Shown here piece by piece: positions 1 to 55,756 of a DNA stretch of 55,756 bases. Both the position numbers and the translations under genes were made by a program. The stretch is taken from assembly GCA_030018315.1 (NCBI GenBank), contig JASEGA010000013.1:1-55756 (forward strand), in the 5' to 3' direction. Source of the DNA: a bacterium. GTDB lineage: Bacteria > Hydrothermota > UBA3073 > JACQXS01 > JAGMCI01. The notes under the pieces were generated by a model. That model searched no databases, was not told the origin of the DNA, and saw only the letters and a list, made by a program, of their open reading frames with translations. Positions within the stretch are counted from its first letter, which is position 1; each line of letters begins with the position of its first letter.

Positions 1-164
1 CTCATGCACCTCCAGTATTTAGATTTTAGGAGATGCCTCATAAATTTCAACTAAAATTAGCACACCTTCTTCATCAGTGTAGGGCGAAGACTTGTCCCTG
101 CCCTCTTACCTCGCATGTCAGCAAGGGTAGTTTTGGGTCTCCTGACTCAATATTACTTTAGAGG
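1..164. other. Intergenic edge with a small palindrome and a possible gene start leaving the window
   Basis: No convincing coding sequence is visible here. On the minus strand a GGAGG sequence (9-13) lies a few bases before an ATG at 5-3, so a gene probably begins at the very edge and runs out of the window; nothing of its product can be read. Positions 81-104 form a small imperfect palindrome (AGGGC/GCCCT outer arms, GAC/GTC inner arms). Confidence 0.35.
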
Positions 165-917
165 TTACAGTTCAATTTTCATCCCGTCACTGGCAGCTAT
201 TACTTTAGTCCTTAATTCTTGAGATAATTTATCTGCTAATTCCCACGGCTTTGACTTTATCATTGTCATACCAAAGTGGGTTAGAATAGCAAGTTTTGGG
301 TTACTATCCTGGATTATTTGCTTGGCATCAGCTAAACATAAATGGTCAATCTCTGTCGGTTTCAGCCTGACTACATTTATTATAATGACATCCCCCTTGT
401 AATATTTAGATATGCCTTCAAAATACTTTGTATCCACTACATATGATATTTGGTGATTCTTTCCAATAAGATTTAGACCATAAGTCTCACCACGATGCAA
501 ATGCCTAATAGGGGTCTCTATTTTAATATTCACTAATTTATATTTACCTCCTTCTTTTAGCACTTCTATCCCTTTTACATATTTCCTAACATACTTTAAT
601 ACAACCGGGTCTTCATCTAACGCATCACTTGGTGCAAATATTACTCCGCGTGGCTTATAGCCACCCTCTGTCATTGCCTCTATCATCACATTTACATCTG
701 CGGAGTGGTCAATGTGCCGATGTGATAGAACTATTCCATCAAGCTTAGTTGGGTCAAGTTTTGACTTACTTTTTAAGCATCTAACTAACGAGCCAGGACC
801 CGGGTCCACAAGCACTTGCGTATCATCAAGTGTAATCCATATACCACCAGATGCCCGTATTTGACGGAATACAGTAAACCGCGCACCCGCAGTCCCTAAA
901 AATACAATACGGTCCAT
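165..917 (-). CDS. MBL-fold metallo-hydrolase
   Basis: A 250-residue metallo-beta-lactamase-fold protein. The zinc-binding signature HRHIDH is at residues 66-71, preceded by the usual strand with VDPGPGS near 38-43. A later His near 140 (RHLHRGE), an Asp in SYVVDT and a His in ILTHFG are plausible further metal ligands. The length suits small RNase Z/PhnP-like hydrolases, but nothing fixes the substrate, so no gene name is given. It is the last gene of the minus-strand run, 35 bases after yidD. No signal peptide is seen, so it is probably cytoplasmic. The fold is certain; the function is unknown. Confidence 0.85.
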   Translation of the reverse strand: MDRIVFLGTAGARFTVFRQIRASGGIWITLDDTQVLVDPGPGSLVRCLKSKSKLDPTKLDGIVLSHRHIDHSADVNVMIEAMTEGGYKPRGVIFAPSDALDEDPVVLKYVRKYVKGIEVLKEGGKYKLVNIKIETPIRHLHRGETYGLNLIGKNHQISYVVDTKYFEGISKYYKGDVIIINVVRLKPTEIDHLCLADAKQIIQDSNPKLAILTHFGMTMIKSKPWELADKLSQELRTKVIAASDGMKIEL

Positions 918-952
918 TTTAATGTTTTGTTTGGAATTTGGAATTTATTATA

Positions 953-1162
953 TTATGGTACTGGATCATACCCACCAGAGTTCCAAGGGTTACAGCGTAG
1001 TACTCTCCATATCCCTAATATAAGCCCATGCAAAATACCATGTTTTTCTATTGCCTCTATCATATACCCAGAACAGCTTGGATAAAACTTGCAAGCAGGT
1101 GGTAAAAACGGGGCTAAAAGTTTATGGTAAAATTTGAGAATTAGAATTAAAAGTCTTTTCAT
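953..1162 (-). CDS. yidD: Membrane protein insertion efficiency factor YidD
   Basis: A 69-residue protein with the complete YidD pattern: an N-terminal amphipathic stretch, then CKFYPSCSGYMIEAI, a GxxxG-like segment, the WRVLRCNPW block and the terminal GGYDPVP. YidD assists YidC in inserting inner-membrane proteins and is normally encoded next to rnpA and yidC. Its ATG overlaps the stop of the upstream porV-like gene (ATGA), which indicates translational coupling. Here the porV-like gene and a toxin-antitoxin insertion lie between it and rnpA. yidC is not in the window. Length and motifs are normal for the family. Confidence 0.95.
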   Translation of the reverse strand: MKRLLILILKFYHKLLAPFLPPACKFYPSCSGYMIEAIEKHGILHGLILGIWRVLRCNPWNSGGYDPVP

Positions 1163-2501
1163 TGCTTAAAAACGCCAGTCCATAAAGCTTCAGCAGCTCC
1201 AGCAAGATAAAGTATACCTAAACCAACAGCTGAAACAGTTTTCTTTGTACCAGATGGCTGATGAAAATATAAGTCTCCAAGATAGAACCCAAGAGATGCG
1301 AAACATAACCCTTTTAATTCATTGCCATTATAAAACTGACCACCCCCAGGAAGCATTAAACAGGAAAGTAAAGTAGCAGCTATGTTCAATCTTTTATCAG
1401 CTTGAATAGACTTTGATTCTGAAAACTCATGTGGTATAACAGTTGTCTGAACACGCCATATATCGAAATCGTAAATGCTTGACTCATATGCAACCTCCAT
1501 ACTTATAGGACCGAGTTTAAATGCATAGCCCTTTGTTTCTGTAGGCATCAACTTATGGTCAAAATATTCCCACCTATATCCCCATCTATAAGACAGAAGA
1601 TTTAAGAGAGTAAGTTCATACCCCTCGCAATTAAATGTGTCGTGTTTTTCACCCACCAAATCAGTTATTTTCTCATATACTATTTGATATTTTAAAAACG
1701 TACTTAGTTTAAAAGGTAACTCTTTAGTAGGTAACAAGACATCAAGTGTAGAGATAGGCTCAAATGCAATACCCCTTCTTATAAGTCGTGGGAGTGATGC
1801 AGATGAGCCTGACCTATAGCTAAGCCCTAGACCTATATTTTGAAAACTGAGTCCCAAGGAGAGCCCTGGCAGAGGTAGCTTATAAAAGCCCCTATATCAA
1901 AAGCTACGGTTTTAGCAGTATAACTTCCTTCTTTATACAAAATACTCCACCCAATATCACTTGGACCTATGAAACTATAGATATATTTTAACGATGCACC
2001 TAATCCTAAACCTTTGCAAATTTCTTTCCCATAAGCAAGAGCTATTGCATAGTCATAAGCAGTCCAGAGCCCAATTTTATTGCAGTAGACATCGGTTGCT
2101 ATAATTCCACCTATGCTCATATAAGTATAACCAAGCCCTAAAATGCCTGTTTTTCTTAGAGGATACATAACGCTGTAATACAAATATCTCATGTCTGATA
2201 ACCACCACTCACCTTCAAGTGATATATGTGTTCCGTGAAAATGTTTTTCTCCAACATAATTTAACCAATGATGAAATAACTCTCGTCCAATCCCAGGAGG
2301 TGATGAAATATTCATTGCAACAATGTTTGTTCGTTAATGAAATGCTAAAGCACCCGGATTGTAATAGATAGCAGTGGCATCATCAGCTAAAGCTGTAAAT
2401 GCTGAGCCCATAGCTGCTGCTTTAGCACCAGGAGCGATTAAAAGAAATTGAGCACCACAGTCAGAAAAACTTAGATGAAGAAATAAGAAAATTGCTAACA
2501 T
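1159..2501 (-). pseudogene. PorV/PorQ-like outer-membrane barrel, broken by a stop and a frameshift
   Basis: Read from ATG 2501 with a strong ribosome site (GGAGGG, about 5 bases upstream), the frame gives a signal-like hydrophobic start, then the typical PorV opening: APGAKAAAMGSAFTALADDA and YYNPGALAF. An in-frame TAA follows at codon 54. The frame continues as 160 codons of beta-strand-rich sequence to about 1860, where one missing T in a TTT run shifts it; the rest continues as 232 codons ending at 1159. The tail has a hydrophobic GGGQFYNG-type segment followed by LYLAGAAEALW. Restoring both lesions gives a protein of about 447 residues. PorV-family proteins are beta-barrels linked to Por secretion and other surface functions. 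Either lesion could be a sequencing error; the amber-type change is harder to explain that way. Confidence 0.75.
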
Positions 2502-2515
2502 TATCCCTCCTTATC

Positions 2516-2551
2516 TAACACTAATTTCAAAGTCTCTTCCTTTAGTACAGA
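2516..2551. repeat. 36-bp direct repeat, distal copy (remnant of the old rnpA end)
   Basis: This copy matches 3243-3278 with one mismatch in 36. In the minus-strand rnpA frame it reads VLKEETLKLVLDKEG then TAA, and that stop overlaps the ATG of the porV-like gene. It therefore looks like the original 3' end of rnpA, cut off by the insertion of the mntA-hepT pair. Confidence 0.85.
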
Positions 2552-2557
2552 TATTTC

Positions 2558-2909
2558 TTAAGTTTCATTCTTTTCCAATTCCTTAATTACGGCTTCAAAT
2601 TCATTTTTAAGAGAAGGTAGTTTTTCTTTAATAGCTTGCCAAACAATATTCCAATTTACTCCAAAATAAAAATGAATAATCTTATCTCGCATTGCTGCAA
2701 TTCTTTTCCATTCAAATTTTTTATATTTATTTTTAAAGTCAGAAGACAAATTCTTTACTGCTTCACCAATAATCTCAAAACTTCTTGTAGAGGCTCGCTT
2801 TAAAACTTCATCTTGCAAATACTCTTCAAAAGTTAACCCTTGTGTTTTATCTATTTAAAAAAATTATTTCATCAAGGATATGTTTAAGATATGGTAAATT
2901 TTGTTTCAT
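2558..2909 (-). pseudogene. hepT: HepT-like RNase toxin of an MntA-HepT pair, frameshifted
   Basis: The gene starts at ATG 2909, inside the 3' end of mntA, and reads MKQNLPYLKHILDEIIFL before a frame break near 2855. After one base is removed (an A-rich site) the frame continues KTQGLTFEEYLQDEVLKRAS to the end. The HepT signature R-x4-H-x-Y is intact as RDKIIHFY, as is the family helix FEIIGEAVKNL. Corrected length is 116-117 residues, usual for HEPN-type HepT toxins. HepT is an RNase that is silenced when its MntA partner AMPylates the Tyr. As written the toxin would be cut to about 20 residues; an indel in an A/T run could also be an assembly error. Confidence 0.75.
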
Positions 2910-3204
2910 ACCATTTAACTTCCTTTTCTACATACGGTTGAATATAAGGACTTAAACTACCATTTGTTATTAGTTCAACTTTTTTACCAAATAATTCTTC
3001 AAGAAAAAAAACTAAATCCATAAAATCATCAAAGTTGGGGGTTTCAAACTCTACAAGAAAATCTAAGTCACTTCTTTCTTTTTGTTTACCTCTAATATAG
3101 GAACCGAAAAGACCTATTTTTTTAACCCCGTGTTTTTTTAACATATCCTCATGCTTTTTTAATAATTGAAATATAATTTTGTCTGTAAGTATTTTTGTCT
3201 TCAT
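2884..3204 (-). CDS. mntA: MntA-like minimal nucleotidyltransferase antitoxin
   Basis: A 106-residue protein with the minimal nucleotidyltransferase motif: GSYIRGK at residues 34-40, then SDLDFLVEF with the two catalytic Asp at 46 and 48 (GS-x10-DxD). Known MntA proteins AMPylate the conserved Tyr of HepT and so neutralise it; that role is inferred from family and context. ATG 3204 overlaps the rnpA stop (ATGA), and the hepT ATG lies inside its own 3' end, so the three are translationally coupled. A GTG at 3213 would add three residues but is less likely. The gene belongs to a module placed in the 3' end of rnpA between two 36-bp repeats. Confidence 0.85.
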   Translation of the reverse strand: MKTKILTDKIIFQLLKKHEDMLKKHGVKKIGLFGSYIRGKQKERSDLDFLVEFETPNFDDFMDLVFFLEELFGKKVELITNGSLSPYIQPYVEKEVKWYETKFTIS

Positions 3205-3560
3205 CTTACACACTCATCAACGCCTTGAATTTGCTTCCCACTTAACACTAATTTCAAAGTCTCTTCCTTTAGTTCAGAATAGCTTAATTGCTCAGCTCCT
3301 TTGTGTACAAGTATAATATAATCACCTTTAAAGTACTCTTTGTTTTGTCTATATAGCTCACGCAACCTGCGCTTCAATTTATTTCTCACCACAGCTCCTT
3401 TTATCTGATGACTGATAATAAACCCTATTCTTCTACTATGTGCCGGAAGTCGGATAATAGTGAGATTGTTTCCTGACATGTGGGTGCCAAATTTAAATAC
3501 TTTATCAAAGTCTTTATTCTTAATTAGTCTATCGCGAGGGGTGAAAGTTTTATTTGACAC
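3201..3560 (-). CDS. rnpA: Ribonuclease P protein component with a replaced C-terminus
   Basis: RnpA, the protein subunit that helps the RNase P RNA mature tRNA 5' ends. Visible features are the N-terminal TPRDRLIKNKDFDKVFK, the RNR-type box VVRNKLKRRLREL and the DYIILV strand. The chosen start is GTG 3560, six bases after the rpmH stop; this gives 119 residues, normal for RnpA. The frame is open upstream to ATG 3629, so a longer form overlapping rpmH, as in Thermus, cannot be ruled out. The last residues after LKLVL (SGKQIQGVDECVR) are encoded by inserted DNA: a second copy of the LKEETLKLVL segment at 2516-2551 leads into what appears to be the native end. The tail should be dispensable, since the RNA-binding core is complete. 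Confidence 0.93.
   Translation of the reverse strand: MSNKTFTPRDRLIKNKDFDKVFKFGTHMSGNNLTIIRLPAHSRRIGFIISHQIKGAVVRNKLKRRLRELYRQNKEYFKGDYIILVHKGAEQLSYSELKEETLKLVLSGKQIQGVDECVR
3243..3278. repeat. 36-bp direct repeat, proximal copy inside rnpA
   Basis: This copy encodes the ELKEETLKLVL part of RnpA and pairs with 2516-2551 (35 of 36 identical). The two copies bracket about 690 bases holding mntA and hepT, so the pair of repeats most likely marks a duplicated target made during insertion. Confidence 0.85.
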
Positions 3561-3564
3561 AAAG

Positions 3565-3699
3565 TTAAGCTGTAAGCCGTTTTCTGCCTTTTTTTCTACG
3601 CCTGGATAAGATATTTCTACCGGAGGCACTTTTCATCCTGTGCCTAAAGCCGCATCTCCTTTTACGCCTTATCTTTGATGGATGATATGTAGGCTTCAT
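3565..3699 (-). CDS. rpmH: 50S ribosomal protein L34
   Basis: A 44-residue, very basic protein beginning [20 protein letters not shown] and continuing [15 protein letters not shown], the classic L34 pattern. It is part of the large ribosomal subunit. Its ATG overlaps the clpP stop (ATGA), so translation is coupled to clpP. It lies directly upstream of rnpA, the nearly universal rpmH-rnpA order. Most bacteria have dnaA or an origin region upstream of rpmH; here clpP and tig take that place. Confidence 0.95.
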
Positions 3700-4292
3700 T
3701 TTTTGATATCCGTCCTTTTACTTATCACTCTATCAATAATTCCATATTCTTTTGCCTCAGTAGCAGACATCCAAAAGTTTCTGTCAGTATCCTTTGCTAT
3801 CTTCTCAACAGGATTACCTGTATGAAATGCAAGTATTTGGTTTAGTTCATCCCTTATTTTAACTATTTCTTGTGCATGTATAGCAATATCGACAGCTTGG
3901 CCTGATATTCCACCCATAGGTTGATGGATGAGCACTCTTGTATGTGGTAGTGCATATCGTTTACCCTTCGTCCCTGATGCAAGTAACAGTGCGGCTATTG
4001 AAGCTGCCATCCCCATACAGATTGTGGAGACAGCCGGCTTTATATATTGGATTGTGTCATATATAGCAAGCCCGGATGAAACGATGCCACCGATAGAATC
4101 AATATATAAGTGAACGTCCTTATCAGGGTCTTCTGACTCAAGGAATAGTAACTGTGCTATTGCTGTTGAAGCCACAGGGTCAGTGATTTCGCCACTTATC
4201 ATTACTATTCGCTCCTTCAAAAGACGTGAGAATATATCATAAGCACGCTCCCCATAAGTAGTTTTTTCTATTACCATTGGAATTAAGTTCAT
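3696..4292 (-). CDS. clpP: ATP-dependent Clp protease proteolytic subunit with Asn in the catalytic triad
   Basis: A 198-residue ClpP. The nucleophile is Ser98 (GMAAS), the general base His123 (HQPMGG), and the oxyanion strand IDSIGG is at 65-69. Where typical ClpP has DTDRD before the F-M-S-A block, this protein reads [10 protein letters not shown], so the third triad position (about 172) is Asn, encoded by AAC. Asn-type triads are known, for example in Listeria ClpP1, and lower peptidase activity. The start is ATG 4292 with GGAGGG just upstream, inside the 3' end of tig. It lies directly after tig, but clpX does not follow; rpmH does. It is expected to form 14-mers in the cytoplasm with a Clp ATPase encoded elsewhere. 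Confidence 0.96.
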
Positions 4293-4293
4293 A

Positions 4294-5532
4294 TTACCCT
4301 CCTATTTTTATTTTTGCACAATTAACCAAAAAATCAAGCACCTTTTCTCGCTTAAATTCTTCTATTAGAGAATCAAAGATTCCTTCTTTCTTCAGTGATT
4401 TTACAGTATCTTCATAACTGACTTTCTGATTCTCTACTAATTTAGACTTTATCTCTTCTTCTGTAAGCTTAATATCCTCTAATTTAGCAATTTGGTCAAG
4501 TAAAATTTCACGCTTCGCCCTCCATATTGCAACTTCATCAAGATTTTTTCGGGTCTCTTCGTCAATATTAGTTCCCACTCTTTTAAGCATAGGTCTCAAA
4601 TATGCATTAACAATTGAAGTCGGTGGTTCAAATGGATTATCAGCTATAAGTGAGTTTATAATTTGGGTCAGTATTTTTGACTTAGCTATATTTTCTTTTT
4701 CTTTTTTAATTTCATTTTCTATTTGGTATTTAAGCTCTTGTAAAGAGTTAAATCCAATATCTTTTGCAAATTCGTCATCTATTTCAGGTAGCTTTTTTTC
4801 TTTTACTTCACGGACTACAAATTCATATTCAACTAATTTTCCTCTTAATTTTTCATCTTTTAAATCTATTGGATATCTAATTACTACTTTACGTCTATCG
4901 CCGGGTATAGAGTTTATGAGCCCCTGTGTTATCTCTTGCGGAACTTCTGGGGCGCCAAGTATGATAGCGTAATTGGAGACTTTGTTTTTTCTTATTATTC
5001 CTTTATCTTCATAGAGTATTTCGTAGTCCACACTTACCATATCACCGGGTAACGCACCCCTCATAATTAATAAAGGAGTGTAAATTGATTTTGAGTCCTG
5101 TAATTTTAAAAGCGCAACTTCAACCTCTTTATCACTTACTGTAGTTGGCAAATCTTCTACTTCAATTCCTTTGTAATTTTTAGGTTTTATATCAGGGATA
5201 ACTTCAAAACTTATCTTAAAATGTAACCCATCTTCATCACTAAATTTACTCTCTTTAATTATACCCTGAGTAATGGGTGAGAAATTCTCTTTTTCAATCA
5301 CCTCTTTGTAAGCTTCCTGTATAGTATCACTTATTGCCTCCTCTTTAATGCTGTCGCCAAATTTACCCTTTATGATATATATAGGAATTTTACCTTTTCT
5401 AAATCCATTTATATGTAATGTCTTTTGATATTTCTGATAGAGACTATCAATCTTATCTTTAACTTTCTCTGTCGGTATTTTGATTTCCAACAGCCTCTCG
5501 TATTCTTTAGGCTCTTTGATTTCTACTTCCAT
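4294..5532 (-). CDS. tig: Trigger factor chaperone
   Basis: A 412-residue ribosome-associated chaperone and peptidyl-prolyl isomerase. The N-terminal ribosome-binding signature NGFRKGKIP is near residues 45-53, followed by the FKBP-like domain (roughly 145-240, with [10 protein letters not shown]) and a helical C-terminal domain rich in Lys and Glu. ATG 5532 is chosen because the upstream extension to 5571 would run into the tRNA-Leu gene; from 5532 the protein starts [12 protein letters not shown], a normal trigger factor start. It lies eight bases after the tRNA 3' end, so tRNA and mRNA are probably cut from one transcript begun at the promoter at 5767-5795. clpP follows by one base. Confidence 0.95.
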
Positions 5533-5539
5533 CTTTAAC

Positions 5540-5624
5540 TGGGCAGAGCGGGATTCGAACCCGCAATCCATCTACTGGAACTAGGTCCTAAGCCTAGCGC
5601 GTATGCCAGTTCCGCCACCTGCCC
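5540..5624 (-). tRNA. tRNA-Leu (anticodon UAG)
   Basis: On the minus strand the sequence folds as an 85-nt class II tRNA: acceptor GGGCAGG pairs with its 3' partner, the anticodon stem CTAGG/CCTAG encloses loop CTTAGGA (anticodon TAG), there is a variable arm, and the T loop is GGTTCGAATCC. The discriminator base is A, as expected for Leu, and no CCA is encoded. Confidence 0.95.
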
Positions 5625-5667
5625 ATCTCTCCATAGATAATTATGAAAAATTCTAAATTCTAAGCAC

Positions 5668-5756
5668 TAAATTCTAAACAATATCTAAATTCCAATTCTC
5701 CAAATCCCAAACAGTGTTTGGAACATTGGAATTTGAATATTAGGATTTAGAATTTA
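5668..5756. repeat. Imperfect inverted repeat of about 40-bp arms in the tRNA-Leu/tig leader
   Basis: The left arm (5668-5712) and right arm (5716-5756) are nearly complementary: TAAATTCTAAA pairs with TTTAGAATTTA and CTAAATTCCAAT pairs with ATTGGAATTTG, with small bulges. The element lies just downstream of the -10 box at 5767-5772, so it would be the first thing transcribed. It could be a processing or stability hairpin, or a miniature repeat; I cannot tell which. Confidence 0.7.
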
Positions 5757-5766
5757 TCATTTTATG

Positions 5767-5795
5767 ATTATATTGTTAAATAATGTAAGTGTCAA
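5767..5795 (-). promoter_or_regulatory. Sigma-70-type promoter for tRNA-Leu, tig, clpP and the genes after them
   Basis: On the minus strand TTGACA (5795-5790), a 17-bp spacer and TATAAT (5772-5767) match the consensus in all twelve positions. The strength fits a tRNA and housekeeping transcript. Confidence 0.85.
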
Positions 5796-5827
5796 GTGAA
5801 AATTGTAATCCTATAAGGAATAAAAAC

Positions 5828-5856
5828 TTGACTTTTAACTTATTACGTAGTAGTTT
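5828..5856 (+). promoter_or_regulatory. Likely promoter for tRNA-Arg and nadE
   Basis: TTGACT at 5828-5833 and TAGTTT at 5851-5856 are 17 bp apart; the tRNA starts 11 bases after the -10 box. The -10 match is modest. This promoter is divergent to the tRNA-Leu/tig promoter. Confidence 0.55.
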
Positions 5857-5866
5857 AATAACCGAT

Positions 5867-5940
5867 GCCCCTGTAGCTCAGGTGGATAGAGCACCGGTTT
5901 CCTAAACCGGGTGGCGTGAGTTCGAGTCTCACCAGGGGTA
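5867..5940 (+). tRNA. tRNA-Arg (anticodon CCU)
   Basis: A 74-nt cloverleaf: acceptor GCCCCTG pairs with CAGGGGT, the D arm is TAGCTCAGGTGGATAGAGCA, the anticodon stem CCGGT/ACCGG encloses loop TTCCTAA (anticodon CCT), and the T arm is GTGAGTTCGAGTCTCAC. The discriminator is A, with no encoded CCA. nadE begins 13 bases later. Confidence 0.95.
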
Positions 5941-5953
5941 ATAAAAATTAAAA

Positions 5954-6724
5954 ATGAAAAATTCAAAATGCAAAATTAAAGAGCTTACAGCTAAAATAAG
6001 CAAGTGGATAAAGGACTGTGTGGATGAAGGGGGTGCAGATGGTGTTGTTTTAGGCTTAAGTGGCGGAGTTGACTCATCAGTAGTGGCTGTGTTATCAAAA
6101 TTTGCTTTAGGTGAGTGTGTATTGGGGCTCATAATGCCATGCTATAGTGAGATGTCAGATGAGGAAGATGCCATGCTGGTAGCAAAAAAGTTTGATATTA
6201 GGACAGAACGTGTTGTGCTTGATTCAATTTATGATAGGCTTATTGAAATCATTCCGCAAACAGGGAGAAGTTCTGTTAAAGATAAAGTCTGTTTAGCTAA
6301 TTTAAAGGCAAGACTAAGGATGGTAACTTTGTATTATTTTGCTAATAAACTCAATTACTTAGTAGCTGGTTGTGGAAATAAGAGTGAGCTAATAACAGGC
6401 TATTTTACCAAGTATGGAGATGGAGGGGTTGATATCTTACCTTTGGGTGGGCTCTTAAAGACCGAAGTAATAGAGCTTGCAAAGGAGCTTAAAATACAGG
6501 ATAAAATAATTTTGAAACCGCCATCCGCTGGTTTATGGCAAGGTCAAACAGATGAGGTCGAGTTAGGTATTTCTTACACAGAGCTTGACAAAGCTATATT
6601 AGCTATAGAAACTGGTAAAGAGATGGGTGTTGACTCCAGGATTATAAGCAAGGTAAAAAAACTAATCCAATCTTCTGAACATAAAAGATTGCCTATCCCA
6701 ATTTTTAAGATAGAAAAAGGATGA
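5954..6724 (+). CDS. nadE: NAD(+) synthetase, ammonia-dependent type
   Basis: A 256-residue adenine-nucleotide alpha-hydrolase-fold enzyme that amidates deamido-NAD to NAD using ATP and ammonia. The PP-loop LGLSGGVDSS is at residues 33-42; the conserved GNKSELITGYFTKYGDGG and LPLGGLLKTEV blocks follow, then PSAGLWQGQTDEVELG. There is no glutaminase domain, so free ammonia or a partner would supply nitrogen. The length is usual for the short form. The start lacks an obvious ribosome site and the first codons (MKNSKCKIK) are made of the AAAATGCAAAATT-type words seen in many spacers here, so the exact N-terminus may be a few residues further in. The 3' end overlaps the APC remnant by four bases. 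Confidence 0.93.
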   Translation: MKNSKCKIKELTAKISKWIKDCVDEGGADGVVLGLSGGVDSSVVAVLSKFALGECVLGLIMPCYSEMSDEEDAMLVAKKFDIRTERVVLDSIYDRLIEIIPQTGRSSVKDKVCLANLKARLRMVTLYYFANKLNYLVAGCGNKSELITGYFTKYGDGGVDILPLGGLLKTEVIELAKELKIQDKIILKPPSAGLWQGQTDEVELGISYTELDKAILAIETGKEMGVDSRIISKVKKLIQSSEHKRLPIPIFKIEKG

Positions 6725-7010
6725 ATTTAAAAAGAGAACTGAGCCTTATTGATGTTTTTTGTATAGCATCGGGTGCTATGATTAGTTCTGGCTTATTTAT
6801 TTTGCCAGGGCTTACTTATGCAAAGACTGGTCCTGCTGTAATCCTTTCTTATTTGATAGCTGGCATTTTGGTTATACCAACTATGCTTGCAAAGGCTGAA
6901 CTTGCCACCGCTATGCCAAAGGCAGGTAAGGAGTATGGGTGCATTCGCAGTATTGATTAATCAAATCATTACTATTGCACAGATAAAGCTGATTGCTGTG
7001 GGATGCTGTC
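6721..7010 (+). pseudogene. APC-family amino-acid permease, remnant with internal deletions
   Basis: The first 76 codons are a good APC permease N-terminus: LSLIDVFCIASGAMISSGLF (TM1), GPAVILSYLIAGILVIP (TM2) and AELATAMPKAGKEYG. The frame is then lost. A shifted frame gives MGAFAVLINQIITIAQIKLI and AVGCCL, which resemble segments from further along such permeases, followed by a stop. A complete transporter is about 450 residues, so most of the gene has been deleted. The ATG overlaps the nadE stop, suggesting it was once cotranscribed with nadE. Unlikely to be functional. Confidence 0.75.
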
Positions 7011-7025
7011 TATCGTATAAATTAA

Positions 7026-7487
7026 ATGCAAAATACAAAATTAAAAATTAGTGTTAGGGCATTAAAAGAGGGGGTAAGTGAGTTATTTTACTTAATTCCT
7101 GTATCTACTTTATCTATTGACGAGCTTGCCTCTGATGTAGCTGCCCAGCTTGTGGCAATTAAGAAGATGAAAAAAGTTGAAATTAAAGGTAAAATAGATT
7201 TTAGCATGGCTATGGTATGTTCGAGGTGTCTAAGTGATTTTACTCGTCAGTTTAGTGAAGAACTTGACAGCTTATTTTTACCTGGTATGGCACCGGTTGT
7301 AGAGGAGCTCTCGCCTGAAGATGCAAAAACTATCTTTTATAGTGGTGAAGAAATAGACATCTTACCTATTATTCGAGATACAATCCTACTTTCAATTCCT
7401 ATTAAACCACTTTGTAGTGAAGCTTGTAAAGGACTATGTCCTATATGTGGTAAGAATTTAAACGAGGGCGCTTGTTTATGTAAATGA
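7026..7487 (+). CDS. YceD/DUF177-family protein
   Basis: A 153-residue DUF177 protein. It carries the family's Cys pairs: CSRCLSDF near residues 62-69, then a C-terminal zinc-ribbon-like CSEACKGLCPICGKNLNEGA ending CLCK. Homologues are usually encoded just before rpmF (ribosomal L32) and are linked to 23S rRNA or ribosome assembly; here rpmF is absent and a membrane protein gene follows with a four-base overlap. The start ATG lies in an AAAATGCAAAAT-type word, and the first conserved residues appear only after about ten codons, so the true N-terminus is a little uncertain. Confidence 0.85.
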   Translation: MQNTKLKISVRALKEGVSELFYLIPVSTLSIDELASDVAAQLVAIKKMKKVEIKGKIDFSMAMVCSRCLSDFTRQFSEELDSLFLPGMAPVVEELSPEDAKTIFYSGEEIDILPIIRDTILLSIPIKPLCSEACKGLCPICGKNLNEGACLCK

Positions 7488-8515
7488 AGAATATCTTAAA
7501 GGTTTTGCTGAGAATAGGGATAAGTGGGTTGCTCCTTTTTTTCATTTTAAAAAGAGTAAATTTTAAAGAGACATTTGAACTCTTGAAAAATGCAAATATG
7601 CGCATTTTTTTAACTTCATTTGCTGGTTATACCCTATTAGCCATGAGTAGTGCTTTACGATGGCACCGGTTACTTCTAGTACAAGATGTTAAAGTTGCCT
7701 ACCGGAACGCACTTGCTTACTATCTAATTGGTTTTTTTTATAACAACTTTTTGCCAGCAGTCTTTGGTGGTAGTGTTATAAGAGCTTTATATGCGGGAAG
7801 GACTACAGGAAAGAACAAAGAAGCTTTCTCATCTGTGCTAACAGAATTACTTATTGGGAGTTGGGCGGTTGTTTCTTTTACTATTATTGTAATTATTATA
7901 TCTTTTGTTTGGTTTAGACCAGTTATAGTAAAAACTGTAATTATACCCATACTTACAGTTTTTGTTATTGCAAGTACTCTCATATATTTATTTTTTGAGC
8001 GTGGCTTTATGCGTAAATTTAAAGGTATAGTGGAAAGGGTAAAAGTATTTGAGCTCGGTAATAAAGTGAAAGAGTTCTACAATGCGATGTATCTTTACAG
8101 AGAGGAAAAAAAGACTATTTTTGAAGTTATCTTAGTTTCATTTATAATGCAACTCAGTATTGCATTTATGAACTTATCAGTTGGAATATCACTGGGGTTC
8201 AAACTTCCTATTATGAGTTATGTAGTTTATCCTACAATAATAGGGCTTTTGGCAACAATACCAATTACTATAAACGGATTAGGACTCAGGGAATGGGGGT
8301 ATAGGTTTTTCTTTGCACAGATGGGACTGACAGAGTCACAAGCTGTCACCCTCTCTCTACTTTTTTATTTTGTTGGAGTGATAGGAAGTTTAGCAGGTGG
8401 AATTATTTTTCCTTTTATGAAGCTCAAACCTCAATTTCACACAAATAATCGTGTTTCAGCTACTGATAAACTACATGACAAATCAAAAATAGAGGATAGT
8501 TTTGGGTCTGACTAA
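7484..8515 (+). CDS. Lysylphosphatidylglycerol synthase TM-like (UPF0104) membrane protein
   Basis: A 343-residue integral membrane protein with about eight hydrophobic helices, starting LKVLLRIGISGLLLFFILKR. Family blocks are visible: SSALRWHRLLL, the YLIGFFYNNFLPAVFGGSVI segment and the late LPITINGLGLREWGY-like stretch (here IPITINGLGLREWGYRFFF). The family includes the flippase half of MprF and proteins near glycan loci that may move or modify lipid-linked intermediates; the substrate cannot be read. It overlaps the DUF177 gene by four bases, and the broken GT2 gene follows 29 bases later. Confidence 0.85.
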   Translation: MKNILKVLLRIGISGLLLFFILKRVNFKETFELLKNANMRIFLTSFAGYTLLAMSSALRWHRLLLVQDVKVAYRNALAYYLIGFFYNNFLPAVFGGSVIRALYAGRTTGKNKEAFSSVLTELLIGSWAVVSFTIIVIIISFVWFRPVIVKTVIIPILTVFVIASTLIYLFFERGFMRKFKGIVERVKVFELGNKVKEFYNAMYLYREEKKTIFEVILVSFIMQLSIAFMNLSVGISLGFKLPIMSYVVYPTIIGLLATIPITINGLGLREWGYRFFFAQMGLTESQAVTLSLLFYFVGVIGSLAGGIIFPFMKLKPQFHTNNRVSATDKLHDKSKIEDSFGSD

Positions 8516-8544
8516 CTTTTTTACATTTTAGTTACAAGGAGAGA

Positions 8545-9207
8545 ATGAAACTTTCTGTAATTATTCCAGTCTATAACGAAAAGGATACAATTTTAAAGCT
8601 TATTGAATGTGTTAACTCAGTTCCTATTGATAAAGAAATTATAGTAGTGGATGATAATTCAAATGATGGAACAAGGGAAATGTTAGAAAAGCTCAAAACT
8701 CAAAACTTAAAACTATTTATCATTCCAAAAATCAAGGTAAAGGGGCTGCTATTAGGTCTGGCTTACAATATGCAACTGGAGATGTGGTAATTATACAGGA
8801 CGCAGATTTAGAATACAACCCTAACGAGTATCTCATGATTTTACAGCATATAGAAAAAGGAAAATTCTCTGTAGTTTATGGGTCAAGGTTTAAAGGGGGG
8901 CAAATTTAATCTTATAAGTCGTATAGCAAACAAGGTACTTACTTTTAGCACAAATTTACTTTATTCCTCTAAACTTACAGATATGGAGACCTGCTACAAG
9001 TGTATAAAAAGAGATGTAATTAATAATCTAAAACTTAAATCAAATAGATTTGAATTTGAGCCCGAGGTGACAGCAAAGTTGTTAAGGAAGGGATACAAAA
9101 TTTTTGAAGTCCCTATTTCATATCATAGAAAAATAAAGGGAAAGAAGATAGGTCTAAAAGATGGCATCCATGCAATACTAACCCTTATTAAGTGGAGAGT
9201 TAAATAA
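8545..9207 (+). pseudogene. GT2 (DPM1-like) glycosyltransferase, two frameshifts
   Basis: Frame one encodes MKLSVIIPVYNEKDTILKLI through [11 protein letters not shown], the normal GT-A start. Near 8716 a missing base shifts the frame; the next stretch reads [31 protein letters not shown] and [10 protein letters not shown]. At 8894-8899 one extra G in a G run shifts it again, and the end reads ISRIANKVLTFSTNLLY to IKWRVK. Repaired, the protein is about 220 residues and closely resembles the intact gene at 13179-13865 over its entire length. Both lesions are single-base changes, the second in a homopolymer, so sequence error is possible; otherwise this is a dead paralogue. Confidence 0.8.
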
Positions 9208-9210
9208 TTA

Positions 9211-9240
9211 TTGACATTGATGGGATTTGAGAGATAATTG
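9211..9240 (+). promoter_or_regulatory. Possible promoter for the second mntA-hepT pair
   Basis: TTGACA (9211-9216) is followed after 18 bp by TAATTG (9235-9240), five bases before the GTG of the mntA-like gene. The -35 box is perfect and the -10 box weak. With so little room before the start, the transcript would be almost leaderless. Confidence 0.4.
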
Positions 9241-9244
9241 AATT

Positions 9245-9725
9245 GTGAATAAAAGACTTATAGAAATTGCTAATCGTAGGAAGGAGATAATTTTAATGTA
9301 TATTTTCGGTTCCATGACTTACGGTAAAATAGGAGCCTTAAGTGATTATGACATTGCTATTCTTGTGAACAAGAAAGTCCCGTATAACTATAAGTATCAA
9401 GTTCATAGTGAGCTATGTGAGGCATTAAATACTGGTAAAGTAGACCTTGTAGTATTAAATTCTGCTCCCATTGAATTGGCATATAATATTATATATTATA
9501 GCAACTGGTAAATTGCTGTATGAGAGAAGTGTATATGATAGGGTTGAATTTGAGGCTAATACTCTAAGTAAGTATTTTGATTATCTTCCTGTTTTAAGAA
9601 AGCAAAGAGAAGAGATATTAAAGGAGTCAAATTATGAAAGAGGAATTCAGCGGTGTAGAGAGGCACTTAGAAAAACTGAAAGGATGCTTAGAAAAATTAG
9701 AGCCCCTCAAAGAAAGGAAGCTTAA
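9245..9725 (+). pseudogene. Second MntA-like nucleotidyltransferase, frameshifted by a 7-bp tandem duplication
   Basis: From GTG 9245 the frame has the nucleotidyltransferase motif FGSMTYGKIG then LSDYDIAILV, with both catalytic Asp. It runs to LAYNII and stops at 9511. Positions 9487-9493 and 9494-9500 are an exact tandem copy of TATTATA; removing one restores LAYNIIATGKLLYERSVYDR and the typical MntA tail VEFEANTLSKYFDYL. The rest stays open to 9725, overlapping the hepT-like gene. As it stands the protein loses its C-terminal third. The lesion type (exact short duplication) looks like a real mutation. Confidence 0.75.
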
Positions 9726-9971
9726 AGATTTTCTCTCCAATTCCGATTTACGTGACATTGCCGAAAGGAATCTTGAAATTGCAGCTCAACGTTGTATTGA
9801 CATAGGTGGAAGGATAATCTCATTGGAGCAAGCTGAGAAGCCTAAAGATTATAGAGAGCATATAACACGATTAGGTGAGCTGAAAATCCTTCCAATAGAA
9901 TTTGCCAAAAGATTTCAGATATCTATAAGTTTATGGGCCATATAAAATCATGGTTGAGCAAAAGGAAATAA
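9634..9971 (+). pseudogene. Second HepT-like toxin, catalytic segment deleted
   Basis: The first 93 or so codons look like HepT/DUF86: a helical start, then LRDIAERNLEIAAQRCIDIG and DYREHITRLGELKILPIEFA. The next frame should carry R-x4-H-x-Y, but the sequence jumps, with a frame change, to SDIYKFMGHIKSWLSKRK and a stop at 9971, which resembles the family C-terminus. About 30 residues covering the RNase motif are missing. The remnant overlaps the start of the downstream GT2 gene. The toxin cannot be active, which agrees with its partner also being broken. Confidence 0.7.
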
Positions 9972-10873
9972 GTCAAAAAGTTTCAGTAATTATCCCAGCC
10001 TATAATGAAGAGGAGAATATTCCTATTTTAATTAAAGAACTACAGAATATGATTTCTAATACCAAGTTGGATTGTGAAGTTATATTAGTAGATGATGGCA
10101 GTGAGGATAAGACATATGAAATAGCTAAGAAATGCGAGGCTAATTACAACTTTATGAAAGTAATCAGACATCGCCATAATTTTGGCAAAACCGAAGCTAT
10201 ATTGTCTGGGTTAAAGGCAGCTTCCGGTGATTTATTGGTGTTAATGGATGCAGACCTCCAATATTCACCGTCTTGTATACCAGAACTTATTCAAAAGTTG
10301 GACAAAAAGTATGATGTAGTAACAGGTTGGAAAAGAGGTAAATATGGGAAACAAGCTGTTTCCCGGACATATAATGCCCTATCAAGATGGCTATTTAAAA
10401 TACCAATACATGACCAGAATTCAATAAAGTTATTAAAACGCGAAGTCTTAGAAGATATGACTTTAAGGAAAGATTGGCATCGTTATATAGTGGCACTGGC
10501 TTGTGATAAAAAGTATAAAGTAGGTGAAGTGGAGGTAGAAATTTATCCTCGTCTCTATGGTAAATCAAAATATGGTGGTCCTATCAGGATAATTATAGGT
10601 ATTCTTGACTTAATAGCTGTTAAGTTTCAAGTCTCATTTATGAAGAAACCGCTACTTCTTTTTGGGACATTGGGCGGAATATTTCTGATTGCAGGTTTTA
10701 TTATTGGGGTTATTGCTATTTATCAGAGGTTTGTCCTTAATCATGGGTTTAGGCCTTTACTTTATTTAATAATTCTATTAATTACTATAGGACTTTTACT
10801 CTTTATCTTGGGTTTTTTAGCTGAGACTATAGCTGGTTTACACGATGAGATAAAAAGAATGGAGAGGAAATAA
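9950..10873 (+). CDS. GT2 glycosyltransferase with C-terminal membrane helices (GtrB/ArnC type)
   Basis: A 307-residue enzyme. The GT-A domain shows VSVIIPAYNEEENIPILI at 12-29, VDDGSEDKT near 48-56 and the metal-binding DADLQ near 97-101. Two hydrophobic segments at about 235-260 and 270-297 anchor it in the inner membrane. Such enzymes move a sugar from a nucleotide donor to polyprenyl phosphate, and the lipid-linked sugar is then used by GT39/GT-C enzymes such as the one encoded directly downstream (one-base gap). The start ATG 9950 lies inside the hepT remnant and has no clear ribosome site; no better start is available. Confidence 0.88.
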   Translation: MVEQKEISQKVSVIIPAYNEEENIPILIKELQNMISNTKLDCEVILVDDGSEDKTYEIAKKCEANYNFMKVIRHRHNFGKTEAILSGLKAASGDLLVLMDADLQYSPSCIPELIQKLDKKYDVVTGWKRGKYGKQAVSRTYNALSRWLFKIPIHDQNSIKLLKREVLEDMTLRKDWHRYIVALACDKKYKVGEVEVEIYPRLYGKSKYGGPIRIIIGILDLIAVKFQVSFMKKPLLLFGTLGGIFLIAGFIIGVIAIYQRFVLNHGFRPLLYLIILLITIGLLLFILGFLAETIAGLHDEIKRMERK

Positions 10874-10874
10874 G

Positions 10875-12464
10875 ATGAAACAAAAACATATTAGACAAAA
10901 ACGTAAAACTTACAAATTTGCTTTCTTTTACAACAAAAAAATTTTAATGTATATTATTTTAGGAGTAAGTTTAGTCTTTGCTTTACTACTTTTTGACCCA
11001 AAGTTAGATACTGGTGGCGACAATGCTACTTATATATGCCTTGCAAAATCACTAATAAGTGGGACTGGGTACCGCGATATTTATGAACCCTCAAACCTTC
11101 CGCATACCCAGTATCCTCCAGGTTATCCATTACTACTTGGAGGGATAATGGCTATAATAGGTGATAAATTTTTGGGCTTAAAAATATTCTCTCTCCTGCT
11201 TTCTCTTGGAGCCGTTTATATTTTTTATCTAATTCTTAAGCAGAAAAGGATAGCTTCACTTTCCTATCCTATACTTTTTTTGTTTGCAATAAGTCCTACT
11301 TTTTTAGAAAATTCACATATAATACTTTCTGAGCCCTCTTTTCTCTTTTTTACACTCTTAACAATATATCTGTGGGGGCAATGGGAACTCAAAAATAAGT
11401 CAATATGGTTCTTTTTTGGCACTCTTTCAGCAATAGCTTGCTATTTTGTGAGAACAGTTGGGATTGCTATAATTATTGGAGCAATAGTTTATTTATTATA
11501 TAGGCGTAAATTTAAAGAAGTCCTTGCATTTTTACTCATTAGTTTAGCTTTCATATTGCCGTGGATTGTAAGAAATAGCAGGGTATCACAGGGAGGAGGC
11601 TACTTTACTCAATTTCTTTTAAAAAATCCATATGACATTAAGTCTGGTTATGTAGCTATTTCTGACATTGCAACTCGAGTTTATACAAACTTTAAGATAT
11701 ATGCTCTCAGTATTATACCTGGATTTATATTTCCCTCTTACCACAAATTGACTCCACCATATAAATCTCTAAATTTAGGGACAGTTTTATTATCTCTTAT
11801 AATTTTAGGGATAGTAATTTATGGTTTAATCAAAGATATTTTGTTGAAAAAACATTTTGTTCATTTCTTTTTACTATTTTATGCTATCATAACTTTAGGC
11901 TGGCCCTCTGTATGGAGTAGTGAGCGTTTTTTGTTCCCTATTCTACCTTTTGTAATTTTTTATTTCTTTAATGGTATTTCTAAAATTGCATCTAAATATT
12001 TAGTAGTACCCGGAGTATTTATAGGAATAAGCGCTTTTACAAGTCTTCAGACTACTTTACCGAAAATTCCACCAAACATTAGAATGTTATCCTATTATAG
12101 AAAGGGTGATGAGATGGCTGGCTATTCATCTGATTGGAGGAATTATTATTTGGCATCCGATTGGATTAGATTAAATACTTTACCAGATGCTGTAGTATTG
12201 TGTCGAAAACCTGGGCTTTTCTATTTAAGAGCAAATCGCAAGACTTTTTGCTATCCAATGACTTATGAGCACCAGCAAATTCTCGATGCTATTAATAAAT
12301 CGGATTACATATTAGTAGACCACTTTTTCTGGACAGGCACTACTCCAAAATATCTTATTCCTGTCCTCAAAGAGAATAGAGAAATCTTTACAGTGGTGTA
12401 TGCTACGGATCAACCTCAAACTCTGGTGCTGAGAGTGAAGAGGAAAGAGTTAAAAGAAAGATGA
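10875..12464 (+). CDS. GT39/ArnT-like membrane glycosyltransferase
   Basis: A 529-residue polytopic protein. After a basic start and TM1 (about 23-40) comes a periplasmic loop with DTGGDNATY (45-53) and YPPGYPLL (80-87), the acidic and aromatic pattern of GT-C enzymes using polyprenyl-phosphate sugars. About ten further helices follow, and then a soluble C-terminal part of about 130 residues from SYYRKGDEM. It probably transfers a sugar from the lipid carrier made by the upstream GT2 enzyme to a surface acceptor that cannot be identified. The stop overlaps the start of the methyltransferase gene (ATGA). Confidence 0.82.
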   Translation: MKQKHIRQKRKTYKFAFFYNKKILMYIILGVSLVFALLLFDPKLDTGGDNATYICLAKSLISGTGYRDIYEPSNLPHTQYPPGYPLLLGGIMAIIGDKFLGLKIFSLLLSLGAVYIFYLILKQKRIASLSYPILFLFAISPTFLENSHIILSEPSFLFFTLLTIYLWGQWELKNKSIWFFFGTLSAIACYFVRTVGIAIIIGAIVYLLYRRKFKEVLAFLLISLAFILPWIVRNSRVSQGGGYFTQFLLKNPYDIKSGYVAISDIATRVYTNFKIYALSIIPGFIFPSYHKLTPPYKSLNLGTVLLSLIILGIVIYGLIKDILLKKHFVHFFLLFYAIITLGWPSVWSSERFLFPILPFVIFYFFNGISKIASKYLVVPGVFIGISAFTSLQTTLPKIPPNIRMLSYYRKGDEMAGYSSDWRNYYLASDWIRLNTLPDAVVLCRKPGLFYLRANRKTFCYPMTYEHQQILDAINKSDYILVDHFFWTGTTPKYLIPVLKENREIFTVVYATDQPQTLVLRVKRKELKER

Positions 12465-13171
12465 GAGACTATCCTGATATTGGGGAACAGGCATTGCGGA
12501 CTTTAGCGTTAACTCACAGGTATAATGCATAGATTATTGATGTTCTGAAGCCTTTTATAGGAAATGAGATTATAGAGAGGGGATGTGGACTTGGCAATCT
12601 TACCTTTTATCTTGAGAGAGAGAGAAAGAGACATCTTACCTGTCTGGATAAATCAGAATATTTTATTAAACATATGAAAATTTACTATCCGACAGTGCCT
12701 TTTTACCACTTAGATATCTCTATGGATATTTTCCCTCCCTCGATTCCTGAGGGATTTGATACAGTTATCTGTGTGAATGTATTAGAGCATGTTGAAAAGG
12801 ATGAGCAGGCACTTATTAATATGAGAGAACTCCTTAAACCAAGTGGCAGACTTTTACTGTTTGTGCCCAGGTTAGAAGGACTTTACGGTAGTGTAGATAA
12901 GGAAGTGGGTCATTTCCGGAGGTATAATAAAGGAAATTTAAGAAAAAAGATAGAAAGAGTAGAGTTGGAGATAGAGAAATTACGCTATTATAATCTTTTA
13001 GGTATCAGCGGTTGGTTTATAAATGGCAAGATATTCCATCGTAGATCATTTCCTGTCTTGCAGACTATTCTTTTTGATAGGATAGTGCCAATGTTATCCC
13101 GCACAGAAAAGTATTGGGCTCCTCAGTGGGGAATGTCGTTATTTGTAGTGGCAAGAAAAAGAGAAAATTGA
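12461..13171 (+). pseudogene. Class I SAM-dependent methyltransferase interrupted by an in-frame TAG
   Basis: From ATG 12461 the frame reads MRDYPDIGEQALRTLALTHR YNA, then TAG at 12530-12532, then continues in the same frame: IIDVLKPFIG, motif I as RGCGLGNLT, then DTVICVNVLEHVEKDEQAL, LLKPSGRLLLFVP and the late GHFRRYNKGNL. A Trp would be normal after YN-x, so TGG to TAG is the simplest change. Without suppression a product could only restart at ATG 12674, which lacks the SAM-binding loop. Repaired length is 236 residues. It lies between a GT39 and a GT2 gene, so the substrate was probably a glycan or its lipid carrier. Confidence 0.75.
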
Positions 13172-13178
13172 AACTGAC

Positions 13179-13865
13179 ATGAAGAGAAAAAATTTGAAAT
13201 GTAGTATAATTGTTCCTGTTTATAATGAGAAAGACACAATTCTTTCTATTATTGAAAAACTAAAGAATGGTTCAATTAACAAGGAGCTCATAATTGTTGA
13301 TGATTTCTCCACCGACGGGACAAGAGAGATATTAGAAAAAATCAAGAACCAAAAAATTAAAGTAATTTATCATAACCGGAATAGAGGAAAGGGGGAAGCA
13401 ATAAGGTCGGGACTCCAATATGTAACAGGAAATGTGGTCATAATTCAGGATGCAGATATGGAATATAAACCAGAAGAATATCCAAGATTGTTAAAACCGA
13501 TAGAGGAAGGAAAGGCATGTGTTGTGTATGGCTCACGATTCAGAGGGAAAGGAGAGTTTGTCTTCTCCAGTCTTGTTGCGAATAAGATTTTGACATTTCT
13601 TACGAATTTATTCTACGGCTCACGACTTACAGATATGGAAACCTGTTATAAATGTATAGAAACTCAAGTTATTAATGGATTGAATCTACACTCAAAGAGG
13701 TTTGATTTTGAACCAGAGGTTACGGCAAAATTGTTGCGCAAGGGGATAAAGATATTAGAGGTGCCTATTTCCTATAAAGGAAGAAGCACCAAGGGGGGCA
13801 AGAAGATAGGATTTTGGGATGGGTTACAGGCAATATGGACATTGGTAAAGTGGAGAGTAAAATAA
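13179..13865 (+). CDS. GT2 family glycosyltransferase (DPM1-like, soluble)
   Basis: A 228-residue single-domain GT-A enzyme: CSIIVPVYNEKDTILSII at the start, IVDDFSTDGTREIL near 40-53, GKGEAIRSGLQ, the metal site IIQDADMEY near 90-98, and a C-terminal block LTDMETCYKCIETQVINGL. This is the intact paralogue of the broken gene at 8545-9207, with near-continuous similarity. It has no membrane helices, so it would act on the cytoplasmic face, loading a hexose onto polyprenyl phosphate or a related acceptor. It follows the methyltransferase gene by seven bases. Confidence 0.9.
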   Translation: MKRKNLKCSIIVPVYNEKDTILSIIEKLKNGSINKELIIVDDFSTDGTREILEKIKNQKIKVIYHNRNRGKGEAIRSGLQYVTGNVVIIQDADMEYKPEEYPRLLKPIEEGKACVVYGSRFRGKGEFVFSSLVANKILTFLTNLFYGSRLTDMETCYKCIETQVINGLNLHSKRFDFEPEVTAKLLRKGIKILEVPISYKGRSTKGGKKIGFWDGLQAIWTLVKWRVK

Positions 13866-13923
13866 GATTTGAAGTTGTCTATGTCACTCAAAAGCCTGAG
13901 ACTTATGTGCTAAAAATTAAAAA

Positions 13924-14547
13924 ATGGTAGAATTGATAATTGGCAAGAATTGCAAAATTGACTCAACGGCTATATTAGGGTGTTTACCGGGTAGGAAGCT
14001 GTCTTCTTATAAACTTAAGATAGGTGCTAATGCTATTATACGCTCCGGAAATGTTATTTATGCTGGTACTGAAATTGGGAATAATTTTGAAACTGGTCAT
14101 AATGTGGTAGTGAGAGAAGACAATATTATTGGCGACAATTTCAAGATTTGGAATAATTCAACAGTTGACTATGGGTGCAAGATAGGTAATCATGTTAAAA
14201 TACACAGCAATGTCTATGTAGCACAGTATACAATAATTGAAGACTATGTTTTCTTGTCTCCAGGTGTGATGATAGCAAATGATTTACATCCCATATGTGG
14301 AAAGTGTATGAAAGGACCAACAATAAAGAGGGGGACAAGAGTTGGTGTAAATGCAACATTATTTCCTCATATCACAATAGGTGAGAATTCATTAATAGGG
14401 GCGGGTAGTGTAGTTACTGCAGATATACCACCTAATTCTGTTGCTTATGGAGTTCCTGCTGAAGTGAGGGGTTCAATTTATGATTTAAAATGTAAAATGG
14501 GATTCAAAAAATTTTGCTACAAGAATCCAAAAATTCGCTGTCATTAG
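13924..14547 (+). CDS. Hexapeptide-repeat acyltransferase (WbbJ/WlbB-like)
   Basis: A 207-residue left-handed beta-helix protein. Many I-G-N-x-x-x hexapeptides are visible from residue 40 to 165 (IGNNFETGHNVVVREDNIIG, IGNHVKIHSN), with the acyl-CoA loop ANDLHPIC and the terminal VVTADIPPNSVAYGVPAEV typical of sugar O- or N-acetyltransferases. A Cys-rich tail (CKMGFKKFCYKNPKIRC) is unusual and might bind metal. The GT4 gene follows after 20 bases. It probably acetylates an amino sugar during surface polysaccharide synthesis. Confidence 0.88.
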   Translation: MVELIIGKNCKIDSTAILGCLPGRKLSSYKLKIGANAIIRSGNVIYAGTEIGNNFETGHNVVVREDNIIGDNFKIWNNSTVDYGCKIGNHVKIHSNVYVAQYTIIEDYVFLSPGVMIANDLHPICGKCMKGPTIKRGTRVGVNATLFPHITIGENSLIGAGSVVTADIPPNSVAYGVPAEVRGSIYDLKCKMGFKKFCYKNPKIRCH

Positions 14548-14567
14548 GGTAATTCGTTTACATAAAG

Positions 14568-15704
14568 ATGAAGATAGTGCTTATAAATGACCAGCCACTT
14601 TACTCTGGCATGGGTAAGTATGCACTGAAATTATATGAGGGGTTTAAAAAGACTTTACCTCAAAAAAACCATAATATAGATTTCCTATTTTTAGATTATA
14701 ATAAAAGAGAGTTACAAAAAGAGGATGGCTACCCAATAAACAAGACTTACAAAATCCCCATTTTTGACAATAAACCATATTTTTGGTATAGAATGAGTAA
14801 AAAAATTCCTACAAATTATGATATATTTCACTTTGCGAATCAAAATCTATCTTTTCTTATTCGTGTGATTAAGTCGCGAGCTAATAAGCTGACAGTCCCT
14901 CGTTATGTAGTAACTTGTCACGATATTGCCCCACTTCTTATGCCATCTAATTTATTGGAGCCACATTTTCGTAGGTATTTATATTCAGGTCTCAAAATAA
15001 GCCAAAAAATAATTGTAGATTCGGAGTCTACTAAAAACTATCTTGTAAAAATTTTTGGCATTCCTGCTAATAAGATAAAAGTGATTTATTTAGGAGTAGA
15101 TTCTGATACATTTAAGCCTTATGAAAAATCAGCTGTAAGAAAAAAGCTTAACTTACAGTTTGGCTTACCTTTGGACAAAAAGTTAATTTTGAATGTAGGA
15201 ACAGAAGGGAGGCGAAAAAACATATCTAATTTACTTGTTGCTTTTTCTCTTTTGAATAAAAAAATGCCCAACACTTTACTTGTAAGGGTAGGTAAAAAGA
15301 GTTGGCACACAGATAGGCTTATACACAAATTAAAATTAACAGATAAAATCAAATATTTTGATGCTATACCTGAGACCGAACTTCCCATCTTTTACAGTGC
15401 AGCAGACTTATTTGTGATTCCTTCATATTATGAAGGATTTGGCTTACCTGCATTAGAAGCAATGAGTTGCGATTTACCTGTGGTGAGTTCAAACACGAGT
15501 TCACTACCTGAGGTTGTAGGTAATGCAGCAATTACAGTTAATCCCAAATCTCCAATTGAGTTGATGAATGCAATGCAGCGTGTTTTAACAAATAATAGGC
15601 TATATAAAGAATTACGTGAAAAAGGGATTGAGAGGACACATAAATTCAGTTGGGCAAAGACTGCAGCAGAAACTGTGGAGTTATACAAGAAGCTTCTATT
15701 CTGA
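14568..15704 (+). CDS. GT4 family glycosyltransferase
   Basis: A 378-residue GT-B enzyme. The N-terminal acceptor domain has GMGKYALKLYEGFK and VTCHDIAPLL; the C-terminal donor domain begins near 200 with LNVGTEGRRKNISNLL and contains the E-x7-E motif EGFGLPALEAM, followed by VSSNTSSLPEVVG. It uses a nucleotide sugar to extend a lipid-linked oligosaccharide in the cytoplasm. The length and order of blocks are normal for the family. The closest relatives in the window are the GT4 genes at 38912 and 39979. Confidence 0.9.
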   Translation: MKIVLINDQPLYSGMGKYALKLYEGFKKTLPQKNHNIDFLFLDYNKRELQKEDGYPINKTYKIPIFDNKPYFWYRMSKKIPTNYDIFHFANQNLSFLIRVIKSRANKLTVPRYVVTCHDIAPLLMPSNLLEPHFRRYLYSGLKISQKIIVDSESTKNYLVKIFGIPANKIKVIYLGVDSDTFKPYEKSAVRKKLNLQFGLPLDKKLILNVGTEGRRKNISNLLVAFSLLNKKMPNTLLVRVGKKSWHTDRLIHKLKLTDKIKYFDAIPETELPIFYSAADLFVIPSYYEGFGLPALEAMSCDLPVVSSNTSSLPEVVGNAAITVNPKSPIELMNAMQRVLTNNRLYKELREKGIERTHKFSWAKTAAETVELYKKLLF

Positions 15705-15755
15705 AGCAGTATAATAACATTTTCCTTCCTTGTCTACTGTATTCTGTCTGCTAAA

Positions 15756-16958
15756 ATGAAAGTTTTATATATAGTGACTGCCTTTCCAAGATATGAAGGC
15801 GATGTTATAACACCGTGGCTTGTTGAGAGTATATTAAAACTTAAGACTTGCGGTCTAAATATTGATGTGTTTACATCATCTTACAAAGGATTAGGTAATC
15901 AAAGAATTTATGGCATTGATGTAATAAGGTTTAGATATTTCTTTAAAAGGTGGGAAAAATTAACTCATGAGGAGACTACACCTGATAGATTAAAAAGGGG
16001 TATGTTTTATAAAATACTTGTTATATTTTATTTAATTGGCGGTATATCTGGGATAATCAAGTTGTGCAGGGCATCAAAATATGATATGATTCATGTACAT
16101 TGGCCACTTCCACATGCAATATTTGGGTATATTGGTAAAAAGTTATGCAACGCTAGTATAGTGTCTTCTTTTTATGGTGTAGAGTTAAAATGGGTTAAGA
16201 AAAAGTTACCAATTTTAACCCCTTTTCTTAAATGGGCGGTTAAAAGTTCAGATACTGTAACAGCAATTTCTACATATACAGCAAACTTGATAAATGAGCT
16301 TATTCCTACCAAAGTAATAATAATTCCATTTGGAGCTGCAATTGCAAGCAGTCAGAAAATAGAGGATAGAGGACAGAGGACAGAAGACAGAAAACAGAAG
16401 CCAGAAAACAATATTCTATTTGTTGGTAGACTTGTTGAGCGGAAGGGAGTAAAATATCTTATTGAAGCTTTTGATATGGTATCTAAGAAAATAGATTCTA
16501 CACTTACAATTGTGGGAGAAGGCTCAGAGAGGGAGAAGCTTGAAAAGTTAGTGGATGAAAAAGGATTAAAGGAGAAAGTTATCTTTACAGGAAAAATTTC
16601 AGAACATAAGCTTAAAGAATATTACTTGAATTGCGATGTATTTGTATTGCCTGCATGTACCGATTCAAAAGGTGATACTGAAGGTTTAGGTGTGGTTTTA
16701 ATTGAAGCAATGAGTTACAAAAAGCCAGTCGTAGCTTCTCAAGTTGGTGGTATAGTAGATATTGTGAAAGATGGGGAAACAGGACTATTAGTTCCAGAAA
16801 AAGATGCTACAAAATTAGCTGCTGCTATTTATGAAGTTCTTAATAACAAAGCTCTGGCAAATAAGTTTGGCGAGGCCGGTCACAAGTTCATTAAAACAAA
16901 CTTCAGTTGGGAAAAAATTATAGATAGGTTGGTTAAAACATATAATGAAACTTCTTGA
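15756..16958 (+). CDS. GT4 family glycosyltransferase with a low-complexity linker insertion
   Basis: A 400-residue GT-B enzyme. The N-terminal domain reads MKVLYIVTAFPRYEGDVITP and IHVHWPLPHA; the donor domain starts with NNILFVGRLVERKGVKYLIE, then GLGVVLIEAMSYKKPVVAS (E-x7-E) and DGETGLLVPEKD. Between the domains, near residues 202-218, sits IEDRGQRTEDRKQKPEN, encoded by short GACAGA-type repeats. The insertion is in frame and lies in the interdomain linker, so activity may be kept. The stop codon overlaps the -35 box of the promoter at 16955-16983. Confidence 0.9.
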   Translation: MKVLYIVTAFPRYEGDVITPWLVESILKLKTCGLNIDVFTSSYKGLGNQRIYGIDVIRFRYFFKRWEKLTHEETTPDRLKRGMFYKILVIFYLIGGISGIIKLCRASKYDMIHVHWPLPHAIFGYIGKKLCNASIVSSFYGVELKWVKKKLPILTPFLKWAVKSSDTVTAISTYTANLINELIPTKVIIIPFGAAIASSQKIEDRGQRTEDRKQKPENNILFVGRLVERKGVKYLIEAFDMVSKKIDSTLTIVGEGSEREKLEKLVDEKGLKEKVIFTGKISEHKLKEYYLNCDVFVLPACTDSKGDTEGLGVVLIEAMSYKKPVVASQVGGIVDIVKDGETGLLVPEKDATKLAAAIYEVLNNKALANKFGEAGHKFIKTNFSWEKIIDRLVKTYNETS

Positions 16959-16983
16959 CTTCTATCCCTAATTGTGATAATTT
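16955..16983 (+). promoter_or_regulatory. Probable promoter upstream of gmd
   Basis: TTGACT (16955-16960), a 17-bp spacer and TAATTT (16978-16983). It lies at the 3' end of the GT4 gene and about 175 bases before gmd, so the transcript would carry the two-hairpin element at 17027-17116 in its leader. Confidence 0.5.
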
Positions 16984-17026
16984 AGAATAATAGGTAAGTA
17001 TTTCTAAAAAACAGAAAGGAATAATA

Positions 17027-17116
17027 TGGAGTGCAACAACGATGTTGTTGCAAATTATAAAATTTATAAACATTCTCCACCTCATTATTTTGCAAAATCA
17101 CCGATTTTGCACTCCA
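17027..17116. repeat. 90-bp element with 10-bp terminal inverted repeats and a hairpin at each end
   Basis: TGGAGTGCAA (17027-17036) and TTGCACTCCA (17107-17116) are perfect inverted repeats. Just inside, TGCAACAAC-gat-GTTGTTGCA (17032-17052) and TGCAAAATC-acc-GATTTTGCA (17091-17111) each form a perfect 9-bp stem with a 3-base loop. The middle is AT-rich and non-coding. The symmetry suggests a miniature mobile element or a structured leader of gmd. Confidence 0.75.
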
Positions 17117-17159
17117 GAGCTTAGAAAAACTAAACTATTACAATTTAGATGGAGGTAAA

Positions 17160-18134
17160 ATGAAGAAGGCACTAATCACAGGGATTACAGGACAGGATGG
17201 CTCATTTTTAGCCGAGTTCCTCTTGGAGAAGAATTACGAAGTTCATGGGATTGTGAGGAGGGTAGCCATTGAAGATATTGAGCATAGGCTGTGGCGGATA
17301 AGGCATATTCTTGATAGAATAAATTTACATCCTGCTTCTTTAGAGAGCTATGCAAGCATTTTTGATGTGGTTGAAAAAGTGAAACCTGATGAATGTTACC
17401 ATTTAGCTGCACAAAGTTTTGTTAGTTACTCATTTGAAGACGAGTTTTCTACAATCAACACAAATGTTAATGGAACACATTTTATTTTGGCAGCGATTAA
17501 AAATAGGGTTCCAAACTGCAAATTTTATTTTGCTGCTTCTAGCGAAATGTTTGGAAAGGCAGAAGAGACACCTCAAAATGAGAAGACACCTTTCCACCCT
17601 CGTTCCCCATATGGAATATCTAAAGTAGCAGGGTTTGACTTAACAAGAAATTATCGCGAGGCATATAACCTTTACGCATGTTCAGGTATCTTTTTTAATC
17701 ACGAATCACCCAGAAGAGGATTTGAGTTTGTGAGCCGAAAAATTACTAATGCAGTTGCTGAAATTAAATTGGGATTAACTAAAGAATTAAGACTTGGAAA
17801 TTTAGACGCAAAAAGAGACTGGGGTTATGCTGGTGACTATGTGAGAGCCATGTGGCTTATGCTACAACAGAACGAAGCTGATGACTATGTAATTGCAACA
17901 GGTAAAACACATTCAGTTAGGGAGTTTGTAGAGCTGGCTTTTGGATATGTTAACCTTAACTGGCAGGATTATGTGGTGATAGATAAGAACCTATATCGAC
18001 CTGCAGAAGTTTACGAACTCAGGGGCGATTTTACGAAGGCAAAGGAAAAGCTGGACTGGGAGCCAACAGTTGAGTTTAAAGAGTTAGTTAAGATGATGGT
18101 TGAAAATGACCTGAGAAGGCTTAAAGAAAAATGA
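17160..18134 (+). CDS. gmd: GDP-mannose 4,6-dehydratase
   Basis: A 324-residue short-chain dehydrogenase of the GMD type, which makes GDP-4-keto-6-deoxymannose, the precursor of fucose, rhamnose or perosamine derivatives. The NAD(P) loop ITGITGQDGSFLAEF is at 6-20, followed by EVHGIVRR; then YHLAAQSFVSYSFEDE, the catalytic SSEMFG and SPYGISKVAG (YxxxK), and the signature FFNHESPRRGFEFVSRKIT and LGNLDAKRDWGYAGDYV. A good GGAGG ribosome site precedes ATG 17160. It is somewhat shorter than most GMD proteins (about 340-370), but all core blocks are present. The upstream leader holds a structured element. Confidence 0.95.
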   Translation: MKKALITGITGQDGSFLAEFLLEKNYEVHGIVRRVAIEDIEHRLWRIRHILDRINLHPASLESYASIFDVVEKVKPDECYHLAAQSFVSYSFEDEFSTINTNVNGTHFILAAIKNRVPNCKFYFAASSEMFGKAEETPQNEKTPFHPRSPYGISKVAGFDLTRNYREAYNLYACSGIFFNHESPRRGFEFVSRKITNAVAEIKLGLTKELRLGNLDAKRDWGYAGDYVRAMWLMLQQNEADDYVIATGKTHSVREFVELAFGYVNLNWQDYVVIDKNLYRPAEVYELRGDFTKAKEKLDWEPTVEFKELVKMMVENDLRRLKEK

Positions 18135-18244
18135 AGAAGATTGATAGATGCAAAAAATTAAAGTTTATTGCCGATGTAAACATTGAGAAGCCTTTGATAG
18201 ATTTTCTAAAAGGAATATCCATTCATTACTGGGGACGATATTAG
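18131..18244 (+). pseudogene. DUF5615-like (PIN-type) fragment
   Basis: A 37-codon frame starting at ATG 18131, overlapping the gmd stop, reads KLKFIADVNIEKPLIDFLKG and then ends. The pattern (L-K-F-x-A-D-x-N-I-x-x-P-L) is the N-terminus of DUF5615 PIN-like proteins found in toxin-antitoxin-like pairs; the remaining 60-70 residues are missing. This is a weak call because the match is short. Confidence 0.4.
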
Positions 18245-18289
18245 AGCAGTTATGCTGTTTGCAGCAAAGACATAATCTGTTGTAATTCA

Positions 18290-19438
18290 ATGTCTACTGT
18301 TTGCATTGCTAAGGTTAACGGTGATGATATTTATGGTGCAACCCGTTTTTGCTTTGATAAGATTGTTTCTGCTAAATTACTCTCTGGTGTGCATAAAGTG
18401 CTTCTTAAGCCCAATTTCCTTAATTCCAGTCCAGCCTGGCTTGGCATCACTACTGATATTCGGCTCGTTGCAAGTATGATAAAAATTCTTCACGAGTGTG
18501 GTATAAAAGAAATTGTAGTAGGTGAAAGTGCTATCAGTGGCACGGATGATGTCTTTGAAAAATTGGGGGTTTACAGACTTGAAAAATTAGGTGCAAAAGT
18601 AGTGAATTTTGATAAAGGTAAATGGGTGAAAGTGGAGACAAATAATAAGATAGTGAGACATAGAATAGTATTGGGAAAATTTCATCTCCCTGAGGAAGTG
18701 ATGGAGAGCGACCTTGTTATTAGTGTAGCAAAGTTGAAGACACATAGTGAGACAATGGTTAGCCTTTCTATCAAGAATCTATTTGGCTGTGTTCCACATA
18801 GTGACCGTCGTATTGCGCATAGAGATGGACTAAATAGTGCATTAGTTGATATTTTTACATATTTAAATGCACACAAGAAGATGCTATATTTTATAGATGG
18901 CATATATGGTTTGGAAGGTAGACTCGGACCTGTACACGGACGGCCGGTGAAAATGGATTTAATAATTGGAGGAACAGATGGAGTAGCTGTAGATAGCACT
19001 GGGGTAGAGGTTATGGGGTACAAACCAAATAAGGTAGAACATATTCGGCTAGCAGCTCTTATTACTCGTTACTCCTCACTTAGTACTGTATATGAGGGTG
19101 TAAGTGTTAAAGATGTCAAGAAGTGTTTTGATATGCCATTCCCGTTCTCACCTGTAGTGACACAGCTTCCGGTAATTAACAAAAAGATATTCAGAAAGAA
19201 GCCGTATCTACGTTTTAGGGGTAGATGTATTAGGTGTGGTGTGTGTGTAGAGATGTGTCCGCGTGATTGCATTAGGCTTCAAAATGGGGGACCAAAAATA
19301 GATTTAAAAAGATGTATAGGTTGTTTATGTTGCTGTGAATCCTGTGAACAAGGAGCAATGGATTACACAGTCACTTATGGCTTCATCTATAAGATGTTAA
19401 AGAATACACTAGAGATACTGCACAGTAAAAATGCGTAA
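18290..19438 (+). CDS. DUF362 protein with a two-cluster ferredoxin domain
   Basis: A 382-residue protein. Residues 1-290 form the DUF362 domain (LLKPNFLNSSPAWLGITTD, VGESAISGTDDVFEKLG, DLVISVAKLKTHSETMVSLS, KNLFGCVPHSDRR). The C-terminal part has two Cys clusters, CIRCGVCVEMCPRDC and CIGCLCCCESCEQ, which should each hold a [4Fe-4S] centre. DUF362-ferredoxin proteins are thought to be redox or electron-transfer proteins with no settled role. Its neighbours are glycan genes and a radical SAM/SPASM gene, so it could feed electrons to that enzyme; this is inference. The small gene at 19431 overlaps its stop. Confidence 0.85.
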   Translation: MSTVCIAKVNGDDIYGATRFCFDKIVSAKLLSGVHKVLLKPNFLNSSPAWLGITTDIRLVASMIKILHECGIKEIVVGESAISGTDDVFEKLGVYRLEKLGAKVVNFDKGKWVKVETNNKIVRHRIVLGKFHLPEEVMESDLVISVAKLKTHSETMVSLSIKNLFGCVPHSDRRIAHRDGLNSALVDIFTYLNAHKKMLYFIDGIYGLEGRLGPVHGRPVKMDLIIGGTDGVAVDSTGVEVMGYKPNKVEHIRLAALITRYSSLSTVYEGVSVKDVKKCFDMPFPFSPVVTQLPVINKKIFRKKPYLRFRGRCIRCGVCVEMCPRDCIRLQNGGPKIDLKRCIGCLCCCESCEQGAMDYTVTYGFIYKMLKNTLEILHSKNA

Positions 19439-19619
19439 CTTCCAAAAAGGTAATAAAGGACTATTGAATAAGGAGCGTTTTAAAAGGATGGAGCAAGATA
19501 AAATTTTATGGTTGAAAAGGTTATCGCTCAAGGATGCATTGATACTTGAGGAGAGTCTCATTTCTTCTACACTTATTTGGGAATGGCGTAAGAATTTTGC
19601 TCCTGATACTCCTAAATAA
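19431..19619 (+). CDS. Small hypothetical protein paired with a nucleotidyltransferase
   Basis: A 62-residue, mostly helical and charged protein (LKRLSLKDALILEESLISST, WEWRKNFAPD). I do not recognise a domain with confidence. It overlaps the DUF362 gene by eight bases and the nucleotidyltransferase gene, and short helical proteins of this sort often precede MNT-type nucleotidyltransferases in toxin-antitoxin-like pairs. That context is the only hint of function. Confidence 0.5.
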   Translation: MRNFQKGNKGLLNKERFKRMEQDKILWLKRLSLKDALILEESLISSTLIWEWRKNFAPDTPK

Positions 19620-20028
19620 GGAAGAAATTGACTATATGATAATTGGTGGTATAGCAGCGGGTACTCTTGGCGAGCCGAGAGTTACAGGGGATGTAGATAT
19701 TGATATATTATTAGACAGGGACGACATTTCCAATTTTCTATATGGATTGAAGGAGGCTGGGTTTAAATTTAATAATAGAAAATGTATTACAGAAGCAAAA
19801 AATGGCGCCTTCCAAGTATTTTTAGGTCAATTTCATGTTGACTTCGTCATCGCATCAACAGACTTGGAAAAAGTAGCAATCCGTCATTCCGATAAACTTG
19901 ATAAAAATTACCTTATTAGGTGGGCGGAAAAGTTATCTGATGAGGCACATAATTTAAGAATTTATAACGAAGTGAAAAGGCTCTTGACTCTGGAAGGGAT
20001 GAAATGGAGAGAAAATTACAGAGAATAA
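19546..20028 (+). CDS. Nucleotidyltransferase-fold protein (AbiEii/DUF6036-like)
   Basis: The recognisable part starts LNKEEIDYMIIGGIAAGTLG, then VTGDVDIDILLDRDD with the DxD metal pair, and ends with a helical region (RHSDKLDKNYLIRWAEKLSD). This is the nucleotidyltransferase fold seen in AbiEii-type toxins and related proteins. The frame is open from 19546, but residues 1-17 are out of character and overlap the small upstream gene; the TTG at 19597 is a better guess for the start (about 143 residues). The 3' end overlaps the radical SAM gene by 25 bases. The substrate is unknown. Confidence 0.65.
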   Translation: MRRVSFLLHLFGNGVRILLLILLNKEEIDYMIIGGIAAGTLGEPRVTGDVDIDILLDRDDISNFLYGLKEAGFKFNNRKCITEAKNGAFQVFLGQFHVDFVIASTDLEKVAIRHSDKLDKNYLIRWAEKLSDEAHNLRIYNEVKRLLTLEGMKWRENYRE

Positions 20029-21113
20029 AGAGAAGGTATTTAGCTCTAAAAAGGCAGATTCTTACTACTTTAGCAACCGGTGGAATTAAGCATGCCATTA
20101 ATTATCTTTACTTTAAAATGCTTACTACAAGTAAAAATTCTATTTTACTCAAATGGTTGTATTCGGTAGCTCCTTATCCAATCTGCGTAGAGATAGAGAC
20201 TACTACCAGATGTCATATGAAATGCATAATGTGTGAACATACTTATTGGAACGAGCCAGCAAGAGATATGTCATTTGAAGAATTTAAAGCAATTGTAGAC
20301 CAATTCCCAAGGCTAAAGTGGATAGGACTCACAGGCATAGGGGAGAGTTTTCTTAACAAGGATTTTATGAAGATGTTGCGATATCTTAAATCTAAAAGTG
20401 TGTATATAGAGATTTACGATACTTTTTATCTTGTAGATAAAAAAATTGCTGAAGAGCTGATAAATTTAAGAATAGATAGAATTTTGCCCTCTATAGATGG
20501 AGCAACTAAAGAAACATACGAAAGAATAAGAGTTGGTTCCAATTTTGAGAGAGTTATAGAAAATGTACGCTATCTATCTCAACTGAAAAATAGGAAAAGT
20601 CTGGTTTATCCTGATATTTGCTTTCATTATATAGTTACTAAAATAAATCTGCACGAGATGCTTCCTTATATTGAGTTAGTCCATACTATTGTAAAGGATA
20701 TGGAGGTGAGTATTCAATTTACCAGAGCACTACATAGTTTTGAGGAAATTGAGGATTTATTCATTGAAATACCGCCAGAGGTTATTACGGCAGTGGAGAA
20801 AAAGGCGAAAGAGTTAGGTATTCACTTGATATGGAACATAGATGTGTCTCAAGATAAACTTCCCATTTATAGATGCACTGCATGGATTGAGCCTTTTATA
20901 TTTGCTACTGGACATGTTATTCCCTGTTGTGCCGGAAATGAGGCAAATCGCCGTGAGTTCCAGAAAAAATATAGTTTGGGAAATGTGTTTGAGCAGAGTT
21001 TTAGAGAAATATGGAAAGGAAAGGAATATAGAAATTTTAGAAAGATGTTAAGCAAAAATAAAGTTCCTATCCAATGCAAGAACTGTAGTTGTTATGACAC
21101 CAGAGGTAGATAA
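20004..21113 (+). CDS. Radical SAM/SPASM-domain protein
   Basis: A 369-residue enzyme. The radical SAM cluster motif is C70-x3-C74-x2-C77 (TTRCHMKCIMCEHTYW); the GLTGIGESFLNKDF strand and an IDGATKETYERIRVG block follow. The C-terminal SPASM region has Cys near 291, the pair in HVIPCCAGN, and C358, C361 and C363 (QCKNCSCYDT), enough for an auxiliary cluster. Such enzymes modify peptides or sugars; in polysaccharide loci they are often of unknown substrate. It starts inside the 3' end of the nucleotidyltransferase gene. A DUF362-ferredoxin gene lies two genes upstream. Confidence 0.88.
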   Translation: MERKLQRIKRRYLALKRQILTTLATGGIKHAINYLYFKMLTTSKNSILLKWLYSVAPYPICVEIETTTRCHMKCIMCEHTYWNEPARDMSFEEFKAIVDQFPRLKWIGLTGIGESFLNKDFMKMLRYLKSKSVYIEIYDTFYLVDKKIAEELINLRIDRILPSIDGATKETYERIRVGSNFERVIENVRYLSQLKNRKSLVYPDICFHYIVTKINLHEMLPYIELVHTIVKDMEVSIQFTRALHSFEEIEDLFIEIPPEVITAVEKKAKELGIHLIWNIDVSQDKLPIYRCTAWIEPFIFATGHVIPCCAGNEANRREFQKKYSLGNVFEQSFREIWKGKEYRNFRKMLSKNKVPIQCKNCSCYDTRGR

Positions 21114-21246
21114 GCAATCATCAGAGTCCCTTGTTAATAGTAGTTATGTAAATACAAGTACATTGGTAACGACATCGTTTTACAATAGGGATGGTACATT
21201 ACTTGGAACAAGATACTAATATTAATTTTGTGTTATCTTAAAAAGG

Positions 21247-21275
21247 TTGACAGAATATTAATTTTGTGCTATCTT
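21247..21275 (+). promoter_or_regulatory. Strong promoter for the SDR-nucleotidyltransferase-GT4 operon
   Basis: TTGACA (21247-21252), a 17-bp spacer and TATCTT (21270-21275). The spacer and -10 segment repeat an upstream copy (about 21217-21240) with the same TATTAATTTTGTG and TATCTT but no matching -35 box. The SDR gene begins 61 bases downstream. The 21114-21335 gap holds nothing else that I can recognise. Confidence 0.75.
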
Positions 21276-21335
21276 ACTTAAAAGGCAATAAAAGCTAAAA
21301 ATAATCACGACTCGTCGGAATACAGGAGAAAGAAT

Positions 21336-22373
21336 ATGAAAGTGTTAGTTACAGGAGGGTGTGGTTTTTTAGGGTCACATATTTGTGAATTTTATGTCAA
21401 AAAAGGAGTTGAAGTAGTATCTTACGATAACATGACAAAATATGAACTGCAGCGAACTGGCTATGCAACTGAGGAAGCACGGAACTACACTTGGAACTAT
21501 CTAAAGAATATTGGAGTAAAGGTAGTTAAAGCGGATGTTAGGAATTTTGAAGAATTAATTGATAATGCTCAGGGATGTGATTACATAATACACACTGCAG
21601 CACAGCCAGCTATGACAATTAGTTGGGAAGACCCCCGATTAGATGTTACCACAAATGTTATGGGTAGTTTTAATGTTCTGGAAACAGCTAAAATGCTTAA
21701 GATACCTGTAGCGTCATGCGCAACAATTCATGTCTATGGGAATAAAATTAATCAAACATTGAGTGAAAGTGATACACGGTATGTTAGAGAGCCAGAAGCA
21801 ATTGATGAAAGTTATCCTACATTAGAGGGGACTTTAACGCCTTTACATGCTTCAAAAGCTGCGGGAGATATATATGTCAAAGTTTATATAGATACTTATG
21901 GAGTTGAGGCGGCAAGTTTCCGACTCACTGGAATCTATGGGATTAGGCAATTTGGGGGCGAGGACCACGGGTGGGTGGCTAACTTTGCAATACGTAGTGT
22001 GTTAAATTGGCCGATAACTATTTATGGCTCAGGTAAGCAGGTTAGAGATATTATTTATGCTACTGATGTTTGCCGGGCGTTTGATGCCTTCTACCATTCG
22101 CGAAAACCAGGAATATACAACATTGGAGGAGGCACGGAAACTGCTATATCTTTATTAGAATGTATAGATATCATAGCTGAAATTAAAGGGAAAAAGCCTG
22201 AAGTTAAATTTGGGCCTGATAGGCTTGGGGATTTAAGATATTTTATATGTGATATAACTAAAGCACAAAAAGAGCTTAATTGGAAACCGCTTATTATGCC
22301 AAAACAAGGAATTAGAACACTTATTGAGTGGATAGAAGAAAATAAAAAATTGTTCAGTAAAGGGGGTAATTAA
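21336..22373 (+). CDS. CDP-paratose 2-epimerase-like SDR lacking the catalytic Tyr
   Basis: A 345-residue extended SDR. The NAD loop GGCGFLGSHICEF is at 7-19, followed by VSYDNMTKYE. The block YGIRQFGGEDHGWVANF and the C-terminal YNIGGGTETAISLLE resemble CDP-paratose/tyvelose epimerases. The usual SPYGxSK site is replaced by TPLHASKAAGD, so the YxxxK Tyr is Leu while the Lys remains. CATIHVYG stands where STNKVYG is expected, keeping the Thr. This may mark a sub-family using another acid/base or another reaction. The gene follows a strong promoter and begins an operon with the nucleotidyltransferase (seven-base gap) and a GT4. Confidence 0.82.
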   Translation: MKVLVTGGCGFLGSHICEFYVKKGVEVVSYDNMTKYELQRTGYATEEARNYTWNYLKNIGVKVVKADVRNFEELIDNAQGCDYIIHTAAQPAMTISWEDPRLDVTTNVMGSFNVLETAKMLKIPVASCATIHVYGNKINQTLSESDTRYVREPEAIDESYPTLEGTLTPLHASKAAGDIYVKVYIDTYGVEAASFRLTGIYGIRQFGGEDHGWVANFAIRSVLNWPITIYGSGKQVRDIIYATDVCRAFDAFYHSRKPGIYNIGGGTETAISLLECIDIIAEIKGKKPEVKFGPDRLGDLRYFICDITKAQKELNWKPLIMPKQGIRTLIEWIEENKKLFSKGGN

Positions 22374-22379
22374 ATCTTT

Positions 22380-23102
22380 ATGAAAGCATTAATTCTTGCT
22401 GGCGGAAGAGGAAAAAGATTAAAAGAGATAACCAACTCAGTAAATAAATGCATGCTTGAACTTGGCGGTAAACCTGTGATTGAATATAACATTGACCGTG
22501 CCGCTGAGATAGTGGATATAAGCGAAATCGTAATTGTGGTTGGGCATAGAGCAGAAGATATAATAAACAGATATGGGACAGAGTATAATGGGAAAAAGAT
22601 AAAGTATGTGCTCCAATGGGAACAAAAAGGGTTGGTTCATGCAATTGAATGCAGTAAGCATGCGATAGGTGAGGACGATTTTTTCTTGTTGTTAGGAGAT
22701 GAAGTATTGATAAATAGTAGGCATAAAGAAATGTTAGATAAGTTTAAGGATGAAGATTTGTTCGGAGTCTGTGGCGTCATGATACAAAAAGACAAAAGTA
22801 AGATAAGCAGAACATATACCGTGTTAGTGGATGATAATGGCAGAATTTTTAGATTAATAGAAAAGCCAAAGAAAGTATTGAACGATTTTCAAGGGACAGG
22901 ACATTGTATATTCAAGAATGAGATTCTATCTTATATAGAGAGGACACCGATACATCCGGAAAGAGGAGAAAAAGAGCTCCCTGATTTGATACAATGCGCA
23001 GTTGATAATGGACAATTAGTGAAAATTTTTGATATTTGTGATAAATACACCAATATAAATTCAGAAGAAGATATTATAGTGGCTGAGAAACTTTTTGGAT
23101 GA
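22380..23102 (+). CDS. Sugar nucleotidyltransferase
   Basis: A 240-residue NTP_transferase protein. The nucleotide signature LAGGRGKRLKEITNSVNKCM is at 6-25, then LGGKPVIEYNID; an EQKGLVHAIECSKHAIGEDD block precedes the metal site LLGDEVL near 100-106, and EKPKK follows near 161-165. It would form an NDP-sugar from a sugar 1-phosphate and supply the preceding SDR or the following GT4, which overlaps it by four bases (ATGA). The exact nucleotide and sugar cannot be read from the sequence. Confidence 0.88.
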   Translation: MKALILAGGRGKRLKEITNSVNKCMLELGGKPVIEYNIDRAAEIVDISEIVIVVGHRAEDIINRYGTEYNGKKIKYVLQWEQKGLVHAIECSKHAIGEDDFFLLLGDEVLINSRHKEMLDKFKDEDLFGVCGVMIQKDKSKISRTYTVLVDDNGRIFRLIEKPKKVLNDFQGTGHCIFKNEILSYIERTPIHPERGEKELPDLIQCAVDNGQLVKIFDICDKYTNINSEEDIIVAEKLFG

Positions 23103-24364
23103 AGGTTGGGATTGTTTCAGACCATCTCCCCGGGTACCATAAAATTTGGAGTGGCGCTGAGCTCATTGCTGTTACTCTTTCAGATATACTTAAAAGTGTA
23201 AATTGTGAGATTTTTTTTTTGACCTCCTCTTTTGACTATACCAAAAACAAACAAGGTAACTTAGTTTATGAAATAAACACCCCTTTAAAGAAGTATGAAG
23301 CTGTAGTTTCAAACTTTCCTTTAGATGTCTGTGCCATAATCAACCTTTATGGAATTTTAAAGAAAACCAAACCAGATATTGTCCACATCAATGGCAAATA
23401 TCTATACTTGCCTACAATTATTACTTGTTTGATGCTTAAAATACCAATAGTTTATACAGTGGCAGATTATTTTATATTTTGCCCTCGGACTTTTATAAGA
23501 AAGCCTAACGGTGATAATTGCTCAACCTACCATGGGGCAGAATGTTACCAATGCGTATCAGAAATGAAACAGGGTATTTTAAAAACTATAACTTATATTA
23601 CGCCAAATATTTTATTGAAAACTTTTTTTTTGATTAGAGCTAAGGTATTTGATTATTTTAACCAAAAGGTGGATTGTTTTGTTGCCCTATCAAAACCTTC
23701 TCGGCAGAGGCTAATAGATTATGGGATTAAACCGGAAAGGGTGAAAGTAATTTATCATTATAAATTAGCTAAATTAGGTGAAACAAAAGAAGATATAAAA
23801 GGGCCAGCAGTAGGTTTTGCGGGATGGATTTCGGTAGAAAATGGGGTAGATATTTTGGTTGATGCATTCTTGGATGTATTGGGTTTAATCCCAGAGGCAA
23901 AATTATATTTAATAGGGACAGGAAAAGAAGCATTTGTCAAGAATTTAAAAGATAAAGTTGTGCAGAATAATGCACAAGATAGTATATTTTTCTTGGGTAA
24001 AAAAAATAATCCTGAAACACTGAGTATAATATCCAAATGTAATGTTGTAGTTGTACCACATCAATGGCCGAAAGAATTTGGACCGCTTATCCTGATTGAG
24101 GCATTAGCAGTTGGTAGACCAGTTATAACTAGTAAAATTGGAGCAACAGATGAATTTATAGAAAGTAGAGAAAATGGGTTTTTGATAGATGACTTTAAAA
24201 ATTATAAAAAATTTGCCGAAAAAATACAATATCTATTAACCAATCCAGAAATAGCTGAGAGGATGGGGAAAAAGGGAAAAAGTAAAGTAAGATTTATTTT
24301 TGAGAATTATTCTTCTTATGAATTACTAAATTTATATACTAACTTGTCAATTTGCAAGAAGTAA
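23099..24364 (+). CDS. GT4 family glycosyltransferase
   Basis: A 421-residue GT-B enzyme. The N-terminal domain has SDHLPGYHKIWSGAELIAVT and DIVHINGKYLYLP; a Cys-bearing stretch (FCPRTFIRKPNGDNC, CYQCVSEM) resembles a group of GT4s with an extra zinc-like loop. The donor domain starts near 240 with GPAVGFAGWISVENGVDILV and contains FGPLILIEALAVGRPVITS (E-x7-E pattern slightly altered). It extends a lipid-linked glycan in the cytoplasm. Its stop directly abuts the stop of the opposing flippase gene. Confidence 0.88.
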   Translation: MKVGIVSDHLPGYHKIWSGAELIAVTLSDILKSVNCEIFFLTSSFDYTKNKQGNLVYEINTPLKKYEAVVSNFPLDVCAIINLYGILKKTKPDIVHINGKYLYLPTIITCLMLKIPIVYTVADYFIFCPRTFIRKPNGDNCSTYHGAECYQCVSEMKQGILKTITYITPNILLKTFFLIRAKVFDYFNQKVDCFVALSKPSRQRLIDYGIKPERVKVIYHYKLAKLGETKEDIKGPAVGFAGWISVENGVDILVDAFLDVLGLIPEAKLYLIGTGKEAFVKNLKDKVVQNNAQDSIFFLGKKNNPETLSIISKCNVVVVPHQWPKEFGPLILIEALAVGRPVITSKIGATDEFIESRENGFLIDDFKNYKKFAEKIQYLLTNPEIAERMGKKGKSKVRFIFENYSSYELLNLYTNLSICKK

Positions 24365-25627
24365 CTACTTTTTTATAATTATGAGCTTAGTAAACATAAA
24401 GATAAAGTTTAAGAATGATGCTATGCAAAGTCCTAATTCTACCCTTAGAAGTGGAGGTAAATTGCTTAAATATATAAATAAAATAAGAAATAGGAAAGAG
24501 ACGCTCCATATTATAAAAGCCTCTTTAGTAAGTAATTTTGCAAGAAAAATATAATTTAATAGTTCTGCAATGAAATAGAAGCCCATCATACTTGAAATAA
24601 GAAACAAATCTAACCTGCTTAAAATAAACTCTTTTCCATAAATTACTTTTAATATCCAAGCTCCTAAAAAAGAGAAAAGTATAATCATAAGAGATGCTAA
24701 TCCCGTAGCAAGAAGTATTGCCTTTTTGATGTATCTTTTCTTGATACCTTCTTCTTTCAATACCTCTACTCTGGTCAAGTTAGGGAATATAGCGGTGGAA
24801 AGAGCGGTGAATAGTATATGGAGTGAGTTTAGTAACACCAATGCGGAACTATATAAGCCGGTTAAAAGGTTTGCATCTGTACCACCTAACATTTTAAGAA
24901 AAATAGGACCCGACCTTAGAATGAATATCCGAAAGAAATGAATAAAAGTGGCTAGAGCAGCAAAAGAGAAGAACTCTTTTTGACTTTCATTTTTTGCTTC
25001 CTTGTTGTCTCCTGTAAACCTGTCCCTCAATGTCAGACATAAGCAAGCTGTGGGTATAAGGGAGATAAAATAACCTATTAGAAGGCTACCACAGGCTCCT
25101 GTAATTCCGAAGTGTAAAATGTTGACAAGTAGGAGAAGAAATATCAGCCTGGTAAGGGGCTCAGAAAGTGTGGATAAAGAATAGTACTTGAATTCTCTCA
25201 AGCCCTGAAATATGCCTCGTAAGAGAAAGATTATTGAGCAGAATAAGACACTGAGAATAAAAATTGAAAAAAAGGCGGGTTTATTATCTAAGTATTTAGT
25301 CTGAATAAAGTTTCTTGTGCTCAAGGCAAAAACAAGGAATACGATAAACAATGCCATGGTTAAAAGACTGCCATTTCTTATAGCATTGCTTATCTTAGCT
25401 TTTTCTCCCATTGCCTCGGCAGCGGCACTGAATCTTATAATTCCATCTGCAGCACCTGATGCCAATAATGTAGCAATTGGACCGATAAGTGAGTATAGAA
25501 TATTGAATACACCAAAATTAGCAGGTCCTAAAGTTCGTGCCGCTATTACATTAAAGATAAATAATACTGAACCGGACCCACCTAATCCAATGAACGAGAA
25601 AAGAGCACCTTTCTTAACTCCTTGAGG
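24365..25627 (-). CDS. Oligosaccharide flippase (Wzx/MATE-like)
   Basis: A protein of 420 residues with about twelve hydrophobic helices; it starts MPQGVKKGALFSFIGLGGSG and has the Wzx opening VIAARTLGPANFGVFNILYS. It would move undecaprenyl-linked repeat units across the inner membrane. ATG 25627 is chosen since the upstream ATG (25648) adds a poorly supported MYYCYF. It is the only minus-strand gene in the glycan cluster and is convergent with the GT4 at 23099; the two stop codons touch. A second, distinct flippase is at 37635, so two polysaccharide pathways may be present. Confidence 0.88.
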   Translation of the reverse strand, partial: PQGVKKGALFSFIGLGGSGSVLFIFNVIAARTLGPANFGVFNILYSLIGPIATLLASGAADGIIRFSAAAEAMGEKAKISNAIRNGSLLTMALFIVFLVFALSTRNFIQTKYLDNKPAFFSIFILSVLFCSIIFLLRGIFQGLREFKYYSLSTLSEPLTRLIFLLLLVNILHFGITGACGSLLIGYFISLIPTACLCLTLRDRFTGDNKEAKNESQKEFFSFAALATFIHFFRIFILRSGPIFLKMLGGTDANLLTGLYSSALVLLNSLHILFTALSTAIFPNLTRVEVLKEEGIKKRYIKKAILLATGLASLMIILFSFLGAWILKVIYGKEFILSRLDLFLISSMMGFYFIAELLNYIFLAKLLTKEAFIIWSVSFLFLILFIYLSNLPPLLRVELGLCIASFLNFIFMFTKLIIIKK

Positions 25628-25689
25628 CATAAAATAACAATAATACACTTTGTAAGAATTGCAAGCTTTTTATAAGAATGCAAATTTAC

Positions 25690-25718
25690 TTGACATATAA
25701 ATAAATGATAAGTAATAT
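25690..25718 (+). promoter_or_regulatory. Strong promoter before the DUF6922/AbiEii-like module
   Basis: TTGACA (25690-25695), a 17-bp spacer and TAATAT (25713-25718), nearly consensus. It lies in the divergent gap between the flippase and DUF6922-like genes and could also feed YfhO and the DPM-synthase gene downstream. Confidence 0.8.
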
Positions 25719-25762
25719 AGATTTGGCAATGATTTTAAGTGGAAGTTTGGAGTAAATATATA

Positions 25763-26029
25763 ATGAAAATAAATAAAGAACTTATTTGGGACTATGAGTT
25801 TGAGCCAAACAATTTCAATTCTGCTGGGTTCAAGAAATGGTATATTGCAAGAGTGTTAACAAAGGGGACTATAAAGGATATTAAAGAAGTGGGCTTGGAA
25901 ACTATCTATAAGTACTTACCAGCAATTACTCTTCCTCTACAAATAAGAGAGTTTTGGGAATGGTACTTCAGTACTCAAGAAGTCCAAAAAAGATATGAGC
26001 ATATTAACAGAGAACCAGAAAGTTACTGA
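25763..26029 (+). CDS. DUF6922-like protein, partner of an AbiEii-type gene
   Basis: An 88-residue protein starting MKINKELIWDYEFEPNNF, then KKWYIARVLTKGTIKDI, IYKYLPAITLPLQIREFWEW and YFSTQEVQKRYEH. This pattern of an RVLxxGxxxDI core with aromatic flanks is what I know from short proteins encoded before AbiEii-like nucleotidyltransferases, where they may act as the antitoxin or regulator. ATG 25763 follows a GGAG at suitable spacing; a GTG at 25739 would add eight residues. It overlaps the AbiEii remnant. Confidence 0.6.
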   Translation: MKINKELIWDYEFEPNNFNSAGFKKWYIARVLTKGTIKDIKEVGLETIYKYLPAITLPLQIREFWEWYFSTQEVQKRYEHINREPESY

Positions 26030-26315
26030 GTTCTATCTCCAGCATAGATACTCTGAAAATTTGGACTTCTTTACAGAAAAGCCAAATATTATCAAACATG
26101 TTGTTGCTGCCTTTCAAAAAGAGTTAATCCAATTACCTAAACTTATTCCACTTGCCAAGAAAAAGCATATTGGACTTGATGAATACTTACTATCTAGGGC
26201 ATTTTTCCGAGTAAGTGAAGTATCATTTCTTCCGAGAATGGTCAGACCGATAACTGTAGGGGAACTGCGTGATTTTTTTCTTAAACGAGCTAGAGGGATT
26301 ATAGAAATGTCTTAA
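25995..26315 (+). pseudogene. AbiEii-like nucleotidyltransferase toxin, internally deleted
   Basis: The frame gives EFYLQHRYSENLDFFTEKPN, typical of the second half of the AbiEii nucleotidyltransferase site, but the preceding GG-x-A-L element is replaced by NQKVT. It then jumps from FQKELIQL to PKLIPLAKKKHIGLDEYLLS and the terminal RPITVGELRDFFLKRA, which resemble the family C-terminus. Complete AbiEii-type proteins are 220-300 residues; this one has 106. It appears to be a deletion product and should be inactive. YfhO starts four bases after it. Confidence 0.6.
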
Positions 26316-26319
26316 TATT

Positions 26320-28827
26320 ATGGGGAGAGTAAAGAGAGCTAAAAAATTACCTATAGCGGGACCTAAAGCTATCTCTGAGAGTACCTTAAATAAAATACTC
26401 ATAACTATACTATTTGTCCTCCCAATAATCTATTTTGCACCATTCCTTTCTGGCTCTAAGATGCTATATGGGTCAGATTGGTTATTGGGTGCATATTCAT
26501 CAATGAAATGGGTAGCTGATTGTATTAAAGCTAATGGGAGTGCTCCTTTGTGGAATCCGGCTGTCTTTTGCGGGTTACCGGCTGGTAATCCATACACTTT
26601 TTATACACTTCTAACACTTGTTTTACCTGTTCATGTAGTTTGGACATATCTTTTTGTGTTCGGTACATTTTTAGCGGGATTGGGTATGTATTTATACTTG
26701 AAAGAACTTAAGCTTTCTCTTTCCCCTTGTTTTATTGGGGCGTTAGTCTATATGGGATGCGGGTCTGTACTTTCTATGACTTATCCGGGGCATGAGGGTA
26801 AAATTATGGCTGCTGGTTTGTTTCCTTTTATACTACTTTTTTTACACAAAGGACTTGCAGAACATAGACTTGTTTACTTTCTATTTGCCGGCGGGGTAGG
26901 TGGGTTTGCTGCTACACATGCACATTTTCAACTTATCTATTATGCTGGTATAGTGTGTATATTTTATCTACTTTATCATCTTATATGGCAAAGAAATGAA
27001 AATAAGTTGAAAGGGTCTTTAAGACTTATGAGTTATTCTGTTGCTGGGTTAGTATTGGCAGGTGGCTTATTAGCTATAAACTATTTACCTATTTTTGCAG
27101 GTATAGGATGGGGGGCAAGAGGTGAGGGCCGGGGGTATGAATTTGCTACCTCGTGGGCATTGCCACCTAATGAACTTTTAGGCTTATTGACACCACACTT
27201 TTCTGGTATATTAGATAATTACTGGGGAGAGAACTATTTTAAACTTGATACGCAATATATTGGAATAGTGCCATTGCTACTTGCTGTTGTAGCAATGGTA
27301 TTCAGAAGTAGAGAAAAGTATGTCAAATTCTTCATTGGACTTGCTGTTGTTGCAACAGTATTTGCTGTCGGAGGACATACTCCACTTTATCGTATACCTT
27401 ATCATATCCTTCCAGGGATAAAGAAGTTTAGGGGTCCCTCAATGATTTTCTTCCTTGGTGCTTTTTCAATTGCTGTCCTTTTAGGATTTGGAATCCAACT
27501 CTTTATAGAAAATCAAAAAGCAATAGTTAAAAGTAAAAAGTTGAAAAAACTCGGTCTCTTATTAGGAATTATATTTGGGATAGTTGTAATTTTTAGTCTT
27601 ATTTGCTCGTTAGGGAAAGAATCTGTGCTTTCATTCTTAAAAGAACATTTTCAGCCAGTTTTACTTGCAAGCTATGGTCCCGGACTTACCCAACAAAAAT
27701 TACAAACCATTGTCCAAAATTATCCTTATTTTATTGGAGGGCTGGGCAGGACTATATTTTTGATAGCCGTTAATTCTATCCTTATAATATTGTTGGCTAC
27801 AAAGAAGCTAAAATTAGTTCCGTGGACAATAGTTAGTGCAGTAATACTGCTATTTGACCAGTGGAGTATTGAGAAGAAGTTCTTGAAGAGTGTACCACAT
27901 CCGAAAGAATATTATAAAGCTGATGAAGTTGTAAATTTTTTATCCAGCACAGGCTCCCAACCTGTGGACAACTCCTTGTATCGAGTATTTCCTGTTTATT
28001 ATGAACACTCAACTGATGGCTATCTTCCACTTCATAATATACAGAGTGTAGGTGGCTATGTCCCAAATCCGGGTGAGAGATATCAGAAACTTATTGGCGC
28101 AGGAGAGAGTGTTATGTTCAATGCACCTAATCTGATGAGATATAGAAATATAGTTGATATTTTAAATGTTAAATATATTGTCTCTTTATGGGTACCCGAT
28201 GATATCTCAGGTTATCCAGAAAATATACAGAAAGCAATTGAAGACTTTAAACTTAGCTTTTTTAAAAAATGGGGTATAAGCTGGACAGAAGTTCGGAATA
28301 GACTTAAACTTGTCTACAGGGATGCACGTGGATATGCAGTGTATGAGAATGAGAATGCATTACCAAGGGTATGGATTACCCATAATTTTAAAGTCGTGCC
28401 AAGAGAACAAGTGCTTAAGGAATTAAAGAGCACTGAGTTTGACCCCCGAACTATAGTGCTAATTGAAGAAGAACCGTCTACAATTCAGAATTTAGAACTC
28501 AGAATTCAGAATTCTGAAAAGGTTAAAATAGTTGGATATACTCCTAATAAAATTACTATTGAGACAGAACTTGAGGCTCCCGGTTTTCTTGTATTATCAG
28601 AAAACTGGCACTCGGATTGGAAGGTTTATGTTGATGGTAAAGAATCTAAGTTATATGTAGCAGATTATGCTTTGAGAGCTGTTCAGCTTGATGAGGGTGA
28701 ACATAAAGTAGAATTCATTTATGATTCTCCGTATTTTAAAATAGGAGCTACGCTTTCTTTTATTTCATTTCTGTTCTTACTTGGTGTAATTGGATTTTGG
28801 GTTAGAACAAGAAAACGGAGTCAATAA
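26320..28827 (+). CDS. YfhO-family membrane glycosyltransferase-like protein
   Basis: An 835-residue protein with a basic start, about twelve to fourteen hydrophobic helices through residue 510, then a soluble domain of about 270 residues and a final helix before RTRKRSQ. Early blocks GSDWLLGAYSSMKW, LWNPAVFCGLPAGNPYTFYT and MTYPGHEGKIMAAGLFPF, with GLLTPHFSGILDNYWGEN later, are typical of YfhO proteins, GT-C-fold enzymes linked to sugar decoration of surface polymers. A short low-complexity run (IQNLELRIQNSEK) near 725 is encoded by repeated AATTCAGAA words. The DPM-synthase-like gene follows directly and could make its lipid-linked donor. Confidence 0.88.
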   Translation: MGRVKRAKKLPIAGPKAISESTLNKILITILFVLPIIYFAPFLSGSKMLYGSDWLLGAYSSMKWVADCIKANGSAPLWNPAVFCGLPAGNPYTFYTLLTLVLPVHVVWTYLFVFGTFLAGLGMYLYLKELKLSLSPCFIGALVYMGCGSVLSMTYPGHEGKIMAAGLFPFILLFLHKGLAEHRLVYFLFAGGVGGFAATHAHFQLIYYAGIVCIFYLLYHLIWQRNENKLKGSLRLMSYSVAGLVLAGGLLAINYLPIFAGIGWGARGEGRGYEFATSWALPPNELLGLLTPHFSGILDNYWGENYFKLDTQYIGIVPLLLAVVAMVFRSREKYVKFFIGLAVVATVFAVGGHTPLYRIPYHILPGIKKFRGPSMIFFLGAFSIAVLLGFGIQLFIENQKAIVKSKKLKKLGLLLGIIFGIVVIFSLICSLGKESVLSFLKEHFQPVLLASYGPGLTQQKLQTIVQNYPYFIGGLGRTIFLIAVNSILIILLATKKLKLVPWTIVSAVILLFDQWSIEKKFLKSVPHPKEYYKADEVVNFLSSTGSQPVDNSLYRVFPVYYEHSTDGYLPLHNIQSVGGYVPNPGERYQKLIGAGESVMFNAPNLMRYRNIVDILNVKYIVSLWVPDDISGYPENIQKAIEDFKLSFFKKWGISWTEVRNRLKLVYRDARGYAVYENENALPRVWITHNFKVVPREQVLKELKSTEFDPRTIVLIEEEPSTIQNLELRIQNSEKVKIVGYTPNKITIETELEAPGFLVLSENWHSDWKVYVDGKESKLYVADYALRAVQLDEGEHKVEFIYDSPYFKIGATLSFISFLFLLGVIGFWVRTRKRSQ

Positions 28828-28829
28828 TT

Positions 28830-29594
28830 ATGCGTGTTCTTATTATCATACCTACTTATAATGAAATAGAAAATATAGAAAAGCTAATTCAACTTATATT
28901 TTCCTACGTCCCACAAGCAGATATACTTGTAATCGATGATAACTCAAAAGATGGGACTGGTGAATATGTAGAAAAATTATCAAAGAGTGAACCAAGAATT
29001 CACATTATTCATCGGCCTGAAAAGCTTGGCTTAGGGACAGCCTATAGATTTGGTTTCAAGTATGCAATAAAAATGGGATATGATTACATTTTTGAAATGG
29101 ACGCAGACTTATCTCATAATCCTGAAGATATTCCAAGGTTTATTGAAGAGATAAAAAATTGCGACCTCGTAATAGGCTCCAGATACTCAGATGGTGTATC
29201 AGTTGTTAACTGGCCAATGTTAAGGCTTCTGCTTTCTTACTTTGCTAACCTTTATGCTAGAGTGGTAACTGGAGTTCCAGTGAAAGATTTGACTTCAGGA
29301 TTCAAATGTTACAAAAGAGAAACTTTGGAAGGGATGCCACTTGAAAGAATTAGCTCAGATGGTTATGGGTTTCAAATTGAGACAGTATACTGGGCTTATC
29401 ACAGTGGATTTAAAATGGGTGAGCTATCGATTATATTTACAGATAGAGAAAAGGGGAGTTCTAAAATGACTAAACGTATTATTTGGGAGGCATTTTGGTT
29501 GGTGTGGAAACTGAGGCTGTTTTCACTTTTTAAGACCCGTTCCAAATGGAAACGGGTCAAGCCGCGGATTACACAGAAAAGAAGGTCAGATTAA
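28830..29594 (+). CDS. Polyprenol monophosphomannose synthase (DPM1-like GT2)
   Basis: A 254-residue GT2 enzyme. It shows VLIIIPTYNEIENIEKLI at 3-20, VIDDNSKDGTGEYVEKL near 35-51, the metal site EMDADLSHNPEDIPR near 90-104 and the late GYGFQIETVYWA and TDREKGSSKMT blocks of DPM1-type synthases. It should transfer a hexose (probably mannose) to polyprenyl phosphate on the cytoplasmic face. No TM helices are present. The basic tail (RSKWKRVKPRITQKRRSD) may contact the membrane. The 175-base gap after it holds only TTCTG-type word repeats. Confidence 0.9.
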   Translation: MRVLIIIPTYNEIENIEKLIQLIFSYVPQADILVIDDNSKDGTGEYVEKLSKSEPRIHIIHRPEKLGLGTAYRFGFKYAIKMGYDYIFEMDADLSHNPEDIPRFIEEIKNCDLVIGSRYSDGVSVVNWPMLRLLLSYFANLYARVVTGVPVKDLTSGFKCYKRETLEGMPLERISSDGYGFQIETVYWAYHSGFKMGELSIIFTDREKGSSKMTKRIIWEAFWLVWKLRLFSLFKTRSKWKRVKPRITQKRRSD

Positions 29595-29769
29595 TGGAAA
29601 AGGATTCTAAGAAACCAGAGTGGAAGAATATAAAAGGGGTATCAATGGGATAGTTAGGAGAATCTCTGAAAAGAAAGGGCTTTCGAAAAGGAAAGGTTCT
29701 CGTACGCTCTGATATTCTGTCCTTCTGAGCATCTCATTCTGGTACTCTAATGTTCTGACATCTTTTTAT

Positions 29770-30465
29770 ATGTCTATTAATATTTCTGCAATAATAGTAG
29801 CAGCGGGTGAGGGGTCAAGGATAGGGGCTTCTATTCCTAAACCATACATTAAATTAAATGGAATCCCAATTATAGCATTGACCTTAAAGCCATTTGACCA
29901 GTCCACGGAGATAGAGAATATAGTGGTTGTTACTCACTGGAAATGGATTGATTACTGCCAATCTGAAATTATAAGAAAATTTGGATTTAAAAAGGTTATT
30001 ACTGTAGTAAAAGGTGGTAATGAAAGACAGGATTCTGTGAATGTAGGGCTCGATGTAGTAGATGGTGACATTGTGCTCATCCACGATGCTGTGCGGCCAT
30101 TTGTTACACAAGATTTTATAATTTCGTTAATTAGGGAATGTAAAAAATATGGAGCAGTGGTTCCAGGTATTCCTGTGACCGATACGATTAAAGAAGTAGA
30201 TGGTAATTTTGTACACTGTACTATTCAGAGAGACCGTGCTTATTCTATTCAGACACCACAAGTTTTCAAAACTAATATAATAAGAAAAGCATACCAAGAA
30301 GCCTATGCTACCAGATTCTATGGGACAGATGATGCATCACTTGTAGAAAGACTAGGAATCAAGGTAAGGGTTATCAAGGGACTGCCTACCAACATAAAAA
30401 TCACGACTAATGAAGACCTTTTATATGCAAAAGCAATTATAAATCAATGCAAAATTATCAATTAA
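29770..30465 (+). CDS. ispD: 2-C-methyl-D-erythritol 4-phosphate cytidylyltransferase
   Basis: A 231-residue IspD, the third step of the MEP isoprenoid pathway (CTP plus MEP to CDP-ME). The CTP loop IIVAAGEGSRIGASIPKPYI is at 7-26, GGNERQDSVNVGLDVV and IHDAVRPFV in the middle, then VTDTIKE, RDRAYSIQTPQVF and TDDASLVERLG. All of these are expected family motifs. The last codons (NQCKIIN) are part of an inverted repeat shared with the ispF start region. ispF follows after an 80-base gap. Confidence 0.95.
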   Translation: MSINISAIIVAAGEGSRIGASIPKPYIKLNGIPIIALTLKPFDQSTEIENIVVVTHWKWIDYCQSEIIRKFGFKKVITVVKGGNERQDSVNVGLDVVDGDIVLIHDAVRPFVTQDFIISLIRECKKYGAVVPGIPVTDTIKEVDGNFVHCTIQRDRAYSIQTPQVFKTNIIRKAYQEAYATRFYGTDDASLVERLGIKVRVIKGLPTNIKITTNEDLLYAKAIINQCKIIN

Positions 30466-30539
30466 CAATTAGCAATTTTATAGTAAAGGTAGGATAGTAA
30501 TTTTGCACTGTTAATTGCTAATTTTGTAATTTGCATTGA
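30444..30539. repeat. Inverted repeat between ispD and ispF
   Basis: The left arm (30444-30479, TCAATGCAAAATTA to AATTAGCAATTTT) is largely complementary to the right arm (30511-30539, TTAATTGCTAATTTTGTAAT to TTGCATTGA). The left arm encodes the last IspD residues. The transcript would fold into an AT-rich hairpin around a loop of about 30 bases. Confidence 0.7.
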
Positions 30540-30544
30540 ATTTT

Positions 30545-31018
30545 ATGAGAGTAGGTTTTGGTTATGATTTCCATCGTTTAGTGGAAGGGAAACCATTAAT
30601 CATTGGAGGGGTGAAAATTCCATGGTCCAAAGGGCTTTTGGGACACTCTGATGGTGATGCTCTTTCTCATGCTATTGGTGATGCAATATTAGGAGCAAGT
30701 GGTAAGAGGGATATTGGGACATACTTCCCGGATTGTGATCCAAAATATAAGGGTATATCAAGTCTTATTTTACTTCAAAAGATAATGAAAATTGCAAAAG
30801 TAGAAATTATAAATGTGGATTCAGTTATAATATGTGAGTCACCAAAACTTTCGTCTTATATTTTAGCTATACGAAAGAAGATTGCTAAAACACTAGATGT
30901 TTCTATAAGATGTATATCTATAAAAGCAAAAACTAACGAAGGAGTAGGACCTATAGGTAAAGGAGAGGGAATAGCAGCTTATGCGATAATATTTTGTCAA
31001 AAAAAACTTGACAAATAA
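30545..31018 (+). CDS. ispF: 2-C-methyl-D-erythritol 2,4-cyclodiphosphate synthase
   Basis: A 157-residue IspF, converting CDP-ME-2-phosphate to MEcPP. The metal and substrate motifs are clear: VGFGYDFHRLVEG at 3-15, GGVKIPWSKGLLGHSDGDAL SHAIGDAILG, the DIGTYFPDCDPKYKG loop and the C-terminal IKAKTNEGVGPIGKGEGIAA. ATG 30545 gives MRVGFGYD, the usual start. It is trimeric and cytoplasmic in the family. The gene end carries the -35 box of the promoter at 31008-31035. Confidence 0.95.
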   Translation: MRVGFGYDFHRLVEGKPLIIGGVKIPWSKGLLGHSDGDALSHAIGDAILGASGKRDIGTYFPDCDPKYKGISSLILLQKIMKIAKVEIINVDSVIICESPKLSSYILAIRKKIAKTLDVSIRCISIKAKTNEGVGPIGKGEGIAAYAIIFCQKKLDK

Positions 31019-31035
31019 GATTTTTGTAGTAATTT
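31008..31035 (+). promoter_or_regulatory. Probable promoter for the capsule operon leader
   Basis: TTGACA (31008-31013) sits at the ispF stop; TAATTT (31030-31035) follows after 16 bp. It would start a leader of about 115 bases before the RmlC-like gene. Confidence 0.6.
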
Positions 31036-31037
31036 TT

Positions 31038-31150
31038 AAAAGGAGGTAAGAAAAAGTCTTTTTAAAGTTATAAGTTTAGAAGAACAAAAACTTATATACT
31101 TTATGAAGACTTTAATTCTTTGATAGGGGTCCCAAAAAGGACCTTATTTT
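31038..31150 (+). promoter_or_regulatory. Structured leader: long hairpin followed by a terminator-like stem
   Basis: After an AAAGGAGGT (31039-31047) that has no start codon at a useful distance come three nested stems: AAAGTCTT (31053-31060) with AAGACTTT (31106-31113), TAAAGT (31063-31068) with ACTTTA (31098-31103), and TATAAGTTT (31069-31077) with AAACTTATA (31088-31096). In total 23 pairs close on a ten-base loop. Then GGTCC-caaaaa-GGACC (31128-31143) is followed by a T-rich run. The layout resembles an attenuator; a tiny frame MKTLIL (31103-31123) overlaps the hairpin. Confidence 0.55.
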
Positions 31151-31152
31151 TT
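31126..31152 (+). terminator. Terminator-like hairpin just before the RmlC-like gene
   Basis: A 5-bp GC-rich stem (GGTCC/GGACC) extended by two G-T pairs, with a six-base loop, then TTATTTTTTAT. It ends only five bases before ATG 31157, too close for an ordinary end-of-operon terminator, which is why a regulatory role with the preceding hairpin is plausible. Confidence 0.5.
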
Positions 31153-31156
31153 ATAT

Positions 31157-31612
31157 ATGATAGAAGGAGTGAAGACAAAGAAATTGAGGGTAATTCCTGA
31201 TGAACGTGGTAGGTTAATGGAGATATTAAGAGCGGATGATGAACTATACCAACACTTTGGCCAAGTATATATTACCACTGCCTATCCGGGGGTGGTAAAA
31301 GCATGGCACTATCACAAAAAGCAGTTCGATAATATGAGTTGTGTGAGTGGTATGGTTAAGATTGTGCTCTATGATGCACGGAAGGATTCAAAAACCTATG
31401 GTGAGGTGAATGAGTTTTTTATAGGAGAATACAACCCAATTCTTATTCATATTCCACCTTATGTATATCATGGTTTTAAATGTATTTCAGAAAAAGAGGC
31501 AATTGTAGAGAATATTCCAACTGAACTCTACAATTACGAAGATCCGGATGAGTTTAGAGTTGACCCATATAATAATGATATACCTTATGACTGGAAGAGG
31601 AGGGAGAGATAG
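31157..31612 (+). CDS. dTDP-4-dehydrorhamnose 3,5-epimerase-family protein (RmlC-like cupin)
   Basis: A 151-residue cupin. Family blocks are IPDERGRLMEILRADDE near 13-27, QVYITTAYPGVVKAWHYHKK with the His pair near 56-58, then IVLYDARKDSKTYGEV and the HIPPYVYHGFK loop. It is shorter than canonical RmlC (about 180), as in many capsule-locus sugar epimerases. It should epimerise a 4-keto-6-deoxy NDP-sugar, working with the RmlB-like gene downstream. It is the first gene after the structured leader. Confidence 0.88.
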   Translation: MIEGVKTKKLRVIPDERGRLMEILRADDELYQHFGQVYITTAYPGVVKAWHYHKKQFDNMSCVSGMVKIVLYDARKDSKTYGEVNEFFIGEYNPILIHIPPYVYHGFKCISEKEAIVENIPTELYNYEDPDEFRVDPYNNDIPYDWKRRER

Positions 31613-31642
31613 TTGGTCAGTTGGTTAGTTAGAGGAGTAAAG

Positions 31643-31777
31643 ATGGGATTTGAAAGTGTTGAGAGTTCACAGATACTTAAAGAGGCAGAAAATATTGGAG
31701 ATGAGATACGGGATGAGGTAATAAAATGGGACTATTTTGCAAAGAATACAGTAGGAAAACAAACTAACAAACTATGA
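31643..31777 (+). pseudogene. Four-helix-bundle (23S rRNA IVP-type) protein, N-terminal fragment
   Basis: A 44-codon frame reads MGFESVESSQILKEAENIGD, then EVIKWDYFAKNTVGKQ and a few unrelated codons. The W-D-Y-F-A-K-x-T-V-G-K-Q stretch is what I know from the start of four-helix-bundle proteins, which should continue with a R-A-x-S-I-x-A-N-I-A-E-G helix; that part is gone. The frame now stops over the RmlB-like start (ATGA), so it might still serve for coupling. Short word repeats (GTTGGT, AAACTAAC) mark both ends. Confidence 0.55.
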
Positions 31778-32796
31778 ACTTATTAGTGACTGGAGGGGCA
31801 GGGTTTATTGGGAGCCATTTTGTGAAGCTGGTCCTTAAGGAGCATCAAGATATAAAAGTTACAGTCCTCGACGCTTTAACCTATTGCGGAAATCTTGATA
31901 ATTTTGCACCTGATGTATGGGATAATAAGAATTTTTCCTTTTGTCACGGTAGTATTTTAGACAAAAATTTAGTTTTTGACCTTATGAAAAATCAGGATAA
32001 AGTTGTTCATTTTGCTGCTTGGACTCATATAGACAGGTCAATTGATGTTGCCGACCCTTTCATTGATACAGATTTCAAAGGGACACAAGTTTTACTTGAG
32101 GCTATAAGGAGGTATCCGGTTAAACGGTTCATCCATGTTTCCACATCTGAAGTCTATGGAACTGCTATATACACTCCAGTGGATGAAAACCATCCAATAG
32201 CGCCTCAATCTCCTTATGCAGCAGCCAAGGCGGGTGCAGATAGGCTTGTTTATTCATACTTCCAGACTTACAAACTTCCTGTAGTAATACTAAGACCTTT
32301 TAATATCTATGGACCTAACCAATATCCTGAGAAATTGATTCCGTATTTTATAACAAGGGTAATGGAGGATAAATCTTTACCTATCTACGGAGATGGTAGA
32401 AATACAAGAGATTGGACTCATGTATTTGATTGTGTAAAAGCAGTGTGGAAAACACTACAAACCCCGGGGATAGAAGGGGAAGTGATAAATATTGGGTCAG
32501 AGACGGAGGTAGATGTTATTACAATCTCTCAGACTATTCTCAATACTTTAAATAGACCAAAGGCATTAATAGAACTTATTGGCGACCGACCAGGGCATGT
32601 AAAGAGATTGATTGCCTGCTCTAAAAAAGCTAATGATATCCTTGGGTGGTATCCGGAGATTCAATTTAAAAATGGACTTAAACAAACAATAGAGTGGTAT
32701 GTAGATAATAGAAAATGGTGGGAAAAGATAAAGAAGAAACCGCAGTTTAAAGAGTTTGAAAAATTGTGGTATAGTAAACTCAGGAGGAAGAAGTGA
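31774..32796 (+). CDS. dTDP-glucose 4,6-dehydratase-like SDR
   Basis: A 340-residue extended SDR. It has the NAD loop VTGGAGFIGSHFVKLV at 5-20, VLDALTYCGNLDN, FAAWTHIDRSI, the catalytic STSEVYG and SPYAAAKAGAD (YxxxK), FNIYGPNQYPEKLIP and GDGRNTRDWTHVFDCV. These are the marks of RmlB-type NDP-hexose 4,6-dehydratases; the donor nucleotide cannot be told from sequence alone. It would produce the 4-keto-6-deoxy sugar used by the RmlC-like gene. Its stop overlaps the Wza-like gene by four bases. Confidence 0.9.
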   Translation: MNLLVTGGAGFIGSHFVKLVLKEHQDIKVTVLDALTYCGNLDNFAPDVWDNKNFSFCHGSILDKNLVFDLMKNQDKVVHFAAWTHIDRSIDVADPFIDTDFKGTQVLLEAIRRYPVKRFIHVSTSEVYGTAIYTPVDENHPIAPQSPYAAAKAGADRLVYSYFQTYKLPVVILRPFNIYGPNQYPEKLIPYFITRVMEDKSLPIYGDGRNTRDWTHVFDCVKAVWKTLQTPGIEGEVINIGSETEVDVITISQTILNTLNRPKALIELIGDRPGHVKRLIACSKKANDILGWYPEIQFKNGLKQTIEWYVDNRKWWEKIKKKPQFKEFEKLWYSKLRRKK

Positions 32797-33425
32797 GTGT
32801 TTTGTTATCTATATTAATAACTGTTACTCCTATTCCCGAAGATTACAAACTCCAAATACGGGATGAGATTACATTAACCGTATCTGGTAACATAAATTTT
32901 GCATATTCAGATAGTGTGTCTCCTCAAGGTACTATATTTATTCGGTCGGGTGGATTAACCTCAGAAGGTGTATCACCTTTAAGTAATGCAGTAACTCTAT
33001 CAAGTAGTGTAATCTTAGGTACAGTAAAAGTGCTCGACCTTACATTAGAAGAAGCAAGTAAGTTAGTAGAGGATGAGTTTAATAGATATTTCAAGAATAT
33101 CCGTATTTCTATCGCAATTAAAGGATTTCACGATGTTATTTGTGTAAATGGTGCAGTTGAGAAACCAGGGGCATATCCATTTTTCCCTGGCAGGACAGCT
33201 AAAGAATATATAGGGTTAGCAGGTGGGTTTACAGAGAGAGCAGATGCTAAAAGAAGTTATGTTATTAAGAAAGGCGGAAACAAGATTCACATTGACAAGA
33301 CTGAAATAGATAGGGGCGATATAATTGTGGTAAAGCGTGTATTTCTTAAGTGGTGGGAAGATTATGTCACAATTGCTTCTGCTCTCACAACTGTGACAAT
33401 TGCTTGGTTTACATTATCACGATAA
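32793..33425 (+). CDS. Polysaccharide export protein (Wza-like, SLBB domain)
   Basis: A 210-residue protein with a short hydrophobic start (VLLSILITVTPIPE), the Poly_export domain YKLQIRDEITLTVSGN and a SLBB domain from about 108 (DVICVNGAVEKPGAYPF and YIGLAGGFTERADAKRSY), ending in a hydrophobic stretch (YVTIASALTTVTIAWFTL). No lipobox Cys is seen, unlike E. coli Wza, and it is shorter. It should form or assist the outer-membrane export channel for the polysaccharide. The following Wzz-like gene begins three bases after its stop. Confidence 0.88.
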   Translation: MSVLLSILITVTPIPEDYKLQIRDEITLTVSGNINFAYSDSVSPQGTIFIRSGGLTSEGVSPLSNAVTLSSSVILGTVKVLDLTLEEASKLVEDEFNRYFKNIRISIAIKGFHDVICVNGAVEKPGAYPFFPGRTAKEYIGLAGGFTERADAKRSYVIKKGGNKIHIDKTEIDRGDIIVVKRVFLKWWEDYVTIASALTTVTIAWFTLSR

Positions 33426-33428
33426 CAA

Positions 33429-34613
33429 ATGGAGCGTAATATAGGTATAAAGGATTATATTAGAGTGTTGATTAAATGGAGAAGGCTCGTTGTCTTAAAC
33501 GTACTTATTATCACTTGCTTCGCCATAGGTATATCATTTATCATTCCCAAAAAATACACAGCTACAGCTTCGCTACTTCCACCTCTCCCGGGAACGGAGA
33601 TGTTAGGAATCTCAAGAACATCAGGAATAGCGAGTGCTTTATCGGGTATAGCAGGTATTTCTGGAATTCCAGGGCTCTCAGCTACTACTTCATCAGATTT
33701 ATTTGCTGCTATTCTAAAATCAAAAGCTACGGCGGATAGAGTTATTATAGATTGTAATTTAATAAAAGTTTACAAAACAAATACTATGAAAGCTACTTAC
33801 GAGAGACTCACAAAAGATACAGAAATAAAAGTAACTCCTGAAGGTATAATTACTATAGCTACAACAGCAAAGACACCTAGACTTGCAAAACTTATGGCAG
33901 ATTCATATATCAGAAATCTTGACAACTTAAATAAGAAATTGACGATGAGTATTGGGAAACGGAATCGGATATTTCTTGAAAGTAGATTGCAAGAAGTCAA
34001 AAGGGACCTAAAAATGGCTGAAGATTCACTCAAAAGGTTTCAAGAATTACATAAAACTATATCTATTAAGGAGGAGATAGAACCTGTGCTTGAAGCAGTA
34101 AGTGAGATTAAGGCAAAAATTATTGCTAATGAAGTTAAACTTGGTGTGCTCCAAAAGTACGCTACTGAAGACAATCCGGAGGTAATTAAAGTAAAATCAG
34201 AACTTAGTGAACTCAATAAGAGACTGCATGCTATGGAATATAGTGGAGATAGTGAGCACTTTGGAATCGGTTTTTCTATCCCATTTAGAAAAATTCCAAA
34301 AGTCGGATTACAGCTGGCAAGGCTTACCAGAGATGTGATGATTCAGGAAAAACTACTTGCCATTCTTACAGAACAATACGAACTTGCAAAAACACAAGAG
34401 GCAAAAGATACACCTACAGTTGATGTTCTTGAAAGAGCCTCTATCCCTGAACATAAAAGTTATCCAAAACGAAAAATAATAGTCGGGCTTGCTTTTATAT
34501 TTAGTCTTGCTGTAGGAATTATTCTTGCCTTCTTCTTGAACTGGATAGAAACTCTTGAACCAGAGGAAAGGGCAAAGTGGAAAGAGATAAGGGCGATGGT
34601 GAGAAGGAAGTAA
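33429..34613 (+). CDS. Wzz-type chain-length determinant
   Basis: A 394-residue inner-membrane protein. TM1 (about 18-38) is followed by the family start KYTATASLLPPLPG, a large periplasmic coiled-coil region rich in Lys and Glu (about 165-240), and TM2 (about 357-377) preceded by the Pro-rich HKSYPKRKI. This is the two-TM Wzz architecture, controlling chain length of the Wzy polymer. There is no C-terminal Tyr kinase domain, so this is the short form. The next gene starts after 66 bases. Confidence 0.9.
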   Translation: MERNIGIKDYIRVLIKWRRLVVLNVLIITCFAIGISFIIPKKYTATASLLPPLPGTEMLGISRTSGIASALSGIAGISGIPGLSATTSSDLFAAILKSKATADRVIIDCNLIKVYKTNTMKATYERLTKDTEIKVTPEGIITIATTAKTPRLAKLMADSYIRNLDNLNKKLTMSIGKRNRIFLESRLQEVKRDLKMAEDSLKRFQELHKTISIKEEIEPVLEAVSEIKAKIIANEVKLGVLQKYATEDNPEVIKVKSELSELNKRLHAMEYSGDSEHFGIGFSIPFRKIPKVGLQLARLTRDVMIQEKLLAILTEQYELAKTQEAKDTPTVDVLERASIPEHKSYPKRKIIVGLAFIFSLAVGIILAFFLNWIETLEPEERAKWKEIRAMVRRK

Positions 34614-34679
34614 ATAAGTAAAAGATAATACCTTTGTTAATAATTGCTTAATCACTTAATAGCTAATTCTGTGGAAAAT

Positions 34680-35978
34680 ATGCTTGAACAGAAAATAATA
34701 GAGAAGAAGGCAAAAATTGGTGTAGTTGGTCTGGGCTATGTAGGACTGCCACTTGCTTTACATTTTACAAAGAAAGGGTTCAAAGTGTTGGGATTTGACA
34801 TTAAAAAAATGCGTGTTAATCTTGTAAACGAAGGCAAAAGTTACATTGAAGATGCTCCAGAGGCTGAGCTTAAAAAAGAAGTGGCATCAGGTAGATTGAG
34901 TGCCACAGGTGATTATGATAGGATTCGTGAATGTGATGCGATTCAGATATGTGTCCCTACACCTATGAATCCAAATAAAGAACCGGATATCTCTTATATA
35001 GTAGCTACTTCCAAAGAAATTCAAAAGAGGCTGCATAAGAATCAGCTTATTATATTAAAGAGTACCTCATTTCCTGAGACTACAGATAAAGTTGTCCTTC
35101 CAATACTTGAGAAGTCGGGTCTTAAAGTAGGTGAAGATTTCTATCTTGCATTTTCACCCGAGCGTATAGACCCGGGGAACAAGAAATTTACTATTGGAAA
35201 TACACCTACAGTTGTTGGAGGAGTGACTCGTGAATGCACAAAGTTAGCTGTTCTACTTTACAAGAGTGTTTTAGATAATGTTATCCCAGTTTCTTCAACT
35301 CGTGTAGCTGAGATGACAAAACTACTTGAGAATACTTTTAGGAATGTAAACATAGCACTTGTGAATGAGCTTGCCCAGCTATGTGAGCGTATGGGTATAG
35401 ATATATGGGAAGTAATAGATGCAGCGTCTACAAAGCCGTTTGGATTTATGCCATTTTACCCGGGACCCGGTGTCGGTGGGCACTGTATACCAATAGACCC
35501 TTACTACTTATCATGGAAAGCAAGGGAGTATGATTTTCATACAAGTTTTATAGAACTATCTGCTAAAGTGAATGAGGATATGCCGTATTATGTGGTAAAC
35601 AAGGTTATTGAGGCATTGAGTCAAAAAGGGATATGCCCAGCTAAAGCAAAGGTGTTAGTTCTTGGGGTTGCATTTAAGCGTAATGTTGCAGATTTGAGGG
35701 ATTCACCCGCTTTAAAGATAATGGAGATTTTGAAAAATAAGGTATCCAAACTAAGTTATAATGACCCTTATATTAAGACTATAAGTATAAATAACCATAA
35801 GTATACATCAATCCTTCTCACAAACGATATCTTAAAGGCCACGGATTGCGCCCTGATAGCAACTGACCACAGTGTCTACGATTACAAGTCGATTGTGAAG
35901 AATTCAAAGCTTGTTGTAGACACAAGAAATGCAACTAAGGGTCTAAAAGGGGGTAATATTATAAAACTTGGCTGTTAG
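34680..35978 (+). CDS. UDP-N-acetyl-hexosamine 6-dehydrogenase-like (WbpA/WecC type)
   Basis: A 432-residue nucleotide-sugar dehydrogenase. The NAD loop KIGVVGLGYVGLPLAL is at 12-27, the SPERIDPGN block and KLLENTFRNVNIALVNELAQ helix follow, and the catalytic Cys is in PGPGVGGHCIPIDPYYL. The C-terminal UDP-binding domain has VLGVAFKRNVADLRDSPAL. It oxidises C6 of a UDP-HexNAc (UDP-GlcNAc or UDP-ManNAc) to the uronate. The ATG at 34680 is preferred to the upstream TTG. The adjacent wecB stub shows the pathway once had a UDP-GlcNAc 2-epimerase here. Confidence 0.93.
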   Translation: MLEQKIIEKKAKIGVVGLGYVGLPLALHFTKKGFKVLGFDIKKMRVNLVNEGKSYIEDAPEAELKKEVASGRLSATGDYDRIRECDAIQICVPTPMNPNKEPDISYIVATSKEIQKRLHKNQLIILKSTSFPETTDKVVLPILEKSGLKVGEDFYLAFSPERIDPGNKKFTIGNTPTVVGGVTRECTKLAVLLYKSVLDNVIPVSSTRVAEMTKLLENTFRNVNIALVNELAQLCERMGIDIWEVIDAASTKPFGFMPFYPGPGVGGHCIPIDPYYLSWKAREYDFHTSFIELSAKVNEDMPYYVVNKVIEALSQKGICPAKAKVLVLGVAFKRNVADLRDSPALKIMEILKNKVSKLSYNDPYIKTISINNHKYTSILLTNDILKATDCALIATDHSVYDYKSIVKNSKLVVDTRNATKGLKGGNIIKLGC

Positions 35979-36099
35979 TGAGACTAATAACACTTCTTGA
36001 ATGCGTTTTTAAACTCAGTAGAAAAAAATTTCTAAATTATTCCCTATCCGAATTAAAGTATAATTTTAAACTCTGGTTCTTGTGAGGTATGAGAGACAT

Positions 36100-36183
36100 A
36101 TGAAAAAAGTTCTTATAATTGTAGGGACGCGCCCGGATGCTATAAAAATGGTCTTCCAGGCAGAAAAAGAAAGGAGATTATAG
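36100..36183 (+). pseudogene. UDP-GlcNAc 2-epimerase (wecB) stub
   Basis: A 27-codon frame reads MKKVLIIVGTRPDAIKMVFQ and stops. The first 17 residues are the classic WecB start (V-x-G-T-R-P-E-A-I-K-M). Complete WecB is about 370 residues, so nearly the whole gene is gone. It lies just after the UDP-HexNAc dehydrogenase, its normal pathway partner, and at the left edge of the AT-rich wzy-wzx segment. The rest of the 35979-36216 gap shows nothing else I recognise. Confidence 0.75.
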
Positions 36184-36216
36184 TCAGCCACTACCGAATA
36201 AGGTTTTGATACAGGC

Positions 36217-37638
36217 ATGAATCTACATCTTAACTATCAAAAAATTGGCTTGAGGAATGTGGGCCAGGATAAAAAATTATTCTTAACTTTTCTTATTTTT
36301 CAGATTGTTGTATTTTTTGCATTTTTAGGGTTATATAGTAAAACTAACAGTTGGTTAATTATTTTTACTACATTTTTCGCTCTCCTAATATTAGGGATTA
36401 CATTATTTTCTGTAGAAAAGGTCTTTTTCTTAATTTTATTTTATTCACTTGCTTTTCCTGCAATTAGATATATATTTATTGATTTTCGTTGGTTACATAT
36501 TGGTTATACAAATCTTATTGGCTTACCATTGTTTTTGTTGATAATGTTTTATTGGATTATATGGATGTTAATGAATACCCATGAAATTAAATTTACCTCT
36601 ATGGACTTAGCAATGATAGTATTTATGCTATCTTTTTTATTCTCATCAATTATAGGGATTATGAATGGAAATAAAATTAAATATTTTGCACAAGATTTTA
36701 TACCAATATTTTATTATCTCACATATTTTATATTTTTAAACTCGGTAATTAAAGAAAAAAATACAAGAATATTTTATGAGTTTCTATTTGGTATTTCTAT
36801 AATAATTGGTTTACAATTTTTATATTCGGGTTACCTTTCAAGGGGTTTGAGAGTTTGCGCTGCCCATGTTCAGATGGCTCAATTAACCATACCTTATATT
36901 GGCGCTACATTAGTATATTCAGATTCTACAAAAAGAAAAGCAATCGCAATCATTGGTCTTATTATTATTTTGCCAAGTGTTATTATTTCATACCAAAGAG
37001 CACTATGGATTACTGTCGGATTTTCTTTAATTTTGTTTTTTTTCTTACTTTTGTTAAAGAGAAAATATTTAACTTTCTTCACTACATTGTTTACCTTATT
37101 TATTCTAATTTTTGGAGGGTTAAAAATTATTTCTAAAACCTTAAATATAAATTTGACGCCACTTTTACATAGAACTGCTGTAATTACAAATCTTTCGTTG
37201 ATAACAAGGGACATTTCTTGGGTTACAAGAAATAGAGAAATAGAAGTGGCATTTAGTAGAAGAACATCAATAATAGATTTTATTTTTGGTAAAGGTTTGG
37301 GTGATTATTATGTAAGTCGTGCAATGTTAGGAAGGCAAGTTTCTCTTGAAAATAATTCGGTTGACAATTGCTATGCATTTTTGCTCTGGAAGTTAGGTTA
37401 TTTTGGCTTAATTTCTTATTTGATTGTTTTATTTATATTTTTTAATCGGTGTATATTTTTATTCCGGACTACTAAAAATCCGGAAGAGAAAATATATTCT
37501 TTAAGCTCTTTGTTTTTAATAGGTGGTATGAGTGTTATTGGTTTTACTAATGATATGTTAATTCATGATAGATATGTTTTTCTTTGGGCAACTAATTTTG
37601 CTATGATTGAATGTTTAACCAGAAAATATATGAAATGA
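36217..37638 (+). CDS. O-antigen polymerase/ligase-like membrane protein (Wzy)
   Basis: A 473-residue protein with about twelve hydrophobic helices and a large external loop around residues 320-390 (RTSIIDFIFGKGLGDYYVSR). The YQRALWITVGFSLILFF segment matches the O-antigen ligase/polymerase family. It should polymerise flipped repeat units in the periplasm. It is much more AT-rich than the genes before it; it heads a segment that also holds wzx and two GT4 genes. The wzx start overlaps the stop (ATGA). Confidence 0.82.
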   Translation: MNLHLNYQKIGLRNVGQDKKLFLTFLIFQIVVFFAFLGLYSKTNSWLIIFTTFFALLILGITLFSVEKVFFLILFYSLAFPAIRYIFIDFRWLHIGYTNLIGLPLFLLIMFYWIIWMLMNTHEIKFTSMDLAMIVFMLSFLFSSIIGIMNGNKIKYFAQDFIPIFYYLTYFIFLNSVIKEKNTRIFYEFLFGISIIIGLQFLYSGYLSRGLRVCAAHVQMAQLTIPYIGATLVYSDSTKRKAIAIIGLIIILPSVIISYQRALWITVGFSLILFFFLLLLKRKYLTFFTTLFTLFILIFGGLKIISKTLNINLTPLLHRTAVITNLSLITRDISWVTRNREIEVAFSRRTSIIDFIFGKGLGDYYVSRAMLGRQVSLENNSVDNCYAFLLWKLGYFGLISYLIVLFIFFNRCIFLFRTTKNPEEKIYSLSSLFLIGGMSVIGFTNDMLIHDRYVFLWATNFAMIECLTRKYMK

Positions 37639-38915
37639 TAAGAAAATATATTAAAGATACGAAAATTACATTTATAACGCAACTTATTATATTAATAATT
37701 GGATTTATTTACAGCATACTGATTGCAAGAATATTAGGACCGGAGGGTAAAGGTATAGCAACAATTGCTTATCTATTCCCATTTATTTTTTCAGTAATTG
37801 CAGGATTAGGTTTAGACGAAGGAAACATATATATGATTGCAAAAGATAAGAATAATCACAAAACAATATTTTCTAACTCATTTATATTAGGCATTATTAT
37901 GAGTGGCATATCTATTTTTATTCTTTATACTTATAGAGATTTTTTCTTTACAAAAGTATTAAAAAATTTAGAATACAAGCATTTTATCATAATAACTACA
38001 AGTATACCATTCTTCATTTTCTTAATTTATAGTAGAGCATTACTTCAAGGGCATGGTGATTTTGTTAAATTTAATTTAACTTTTATTATCCATCATGGAT
38101 TAAATTTCATTCTTTGTACTTTTTTAATTATTAAATTTAAGATTTTAGGTGCTATAATTTCTATTTTAGTTTCAACAATGATAGCAGGAATAGTTGTTCA
38201 ATTTTATTTATTACCTTATGGAAGACCTGGTCCACCTAATTTATCATTATTAAAATCAACAGCTTGGTTTGGAATAAGAAATAAGGCAGGCTTTATTATT
38301 GATTTTGTTAATAAGAGATTAGATATGTTTATTTTAAATTATTTCAAGCCTATAAGAGAAGTGGGTTATTATTCTATTTCTGTTTCATTTGCTGAAATAC
38401 TTTATAAATTACCAGAAGCATTTGGTATGACACTATTTCCAAAGGTCGCTAAACTATCAAATAATGAAGGTAATGAGTTTACTTCTTTAATATTAAAACA
38501 TACAGTATTTTTAATGTTTTTAGGCAGCATATTATTTGCTCTTATAATAAAGCCTATAATATTTCTAACTGTGGGTAAAGAGTTTTATCTTTCAATCACA
38601 CCATTTCTAATTTTACTTCCTGGGATTATATTTATGGGGATTACAAGAATAATAACAAGTAATTTTCAAGGACAAGGTAAGCCAGAATATGGGACTTATA
38701 TAACAGCTGTTTCTGCAATCTTTACAATTAGTTTAGACTTACTACTTATCCCAAAGTATGGTATGATAGGTGCGGCAATCGCATCCACAATATCATATTT
38801 TGTAGGTGCTTCTTGCTCAATTTTAATATTTATAAAAAGAGCAAAAATAAAAGTAAAAGATGTAATTTTAATACAAAGAAGTTCAATTGGTGAGTTTAAA
38901 TCGCTATTAAAATGA
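37635..38915 (+). CDS. Wzx-type oligosaccharide flippase
   Basis: A 426-residue membrane protein of about twelve helices with the family opening SILIARILGPEGKGIATIAY and the mid-protein RNKAGFIIDFVNKRLDMFIL and YYSISVSFAEILYKLPEAFG blocks. It moves the lipid-linked repeat across the inner membrane. ATG 37635 is preferred to 37611, since it overlaps the wzy stop in the usual ATGA form. The coding sequence is very AT-rich (hand count 9 G or C in 38101-38160). It is distinct from the flippase on the minus strand at 24365. Confidence 0.88.
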   Translation: MIRKYIKDTKITFITQLIILIIGFIYSILIARILGPEGKGIATIAYLFPFIFSVIAGLGLDEGNIYMIAKDKNNHKTIFSNSFILGIIMSGISIFILYTYRDFFFTKVLKNLEYKHFIIITTSIPFFIFLIYSRALLQGHGDFVKFNLTFIIHHGLNFILCTFLIIKFKILGAIISILVSTMIAGIVVQFYLLPYGRPGPPNLSLLKSTAWFGIRNKAGFIIDFVNKRLDMFILNYFKPIREVGYYSISVSFAEILYKLPEAFGMTLFPKVAKLSNNEGNEFTSLILKHTVFLMFLGSILFALIIKPIIFLTVGKEFYLSITPFLILLPGIIFMGITRIITSNFQGQGKPEYGTYITAVSAIFTISLDLLLIPKYGMIGAAIASTISYFVGASCSILIFIKRAKIKVKDVILIQRSSIGEFKSLLK

Positions 38916-39982
38916 GAATAGGGATAGATAGTAGAGCTACAGTATTTGAAAAAGTTGGCTTAGGGACATATACCAAAAATTTAATAGAGGTAATTAAAAA
39001 AATTGATTCCACAAATACATATATTACATATAAGAAGGCTTGGGGCGTAAAGTTGTGCGACCACTTCCGTGGTGATGCATGGGAACAAATTTGGCTACCT
39101 TTAAAGTTAAAAGAAGATAAAATTGATGTATATCATGGAACAGTAGCAAGACTTCCTTTAATTAAATTTCCTAATATAAAATATGTAGTTACTATCCATG
39201 ATTTAATCCCTATCATATCAAATAGATTTTGTAGCAAACAATATAAGATATATATGGGGATAATGTTTAAAATATCAACAAAATCAGCAGATAAAATCAT
39301 AGCCAATTCTTATTTTATTAAAGATGAGATAATAAATACTTTAGGTGTAGAAGAAGGAAAAATAGAAGTTGTTTATTTAGGAGCTAGTGGAGTATTTCGT
39401 AGGATTAATAAAACAGAGGCATTTGATAAAGTATCTAAATTATTTGGAATAAAAAAGCAATACATATTGACAGTTGGTAATATTGAGCCAAGAAAAAATA
39501 TAAAATCACTTTTTAATGCATACAAATTGTTAAAAAGAGAAGGATATGATTACCAATTAGTGATAGTAGGCCCTATTGGTTGGCAGGGTGAAAAAATTCT
39601 ATCTGAAATAAAAGATAATGATGTAATATTTACAAATTATGTCTCAATTGATGAATTATTTTTATTGTATAATGGAGCTGAAGTATTTGTATTAGTCTCG
39701 TTTTATGAAGGTTTTGGTTTACCTATTTTAGAAGCAATGAAGTGTGGGGTACCGATTATTGCCTCAAATGTTTCTTCTATACCAGAAATTTTATCTGATG
39801 CAGGAATTAAAGTTAGCCCACATAATGTTGAAGAAATAAAAGATGCAATTATAAAAGTTATAGAGAATAGAAATTTAAGAGAAGAATTAATTGATAAAGG
39901 AATTGAAAGAAGTAAATTATTTACTTGGGAACTGAGTGCAAAGAAAACATTAGAAGTATATAAGAAAGTGTACAATTTATGA
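38912..39982 (+). CDS. GT4 family glycosyltransferase
   Basis: A 356-residue GT-B enzyme: GLGTYTKNLIEVI near the start, VVTIHDLIPIIS near 90, the donor domain from about 185 with YILTVGNIEPRKNIKSLFNA, then SFYEGFGLPILEAMKCGVP (E-x7-E) and ASNVSSIPEILS. It extends the lipid-linked repeat unit. It shares its layout with the next GT4, and both overlap their neighbours by four bases. Low G+C like wzx, consistent with shared acquisition. Confidence 0.9.
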   Translation: MRIGIDSRATVFEKVGLGTYTKNLIEVIKKIDSTNTYITYKKAWGVKLCDHFRGDAWEQIWLPLKLKEDKIDVYHGTVARLPLIKFPNIKYVVTIHDLIPIISNRFCSKQYKIYMGIMFKISTKSADKIIANSYFIKDEIINTLGVEEGKIEVVYLGASGVFRRINKTEAFDKVSKLFGIKKQYILTVGNIEPRKNIKSLFNAYKLLKREGYDYQLVIVGPIGWQGEKILSEIKDNDVIFTNYVSIDELFLLYNGAEVFVLVSFYEGFGLPILEAMKCGVPIIASNVSSIPEILSDAGIKVSPHNVEEIKDAIIKVIENRNLREELIDKGIERSKLFTWELSAKKTLEVYKKVYNL

Positions 39983-41091
39983 GAATAGGAATAAATTTAT
40001 TATCTGAGTCAACTAAAAGTATGGGACCTCGTGTTTATGCTGAAAATTTAATAAAATGGTTAGCAAAATTTGATAGCAAAAATGAATATTATATATTTTT
40101 AAGCAAGGGAAATTTTAAGAATTATTATGTAAGCAAAAAAAATTTCAAATTTATATCAATTGGTGTACCAAATACAAACCCTATAATTAGAAGACTTATG
40201 GAACAATTATTAGTGCCTTTATTAGCTCAAAAATATAAAATTGATTTATGCCATTCGATAAATAATGTAATGCCAATTTTTTTTCAAACTAATTCAATAC
40301 TTACTATCCACGATGTAACATCGTTTGTATTAGGTAAGCGATTTAGTAAATTAAAAATTTTTTTTCTTAAAAAATTAGTGCCCTATTCAGCAAAATTAGC
40401 AAAGAAGATTATTACTGTTTCCAATAGTAGCAAAGAAGAAATAATTAAGTATTGTAGTGTGAATGGATGGAAAATAAAAGTAATATATAATGGAGTATCT
40501 AATATATTTAATCTGGAAACAGGAGGTTGTGAGAAATGGGAGAAATATAAGCCTTATATTTTATATGTTGGAACGATTGAGCCAGGTAAAAATGTAATTT
40601 CTATTATTGATGCTTTTTATAAAATTCAAAGAATACATCAAGAATATAAATTAATTTTAGCGGGTAGAAAGGGTTGGTTATATCATAATGTATTAAGAAG
40701 AGTTTTTGAGCTTTCATTAAACGATAAGGTTATCTTTATAGAAAAAATTGATAAAAATTATTTACCCTCATTATATAGGTGCGCGGATGTTTTCATTTTT
40801 CCTTCATTTCATGAAGGTTTTGGATTACCAATACTTGAAGCCATGGCATGTGGAACCCCAGTCATCACTTCAAATACCTCTGCACTTTCGGAAGTGGCAG
40901 GTAATGCCGCCGTTTTGGTTGACCCTTATAACGTAAAGGACATTGTAGATGCAATCCAGAAAGTACTCACTTGCACGCAATTTAGGGAAGAATTAGTTGC
41001 CAAAGGACTTGAAAGAATTAAACTATTTTCATGGGAAAAATGTGCAAAAGAAACATTAAAAGTATATGAAGAAGTTTATAATGAAAAATGA
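39979..41091 (+). CDS. GT4 family glycosyltransferase, compositionally mosaic
   Basis: A 370-residue GT-B enzyme with SMGPRVYAENLIKWL, ILTIHDVTSFVLG, the donor domain start YILYVGTIEPGKNVISIIDA and HEGFGLPILEAMACGTPVIT, then SNTSALSEVAGNAAVLVDPY. About the first 800 bases are AT-rich like wzy and wzx; from about 40800, at the conserved E-x7-E segment, the DNA turns clearly richer in G+C (16 of 60 in 40741-40800, 29 of 60 in 40861-40920). The protein remains intact. The simplest explanation is a recombination junction within the gene, so the donor-binding half may come from the older locus. Confidence 0.9.
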   Translation: MRIGINLLSESTKSMGPRVYAENLIKWLAKFDSKNEYYIFLSKGNFKNYYVSKKNFKFISIGVPNTNPIIRRLMEQLLVPLLAQKYKIDLCHSINNVMPIFFQTNSILTIHDVTSFVLGKRFSKLKIFFLKKLVPYSAKLAKKIITVSNSSKEEIIKYCSVNGWKIKVIYNGVSNIFNLETGGCEKWEKYKPYILYVGTIEPGKNVISIIDAFYKIQRIHQEYKLILAGRKGWLYHNVLRRVFELSLNDKVIFIEKIDKNYLPSLYRCADVFIFPSFHEGFGLPILEAMACGTPVITSNTSALSEVAGNAAVLVDPYNVKDIVDAIQKVLTCTQFREELVAKGLERIKLFSWEKCAKETLKVYEEVYNEK

Positions 41092-42563
41092 ATATTTTGA
41101 TGCTTAATCCACCATTTAAGGGGAGGTTTTCTCGTGAACAGAGGTCGCCAGCTATTACTAAGTCGGGTACCCTGTATTATCCAATGTGGCTGGCGTATGC
41201 TACAGGAGTGCTGGAAAAGGATGGATTTAATGTTAAACTTGTGGATGCACCTGCAGGCGGAATTGATGTGGATAATGTAATAAAGATTATACAAGAGTTT
41301 AAGCCAGAGCTTATAGTGATTGATACTTCTACCCCCAGTATTTATAATGACATCAAGATAGCAGAAAAACTTAAAGAAAGTCAACTCCAAACTACCAACT
41401 CCCAACCCTTAACTGTTTTAGTTGGTCCACATGTATCAGCTACTCCAGAAGAAACATTGAAGTTAAGTGATAAAATTGATATTGTATGTAGAGGTGAATA
41501 CGACTACACAATTAGAGATATAGCTGAAGAATTGCAAAATGCAAAATGCAAAATGCAAAATGCTTTTGATAAGATTCAAGGAATAAGTTTTAGAAATGGA
41601 AAAGAAATAATTCATAATCCTGATAGACCGTTCATTGAAAACTTGGATGAAATTCCATTTGTATCACAGGTCTATAAAAGGCAGCTTGATTATACAAAAT
41701 ACTTCTACGCACACTCACAGTACCCAATTGTGACAATTGTAGGGGGAAGGGGATGCCCGCATAGGTGTATTTATTGCGTGTACCCACAGACTTTTAGTGG
41801 GAGGAAATTGAGATTTAGAAGTGTTAAAAATATAGTTGATGAGTTGGAATTTATTAGTAAAGAATTCAAGGAAGTTAGAGAGATTATGTTTGAAGACGAT
41901 ACATTGACTGTGAATCGGAAGAGGTGTAAAGAGGTTTGTAAAGCCATAATTGAACGCAAACTTAATATTAGATGGTCGTGTAATTCGAGGGCAGATGTAG
42001 ATTTTGAGACACTTAAAGTTATGAAAGAAGCTGGATGTAGGCTGATGTGCGTCGGATTTGAGACAGGGGAACAGAAAATACTTGATAATATGAAAAAAGG
42101 GATAAGGCTCGAGATAATGAGACAATTTATGAATGACGCGAAAAGGATTGGAATACTTATTCATGGATGCTTTATGGTTGGTAATCCGGGTGAAACAAAA
42201 GAGACTATGGAAAAGACGATGAAGTTTGCTAAAGAGTTGAATCCAGATACGGCACAGTTTTTCCCAATAATGGTATACCCGGGAACAGAAATATACGAAT
42301 GGGTAAAAAAGGAAGGTTATCTTATAACTGATGATTATAGTAGATGGCTTACAAATGACGGACTGCATAACTGCGTAGTGGATTTTCCGGAACTTAAGAG
42401 TAAAGAACTGGTTGAATTCTGTGATAGAGCAAGAAGAGAGTTTTACATTAGACTATCTTATATTGTAAGAAAGGCGGTGCAGGTGGTTAAAAGTCCTAAA
42501 GAAGGAAAAAGGGTAGTTAAAGCAGCGAAAACTTTTGCTAAATACCTAATATCTTTTAAATGA
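41088..42563 (+). CDS. Radical SAM protein with B12-binding-type N-terminus
   Basis: A 491-residue enzyme of the BchE/HpnR type. The first 150 residues form a cobalamin-binding-like domain (MNILMLNPPFKGR, VLEKDGFNVKLVDAP, GPHVSATPEETL); the radical SAM cluster is C223-x3-C227-x2-C230 (GGRGCPHRCIYCVYP). MFEDDTLTVNRKRCKEVC, CRLMCVGFETGEQKIL and the late AQFFPIMVYPGTEIYEW follow. Two low-complexity stretches lie near 97-109 (ESQLQTTNSQPLT) and 149-160 (LQNAKCKMQNAF), encoded by short repeated words. The reaction is unknown; in capsule loci such enzymes may methylate or rearrange sugars or lipids. Confidence 0.88.
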   Translation: MNILMLNPPFKGRFSREQRSPAITKSGTLYYPMWLAYATGVLEKDGFNVKLVDAPAGGIDVDNVIKIIQEFKPELIVIDTSTPSIYNDIKIAEKLKESQLQTTNSQPLTVLVGPHVSATPEETLKLSDKIDIVCRGEYDYTIRDIAEELQNAKCKMQNAFDKIQGISFRNGKEIIHNPDRPFIENLDEIPFVSQVYKRQLDYTKYFYAHSQYPIVTIVGGRGCPHRCIYCVYPQTFSGRKLRFRSVKNIVDELEFISKEFKEVREIMFEDDTLTVNRKRCKEVCKAIIERKLNIRWSCNSRADVDFETLKVMKEAGCRLMCVGFETGEQKILDNMKKGIRLEIMRQFMNDAKRIGILIHGCFMVGNPGETKETMEKTMKFAKELNPDTAQFFPIMVYPGTEIYEWVKKEGYLITDDYSRWLTNDGLHNCVVDFPELKSKELVEFCDRARREFYIRLSYIVRKAVQVVKSPKEGKRVVKAAKTFAKYLISFK

Positions 42564-42564
42564 A

Positions 42565-42597
42565 AGTCATTGCAAGCGTAAACGAAACAACCTCATT
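42565..42597. repeat. Degenerate dispersed palindromic repeat
   Basis: GTCATTGCAAGCGTAAACGA and the AACAACCTCA after it are a worn copy of the unit seen cleanly at 49302-49331. It fills the short gap between the radical SAM and GT2 genes. Confidence 0.55.
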
Positions 42598-42600
42598 AGG

Positions 42601-43833
42601 ATGAAAGTTATTTTATTCTTATCTATTGGAATACTGTGTTATGTGTATATAGGCTATCCATTATTATTACTTATTATTTCTAAGATAAAGCCAAAATTGT
42701 ATAAAAAGGATGAGTCATTGTTACCCTCTGTATCACTTATTATTCCTGCCTATAATGAGGAAAAAGTGATAAAAAAAAAGATTAAAAATAGCTTGGAGCT
42801 TGATTATCAAGGTAAACTTGATATAATTATTGCTTCCGATGGGTCTGAAGATAAAACAGTAGAGATTGCAGAAAAATTTAATAAAATTAAAGTTAAAAAA
42901 TTCAACCAAAGAAGAGGAAAGATGGCTACATTAAATGAAACAGTAAAGGATGTGGAGAGTGAAATTATTGTACTTACTGATGCTAATGCTATGTTTGAGA
43001 AAGATGCTATAAAGAAACTGGTGCGCGACTTCAAAGATGAAAGTGTAGGTTGTGTATGTGGGGTTAAAAGTGTAAAAAAAGATGGTAAAATAGGAAAATA
43101 TGAGGGACTCTACTGGAAACTGGAAAAGTTTTTGAAAGAGAAAGAGAGTAAAATTGGGTCATGTGTTGCAGATGGCTCGATATATGCAGTAAGAAGAAAA
43201 CTTTACCCATTCCCGAAAGAGGATAGGATTATAATGGATGATTTAGCAGTCTCATTAGCAGTTATAAATAATGGATACAGGAGTGTACTTGAAAAAGAAG
43301 CAGTTGCATATGAGACAGCATCAGTAAATATTTTTGATGAGTTCAGAAGAAAAGTACGGATAATGGAAGGTGCTATTACATCTATAATTGATTACGGAAT
43401 AAAAAAAACTGCGCTACAAATTGTGTCGCATAAGATACTACGATGGGCTGGAGGAGTATTTATGATTGCAGCACTTATTTCAAATATATTTACTTATGGG
43501 ACTTTTTATAGTATATTATTATTACTGCAAATGTGTTTTTATAGCTTTGCAGTTATTGGGTTTATATTTGAAATAAAAAGTGGTAGGGGCGTATTGCAAT
43601 ACGCCCCCCGTCATTCTGAGCAAAGCGAAGAATCTAAGATAAAAGAAGTATTTAGATTGCCATTTTACTTTTGTTTGACAAATAGTGCACAGATAGTAGG
43701 AGTTATTAAATACATAATAGGCGATAAAAAGCCGATATGGACGAAGATAGAAAGGGCAAAGTTAGAGGAGAAATTAAAAGATTGTCATTCTGATAATGAG
43801 CGTAGCGAAGGGGAAGAATCTATGGGATTATGA
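42601..43833 (+). CDS. GT2 glycosyltransferase carrying in-frame palindromic repeats
   Basis: A 410-residue membrane-anchored GT2. TM1 at 2-22, then VSLIIPAYNEEKVIKKKI, ASDGSEDKTVEIAEKF, TDANAMFEKDA (metal site) and MDDLAVSLAVINNGYRS, with helices near 285-325 and at the end. Near residue 330 the sequence GRGVLQYAPRHSEQSEESKI is encoded by a perfect 22-bp palindrome (43586-43607) followed by a CATTCTGAG-type repeat; the C-terminus CHSDNERSEGEESMGL comes from another copy. The catalytic region is intact. The next gene overlaps the stop (ATGA). Confidence 0.88.
   Translation: MKVILFLSIGILCYVYIGYPLLLLIISKIKPKLYKKDESLLPSVSLIIPAYNEEKVIKKKIKNSLELDYQGKLDIIIASDGSEDKTVEIAEKFNKIKVKKFNQRRGKMATLNETVKDVESEIIVLTDANAMFEKDAIKKLVRDFKDESVGCVCGVKSVKKDGKIGKYEGLYWKLEKFLKEKESKIGSCVADGSIYAVRRKLYPFPKEDRIIMDDLAVSLAVINNGYRSVLEKEAVAYETASVNIFDEFRRKVRIMEGAITSIIDYGIKKTALQIVSHKILRWAGGVFMIAALISNIFTYGTFYSILLLLQMCFYSFAVIGFIFEIKSGRGVLQYAPRHSEQSEESKIKEVFRLPFYFCLTNSAQIVGVIKYIIGDKKPIWTKIERAKLEEKLKDCHSDNERSEGEESMGL
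43586..43635. repeat. Perfect 22-bp palindrome plus CATTCTGAG-type repeat inside a coding region
   Basis: GGGGCGTATTG (43586-43596) is followed directly by its reverse complement CAATACGCCCC (43597-43607); from 43610 comes GTCATTCTGAGCAAAGCGAA and then GAATCT, a repeat with ATTCT/AGAAT arms. Together they encode about 16 residues of the GT2 protein without breaking the frame. Confidence 0.85.
43784..43821. repeat. Second CATTCTGA-type repeat, at the 3' end of the GT2 gene
   Basis: GTCATTCTGATAATGAGCGT, then AGCGAAGGGGAAGAATCT: the same unit as at 43610-43635 with small insertions. It encodes the last residues of the GT2 protein (HSDNERSEGEES). Confidence 0.75.
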
Positions 43834-45218
43834 GAAAGAAGAGTGATATCATATTATTTTTGGCACCTATTATTTTAGATGCTATTTCCATTTTTATAGC
43901 TTTTATCTTAGCCTACTTAATAAGGTTTTATTCAAGGCTAATTCCAATTACCAAAGGAATACCTGCAATCGGACCTTATTTATCAATGGCTGTGTTTGCT
44001 ATGGTGGTATGGATTGCTATATTATATCTGTCAAAAGTTTATGACACAAAAAAGGTGAGGTCAGTAGTGGACGAAACTTACGAAGTTATTAAGGGAATAA
44101 TTATAGGAACAGTTATTGTGCTTGCACCCATTTTCTTTTATAGAGAGTTCTTGTTCTCAAGAGTTACTATTTTACTTGCTTGTATCATTAGTGGCGTATT
44201 AATCATGAGTGGAAAGGGAATTATTAGGGTTGTAAAGATGGCTTTGTACCGTAAAGGGATAGCAGTGCATAATGCATGTATAGTTGGGGGAGGGAATAGA
44301 GCAAAGGAGGTAATTGAAAGATTTAAGAAAAATCCAATCACTGGATATAGACTTGTAGGCAAGATTACAGAAAGAGAAGATGGAAATGACCTACCTATAC
44401 TTGGTAATCTTTTTCAAATACGAGAAATAATAGAAAAGAATAAAATAGATACACTAATACTTACTTTCCCTTTGTCTGAACATAAGAAAGCAGCTAAAAT
44501 ACTTCTTAGATGCAATGGATTACCAGTTGACCTGAAGTTTGTACCAGACCCTTACGAACTGCTGACATCAAAGATTGAGTATTACGACTTGGATGGATTT
44601 ACTATGCTCGGAATTAAGGAGTTTGCATTAACATACTGGAATGCATTAACAAAGAGAATTTTTGATGTTGTCGTTACAAGTATACTCCTCATTATATTAG
44701 CACCTCTTACACTTGTGATTTCAATAATTATAAAACTGTCTTCAAAAGGACCTTTATTTTATCGGCAGAAAAGAATTGGAAAAGATGAGAAAGTGTTTGA
44801 GATACTTAAGTTTAGAAGTATGGAGATGAATGCGGAAGAAACTACAGGACCTGTATTCGCTACCGCTAACGATGCGAGGACTACAAATATTGGTAGAGTG
44901 ATTAGAAGATGGGGAATAGATGAGATTCCACAGCTTATCAATGTGATTAAAGGACAGATGAGCCTCGTCGGCCCTAGACCTGAAAGACCGGAGTTTGTCG
45001 AAAAATTTAGTGAAGAGATATCAAGGTATCTTGAACGCCATAGAGTTAGACCAGGAATTACGGGATGGGCACAAGTCAATGGACTACGTGGAAATAGTTC
45101 AATTAAGGAAAGGGTGGAATATGACTTATATTATATAGAAAATTGGTCACTCGGGTTTGATATAAAAATACTGTTGACAACACTCAGTGCCATCATTAGA
45201 GGTGAAAACGCATATTAG
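43830..45218 (+). CDS. Polyprenyl glycosylphosphotransferase (WbaP/WcaJ type)
   Basis: A 462-residue enzyme that places the first sugar-1-phosphate on undecaprenyl phosphate. The N-terminal part has four to five TM helices and a CoA-binding-like region (IVGGGNRAKEVIERF). After the helix DVVVTSILLIILAPLTLVIS come the catalytic blocks: GPLFYRQKRIGKDEKVFEIL, FRSM, WGIDEIPQLINVIKGQMSLV with GPRPERPEF, and RHRVRPGITGWAQVNGLRG. All expected motifs for the family are present. This is the initiating step of the capsule pathway, encoded near its end. Confidence 0.93.
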   Translation: MRKKSDIILFLAPIILDAISIFIAFILAYLIRFYSRLIPITKGIPAIGPYLSMAVFAMVVWIAILYLSKVYDTKKVRSVVDETYEVIKGIIIGTVIVLAPIFFYREFLFSRVTILLACIISGVLIMSGKGIIRVVKMALYRKGIAVHNACIVGGGNRAKEVIERFKKNPITGYRLVGKITEREDGNDLPILGNLFQIREIIEKNKIDTLILTFPLSEHKKAAKILLRCNGLPVDLKFVPDPYELLTSKIEYYDLDGFTMLGIKEFALTYWNALTKRIFDVVVTSILLIILAPLTLVISIIIKLSSKGPLFYRQKRIGKDEKVFEILKFRSMEMNAEETTGPVFATANDARTTNIGRVIRRWGIDEIPQLINVIKGQMSLVGPRPERPEFVEKFSEEISRYLERHRVRPGITGWAQVNGLRGNSSIKERVEYDLYYIENWSLGFDIKILLTTLSAIIRGENAY

Positions 45219-45273
45219 TGTTATTTAGTGTTATAATGAAGAGTAGATTTTATTCGGCTAATTCGTTTACACA

Positions 45274-46785
45274 ATGATTATAACTTTATATATTTTTTTA
45301 ACAGCTACAAATTTGCAACTATACAAGTTTGAGGATGAATTAGATTCAAGACATATAAATTGGGTATATGCAAAGATTGAACGAATAAGTGTAAGAACTG
45401 GAAATTTGTCGTGTTATAGCTTGCCACTGTCAAAAGGAGAGATAGAAACTATACTGAATGAGTTTAAACAAAAAGATGAGAATGATACGGGCATGCGCCC
45501 GTTTGATATGCAGATGATTGAGACTTTGGAAAAAGAGATTGAGTGCAGAAAAGTGAATAATAAAAATATTCTATTGGGTGCAGATTTAGGTGGAAAAGGG
45601 TGGGGCGCCCCTAGCGGGGAAAGAGAATTTTTCTCTTGCCTCAGCCCATGGGTGCAGGTAGAGGTTGGTAATATCTTTTATGGATATAATAAGACTACGA
45701 TATTTAATGAACAAAGAAAATTAAAGGACCCTATTCCATACTATGACCCAGATATACAACCAGATTTTATCCTGCATAACTGGGAACAGGCACCAGTTGT
45801 TGGAGAAAAAGAGGTGCTTGAAGTCAAAGCAGATAGGGCTTATGGAGTGTTTAATCTATCATCTATTAGGGTTGAAATTGGCAAGGATAAAGTTAGGTGG
45901 GGACCAGGATGTAGGGGAACACTATTTATTTCAGGGTTCTCATCACCTATAGATTTCGTGTACAACATAAAGACAAAAATTGGTAGTATTAGCTTATATG
46001 CGTTTAATGCTGGAATTCAAGACTCACTTGAATTAAAACGAATGTCGGCACAAAGGGTGGAGATTTGCTTGCACAAGAAAATGATAATCGGAATATCAGA
46101 AGGAGTATTGCACACGAAGGAGGACATATTTAAATACTTTAACCCACTTGGTCTTTATTACATTACTGAACGAAGAGGAAGGAGTGGAGACGATAATTTG
46201 ATGGCGACTGTGGATATTAGTATAGTCCCAAAAAGGGGGACTAAAATTTACTTCGAATTCCTTAACGATGACTATGTAATTTGGTCAAAAGAAGTGCAGC
46301 CCAGCCTTTACGGTATACTTGGAGGATTATACTTTGCAATGCCAAAGAGTGATTTGAGAATTGAAGCTACTTATGTAAATAGATGGACATATGCACATAG
46401 GTCAGGTATAACACATTGGACATATGGAGGTATTCCGCTCGGATTTTGGGCAGGCTCAGATGTTATTGATTTATATTTAGAGTATATAAGATGGCTATCT
46501 GCTATTCATGGAGTTTCCATAAGTTATGAAAATTTAGCTCACGGTGAAGGAAAATTAGAGATACCGTGGGAATGGGAAAAAGAAGAGTTCCCGAATGCGA
46601 GAGGGATGAAGTCACCTACAGAATGTCCTGATAGAAGGAACATATTAGGAGTTAAAGCATTCTTAAATGGCTCAAAATTATCTATATCTGGTGGAATATG
46701 GGGAAGTATAATTAAAAATTATTGGAATTCAGACAAATCAGTTACGCAGGTGAGAGCTAAACTGGCAATAAATGTTTTTATCTAA
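45274..46785 (+). CDS. Wzi-like outer-membrane capsule-assembly protein
   Basis: A 503-residue protein with a short signal-like start (IITLYIFLTATNLQLY) and a beta-rich body. IGKDKVRWGPGCRGTLFISG with SSPIDFVYNI matches the Wzi-family box (K-x-R-W-G-P-G), and TYVNRWTYAHRSGITHWTYG near residue 370 fits later strands. Wzi is an outer-membrane barrel/lectin that anchors capsule. The N-terminal 100 residues, including a short Gly/Pro-rich segment (GWGAPSGER), are less typical. The TAATTCGTTTACACAA before the start resembles the sequence before the GT4 at 14568. Confidence 0.78.
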   Translation: MIITLYIFLTATNLQLYKFEDELDSRHINWVYAKIERISVRTGNLSCYSLPLSKGEIETILNEFKQKDENDTGMRPFDMQMIETLEKEIECRKVNNKNILLGADLGGKGWGAPSGEREFFSCLSPWVQVEVGNIFYGYNKTTIFNEQRKLKDPIPYYDPDIQPDFILHNWEQAPVVGEKEVLEVKADRAYGVFNLSSIRVEIGKDKVRWGPGCRGTLFISGFSSPIDFVYNIKTKIGSISLYAFNAGIQDSLELKRMSAQRVEICLHKKMIIGISEGVLHTKEDIFKYFNPLGLYYITERRGRSGDDNLMATVDISIVPKRGTKIYFEFLNDDYVIWSKEVQPSLYGILGGLYFAMPKSDLRIEATYVNRWTYAHRSGITHWTYGGIPLGFWAGSDVIDLYLEYIRWLSAIHGVSISYENLAHGEGKLEIPWEWEKEEFPNARGMKSPTECPDRRNILGVKAFLNGSKLSISGGIWGSIIKNYWNSDKSVTQVRAKLAINVFI

Positions 46786-46812
46786 ATTTGTAATTTGTAA
46801 TTAGTATTAACT

Positions 46813-47739
46813 ATGTCTAATATACTTGTTACAGGCGGTGCCGGATTTATTGGGTCAAATCTGGTACACGAACTTATAAAACAGGGTGAGAAAGTAGTAG
46901 TAATAGATGACTTATCTCAAGGAAAACTTGAAAACTTACACAAGAAGGCTAAATTTTATAAGCTAAAAGTTGAAGACACAGGTATTTTTCAGATTGTTAA
47001 ACAGGAAAAAATAGATTATATATTCCACCTCGCCGCCCAAATAGATGTTAGGAAATCCTTCTCTAATCCTATACTTGATGCTAAGTCAAATATTATCGGG
47101 ACAATAAATATACTACAAGCCGCCAAGGAGGCAGGAGTTAGGAAGTTCATATTCGCATCTTCAGGAGGTGTTATTTACGGAGATACCAACAAGCAAGCAA
47201 CGGAGGAAGTAGAAACAAAACCATCCTCACCTTATGGAATATCTAAACTTGTAGGCGAAAAGTATTTAGAGTTATACGGCAAAGAATACGGCATTAAGTA
47301 TACAATTATCAGGTATGCAAATGTATATGGACAGAGACAGAATCCGGATGGTGAGGCAGGAGTTGTAGCTATATTTACAAAACAAATGCTTAATAACAAG
47401 CAATGTACCATTTATGGGTTTGGAAAAATGATTAGAGATTATGTATATGTGAAAGATGCAGTTGATGCTACTATACTTGCTATGAATAAAGGAGAGAATG
47501 AAATATTTAATATAGGGACAGGTAGACCTACTTCAGTTAATGAACTATTCTCAATTATGAAAGAGATTACTAAATATTCAATTACACCTTTGTATAAGCC
47601 AAAGAGAAGAGGAGAGCTGGATAGAAGCATTTTAGATTGTAGGAAAGCAGAAAAGTTGCTCAAATGGAAACCAAGGGTAACATTAGAAGAAGGCATTAGA
47701 CAAACCATAAACTGGTTCAAGAACTATAAAAATATTTAA
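46813..47739 (+). CDS. UDP-glucose 4-epimerase-like SDR
   Basis: A 308-residue SDR. It shows the NAD loop VTGGAGFIGSNLVHELI at 6-22, VVIDDLSQGKLENL, FHLAAQIDVRKSF, the active site SSGGVIYGD and SPYGISKLVGE (YxxxK), then RYANVYGQRQNPDGEAGVVA and RDYVYVKDAVDA. This fits GalE/UDP-N-acetylglucosamine 4-epimerase-like enzymes. It supplies an epimerised NDP-sugar to the glycosyltransferases above; the exact sugar is not decided by the sequence. Confidence 0.9.
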   Translation: MSNILVTGGAGFIGSNLVHELIKQGEKVVVIDDLSQGKLENLHKKAKFYKLKVEDTGIFQIVKQEKIDYIFHLAAQIDVRKSFSNPILDAKSNIIGTINILQAAKEAGVRKFIFASSGGVIYGDTNKQATEEVETKPSSPYGISKLVGEKYLELYGKEYGIKYTIIRYANVYGQRQNPDGEAGVVAIFTKQMLNNKQCTIYGFGKMIRDYVYVKDAVDATILAMNKGENEIFNIGTGRPTSVNELFSIMKEITKYSITPLYKPKRRGELDRSILDCRKAEKLLKWKPRVTLEEGIRQTINWFKNYKNI

Positions 47740-47792
47740 TCTGTGTAATCTGTGTCATATGCAACCTGAGTTTATAATTTTGCATTTTTGAA

Positions 47793-48223
47793 ATGATAAA
47801 GTTTATAACTTTTGCTATAATTCTACTTTTTTATCCCTTTTGTTTGGACGCAGGGACTTCTGAGGCTGAGGTGCTTTTTCTTATAATATACCCCGGAGCA
47901 AGACCAGTTGGAATGGGCGCTGCATTTTGGCTACCCGGGCTTTATCCGGGAATGTATTACAATTTCTTAGGTTATGTTCATCCAATCAACCAAGGGGCTA
48001 TTGGAGGACATATTATTTACTTCACCACAGGAGAAACTGTTGGCGTAGATGAATATGGACATGAAATTGGGAGGTGGAGAACATGGGATGCTTCAGTAAA
48101 GGTCTCATAACAAAATATAGGTCCAAATATTAAGTATATAAAAGTAGGAAAAGTAGACCCATTGCCATGCTTATTAAGAGGCGGAATTGCGTGGTATCTA
48201 TTTCATATTAAATATGATTTGTA
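47793..48223 (+). pseudogene. PorV/PorQ-like protein, deleted and interrupted remnant
   Basis: A signal peptide (IKFITFAIILLFYPFCLDAG) is followed by a PorV-like GARPVGMGAAFWLP and IGGHIIYFTTGE, but the total before the stop at 48110 is only 105 residues. The same frame continues QNIGPNIKYIKVG, then VDPLPCLLRGGIAWYLF and a second stop at 48223. Normal PorV-type barrels are about 300 residues or more, so there is both a nonsense codon and a large deletion. It resembles the broken gene at 1159-2501. Confidence 0.65.
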
Positions 48224-48297
48224 GCTTATTCGTGACATATGCAGTTATATTTTTGATATTTGATATTTAATTTTTGATTTTATTAAAGGGGGGTATT

Positions 48298-49293
48298 ATG
48301 CCTAAAGTAGGTGTTATTGGGGCAGGTTATTGGGGACCCAATCTTATCAGAAACTTTTGTGAAATGGGATGTCTCGAAGTGATATGTGATAAGGATAAGA
48401 AAAGACTGAATAAAATGGGTAGAGAGTATTCAACTATCAAGACTACTGTAAATGTTGATGAAGCAATTTCAAATGCAGATGCTATAGTTGTTGCTACAGA
48501 AGCGGGCTCACATTACAAAATTGCAAAAAAAGCATTAGTTGCTAATAAAGATGTATTTGTGGAGAAACCACTTACACTATCTATACAGGAAGGTGAAGAA
48601 CTTATAAAATTGGCTAAAGAGAGGGCACTTATACTTATGGTAGGACATATTTTACTTTATCATCCAGCAGTTAAAAAGCTAAAAGAATATGTGAGAGATA
48701 GCACTTTTGGTGACATATATTACATCTATTCACAACGCGTCAACTTGGGCCAAATAAGGAAGGATGAGGATGCACTGTGGAGCTTCGGACCACACGATGT
48801 GTCAGTTATACTATATTTGATGGATGAAATGCCAGATAAGATTACAGCTACCGGAGAGGCATATTTGCAAAAAGGAGTTAAGGATGTCGTATTTATCACC
48901 CTATATTTTACTAATAAAGTAATAGCACACATACATTTATCTTGGTTAGACCCACATAAAATAAGAAAAATTACTGTCGTCGGTGCTAAGAAGATGGCTG
49001 TATTTGATGATATGGAAACAATAGAAAAATTACGAGTCTATGATAAAGGAGTTGATTACAAACCTTCTTTTAAATCGTACGCCAAAACTTTAACTATTAG
49101 GACAGGTGATATACTAATACCAAAGATTGAAATGAATGAGCCGTTAAGATTAGAGTGCCAGCACTTCATAGAATGCGTGATAAAAAGAAGTAAACCACTG
49201 TCAGATGGAGAAAATGGAATCAAGGTGACAAAGATATTACAAGCAGCTCAAAGATCGCTTTACAAGGAAGGAATACCTATACAAATCAGGTAA
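48298..49293 (+). CDS. Gfo/Idh/MocA-family oxidoreductase
   Basis: A 331-residue NAD(P)-dependent sugar oxidoreductase. The NAD loop VGVIGAGYWGPNLIRNF is at 4-20; the family motif EKPLTLSIQEGEEL lies near 89-102, GHILLYHPAVKKLKEYV follows, and the His of SFGPHDVS is the expected catalytic-region His. In polysaccharide loci such proteins often oxidise UDP-HexNAc derivatives at C3 (WlbA-like), feeding aminotransferases or acetyltransferases. ATG 48298 with an AAAGGGGGG ribosome site is chosen over the upstream TTG. Confidence 0.9.
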   Translation: MPKVGVIGAGYWGPNLIRNFCEMGCLEVICDKDKKRLNKMGREYSTIKTTVNVDEAISNADAIVVATEAGSHYKIAKKALVANKDVFVEKPLTLSIQEGEELIKLAKERALILMVGHILLYHPAVKKLKEYVRDSTFGDIYYIYSQRVNLGQIRKDEDALWSFGPHDVSVILYLMDEMPDKITATGEAYLQKGVKDVVFITLYFTNKVIAHIHLSWLDPHKIRKITVVGAKKMAVFDDMETIEKLRVYDKGVDYKPSFKSYAKTLTIRTGDILIPKIEMNEPLRLECQHFIECVIKRSKPLSDGENGIKVTKILQAAQRSLYKEGIPIQIR

Positions 49294-49301
49294 GCCCAAC
49301 C

Positions 49302-49331
49302 TGTCATTGCGAGCGGTAGCGAAGCAATCTC
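49302..49331. repeat. Dispersed palindromic repeat (TGTCATTGCGAGC type)
   Basis: TGTCATTGCGAGCGGTAGCG, then AAGCAATCTC. Its ATTGC/GCAAT arms can pair. The same unit, worn, is at 42565-42597, and a relative occurs inside the GT2 gene. Confidence 0.75.
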
Positions 49332-49395
49332 AATGGCGTAATTTTATTCATACGTATCTTCGTGATGATTTTTTGGATTATCAGACAGCCTATTG

Positions 49396-50229
49396 ATGAA
49401 AAAATTTGTTCCATTATTACAGATAATTAGACCAGTTAATGGAATAATTGGGATGATAGCTGTCTTTATTGGAGCACTATTAACACATAAAGAAATGGTT
49501 TACACAAAGATAATACTTGCATGCATAAGTTGCTTTTTAATAATAAGCGCAGGTAATGCTATAAATGACTATGTTGACGCTGAAATAGACAGCAAAAATA
49601 GACCTGAAAGACCAATACCAAAAGGTAGAATTACAAAAACGCAGGCTATTATCATATCCATAATACTATTTGGAATTGGAATTGGAGTCAGCATTAAGAT
49701 ATCATCAGCCGAATTTATTATTGCTACTCTTGCAACAATGTTACTTTTGATTTATAACTTTGAATTTAAAAAAAGGGGAATAACGGGTAACCTTATTGTA
49801 GCATATCTTGGTGGGCTACCGTTTATATACGGTGGAGTGGCTGTGAAAGCGTGTCTCCCAACACTTGTACCATTTGCGTTTGCATTTATGTTGCATTTGG
49901 GACGAGAAATACTAAAAGATATAGAAGATGCAGAAGGGGACAGGATGGCTAAAAGTGAATCGTTCCCTATTAAGTATGGTACTGAAGCTGCTATTAGATT
50001 GGTAATTTTAGTATTAGCTATACTTATTCTATCTACACCAGTGCCTTTCATAGCCCATCTGTATGGAATATTTTATCTTATTGCTGTATTAGTTTGTATG
50101 GATTTGGGGCTCGGTTTTATTATTTATAAACTATTAAAAAATGCAGCATTTGTACCCAAAGCTTCAGTATTACTCAAGTTTAATATGCTTATAGGATTAG
50201 GTGTTTTATACTTAGGTTATTATTCATGA
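49396..50229 (+). CDS. UbiA-family prenyltransferase
   Basis: A 277-residue membrane protein of about eight to nine helices. The first Asp-rich motif is NAINDYVDAEIDSKNRPERP (near 55-74), the second DIEDAEGDRMAKSESFPIKY (near 178-197), which together bind prenyl diphosphate through Mg. The pattern resembles geranylgeranylglycerol-phosphate geranylgeranyltransferase and related UbiA enzymes, also found in bacteria; the acceptor here is unknown. ispD and ispF elsewhere in the window show that isoprenoid precursors come from the MEP pathway. No neighbours reveal a quinone operon. Confidence 0.88.
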   Translation: MKKFVPLLQIIRPVNGIIGMIAVFIGALLTHKEMVYTKIILACISCFLIISAGNAINDYVDAEIDSKNRPERPIPKGRITKTQAIIISIILFGIGIGVSIKISSAEFIIATLATMLLLIYNFEFKKRGITGNLIVAYLGGLPFIYGGVAVKACLPTLVPFAFAFMLHLGREILKDIEDAEGDRMAKSESFPIKYGTEAAIRLVILVLAILILSTPVPFIAHLYGIFYLIAVLVCMDLGLGFIIYKLLKNAAFVPKASVLLKFNMLIGLGVLYLGYYS

Positions 50230-50461
50230 ATCTGACGAACTCAACAAACCTAACGAGCATAGTGAATTCTTTTATTTGTATTTTTTGATTTTATGTGATA
50301 GGGAAGATACATGGTATACAGGGGATTAGAGGATTAAAGTTTCCGCAGGATCCGTATGGATATGAAAGAAGATTTAGTAAACGAGTTACGCAAAATTGCA
50401 AATAAAAAGCTTGAGAAATCTCCAAAATTAACTTATATTCAGCTAAAGGAGGTTTTTCAAG

Positions 50462-50792
50462 ATGGTTTATTATGACATGATAAAAGGGGTATCAAAGTTT
50501 GATATAAGATTAAAGAAGAAGGTATGAAAAACAGGGATTGAGAGGTCTTGAGGAGCATTCCAGGGCTCCGAAACACATTCAAATTATAGAGATAGATACA
50601 AAAGATCTCTGGGATATAGAGAAATATTGGCCCTAAATGAAAAGATTACACCTTCCCAGATATGAATTTACTGCAAGAGATGTGAGAACCGGGGGTGAGT
50701 GGCATACTTATGGGGAGACCAAAGATGGGACTAACGCTGCAATCTTTGCGAGCTATGAAAAAATAGAGACAGGAGGCGAAAAACTCCAATAG
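50462..50792 (+). mobile_element. Degraded IS481-like transposase gene
   Basis: Three pieces in two or three frames resemble IS481-type transposases: YYDMIKGVSKFDIRLKKK (50462-50527), EKQGLRGLEEHSRAPKHIQI with EIDTKDLWDIEKYWP (50526-50633), and after an in-frame TAA, RLHLPRYEFTARDVRTGG (50637-50792). The GLxxL-x-x-x-SRAP-K element followed by an Asp-bearing strand is the usual order of helix-turn-helix and catalytic core. No terminal repeats or intact DDE triad are visible. The call rests on family pattern memory. Confidence 0.55.
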
Positions 50793-50936
50793 AAATACTT
50801 GAGGAAACTGAAAGTAGTGTCTCCCCCAAAGTTTTCAATTTACCTACAATTATAAAATTTTAGATAATTTTATTGACAATTTTATAAAGGATGGATACCA
50901 TGTGGGGTCATCAGACGAAATTTTGAAATTTAAGAC

Positions 50937-50965
50937 TTGACAAGTAGAAGAATATGCTTTATATA
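50937..50965 (+). promoter_or_regulatory. Promoter for the metallopeptidase gene
   Basis: TTGACA (50937-50942), a 17-bp spacer and TATATA (50960-50965), about 145 bases before ATG 51109. The leader would include the hairpin at 51049-51067. Confidence 0.65.
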
Positions 50966-51048
50966 AAAATAGGGATTATACAGGACTAATCCACCCTGGC
51001 GAAGAAAAAGATTTTAAACCCATGATAAGTAAGGAAGGTTATGTTGAA

Positions 51049-51067
51049 TCCTGACCTGTCGTCAGGA
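51049..51067. repeat. Small perfect hairpin in the metallopeptidase leader
   Basis: TCCTGAC-ctgtc-GTCAGGA is a 7-bp stem with a five-base loop; AATCCTG and CAGGATT further out (51047-51074) offer an alternative pairing. No T tract follows, so it is not a simple terminator; it looks like a dispersed repeat unit. Confidence 0.6.
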
Positions 51068-51108
51068 CAGGATTACACAAAATTACTGACATAACCAAAA
51101 GGGGAGAG

Positions 51109-53727
51109 ATGACTTTTTTGACTGCATTTTTATTATTTGGTTGGCTTGATTGGAAGAGTGTAAAAACGGACAACTTTACTGTTATCTATAAGCCGGGCTA
51201 TGAGTGGGAGGCAACAGAAGTATTAAATAATCTTGAATACTATCGTAGTGAAGTTACTGCTCTCACAGGTAACAGGCCTAAACATCTACCTATTGTTATT
51301 GAGGATATAGGAACTGTATCTAATGGAATGGCTGACCCAATATTTAATAATATTCATATATATACCTATCCACCATCGGGTATCTTTGCCAGTAGTACTG
51401 AAAACTGGTACCGCCTGGTATCACTCCATGAGTATACCCATATGTGCCATTTGACAAAAACGGCAGGTGTTTCTCGTGCTGTAACTACACTATTTGGTAG
51501 AATTTTTCAGCCTAATCTTTTTTCACCTGGTTGGGTAGTGGAAGGCATTACTGTATACTCTGAGTCACAGCTCTCAAATTACGAAGGTCGTCTAAATGAC
51601 GGCTGTTTTGATGCATACATAGGAGCAAGAGCAAAAGAGGGCAAACTTCCATCTATTCATACTGCTACCTATTCTCCATTAGAGTTTCCATATCGTACTG
51701 GTATTTATCTTTATGGGGGCGAGTTTTTTAATTATCTTGCCGATACTTATGGCAAAGACCGCTTTTCGCAACTGTTTGACATCTATGGCTCGTTTTTCTG
51801 GGCTCCTTTTTTTGGTCAACTCTTTCCATTTTTTGGCATAGATATGGCAGCAAGAATAACTTATGGTAAAGACTTACCATCGTTGTTCTCGGCTTGGAAG
51901 CGTTATGAGGAGAAAAAATACAAGGACTGGAAGATAGATGGTGACAGGGTAACTAAAAAGGGTGATTTCGTTAAGTATCTCGTAAACGATGGAAACAAGC
52001 TATACTACGTACATACTTACCCAAAGAAAACTGATGCTCTGAAAGGATTTGAGTTTTATAAGATTGTTGAGTTTAACATTGATACCCAGAAAGAGCAAAC
52101 CCTCGTCTCACTTACAAGCCCAGTTTCTACTCCGTTAAGAGTTAAAAATAATGAACTATACTACACAACCTATGAATTCAAAAAAGGCTACGCTAATGCA
52201 AGCATGATGGGTTTTGGGATTATTTCTTTGCTCCATATGAACGATTTAAAAACTGGCAAAGATAAAGTCATATTTTCTGACGCTATACGTGCATTCTGTG
52301 TGTTAGAAGATGGGTCTATTCTATATTCAAAGGATAGACAGCATAAGTTTGGCTCAGAGCTCTGGCTATACCGGGGTGGTAAAAAAGAGCAATTATGGGT
52401 TACTGATTATCTCTTAGGAGAACTAATTGCTAATTCTAAATATATCGTAACATCAGCACGGACGGATTACAAAAATTGGGATGTATATTTACTTGATTTA
52501 AGCAGCAAAAGACTTACCCCTATTGCTACCACTCCTTGGTCTGAGTCCAATATCTGGCTTGTTGGTGATACACTTTTATTTACTGCTAATTATGATAAAA
52601 TATACTCAATTTACGGTTATGATATTTTAGACCATAAACTATACCAGCTTACACAAGGAGGTTATGCTACTAACGGAGTATTCTCTAATGATAATCTATA
52701 TTTTATAGGAGACACAAAAGCTGGTTTTGACATATACAAAAAGAAGATAGACTTTGTAGAGTATACGCCAAAAAAGTGGCTTGTTAGTGATAGACCCGAC
52801 TTCTCAAAAAACAAGTTGAGTATATCACATGGTGGCTACTTTGATGTCTTAAGCACTGCTTTAAAGCCAGCTGTTCGCATTCCTTTTATACTTCCAGCTG
52901 ATACTACATTCAAAAAATGGTCACTCGGTTGCATACTTGTTGGTGCAGATGCGACCTATGAGAATTTTTACACTGTTTCCTTTGGCTACGACCCTATTGA
53001 AGAGACGCCATTTTTATCTTCATTTCTACGATCGCTATTTTTATCACCTATTAGTATAGATATGGAATACCGATCAAAGATTACAGCTGGACTTGGAATC
53101 ACCTACCCTCTATTTATGAGTCTAAGTCCTGGGTTATCAAGCCTATCTTTATATCTCAGAGGCAAAGCTTTCAAAGAAGATTTCTCAAGAAAAGAACTTA
53201 AACCAGGCTTAGTTATAGAGTTTACTTTCCCATATACAGATGTATTTGTAGGAGTAGAGTCATCGGTAGAACGAGGTAAATTTGGCTCAAATATTGAACG
53301 CACTGCTTATAGTGTGGAGGCTGGGATTAGAAATTATATAAAAGGGGGTGAACTAAGGATTTCAGCAAAAGGATACAGTGACAAAGAGAATCCAGACCCT
53401 ATTGGTATAAAAATACGCGGCTATGACCAACTTTATACTAAGACTGGCAGCTCTTTAACTCTCGAGTATGCACATCCAATTTTAAAAATAAGGAAGGGGT
53501 TATGGAATCCTAATCTATTCTTTGAAGATTTGTGTGCAGCTATTTTTACTGATGTCGCATTTGCAATAGATGGTGAATACAACTTATCATGTGGAATGGA
53601 ATTAAAACTTGAGACCGGTACTATGCTTGGACTTATAAAAGCAGCACCAAAATTAGGAATCGCTACCAATAAAACTGGGAACATTAAATTCTATATAGGA
53701 ATTGACGCAATAAATTTAGGTATATAA
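51109..53727 (+). CDS. Secreted HEXXH metallopeptidase with propeller-like and barrel-like regions
   Basis: An 872-residue protein. A short hydrophobic start (MTFLTAFLLFGWL) could be a signal. HEYTH at 107-111 followed by WVVEGITVYSES, with Glu145 as the likely third zinc ligand, gives a gluzincin-type active site. Residues about 260-560 contain WD40/TolB-like repeats (blocks such as LWLYRGGKKEQLW, WDVYLLDLSSKRL, SIYGYDILDHKLYQL). The last 250 residues are rich in alternating Gly and aromatic strands (GLGITYPLFMSLSP, LKLETGTMLGLIK), resembling an outer-membrane barrel. It may be a surface-anchored protease. The ribosome site is GGGGAGAG before ATG 51109. Confidence 0.75.
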   Translation: MTFLTAFLLFGWLDWKSVKTDNFTVIYKPGYEWEATEVLNNLEYYRSEVTALTGNRPKHLPIVIEDIGTVSNGMADPIFNNIHIYTYPPSGIFASSTENWYRLVSLHEYTHMCHLTKTAGVSRAVTTLFGRIFQPNLFSPGWVVEGITVYSESQLSNYEGRLNDGCFDAYIGARAKEGKLPSIHTATYSPLEFPYRTGIYLYGGEFFNYLADTYGKDRFSQLFDIYGSFFWAPFFGQLFPFFGIDMAARITYGKDLPSLFSAWKRYEEKKYKDWKIDGDRVTKKGDFVKYLVNDGNKLYYVHTYPKKTDALKGFEFYKIVEFNIDTQKEQTLVSLTSPVSTPLRVKNNELYYTTYEFKKGYANASMMGFGIISLLHMNDLKTGKDKVIFSDAIRAFCVLEDGSILYSKDRQHKFGSELWLYRGGKKEQLWVTDYLLGELIANSKYIVTSARTDYKNWDVYLLDLSSKRLTPIATTPWSESNIWLVGDTLLFTANYDKIYSIYGYDILDHKLYQLTQGGYATNGVFSNDNLYFIGDTKAGFDIYKKKIDFVEYTPKKWLVSDRPDFSKNKLSISHGGYFDVLSTALKPAVRIPFILPADTTFKKWSLGCILVGADATYENFYTVSFGYDPIEETPFLSSFLRSLFLSPISIDMEYRSKITAGLGITYPLFMSLSPGLSSLSLYLRGKAFKEDFSRKELKPGLVIEFTFPYTDVFVGVESSVERGKFGSNIERTAYSVEAGIRNYIKGGELRISAKGYSDKENPDPIGIKIRGYDQLYTKTGSSLTLEYAHPILKIRKGLWNPNLFFEDLCAAIFTDVAFAIDGEYNLSCGMELKLETGTMLGLIKAAPKLGIATNKTGNIKFYIGIDAINLGI

Positions 53728-53802
53728 ATTAGCAACGCCAAATCAAGTTAGGATAAAGATAACTGGAGAAAGAAGGAGATAGAATAACTTGGTAAAAACT
53801 TC

Positions 53803-54779
53803 TTATCTCAAAATTACAATCTTATTTGCAGTAGTATACGAGCCCAGATTAAGTGCTATGAAATAAATGCCCTGATTAAACTTGCTTATATCCAATGATA
53901 TAATTTTAGTACTCATAATATTTCCTGCCCATAGCTCACTTAACTTTCTGCCAGAAACATCATATATGGATAAACTTGCCCTTTCATTTACTGGAGATAA
54001 AACCTTTACTACTGCCTTTTTGTATACAGGATTGGGATAGACTTCTAATCTTGCATCTTGCATTTTCTTCTATTCCTATATTACCAAGGGAATCAGTCTT
54101 TATAAGCTATACATCACTTATACCTGCACCATATGAATAAGTGGAGTCTACAATGATATAACCGCCATCAGCTGTCTGTTTGACTAAGTGTCCTTCATCA
54201 CTATAAGGGCCGCCAAATGTCCTTGTCCATAGTGTATCACCACCTGTGTCCGTCTTTATAAGCCATATATCCTTACCACCTTCCCCATATGAGGCCGTGT
54301 ATCCAACTATGATATAACCGGCATCAGTAGTCTGTTGAATTCCATACCCACAATCGTCGCCACTTCCCCCAAAATAATTCCACCAGCTTGGACCACCATC
54401 AGAATTTCGCTTTATAAGCAGTACTTCTTGACCACCTGCCCCCAAGGCTCTGTATATCCAACCATAATATAGCCACCATCGCTCGTCTGCTGTACACCAT
54501 AGCCAACTTCATCATACTCAGGTGAAGTAATTATTTGCTCCCAACTTCTATTACCAAGTGAATCCGTCTTTACAAGCCAAAAATTGATTCCGCGCTGCCT
54601 GCGCCATATGAATTGGTGGAACCAACCACTATGTAGCCACCATCAGCAGTGAGAGCAACTGAGTTACCTTCATCACTTAATTCTCCTCCATAAGTCCTTG
54701 TCCATGTGACAGAATTTACGACTTGTGGCAATGCTACAAGCCATACACCGATTATTAGATAAAAAATCCCTTTAAACAT
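53803..54779 (-). pseudogene. Secreted repeat protein with a type A sorting domain, multiply broken
   Basis: From ATG 54779 the frame has a signal peptide (FKGIFYLIIGVWLVALPQ) and the first repeat WTRTYGGELSDEGNSVALTA. One missing T near 54583 shifts it to WLVKTDSLGNRSWEQIITSP; a second shift near 54450 leads to GGQEVLLIKRNSDGG and two more WxxxFGG-type repeats with DGGYIIV; an in-frame TAG (54107-54109, probably from TGG of DVWLIKTD) and a further shift near 54065 precede the end. The end is a sorting domain: LEVYPNP, LSIYDVSGRKLSELW, KFNQGIYFI and VILR. Such domains direct secretion by the Por system. Four lesions make it a real pseudogene rather than a sequencing slip. Confidence 0.8.
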
Positions 54780-54803
54780 TATCCATCCCTTTCTCATGTC
54801 TTA

Positions 54804-55250
54804 TCAATGCTTTTTCTTGTAGGATGCGGTAGATGTAGTAGCTATACCCCCCCTGACAGCAAACTTAGCCTCAACAGTCATCTCCAATGGGTCTAAAACC
54901 GCTACAAGGTCTTCTAAGATTTTATTTACTGCATGTTCATGAAATATTCTGACTTGGCGATAAGAGTACAAGTAATACTTTAAAGATTTCAATTCTATAC
55001 ATAACTTATTGGGTACATACTTAATGGTAATAGTGGCATAGTCTGGCAGCTCACTAAAAGGGCATACACAGGTGAATTCATCTGTAGTATGCTCCATCTG
55101 AATATGACGATATGGATATTCGTATGGAAAGGTGACAAGAATTGAGCTGTCAACAACTGATGGCTCAAAACTCTTCCCTACCGCCCTTTTTGCCTTTAAC
55201 TCTATATCAGATGGGACACGGTCATCGTAAATGTGTTTTTTTGATTTCAC
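54804..55250 (-). CDS. queF: NADPH-dependent preQ0 reductase
   Basis: A 148-residue QueF that reduces 7-cyano-7-deazaguanine (preQ0) to preQ1 for queuosine synthesis. The active Cys is in FTCVCPFSELPDYATITI (second Cys, followed by Asp of LPD), and the substrate/NADPH block CIELKSLKYYLYSYR with FHEHAVNKI follows. The usual TGQPD is altered to SELPD, but the Asp is kept. It starts with GTG 55250, the best fit to the family N-terminus. It lies immediately downstream of tRNA-Cys and tRNA-Gly in one transcription unit. Confidence 0.93.
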   Translation of the reverse strand: MKSKKHIYDDRVPSDIELKAKRAVGKSFEPSVVDSSILVTFPYEYPYRHIQMEHTTDEFTCVCPFSELPDYATITIKYVPNKLCIELKSLKYYLYSYRQVRIFHEHAVNKILEDLVAVLDPLEMTVEAKFAVRGGIATTSTASYKKKH

Positions 55251-55263
55251 TTTGGTTTAATTA

Positions 55264-55336
55264 AGGCGCGGGTCGGAATTGAACCGACGAATCGCGGTTT
55301 TGCAGACCGCTCCCTTAGCCACTTGGGTACCGCGCC
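55264..55336 (-). tRNA. tRNA-Cys (anticodon GCA)
   Basis: A 73-nt cloverleaf: GGCGCGG/CCGCGCC acceptor, D arm with CCCAAGTGGCTAAGGG, anticodon stem GCGGT/ACCGC and loop CTGCAAA (anticodon GCA), T arm GTCGGTTCAATTCCGAC. The discriminator is T, typical for Cys. No CCA is encoded. Confidence 0.95.
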
Positions 55337-55406
55337 TTAGACTACGGTGATTAGTATGAAGTGGTTAGTAATAATAAAGAATACCTTACCACTAATCCCT
55401 GCTTTA

Positions 55407-55478
55407 AGCGGGGGACGGGGCTCGAACCCGCGACGACTTGCTTGGCAAGCAAGCATTCTACCACTGAATTACCCCCGC
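55407..55478 (-). tRNA. tRNA-Gly (anticodon GCC)
   Basis: A 72-nt cloverleaf: GCGGGGG/CCCCCGC acceptor, anticodon stem CTTGC/GCAAG with loop TTGCCAA (anticodon GCC), T arm GCGGGTTCGAGCCCCGT. The discriminator is T. No CCA is encoded. It is the first tRNA after the promoter at 55491-55519. Confidence 0.95.
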
Positions 55479-55490
55479 AAATTAAACTAA

Positions 55491-55519
55491 AATATAAAAG
55501 AAGAACCTATTCTTGTCAA
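55491..55519 (-). promoter_or_regulatory. Promoter for tRNA-Gly, tRNA-Cys and queF
   Basis: On the minus strand TTGACA (55519-55514), a 17-bp spacer and TATATT (55496-55491). The tRNA-Gly gene starts 13 bases after the -10 box. Confidence 0.8.
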
Positions 55520-55616
55520 GTTTTATTTGCTTTGTGTAGTTATTATTTTAAAATGTTAAAGATAATTATTACGTGAAAATGTTAAATTTTTAGAAATGTT
55601 TTTTTGATTTTAAAAA

Positions 55617-55650
55617 GCAACCTTCTAAAATTAAAATGATAGAAGGTTGC
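55617..55650 (+). promoter_or_regulatory. Hairpin covering the transposase ribosome-binding site
   Basis: GCAACCTTCTA (55617-55627) and TAGAAGGTTGC (55640-55650) form a perfect 11-bp stem. The right arm holds the AGAAGG ribosome site, one base before the ATG. It could be the end of an insertion element, and when transcribed from outside it should hide the start. Confidence 0.7.
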
Positions 55651-55651
55651 C

Positions 55652-55756
55652 ATGAAAGAAAAGAAGTTTAATATTACAATGAGAGACCTCATAAAGTATG
55701 AAGTCTTGCAACAACTTCTGAGAGGAGAACTCAAAGGATATCAGGCAGCATCTCTT
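55652..55756 (+). mobile_element. Start of a transposase gene (helix-turn-helix type), cut by the window edge
   Basis: The first 35 codons are visible: MKEKKFNITMRDLIKYEVLQ, then QLLRGELKGYQAASL. This matches the opening of ISNCY-like transposases, where the KGYQAASLLG-type helix-turn-helix follows. The gene continues beyond the window. The hairpin just before the ATG supports an insertion-element start. Confidence 0.6.

Follow-up and report, generated by a model that had tools for sequence, protein, structure and literature searches.

We analyzed a stretch of 55,756 nucleotides, here called the window, from the draft genome of a bacterium of the phylum Hydrothermota. At one place in the window, a HEPN-MNT (mntA-hepT) gene pair occupies the space between two copies of a direct repeat, the proximal copy lying within rnpA, which encodes the protein component of RNase P. 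The features of the locus are as follows, in the order in which they are read.

3201 to 3629, reverse strand: rnpA (RNase P protein), 142 amino acids, terminating in the new tail SGKQIQGVDECVR (open reading frame; Pfam PF00825, E 4.4e-24)
3243 to 3278, reverse strand: proximal repeat copy, in frame within rnpA (repeat search, random-pair scores, genome-wide core count)
3201 to 3242, reverse strand: new RnpA tail, SGKQIQGVDECVR-stop, assigned to the inserted segment, its stop overlapping the mntA start (open reading frame, sequence)
2884 to 3204, reverse strand: mntA-like nucleotidyltransferase gene (putative antitoxin) with an intact GSX10DXD motif (Pfam PF01909, E 1.2e-13, and PF18765; NCBIfam MntA, 41.3 bits)
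2558 to 2909, reverse strand: hepT-like HEPN gene (predicted RNase), frameshifted (Pfam PF01934, E 7.7e-21, on an 86-amino-acid piece)
2847 to 2863, reverse strand: A/T run and premature stop, the point at which the hepT frame is lost (sequence)
2516 to 2551, reverse strand: distal repeat copy (repeat search, random-pair scores, genome-wide core count); similarity may reach the hepT stop with one gap
2501 to 2515, reverse strand: presumed original RnpA end, DKEG-stop with AAGGAGG, the TAA overlapping the ATG of the next gene (sequence; ancestral by analogy with loci L106 and L149)
1159 to 2501, reverse strand: PorV/PorQ-like pseudogene (NCBIfam NF033709, E 1.2e-17 and 1.4e-05 on two pieces)
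953 to 1162, reverse strand: yidD, the ancestral neighbor of rnpA (Pfam PF01809; gene order in 5/7 order-level relatives)

A repeat search of the window reproduced the match that an initial annotation had described, a 36-nt direct repeat (2516-2551 and 3243-3278) with 35/36 identity and a spacing of 727. The pair scores 33, whereas 60 random 200-bp pairs at equal spacing within the window reach a maximum of 15. A 27-nt core has exactly two occurrences in the 1.95-Mb genome, with 3 mismatches tolerated, and the reversed core, searched as a control, has none in the whole genome. With a score beyond that of random pairs and a core confined to these two sites, the repeat is neither a chance match nor a dispersed element, and the latter reading of the 36-mer was rejected on the genome-wide count. 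Gapped alignment hints that the similarity extends for ~15 bases beyond the 36 nt, up to the hepT stop codon, with one gap. A coincidental repeat or a mis-assembled copy could be suspected from the draft state of the genome, which is in 74 contigs, and from the disrupting changes in both hepT and the PorV-like gene. The chance of this is next to negligible, as the repeat far exceeds chance scores and is unique in the genome, is much shorter than the segment that separates its copies, and belongs to an anatomy that was found again in independent genomes.

The two copies lead to two different ends of RnpA. Read in the rnpA frame, the proximal copy continues into SGKQIQGVDECVR-stop, a new tail of 13 residues whose TGA (3201-3203) overlaps the mntA ATG (3202-3204), and the distal copy reads LKEETLKLVLDKEG-stop, with a TAA (2501-2503) that overlaps an ATG at 2501 and is preceded by AAGGAGG. 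Both overlaps and the ribosome site had been noted in the initial annotation, which rightly placed the module inside the 3' end of rnpA. Its further claim, that the distal copy preserves the original end of the protein, fares less simply. Analogous arrangements at the sister loci L106 and L149 make it plausible that the DKEG end is ancestral, but RnpA C termini vary within the order, from 1 to about 17 residues beyond LKL, so the point cannot be proved at the window site, and the nearest relative, of another genus, has the shortest form, LKLI-stop.

Between the copies, gene order is MNT and then HEPN, and the GC content of the module is 27.6%, compared to 34.7% for the window and 36.2% for rnpA. 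The list of open reading frames in the window includes no integrase or transposase between the repeat copies, as the initial annotation had observed. Its identification of an mntA-hepT module holds for both families and for their order but not for an uninterrupted hepT. The mntA-like product matches PF01909 with 51.7 bits, and its GSX10DXD motif reads GSYIRGKQKERSDLD in the translation. The hepT start, an ATG at 2909, lies inside mntA; the frame from 2909 stops at 2847-2849, and the remainder is an 86-amino-acid open reading frame (2818-2558) that retains RX4HXY and, as the C-terminal piece, matches PF01934 with 74.5 bits against a cut-off of 23.5. The frame is broken near 2854-2863, leaving no intact toxin gene, and the HepT toxin is probably impaired. 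Programmed frameshifting was considered, as a run of seven T looks slippery, yet slippage by -1 would run into a stop codon, and mutation is likelier. The pair thus resembles HepT/MntA type VII systems in its matches to PF01934 and PF01909/PF18765, in its MNT-then-HEPN order, and in the GSX10DXD and RX4HXY motifs, and it differs from them in its frameshifted hepT and in falling below the NCBIfam equivalog cut-offs (60), with 41.3 bits for MntA and 28.5 bits for a truncated HepT piece. The distal repeat copy starts 6 bases past hepT.

To place the locus among its relatives, we compared the region from rnpA to yidD, as had been suggested with the initial annotation. A scan for RnpA in the genome contigs of GTDB 220 returned no close relative, the nearest belonging to another genus of the same family, and the comparison is therefore one at the level of the order. 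Within these limits, HEPN and MNT genes are absent from the rnpA loci of 7/7 relatives, and so is the PorV-like gene. In five of the seven (G001, G005, G002, G007, and G004), rnpA is followed directly by yidD; in the remaining two, yidD was not found near rnpA. In the window, yidD is not the gene right after the distal copy, since the PorV-like pseudogene intervenes, broken by an in-frame TAA (2334-2336) and by a frameshift near 1850, and yidD is reached only at 1162-953. As neither the module nor the PorV-like gene is present at the loci of the seven relatives, both are additions in the lineage of the window, and the presence of the PorV-like gene between rnpA and yidD implies more than one event at this locus.

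The explanation that we strongly favor is insertion with long target duplication, in which a solitary HEPN-MNT module entered rnpA close to its 3' end and copied at least 36 bp of the target. Of the two copies, the upstream one would have stayed in rnpA and gained the 13-residue tail whose stop overlaps mntA, and the downstream copy would have kept the presumed original gene end together with its original downstream context. An essential gene can be hit in this way because the target is duplicated and the host gene is not cut. The initial annotation had proposed much the same history, in which the module entered rnpA, duplicated its target, and gave the gene a new end; the repeat, the absence of the module from all seven relatives, its low GC content, and the sister loci support it well, although no same-genus genome was found that would show this very site in a single copy.

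At two sister loci, relatives show the site empty. Close relatives that lack the module carry the stretch in a single copy at L106 and L149, the relatives of the window being order level only. At L106, where the host gene appears NtrC-like from its C terminus, the module-free genomes G139 and G140 have a single gene end, beyond which they match what lies after the right copy. At L149, the gene adjacent to the module ends in KELQA-stop and the distal copy reads KELTE-stop, and the module-free genomes G144 and G141 end the gene in KELTE-stop. Relatives that end the gene as the distal copy predicts, which the initial annotation had called for, are thus found at these two sister loci and not at the window locus. 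A similar pair of ends is seen at L103, with KWDGEKHFAG-stop beside the module and KWDGQRQG-stop in the distal copy, at a site with no relative for comparison.

To ask how general this anatomy is, and in line with the search of other genomes that had been proposed, we compared the two 400-base flanks of each pair and recorded the highest-scoring ungapped direct repeat shared by them, taking scores of ≥18 as strong. Within the phylum, 147 genomes supplied 98 MntA-HepT pairs, of which 29 reach this threshold, compared to 9/176 windows of similar spacing at the same loci (Fisher p 5e-8), 2/143 windows at other loci, and 1/773 permuted flank pairs. These counts are not fully independent, as several modules come from one genus, and some of the repeats counted are not clean target duplications, being dispersed (L073) or part of a repetitive gene family (L086); repeats of these kinds could have arisen otherwise. 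In an independent set from GTDB 220, which covers Nitrospirota, Chloroflexota, Deltaproteobacteria, Methanosarcina, a haloarchaeon, and others, the corresponding figures are 17/73 pairs against 2/130 windows and 0/419 permuted pairs (p 6e-7). Two matches to MntA-HepT on gammaproteobacterial plasmids adjoin Tn3-type transposases and were left out as examples of solitary modules. About one-quarter to one-third of MntA-HepT modules in bacteria and archaea are therefore bracketed by long copied stretches, a hint that they share a mode of movement that needs no transposase, and about two-thirds of the pairs are without such a repeat. Flanks of rnpA itself in relatives have strong repeats in 0/28 cases.

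The PIN (VapC) loci of the phylum, chosen as a control family, have strong flanking repeats in 10/48 cases, indicating that the signal is not special to HEPN-MNT pairs. VapC loci lying between long direct repeats include L163, L276, L281, L269, L268, L272, L270, and L158.

What the repeats look like from site to site bears on how the modules arrived. In rnpA, the repeat is a long stretch of host sequence on both sides of the module. Across sites, the repeats are from about 12 to 260 bp long (median, 48), with a repeat-to-repeat distance of about 650-1230 bp, and both length and sequence differ between events, with no shared core. This variation indicates that the repeat is target sequence and no part of the module. 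L072 and L073 (in G092 and G050) illustrate the point: their modules are 98% identical, have in common only ~60 bases upstream and ~80 bases downstream of the genes, and lie at different sites between different repeats, and the repeats must thus come from the target. The L073 repeat is dispersed through its own genome and relatives, with many occurrences in G050, G092, and G146, and the L072 and L073 repeats may both be dispersed repeats. Repeats are found at gene 3' ends in the window and at L106, L149, and L103. Elsewhere, by our reading of the sequence, they lie at gene starts, with the right copy leaving the gene whole (recR in L210 and plsY in L218), or include a promoter-like stretch (L130 and L131), joined in L131 by a ribosome site. 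At the last two loci, the duplication seems to provide the module with a copy of the host promoter and to leave the host gene with one as well.

These features weigh on two other routes of entry. In site-specific integration, the 36-bp repeat would be an attachment core at which a recombinase acting in trans moved a circular module into the 3' end of rnpA. Tyrosine-integrase elements typically leave a gene-restoring repeat at a gene 3' end, with a usual core of about 36 bp, and the repeat in rnpA fits them in position, effect, and length. However, no integrase gene lies in or beside the module, the repeats of other modules range from 12 to 260 bp with no common att core, repeats also occur at 5' gene ends (recR and plsY, as above), and the near-identical modules of L072 and L073 are flanked by unrelated repeats. 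The variable length, the lack of shared sequence, and the lack of a recombinase argue against a classical transposon as well, and we regard integration of this kind as very unlikely. Alternatively, the end of rnpA may have been duplicated in tandem first, with the module arriving later between the copies or recombining in from a donor with an rnpA end of its own. Tandem duplications of short stretches arise often, homologous flanks help DNA to enter, and the repeat itself is consistent with such a history. Yet modules lie between copies at many sites, where independent events at each would be needed, and a copy brought in from another species would hardly be expected to agree with the host's own rnpA in 35/36 bases, making two steps improbable, though a little less so than integration. 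Under insertion with long target duplication, joining of the incoming DNA may have taken place at a pair of staggered breaks that were then filled in, or by template switching; the module itself encodes no enzyme for this step.

A precedent exists in restriction-modification (R-M) genes. In Helicobacter pylori, R-M genes have undergone insertion with long target duplication, as passages in PMC3874152, PMC1643837, and PMC3031569 describe with reference to Nobusato et al. 2000; the duplications are long and variable, on the order of 100 bp, and the stretch is single in strains without the insert. The window locus shares with these insertions an addictive gene pair, the lack of a transposase, and long direct repeats of variable length, and it differs in that they are mainly from one species, whereas here HEPN-MNT pairs and the surveyed VapC loci are involved, in bacteria and archaea, with rnpA as a target. 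A 2009 review described R-M and toxin-antitoxin systems as alike in "addiction and apparent mobility," citing Nobusato et al. (PMC2654758). Makarova et al. 2009 reported recent HEPN-MNT insertions in operons, for example one in the lysine operon of Thermus thermophilus strain HB8 that strain HB27 lacks, which resemble ours in placing a module within an operon of one lineage that is absent from a relative; flanking repeats go unmentioned in their text, from which the term "direct repeat" is absent, and no mechanism is given (PMC2701414). In the open-access literature, we found no report of target duplications for HEPN-MNT modules, subscription journals being outside the scope of this search. 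Tn3-family transposons carry toxin-antitoxin pairs (PMC7157771), and the plasmid copies of MntA-HepT adjoin Tn3-type transposase genes, whereas no transposase or transposon end was found beside the window module. A search of plasmid DNA with the module gave one weak cyanobacterial match only.

Loss of toxin-antitoxin pairs is costly, and their retention for this reason is established for several families. The addictive nature of such a pair would select for the cells that captured it, which would explain why rare insertions are so often seen around these pairs. Whether solitary toxin-antitoxin modules, HEPN-MNT and VapBC, are widespread mobile units that move without a transposase and make long, variable target duplications in bacteria and archaea is, in our judgment, evenly balanced. 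If they are, then copying of the target would extend to gene ends, promoters, and ribosome sites, and even essential genes would survive insertion. On how small solitary modules move when they lack a transposase, the rnpA locus offers a new and clean example that involves an essential gene. Of greater interest is the survey, as it provides a quantitative, testable case that many such modules enter through long, variable target duplications, as had been proposed for R-M genes. Sites with module-free relatives can be compared before and after insertion, and the chemistry of joining could be worked out from such comparisons.

With the toxin gene of the rnpA module frameshifted, no ongoing addiction is to be assumed here, and the idea in the initial annotation that coupling to rnpA would make the pair hard to lose finds no support and is weakened by the frameshift in hepT and the decay of the neighboring PorV-like gene. 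A second HepT-like open reading frame in the window (9634-9945) gives a partial match to PF01934 (E 1.8e-11) and adjoins glycosyltransferase genes. The genome as a whole (G000) has seven HepT-like matches, of which two besides that in the window contain internal stops (C1:169583-169939 and C6:63946-64278), and decay of HepT-like modules seems to be common in it.
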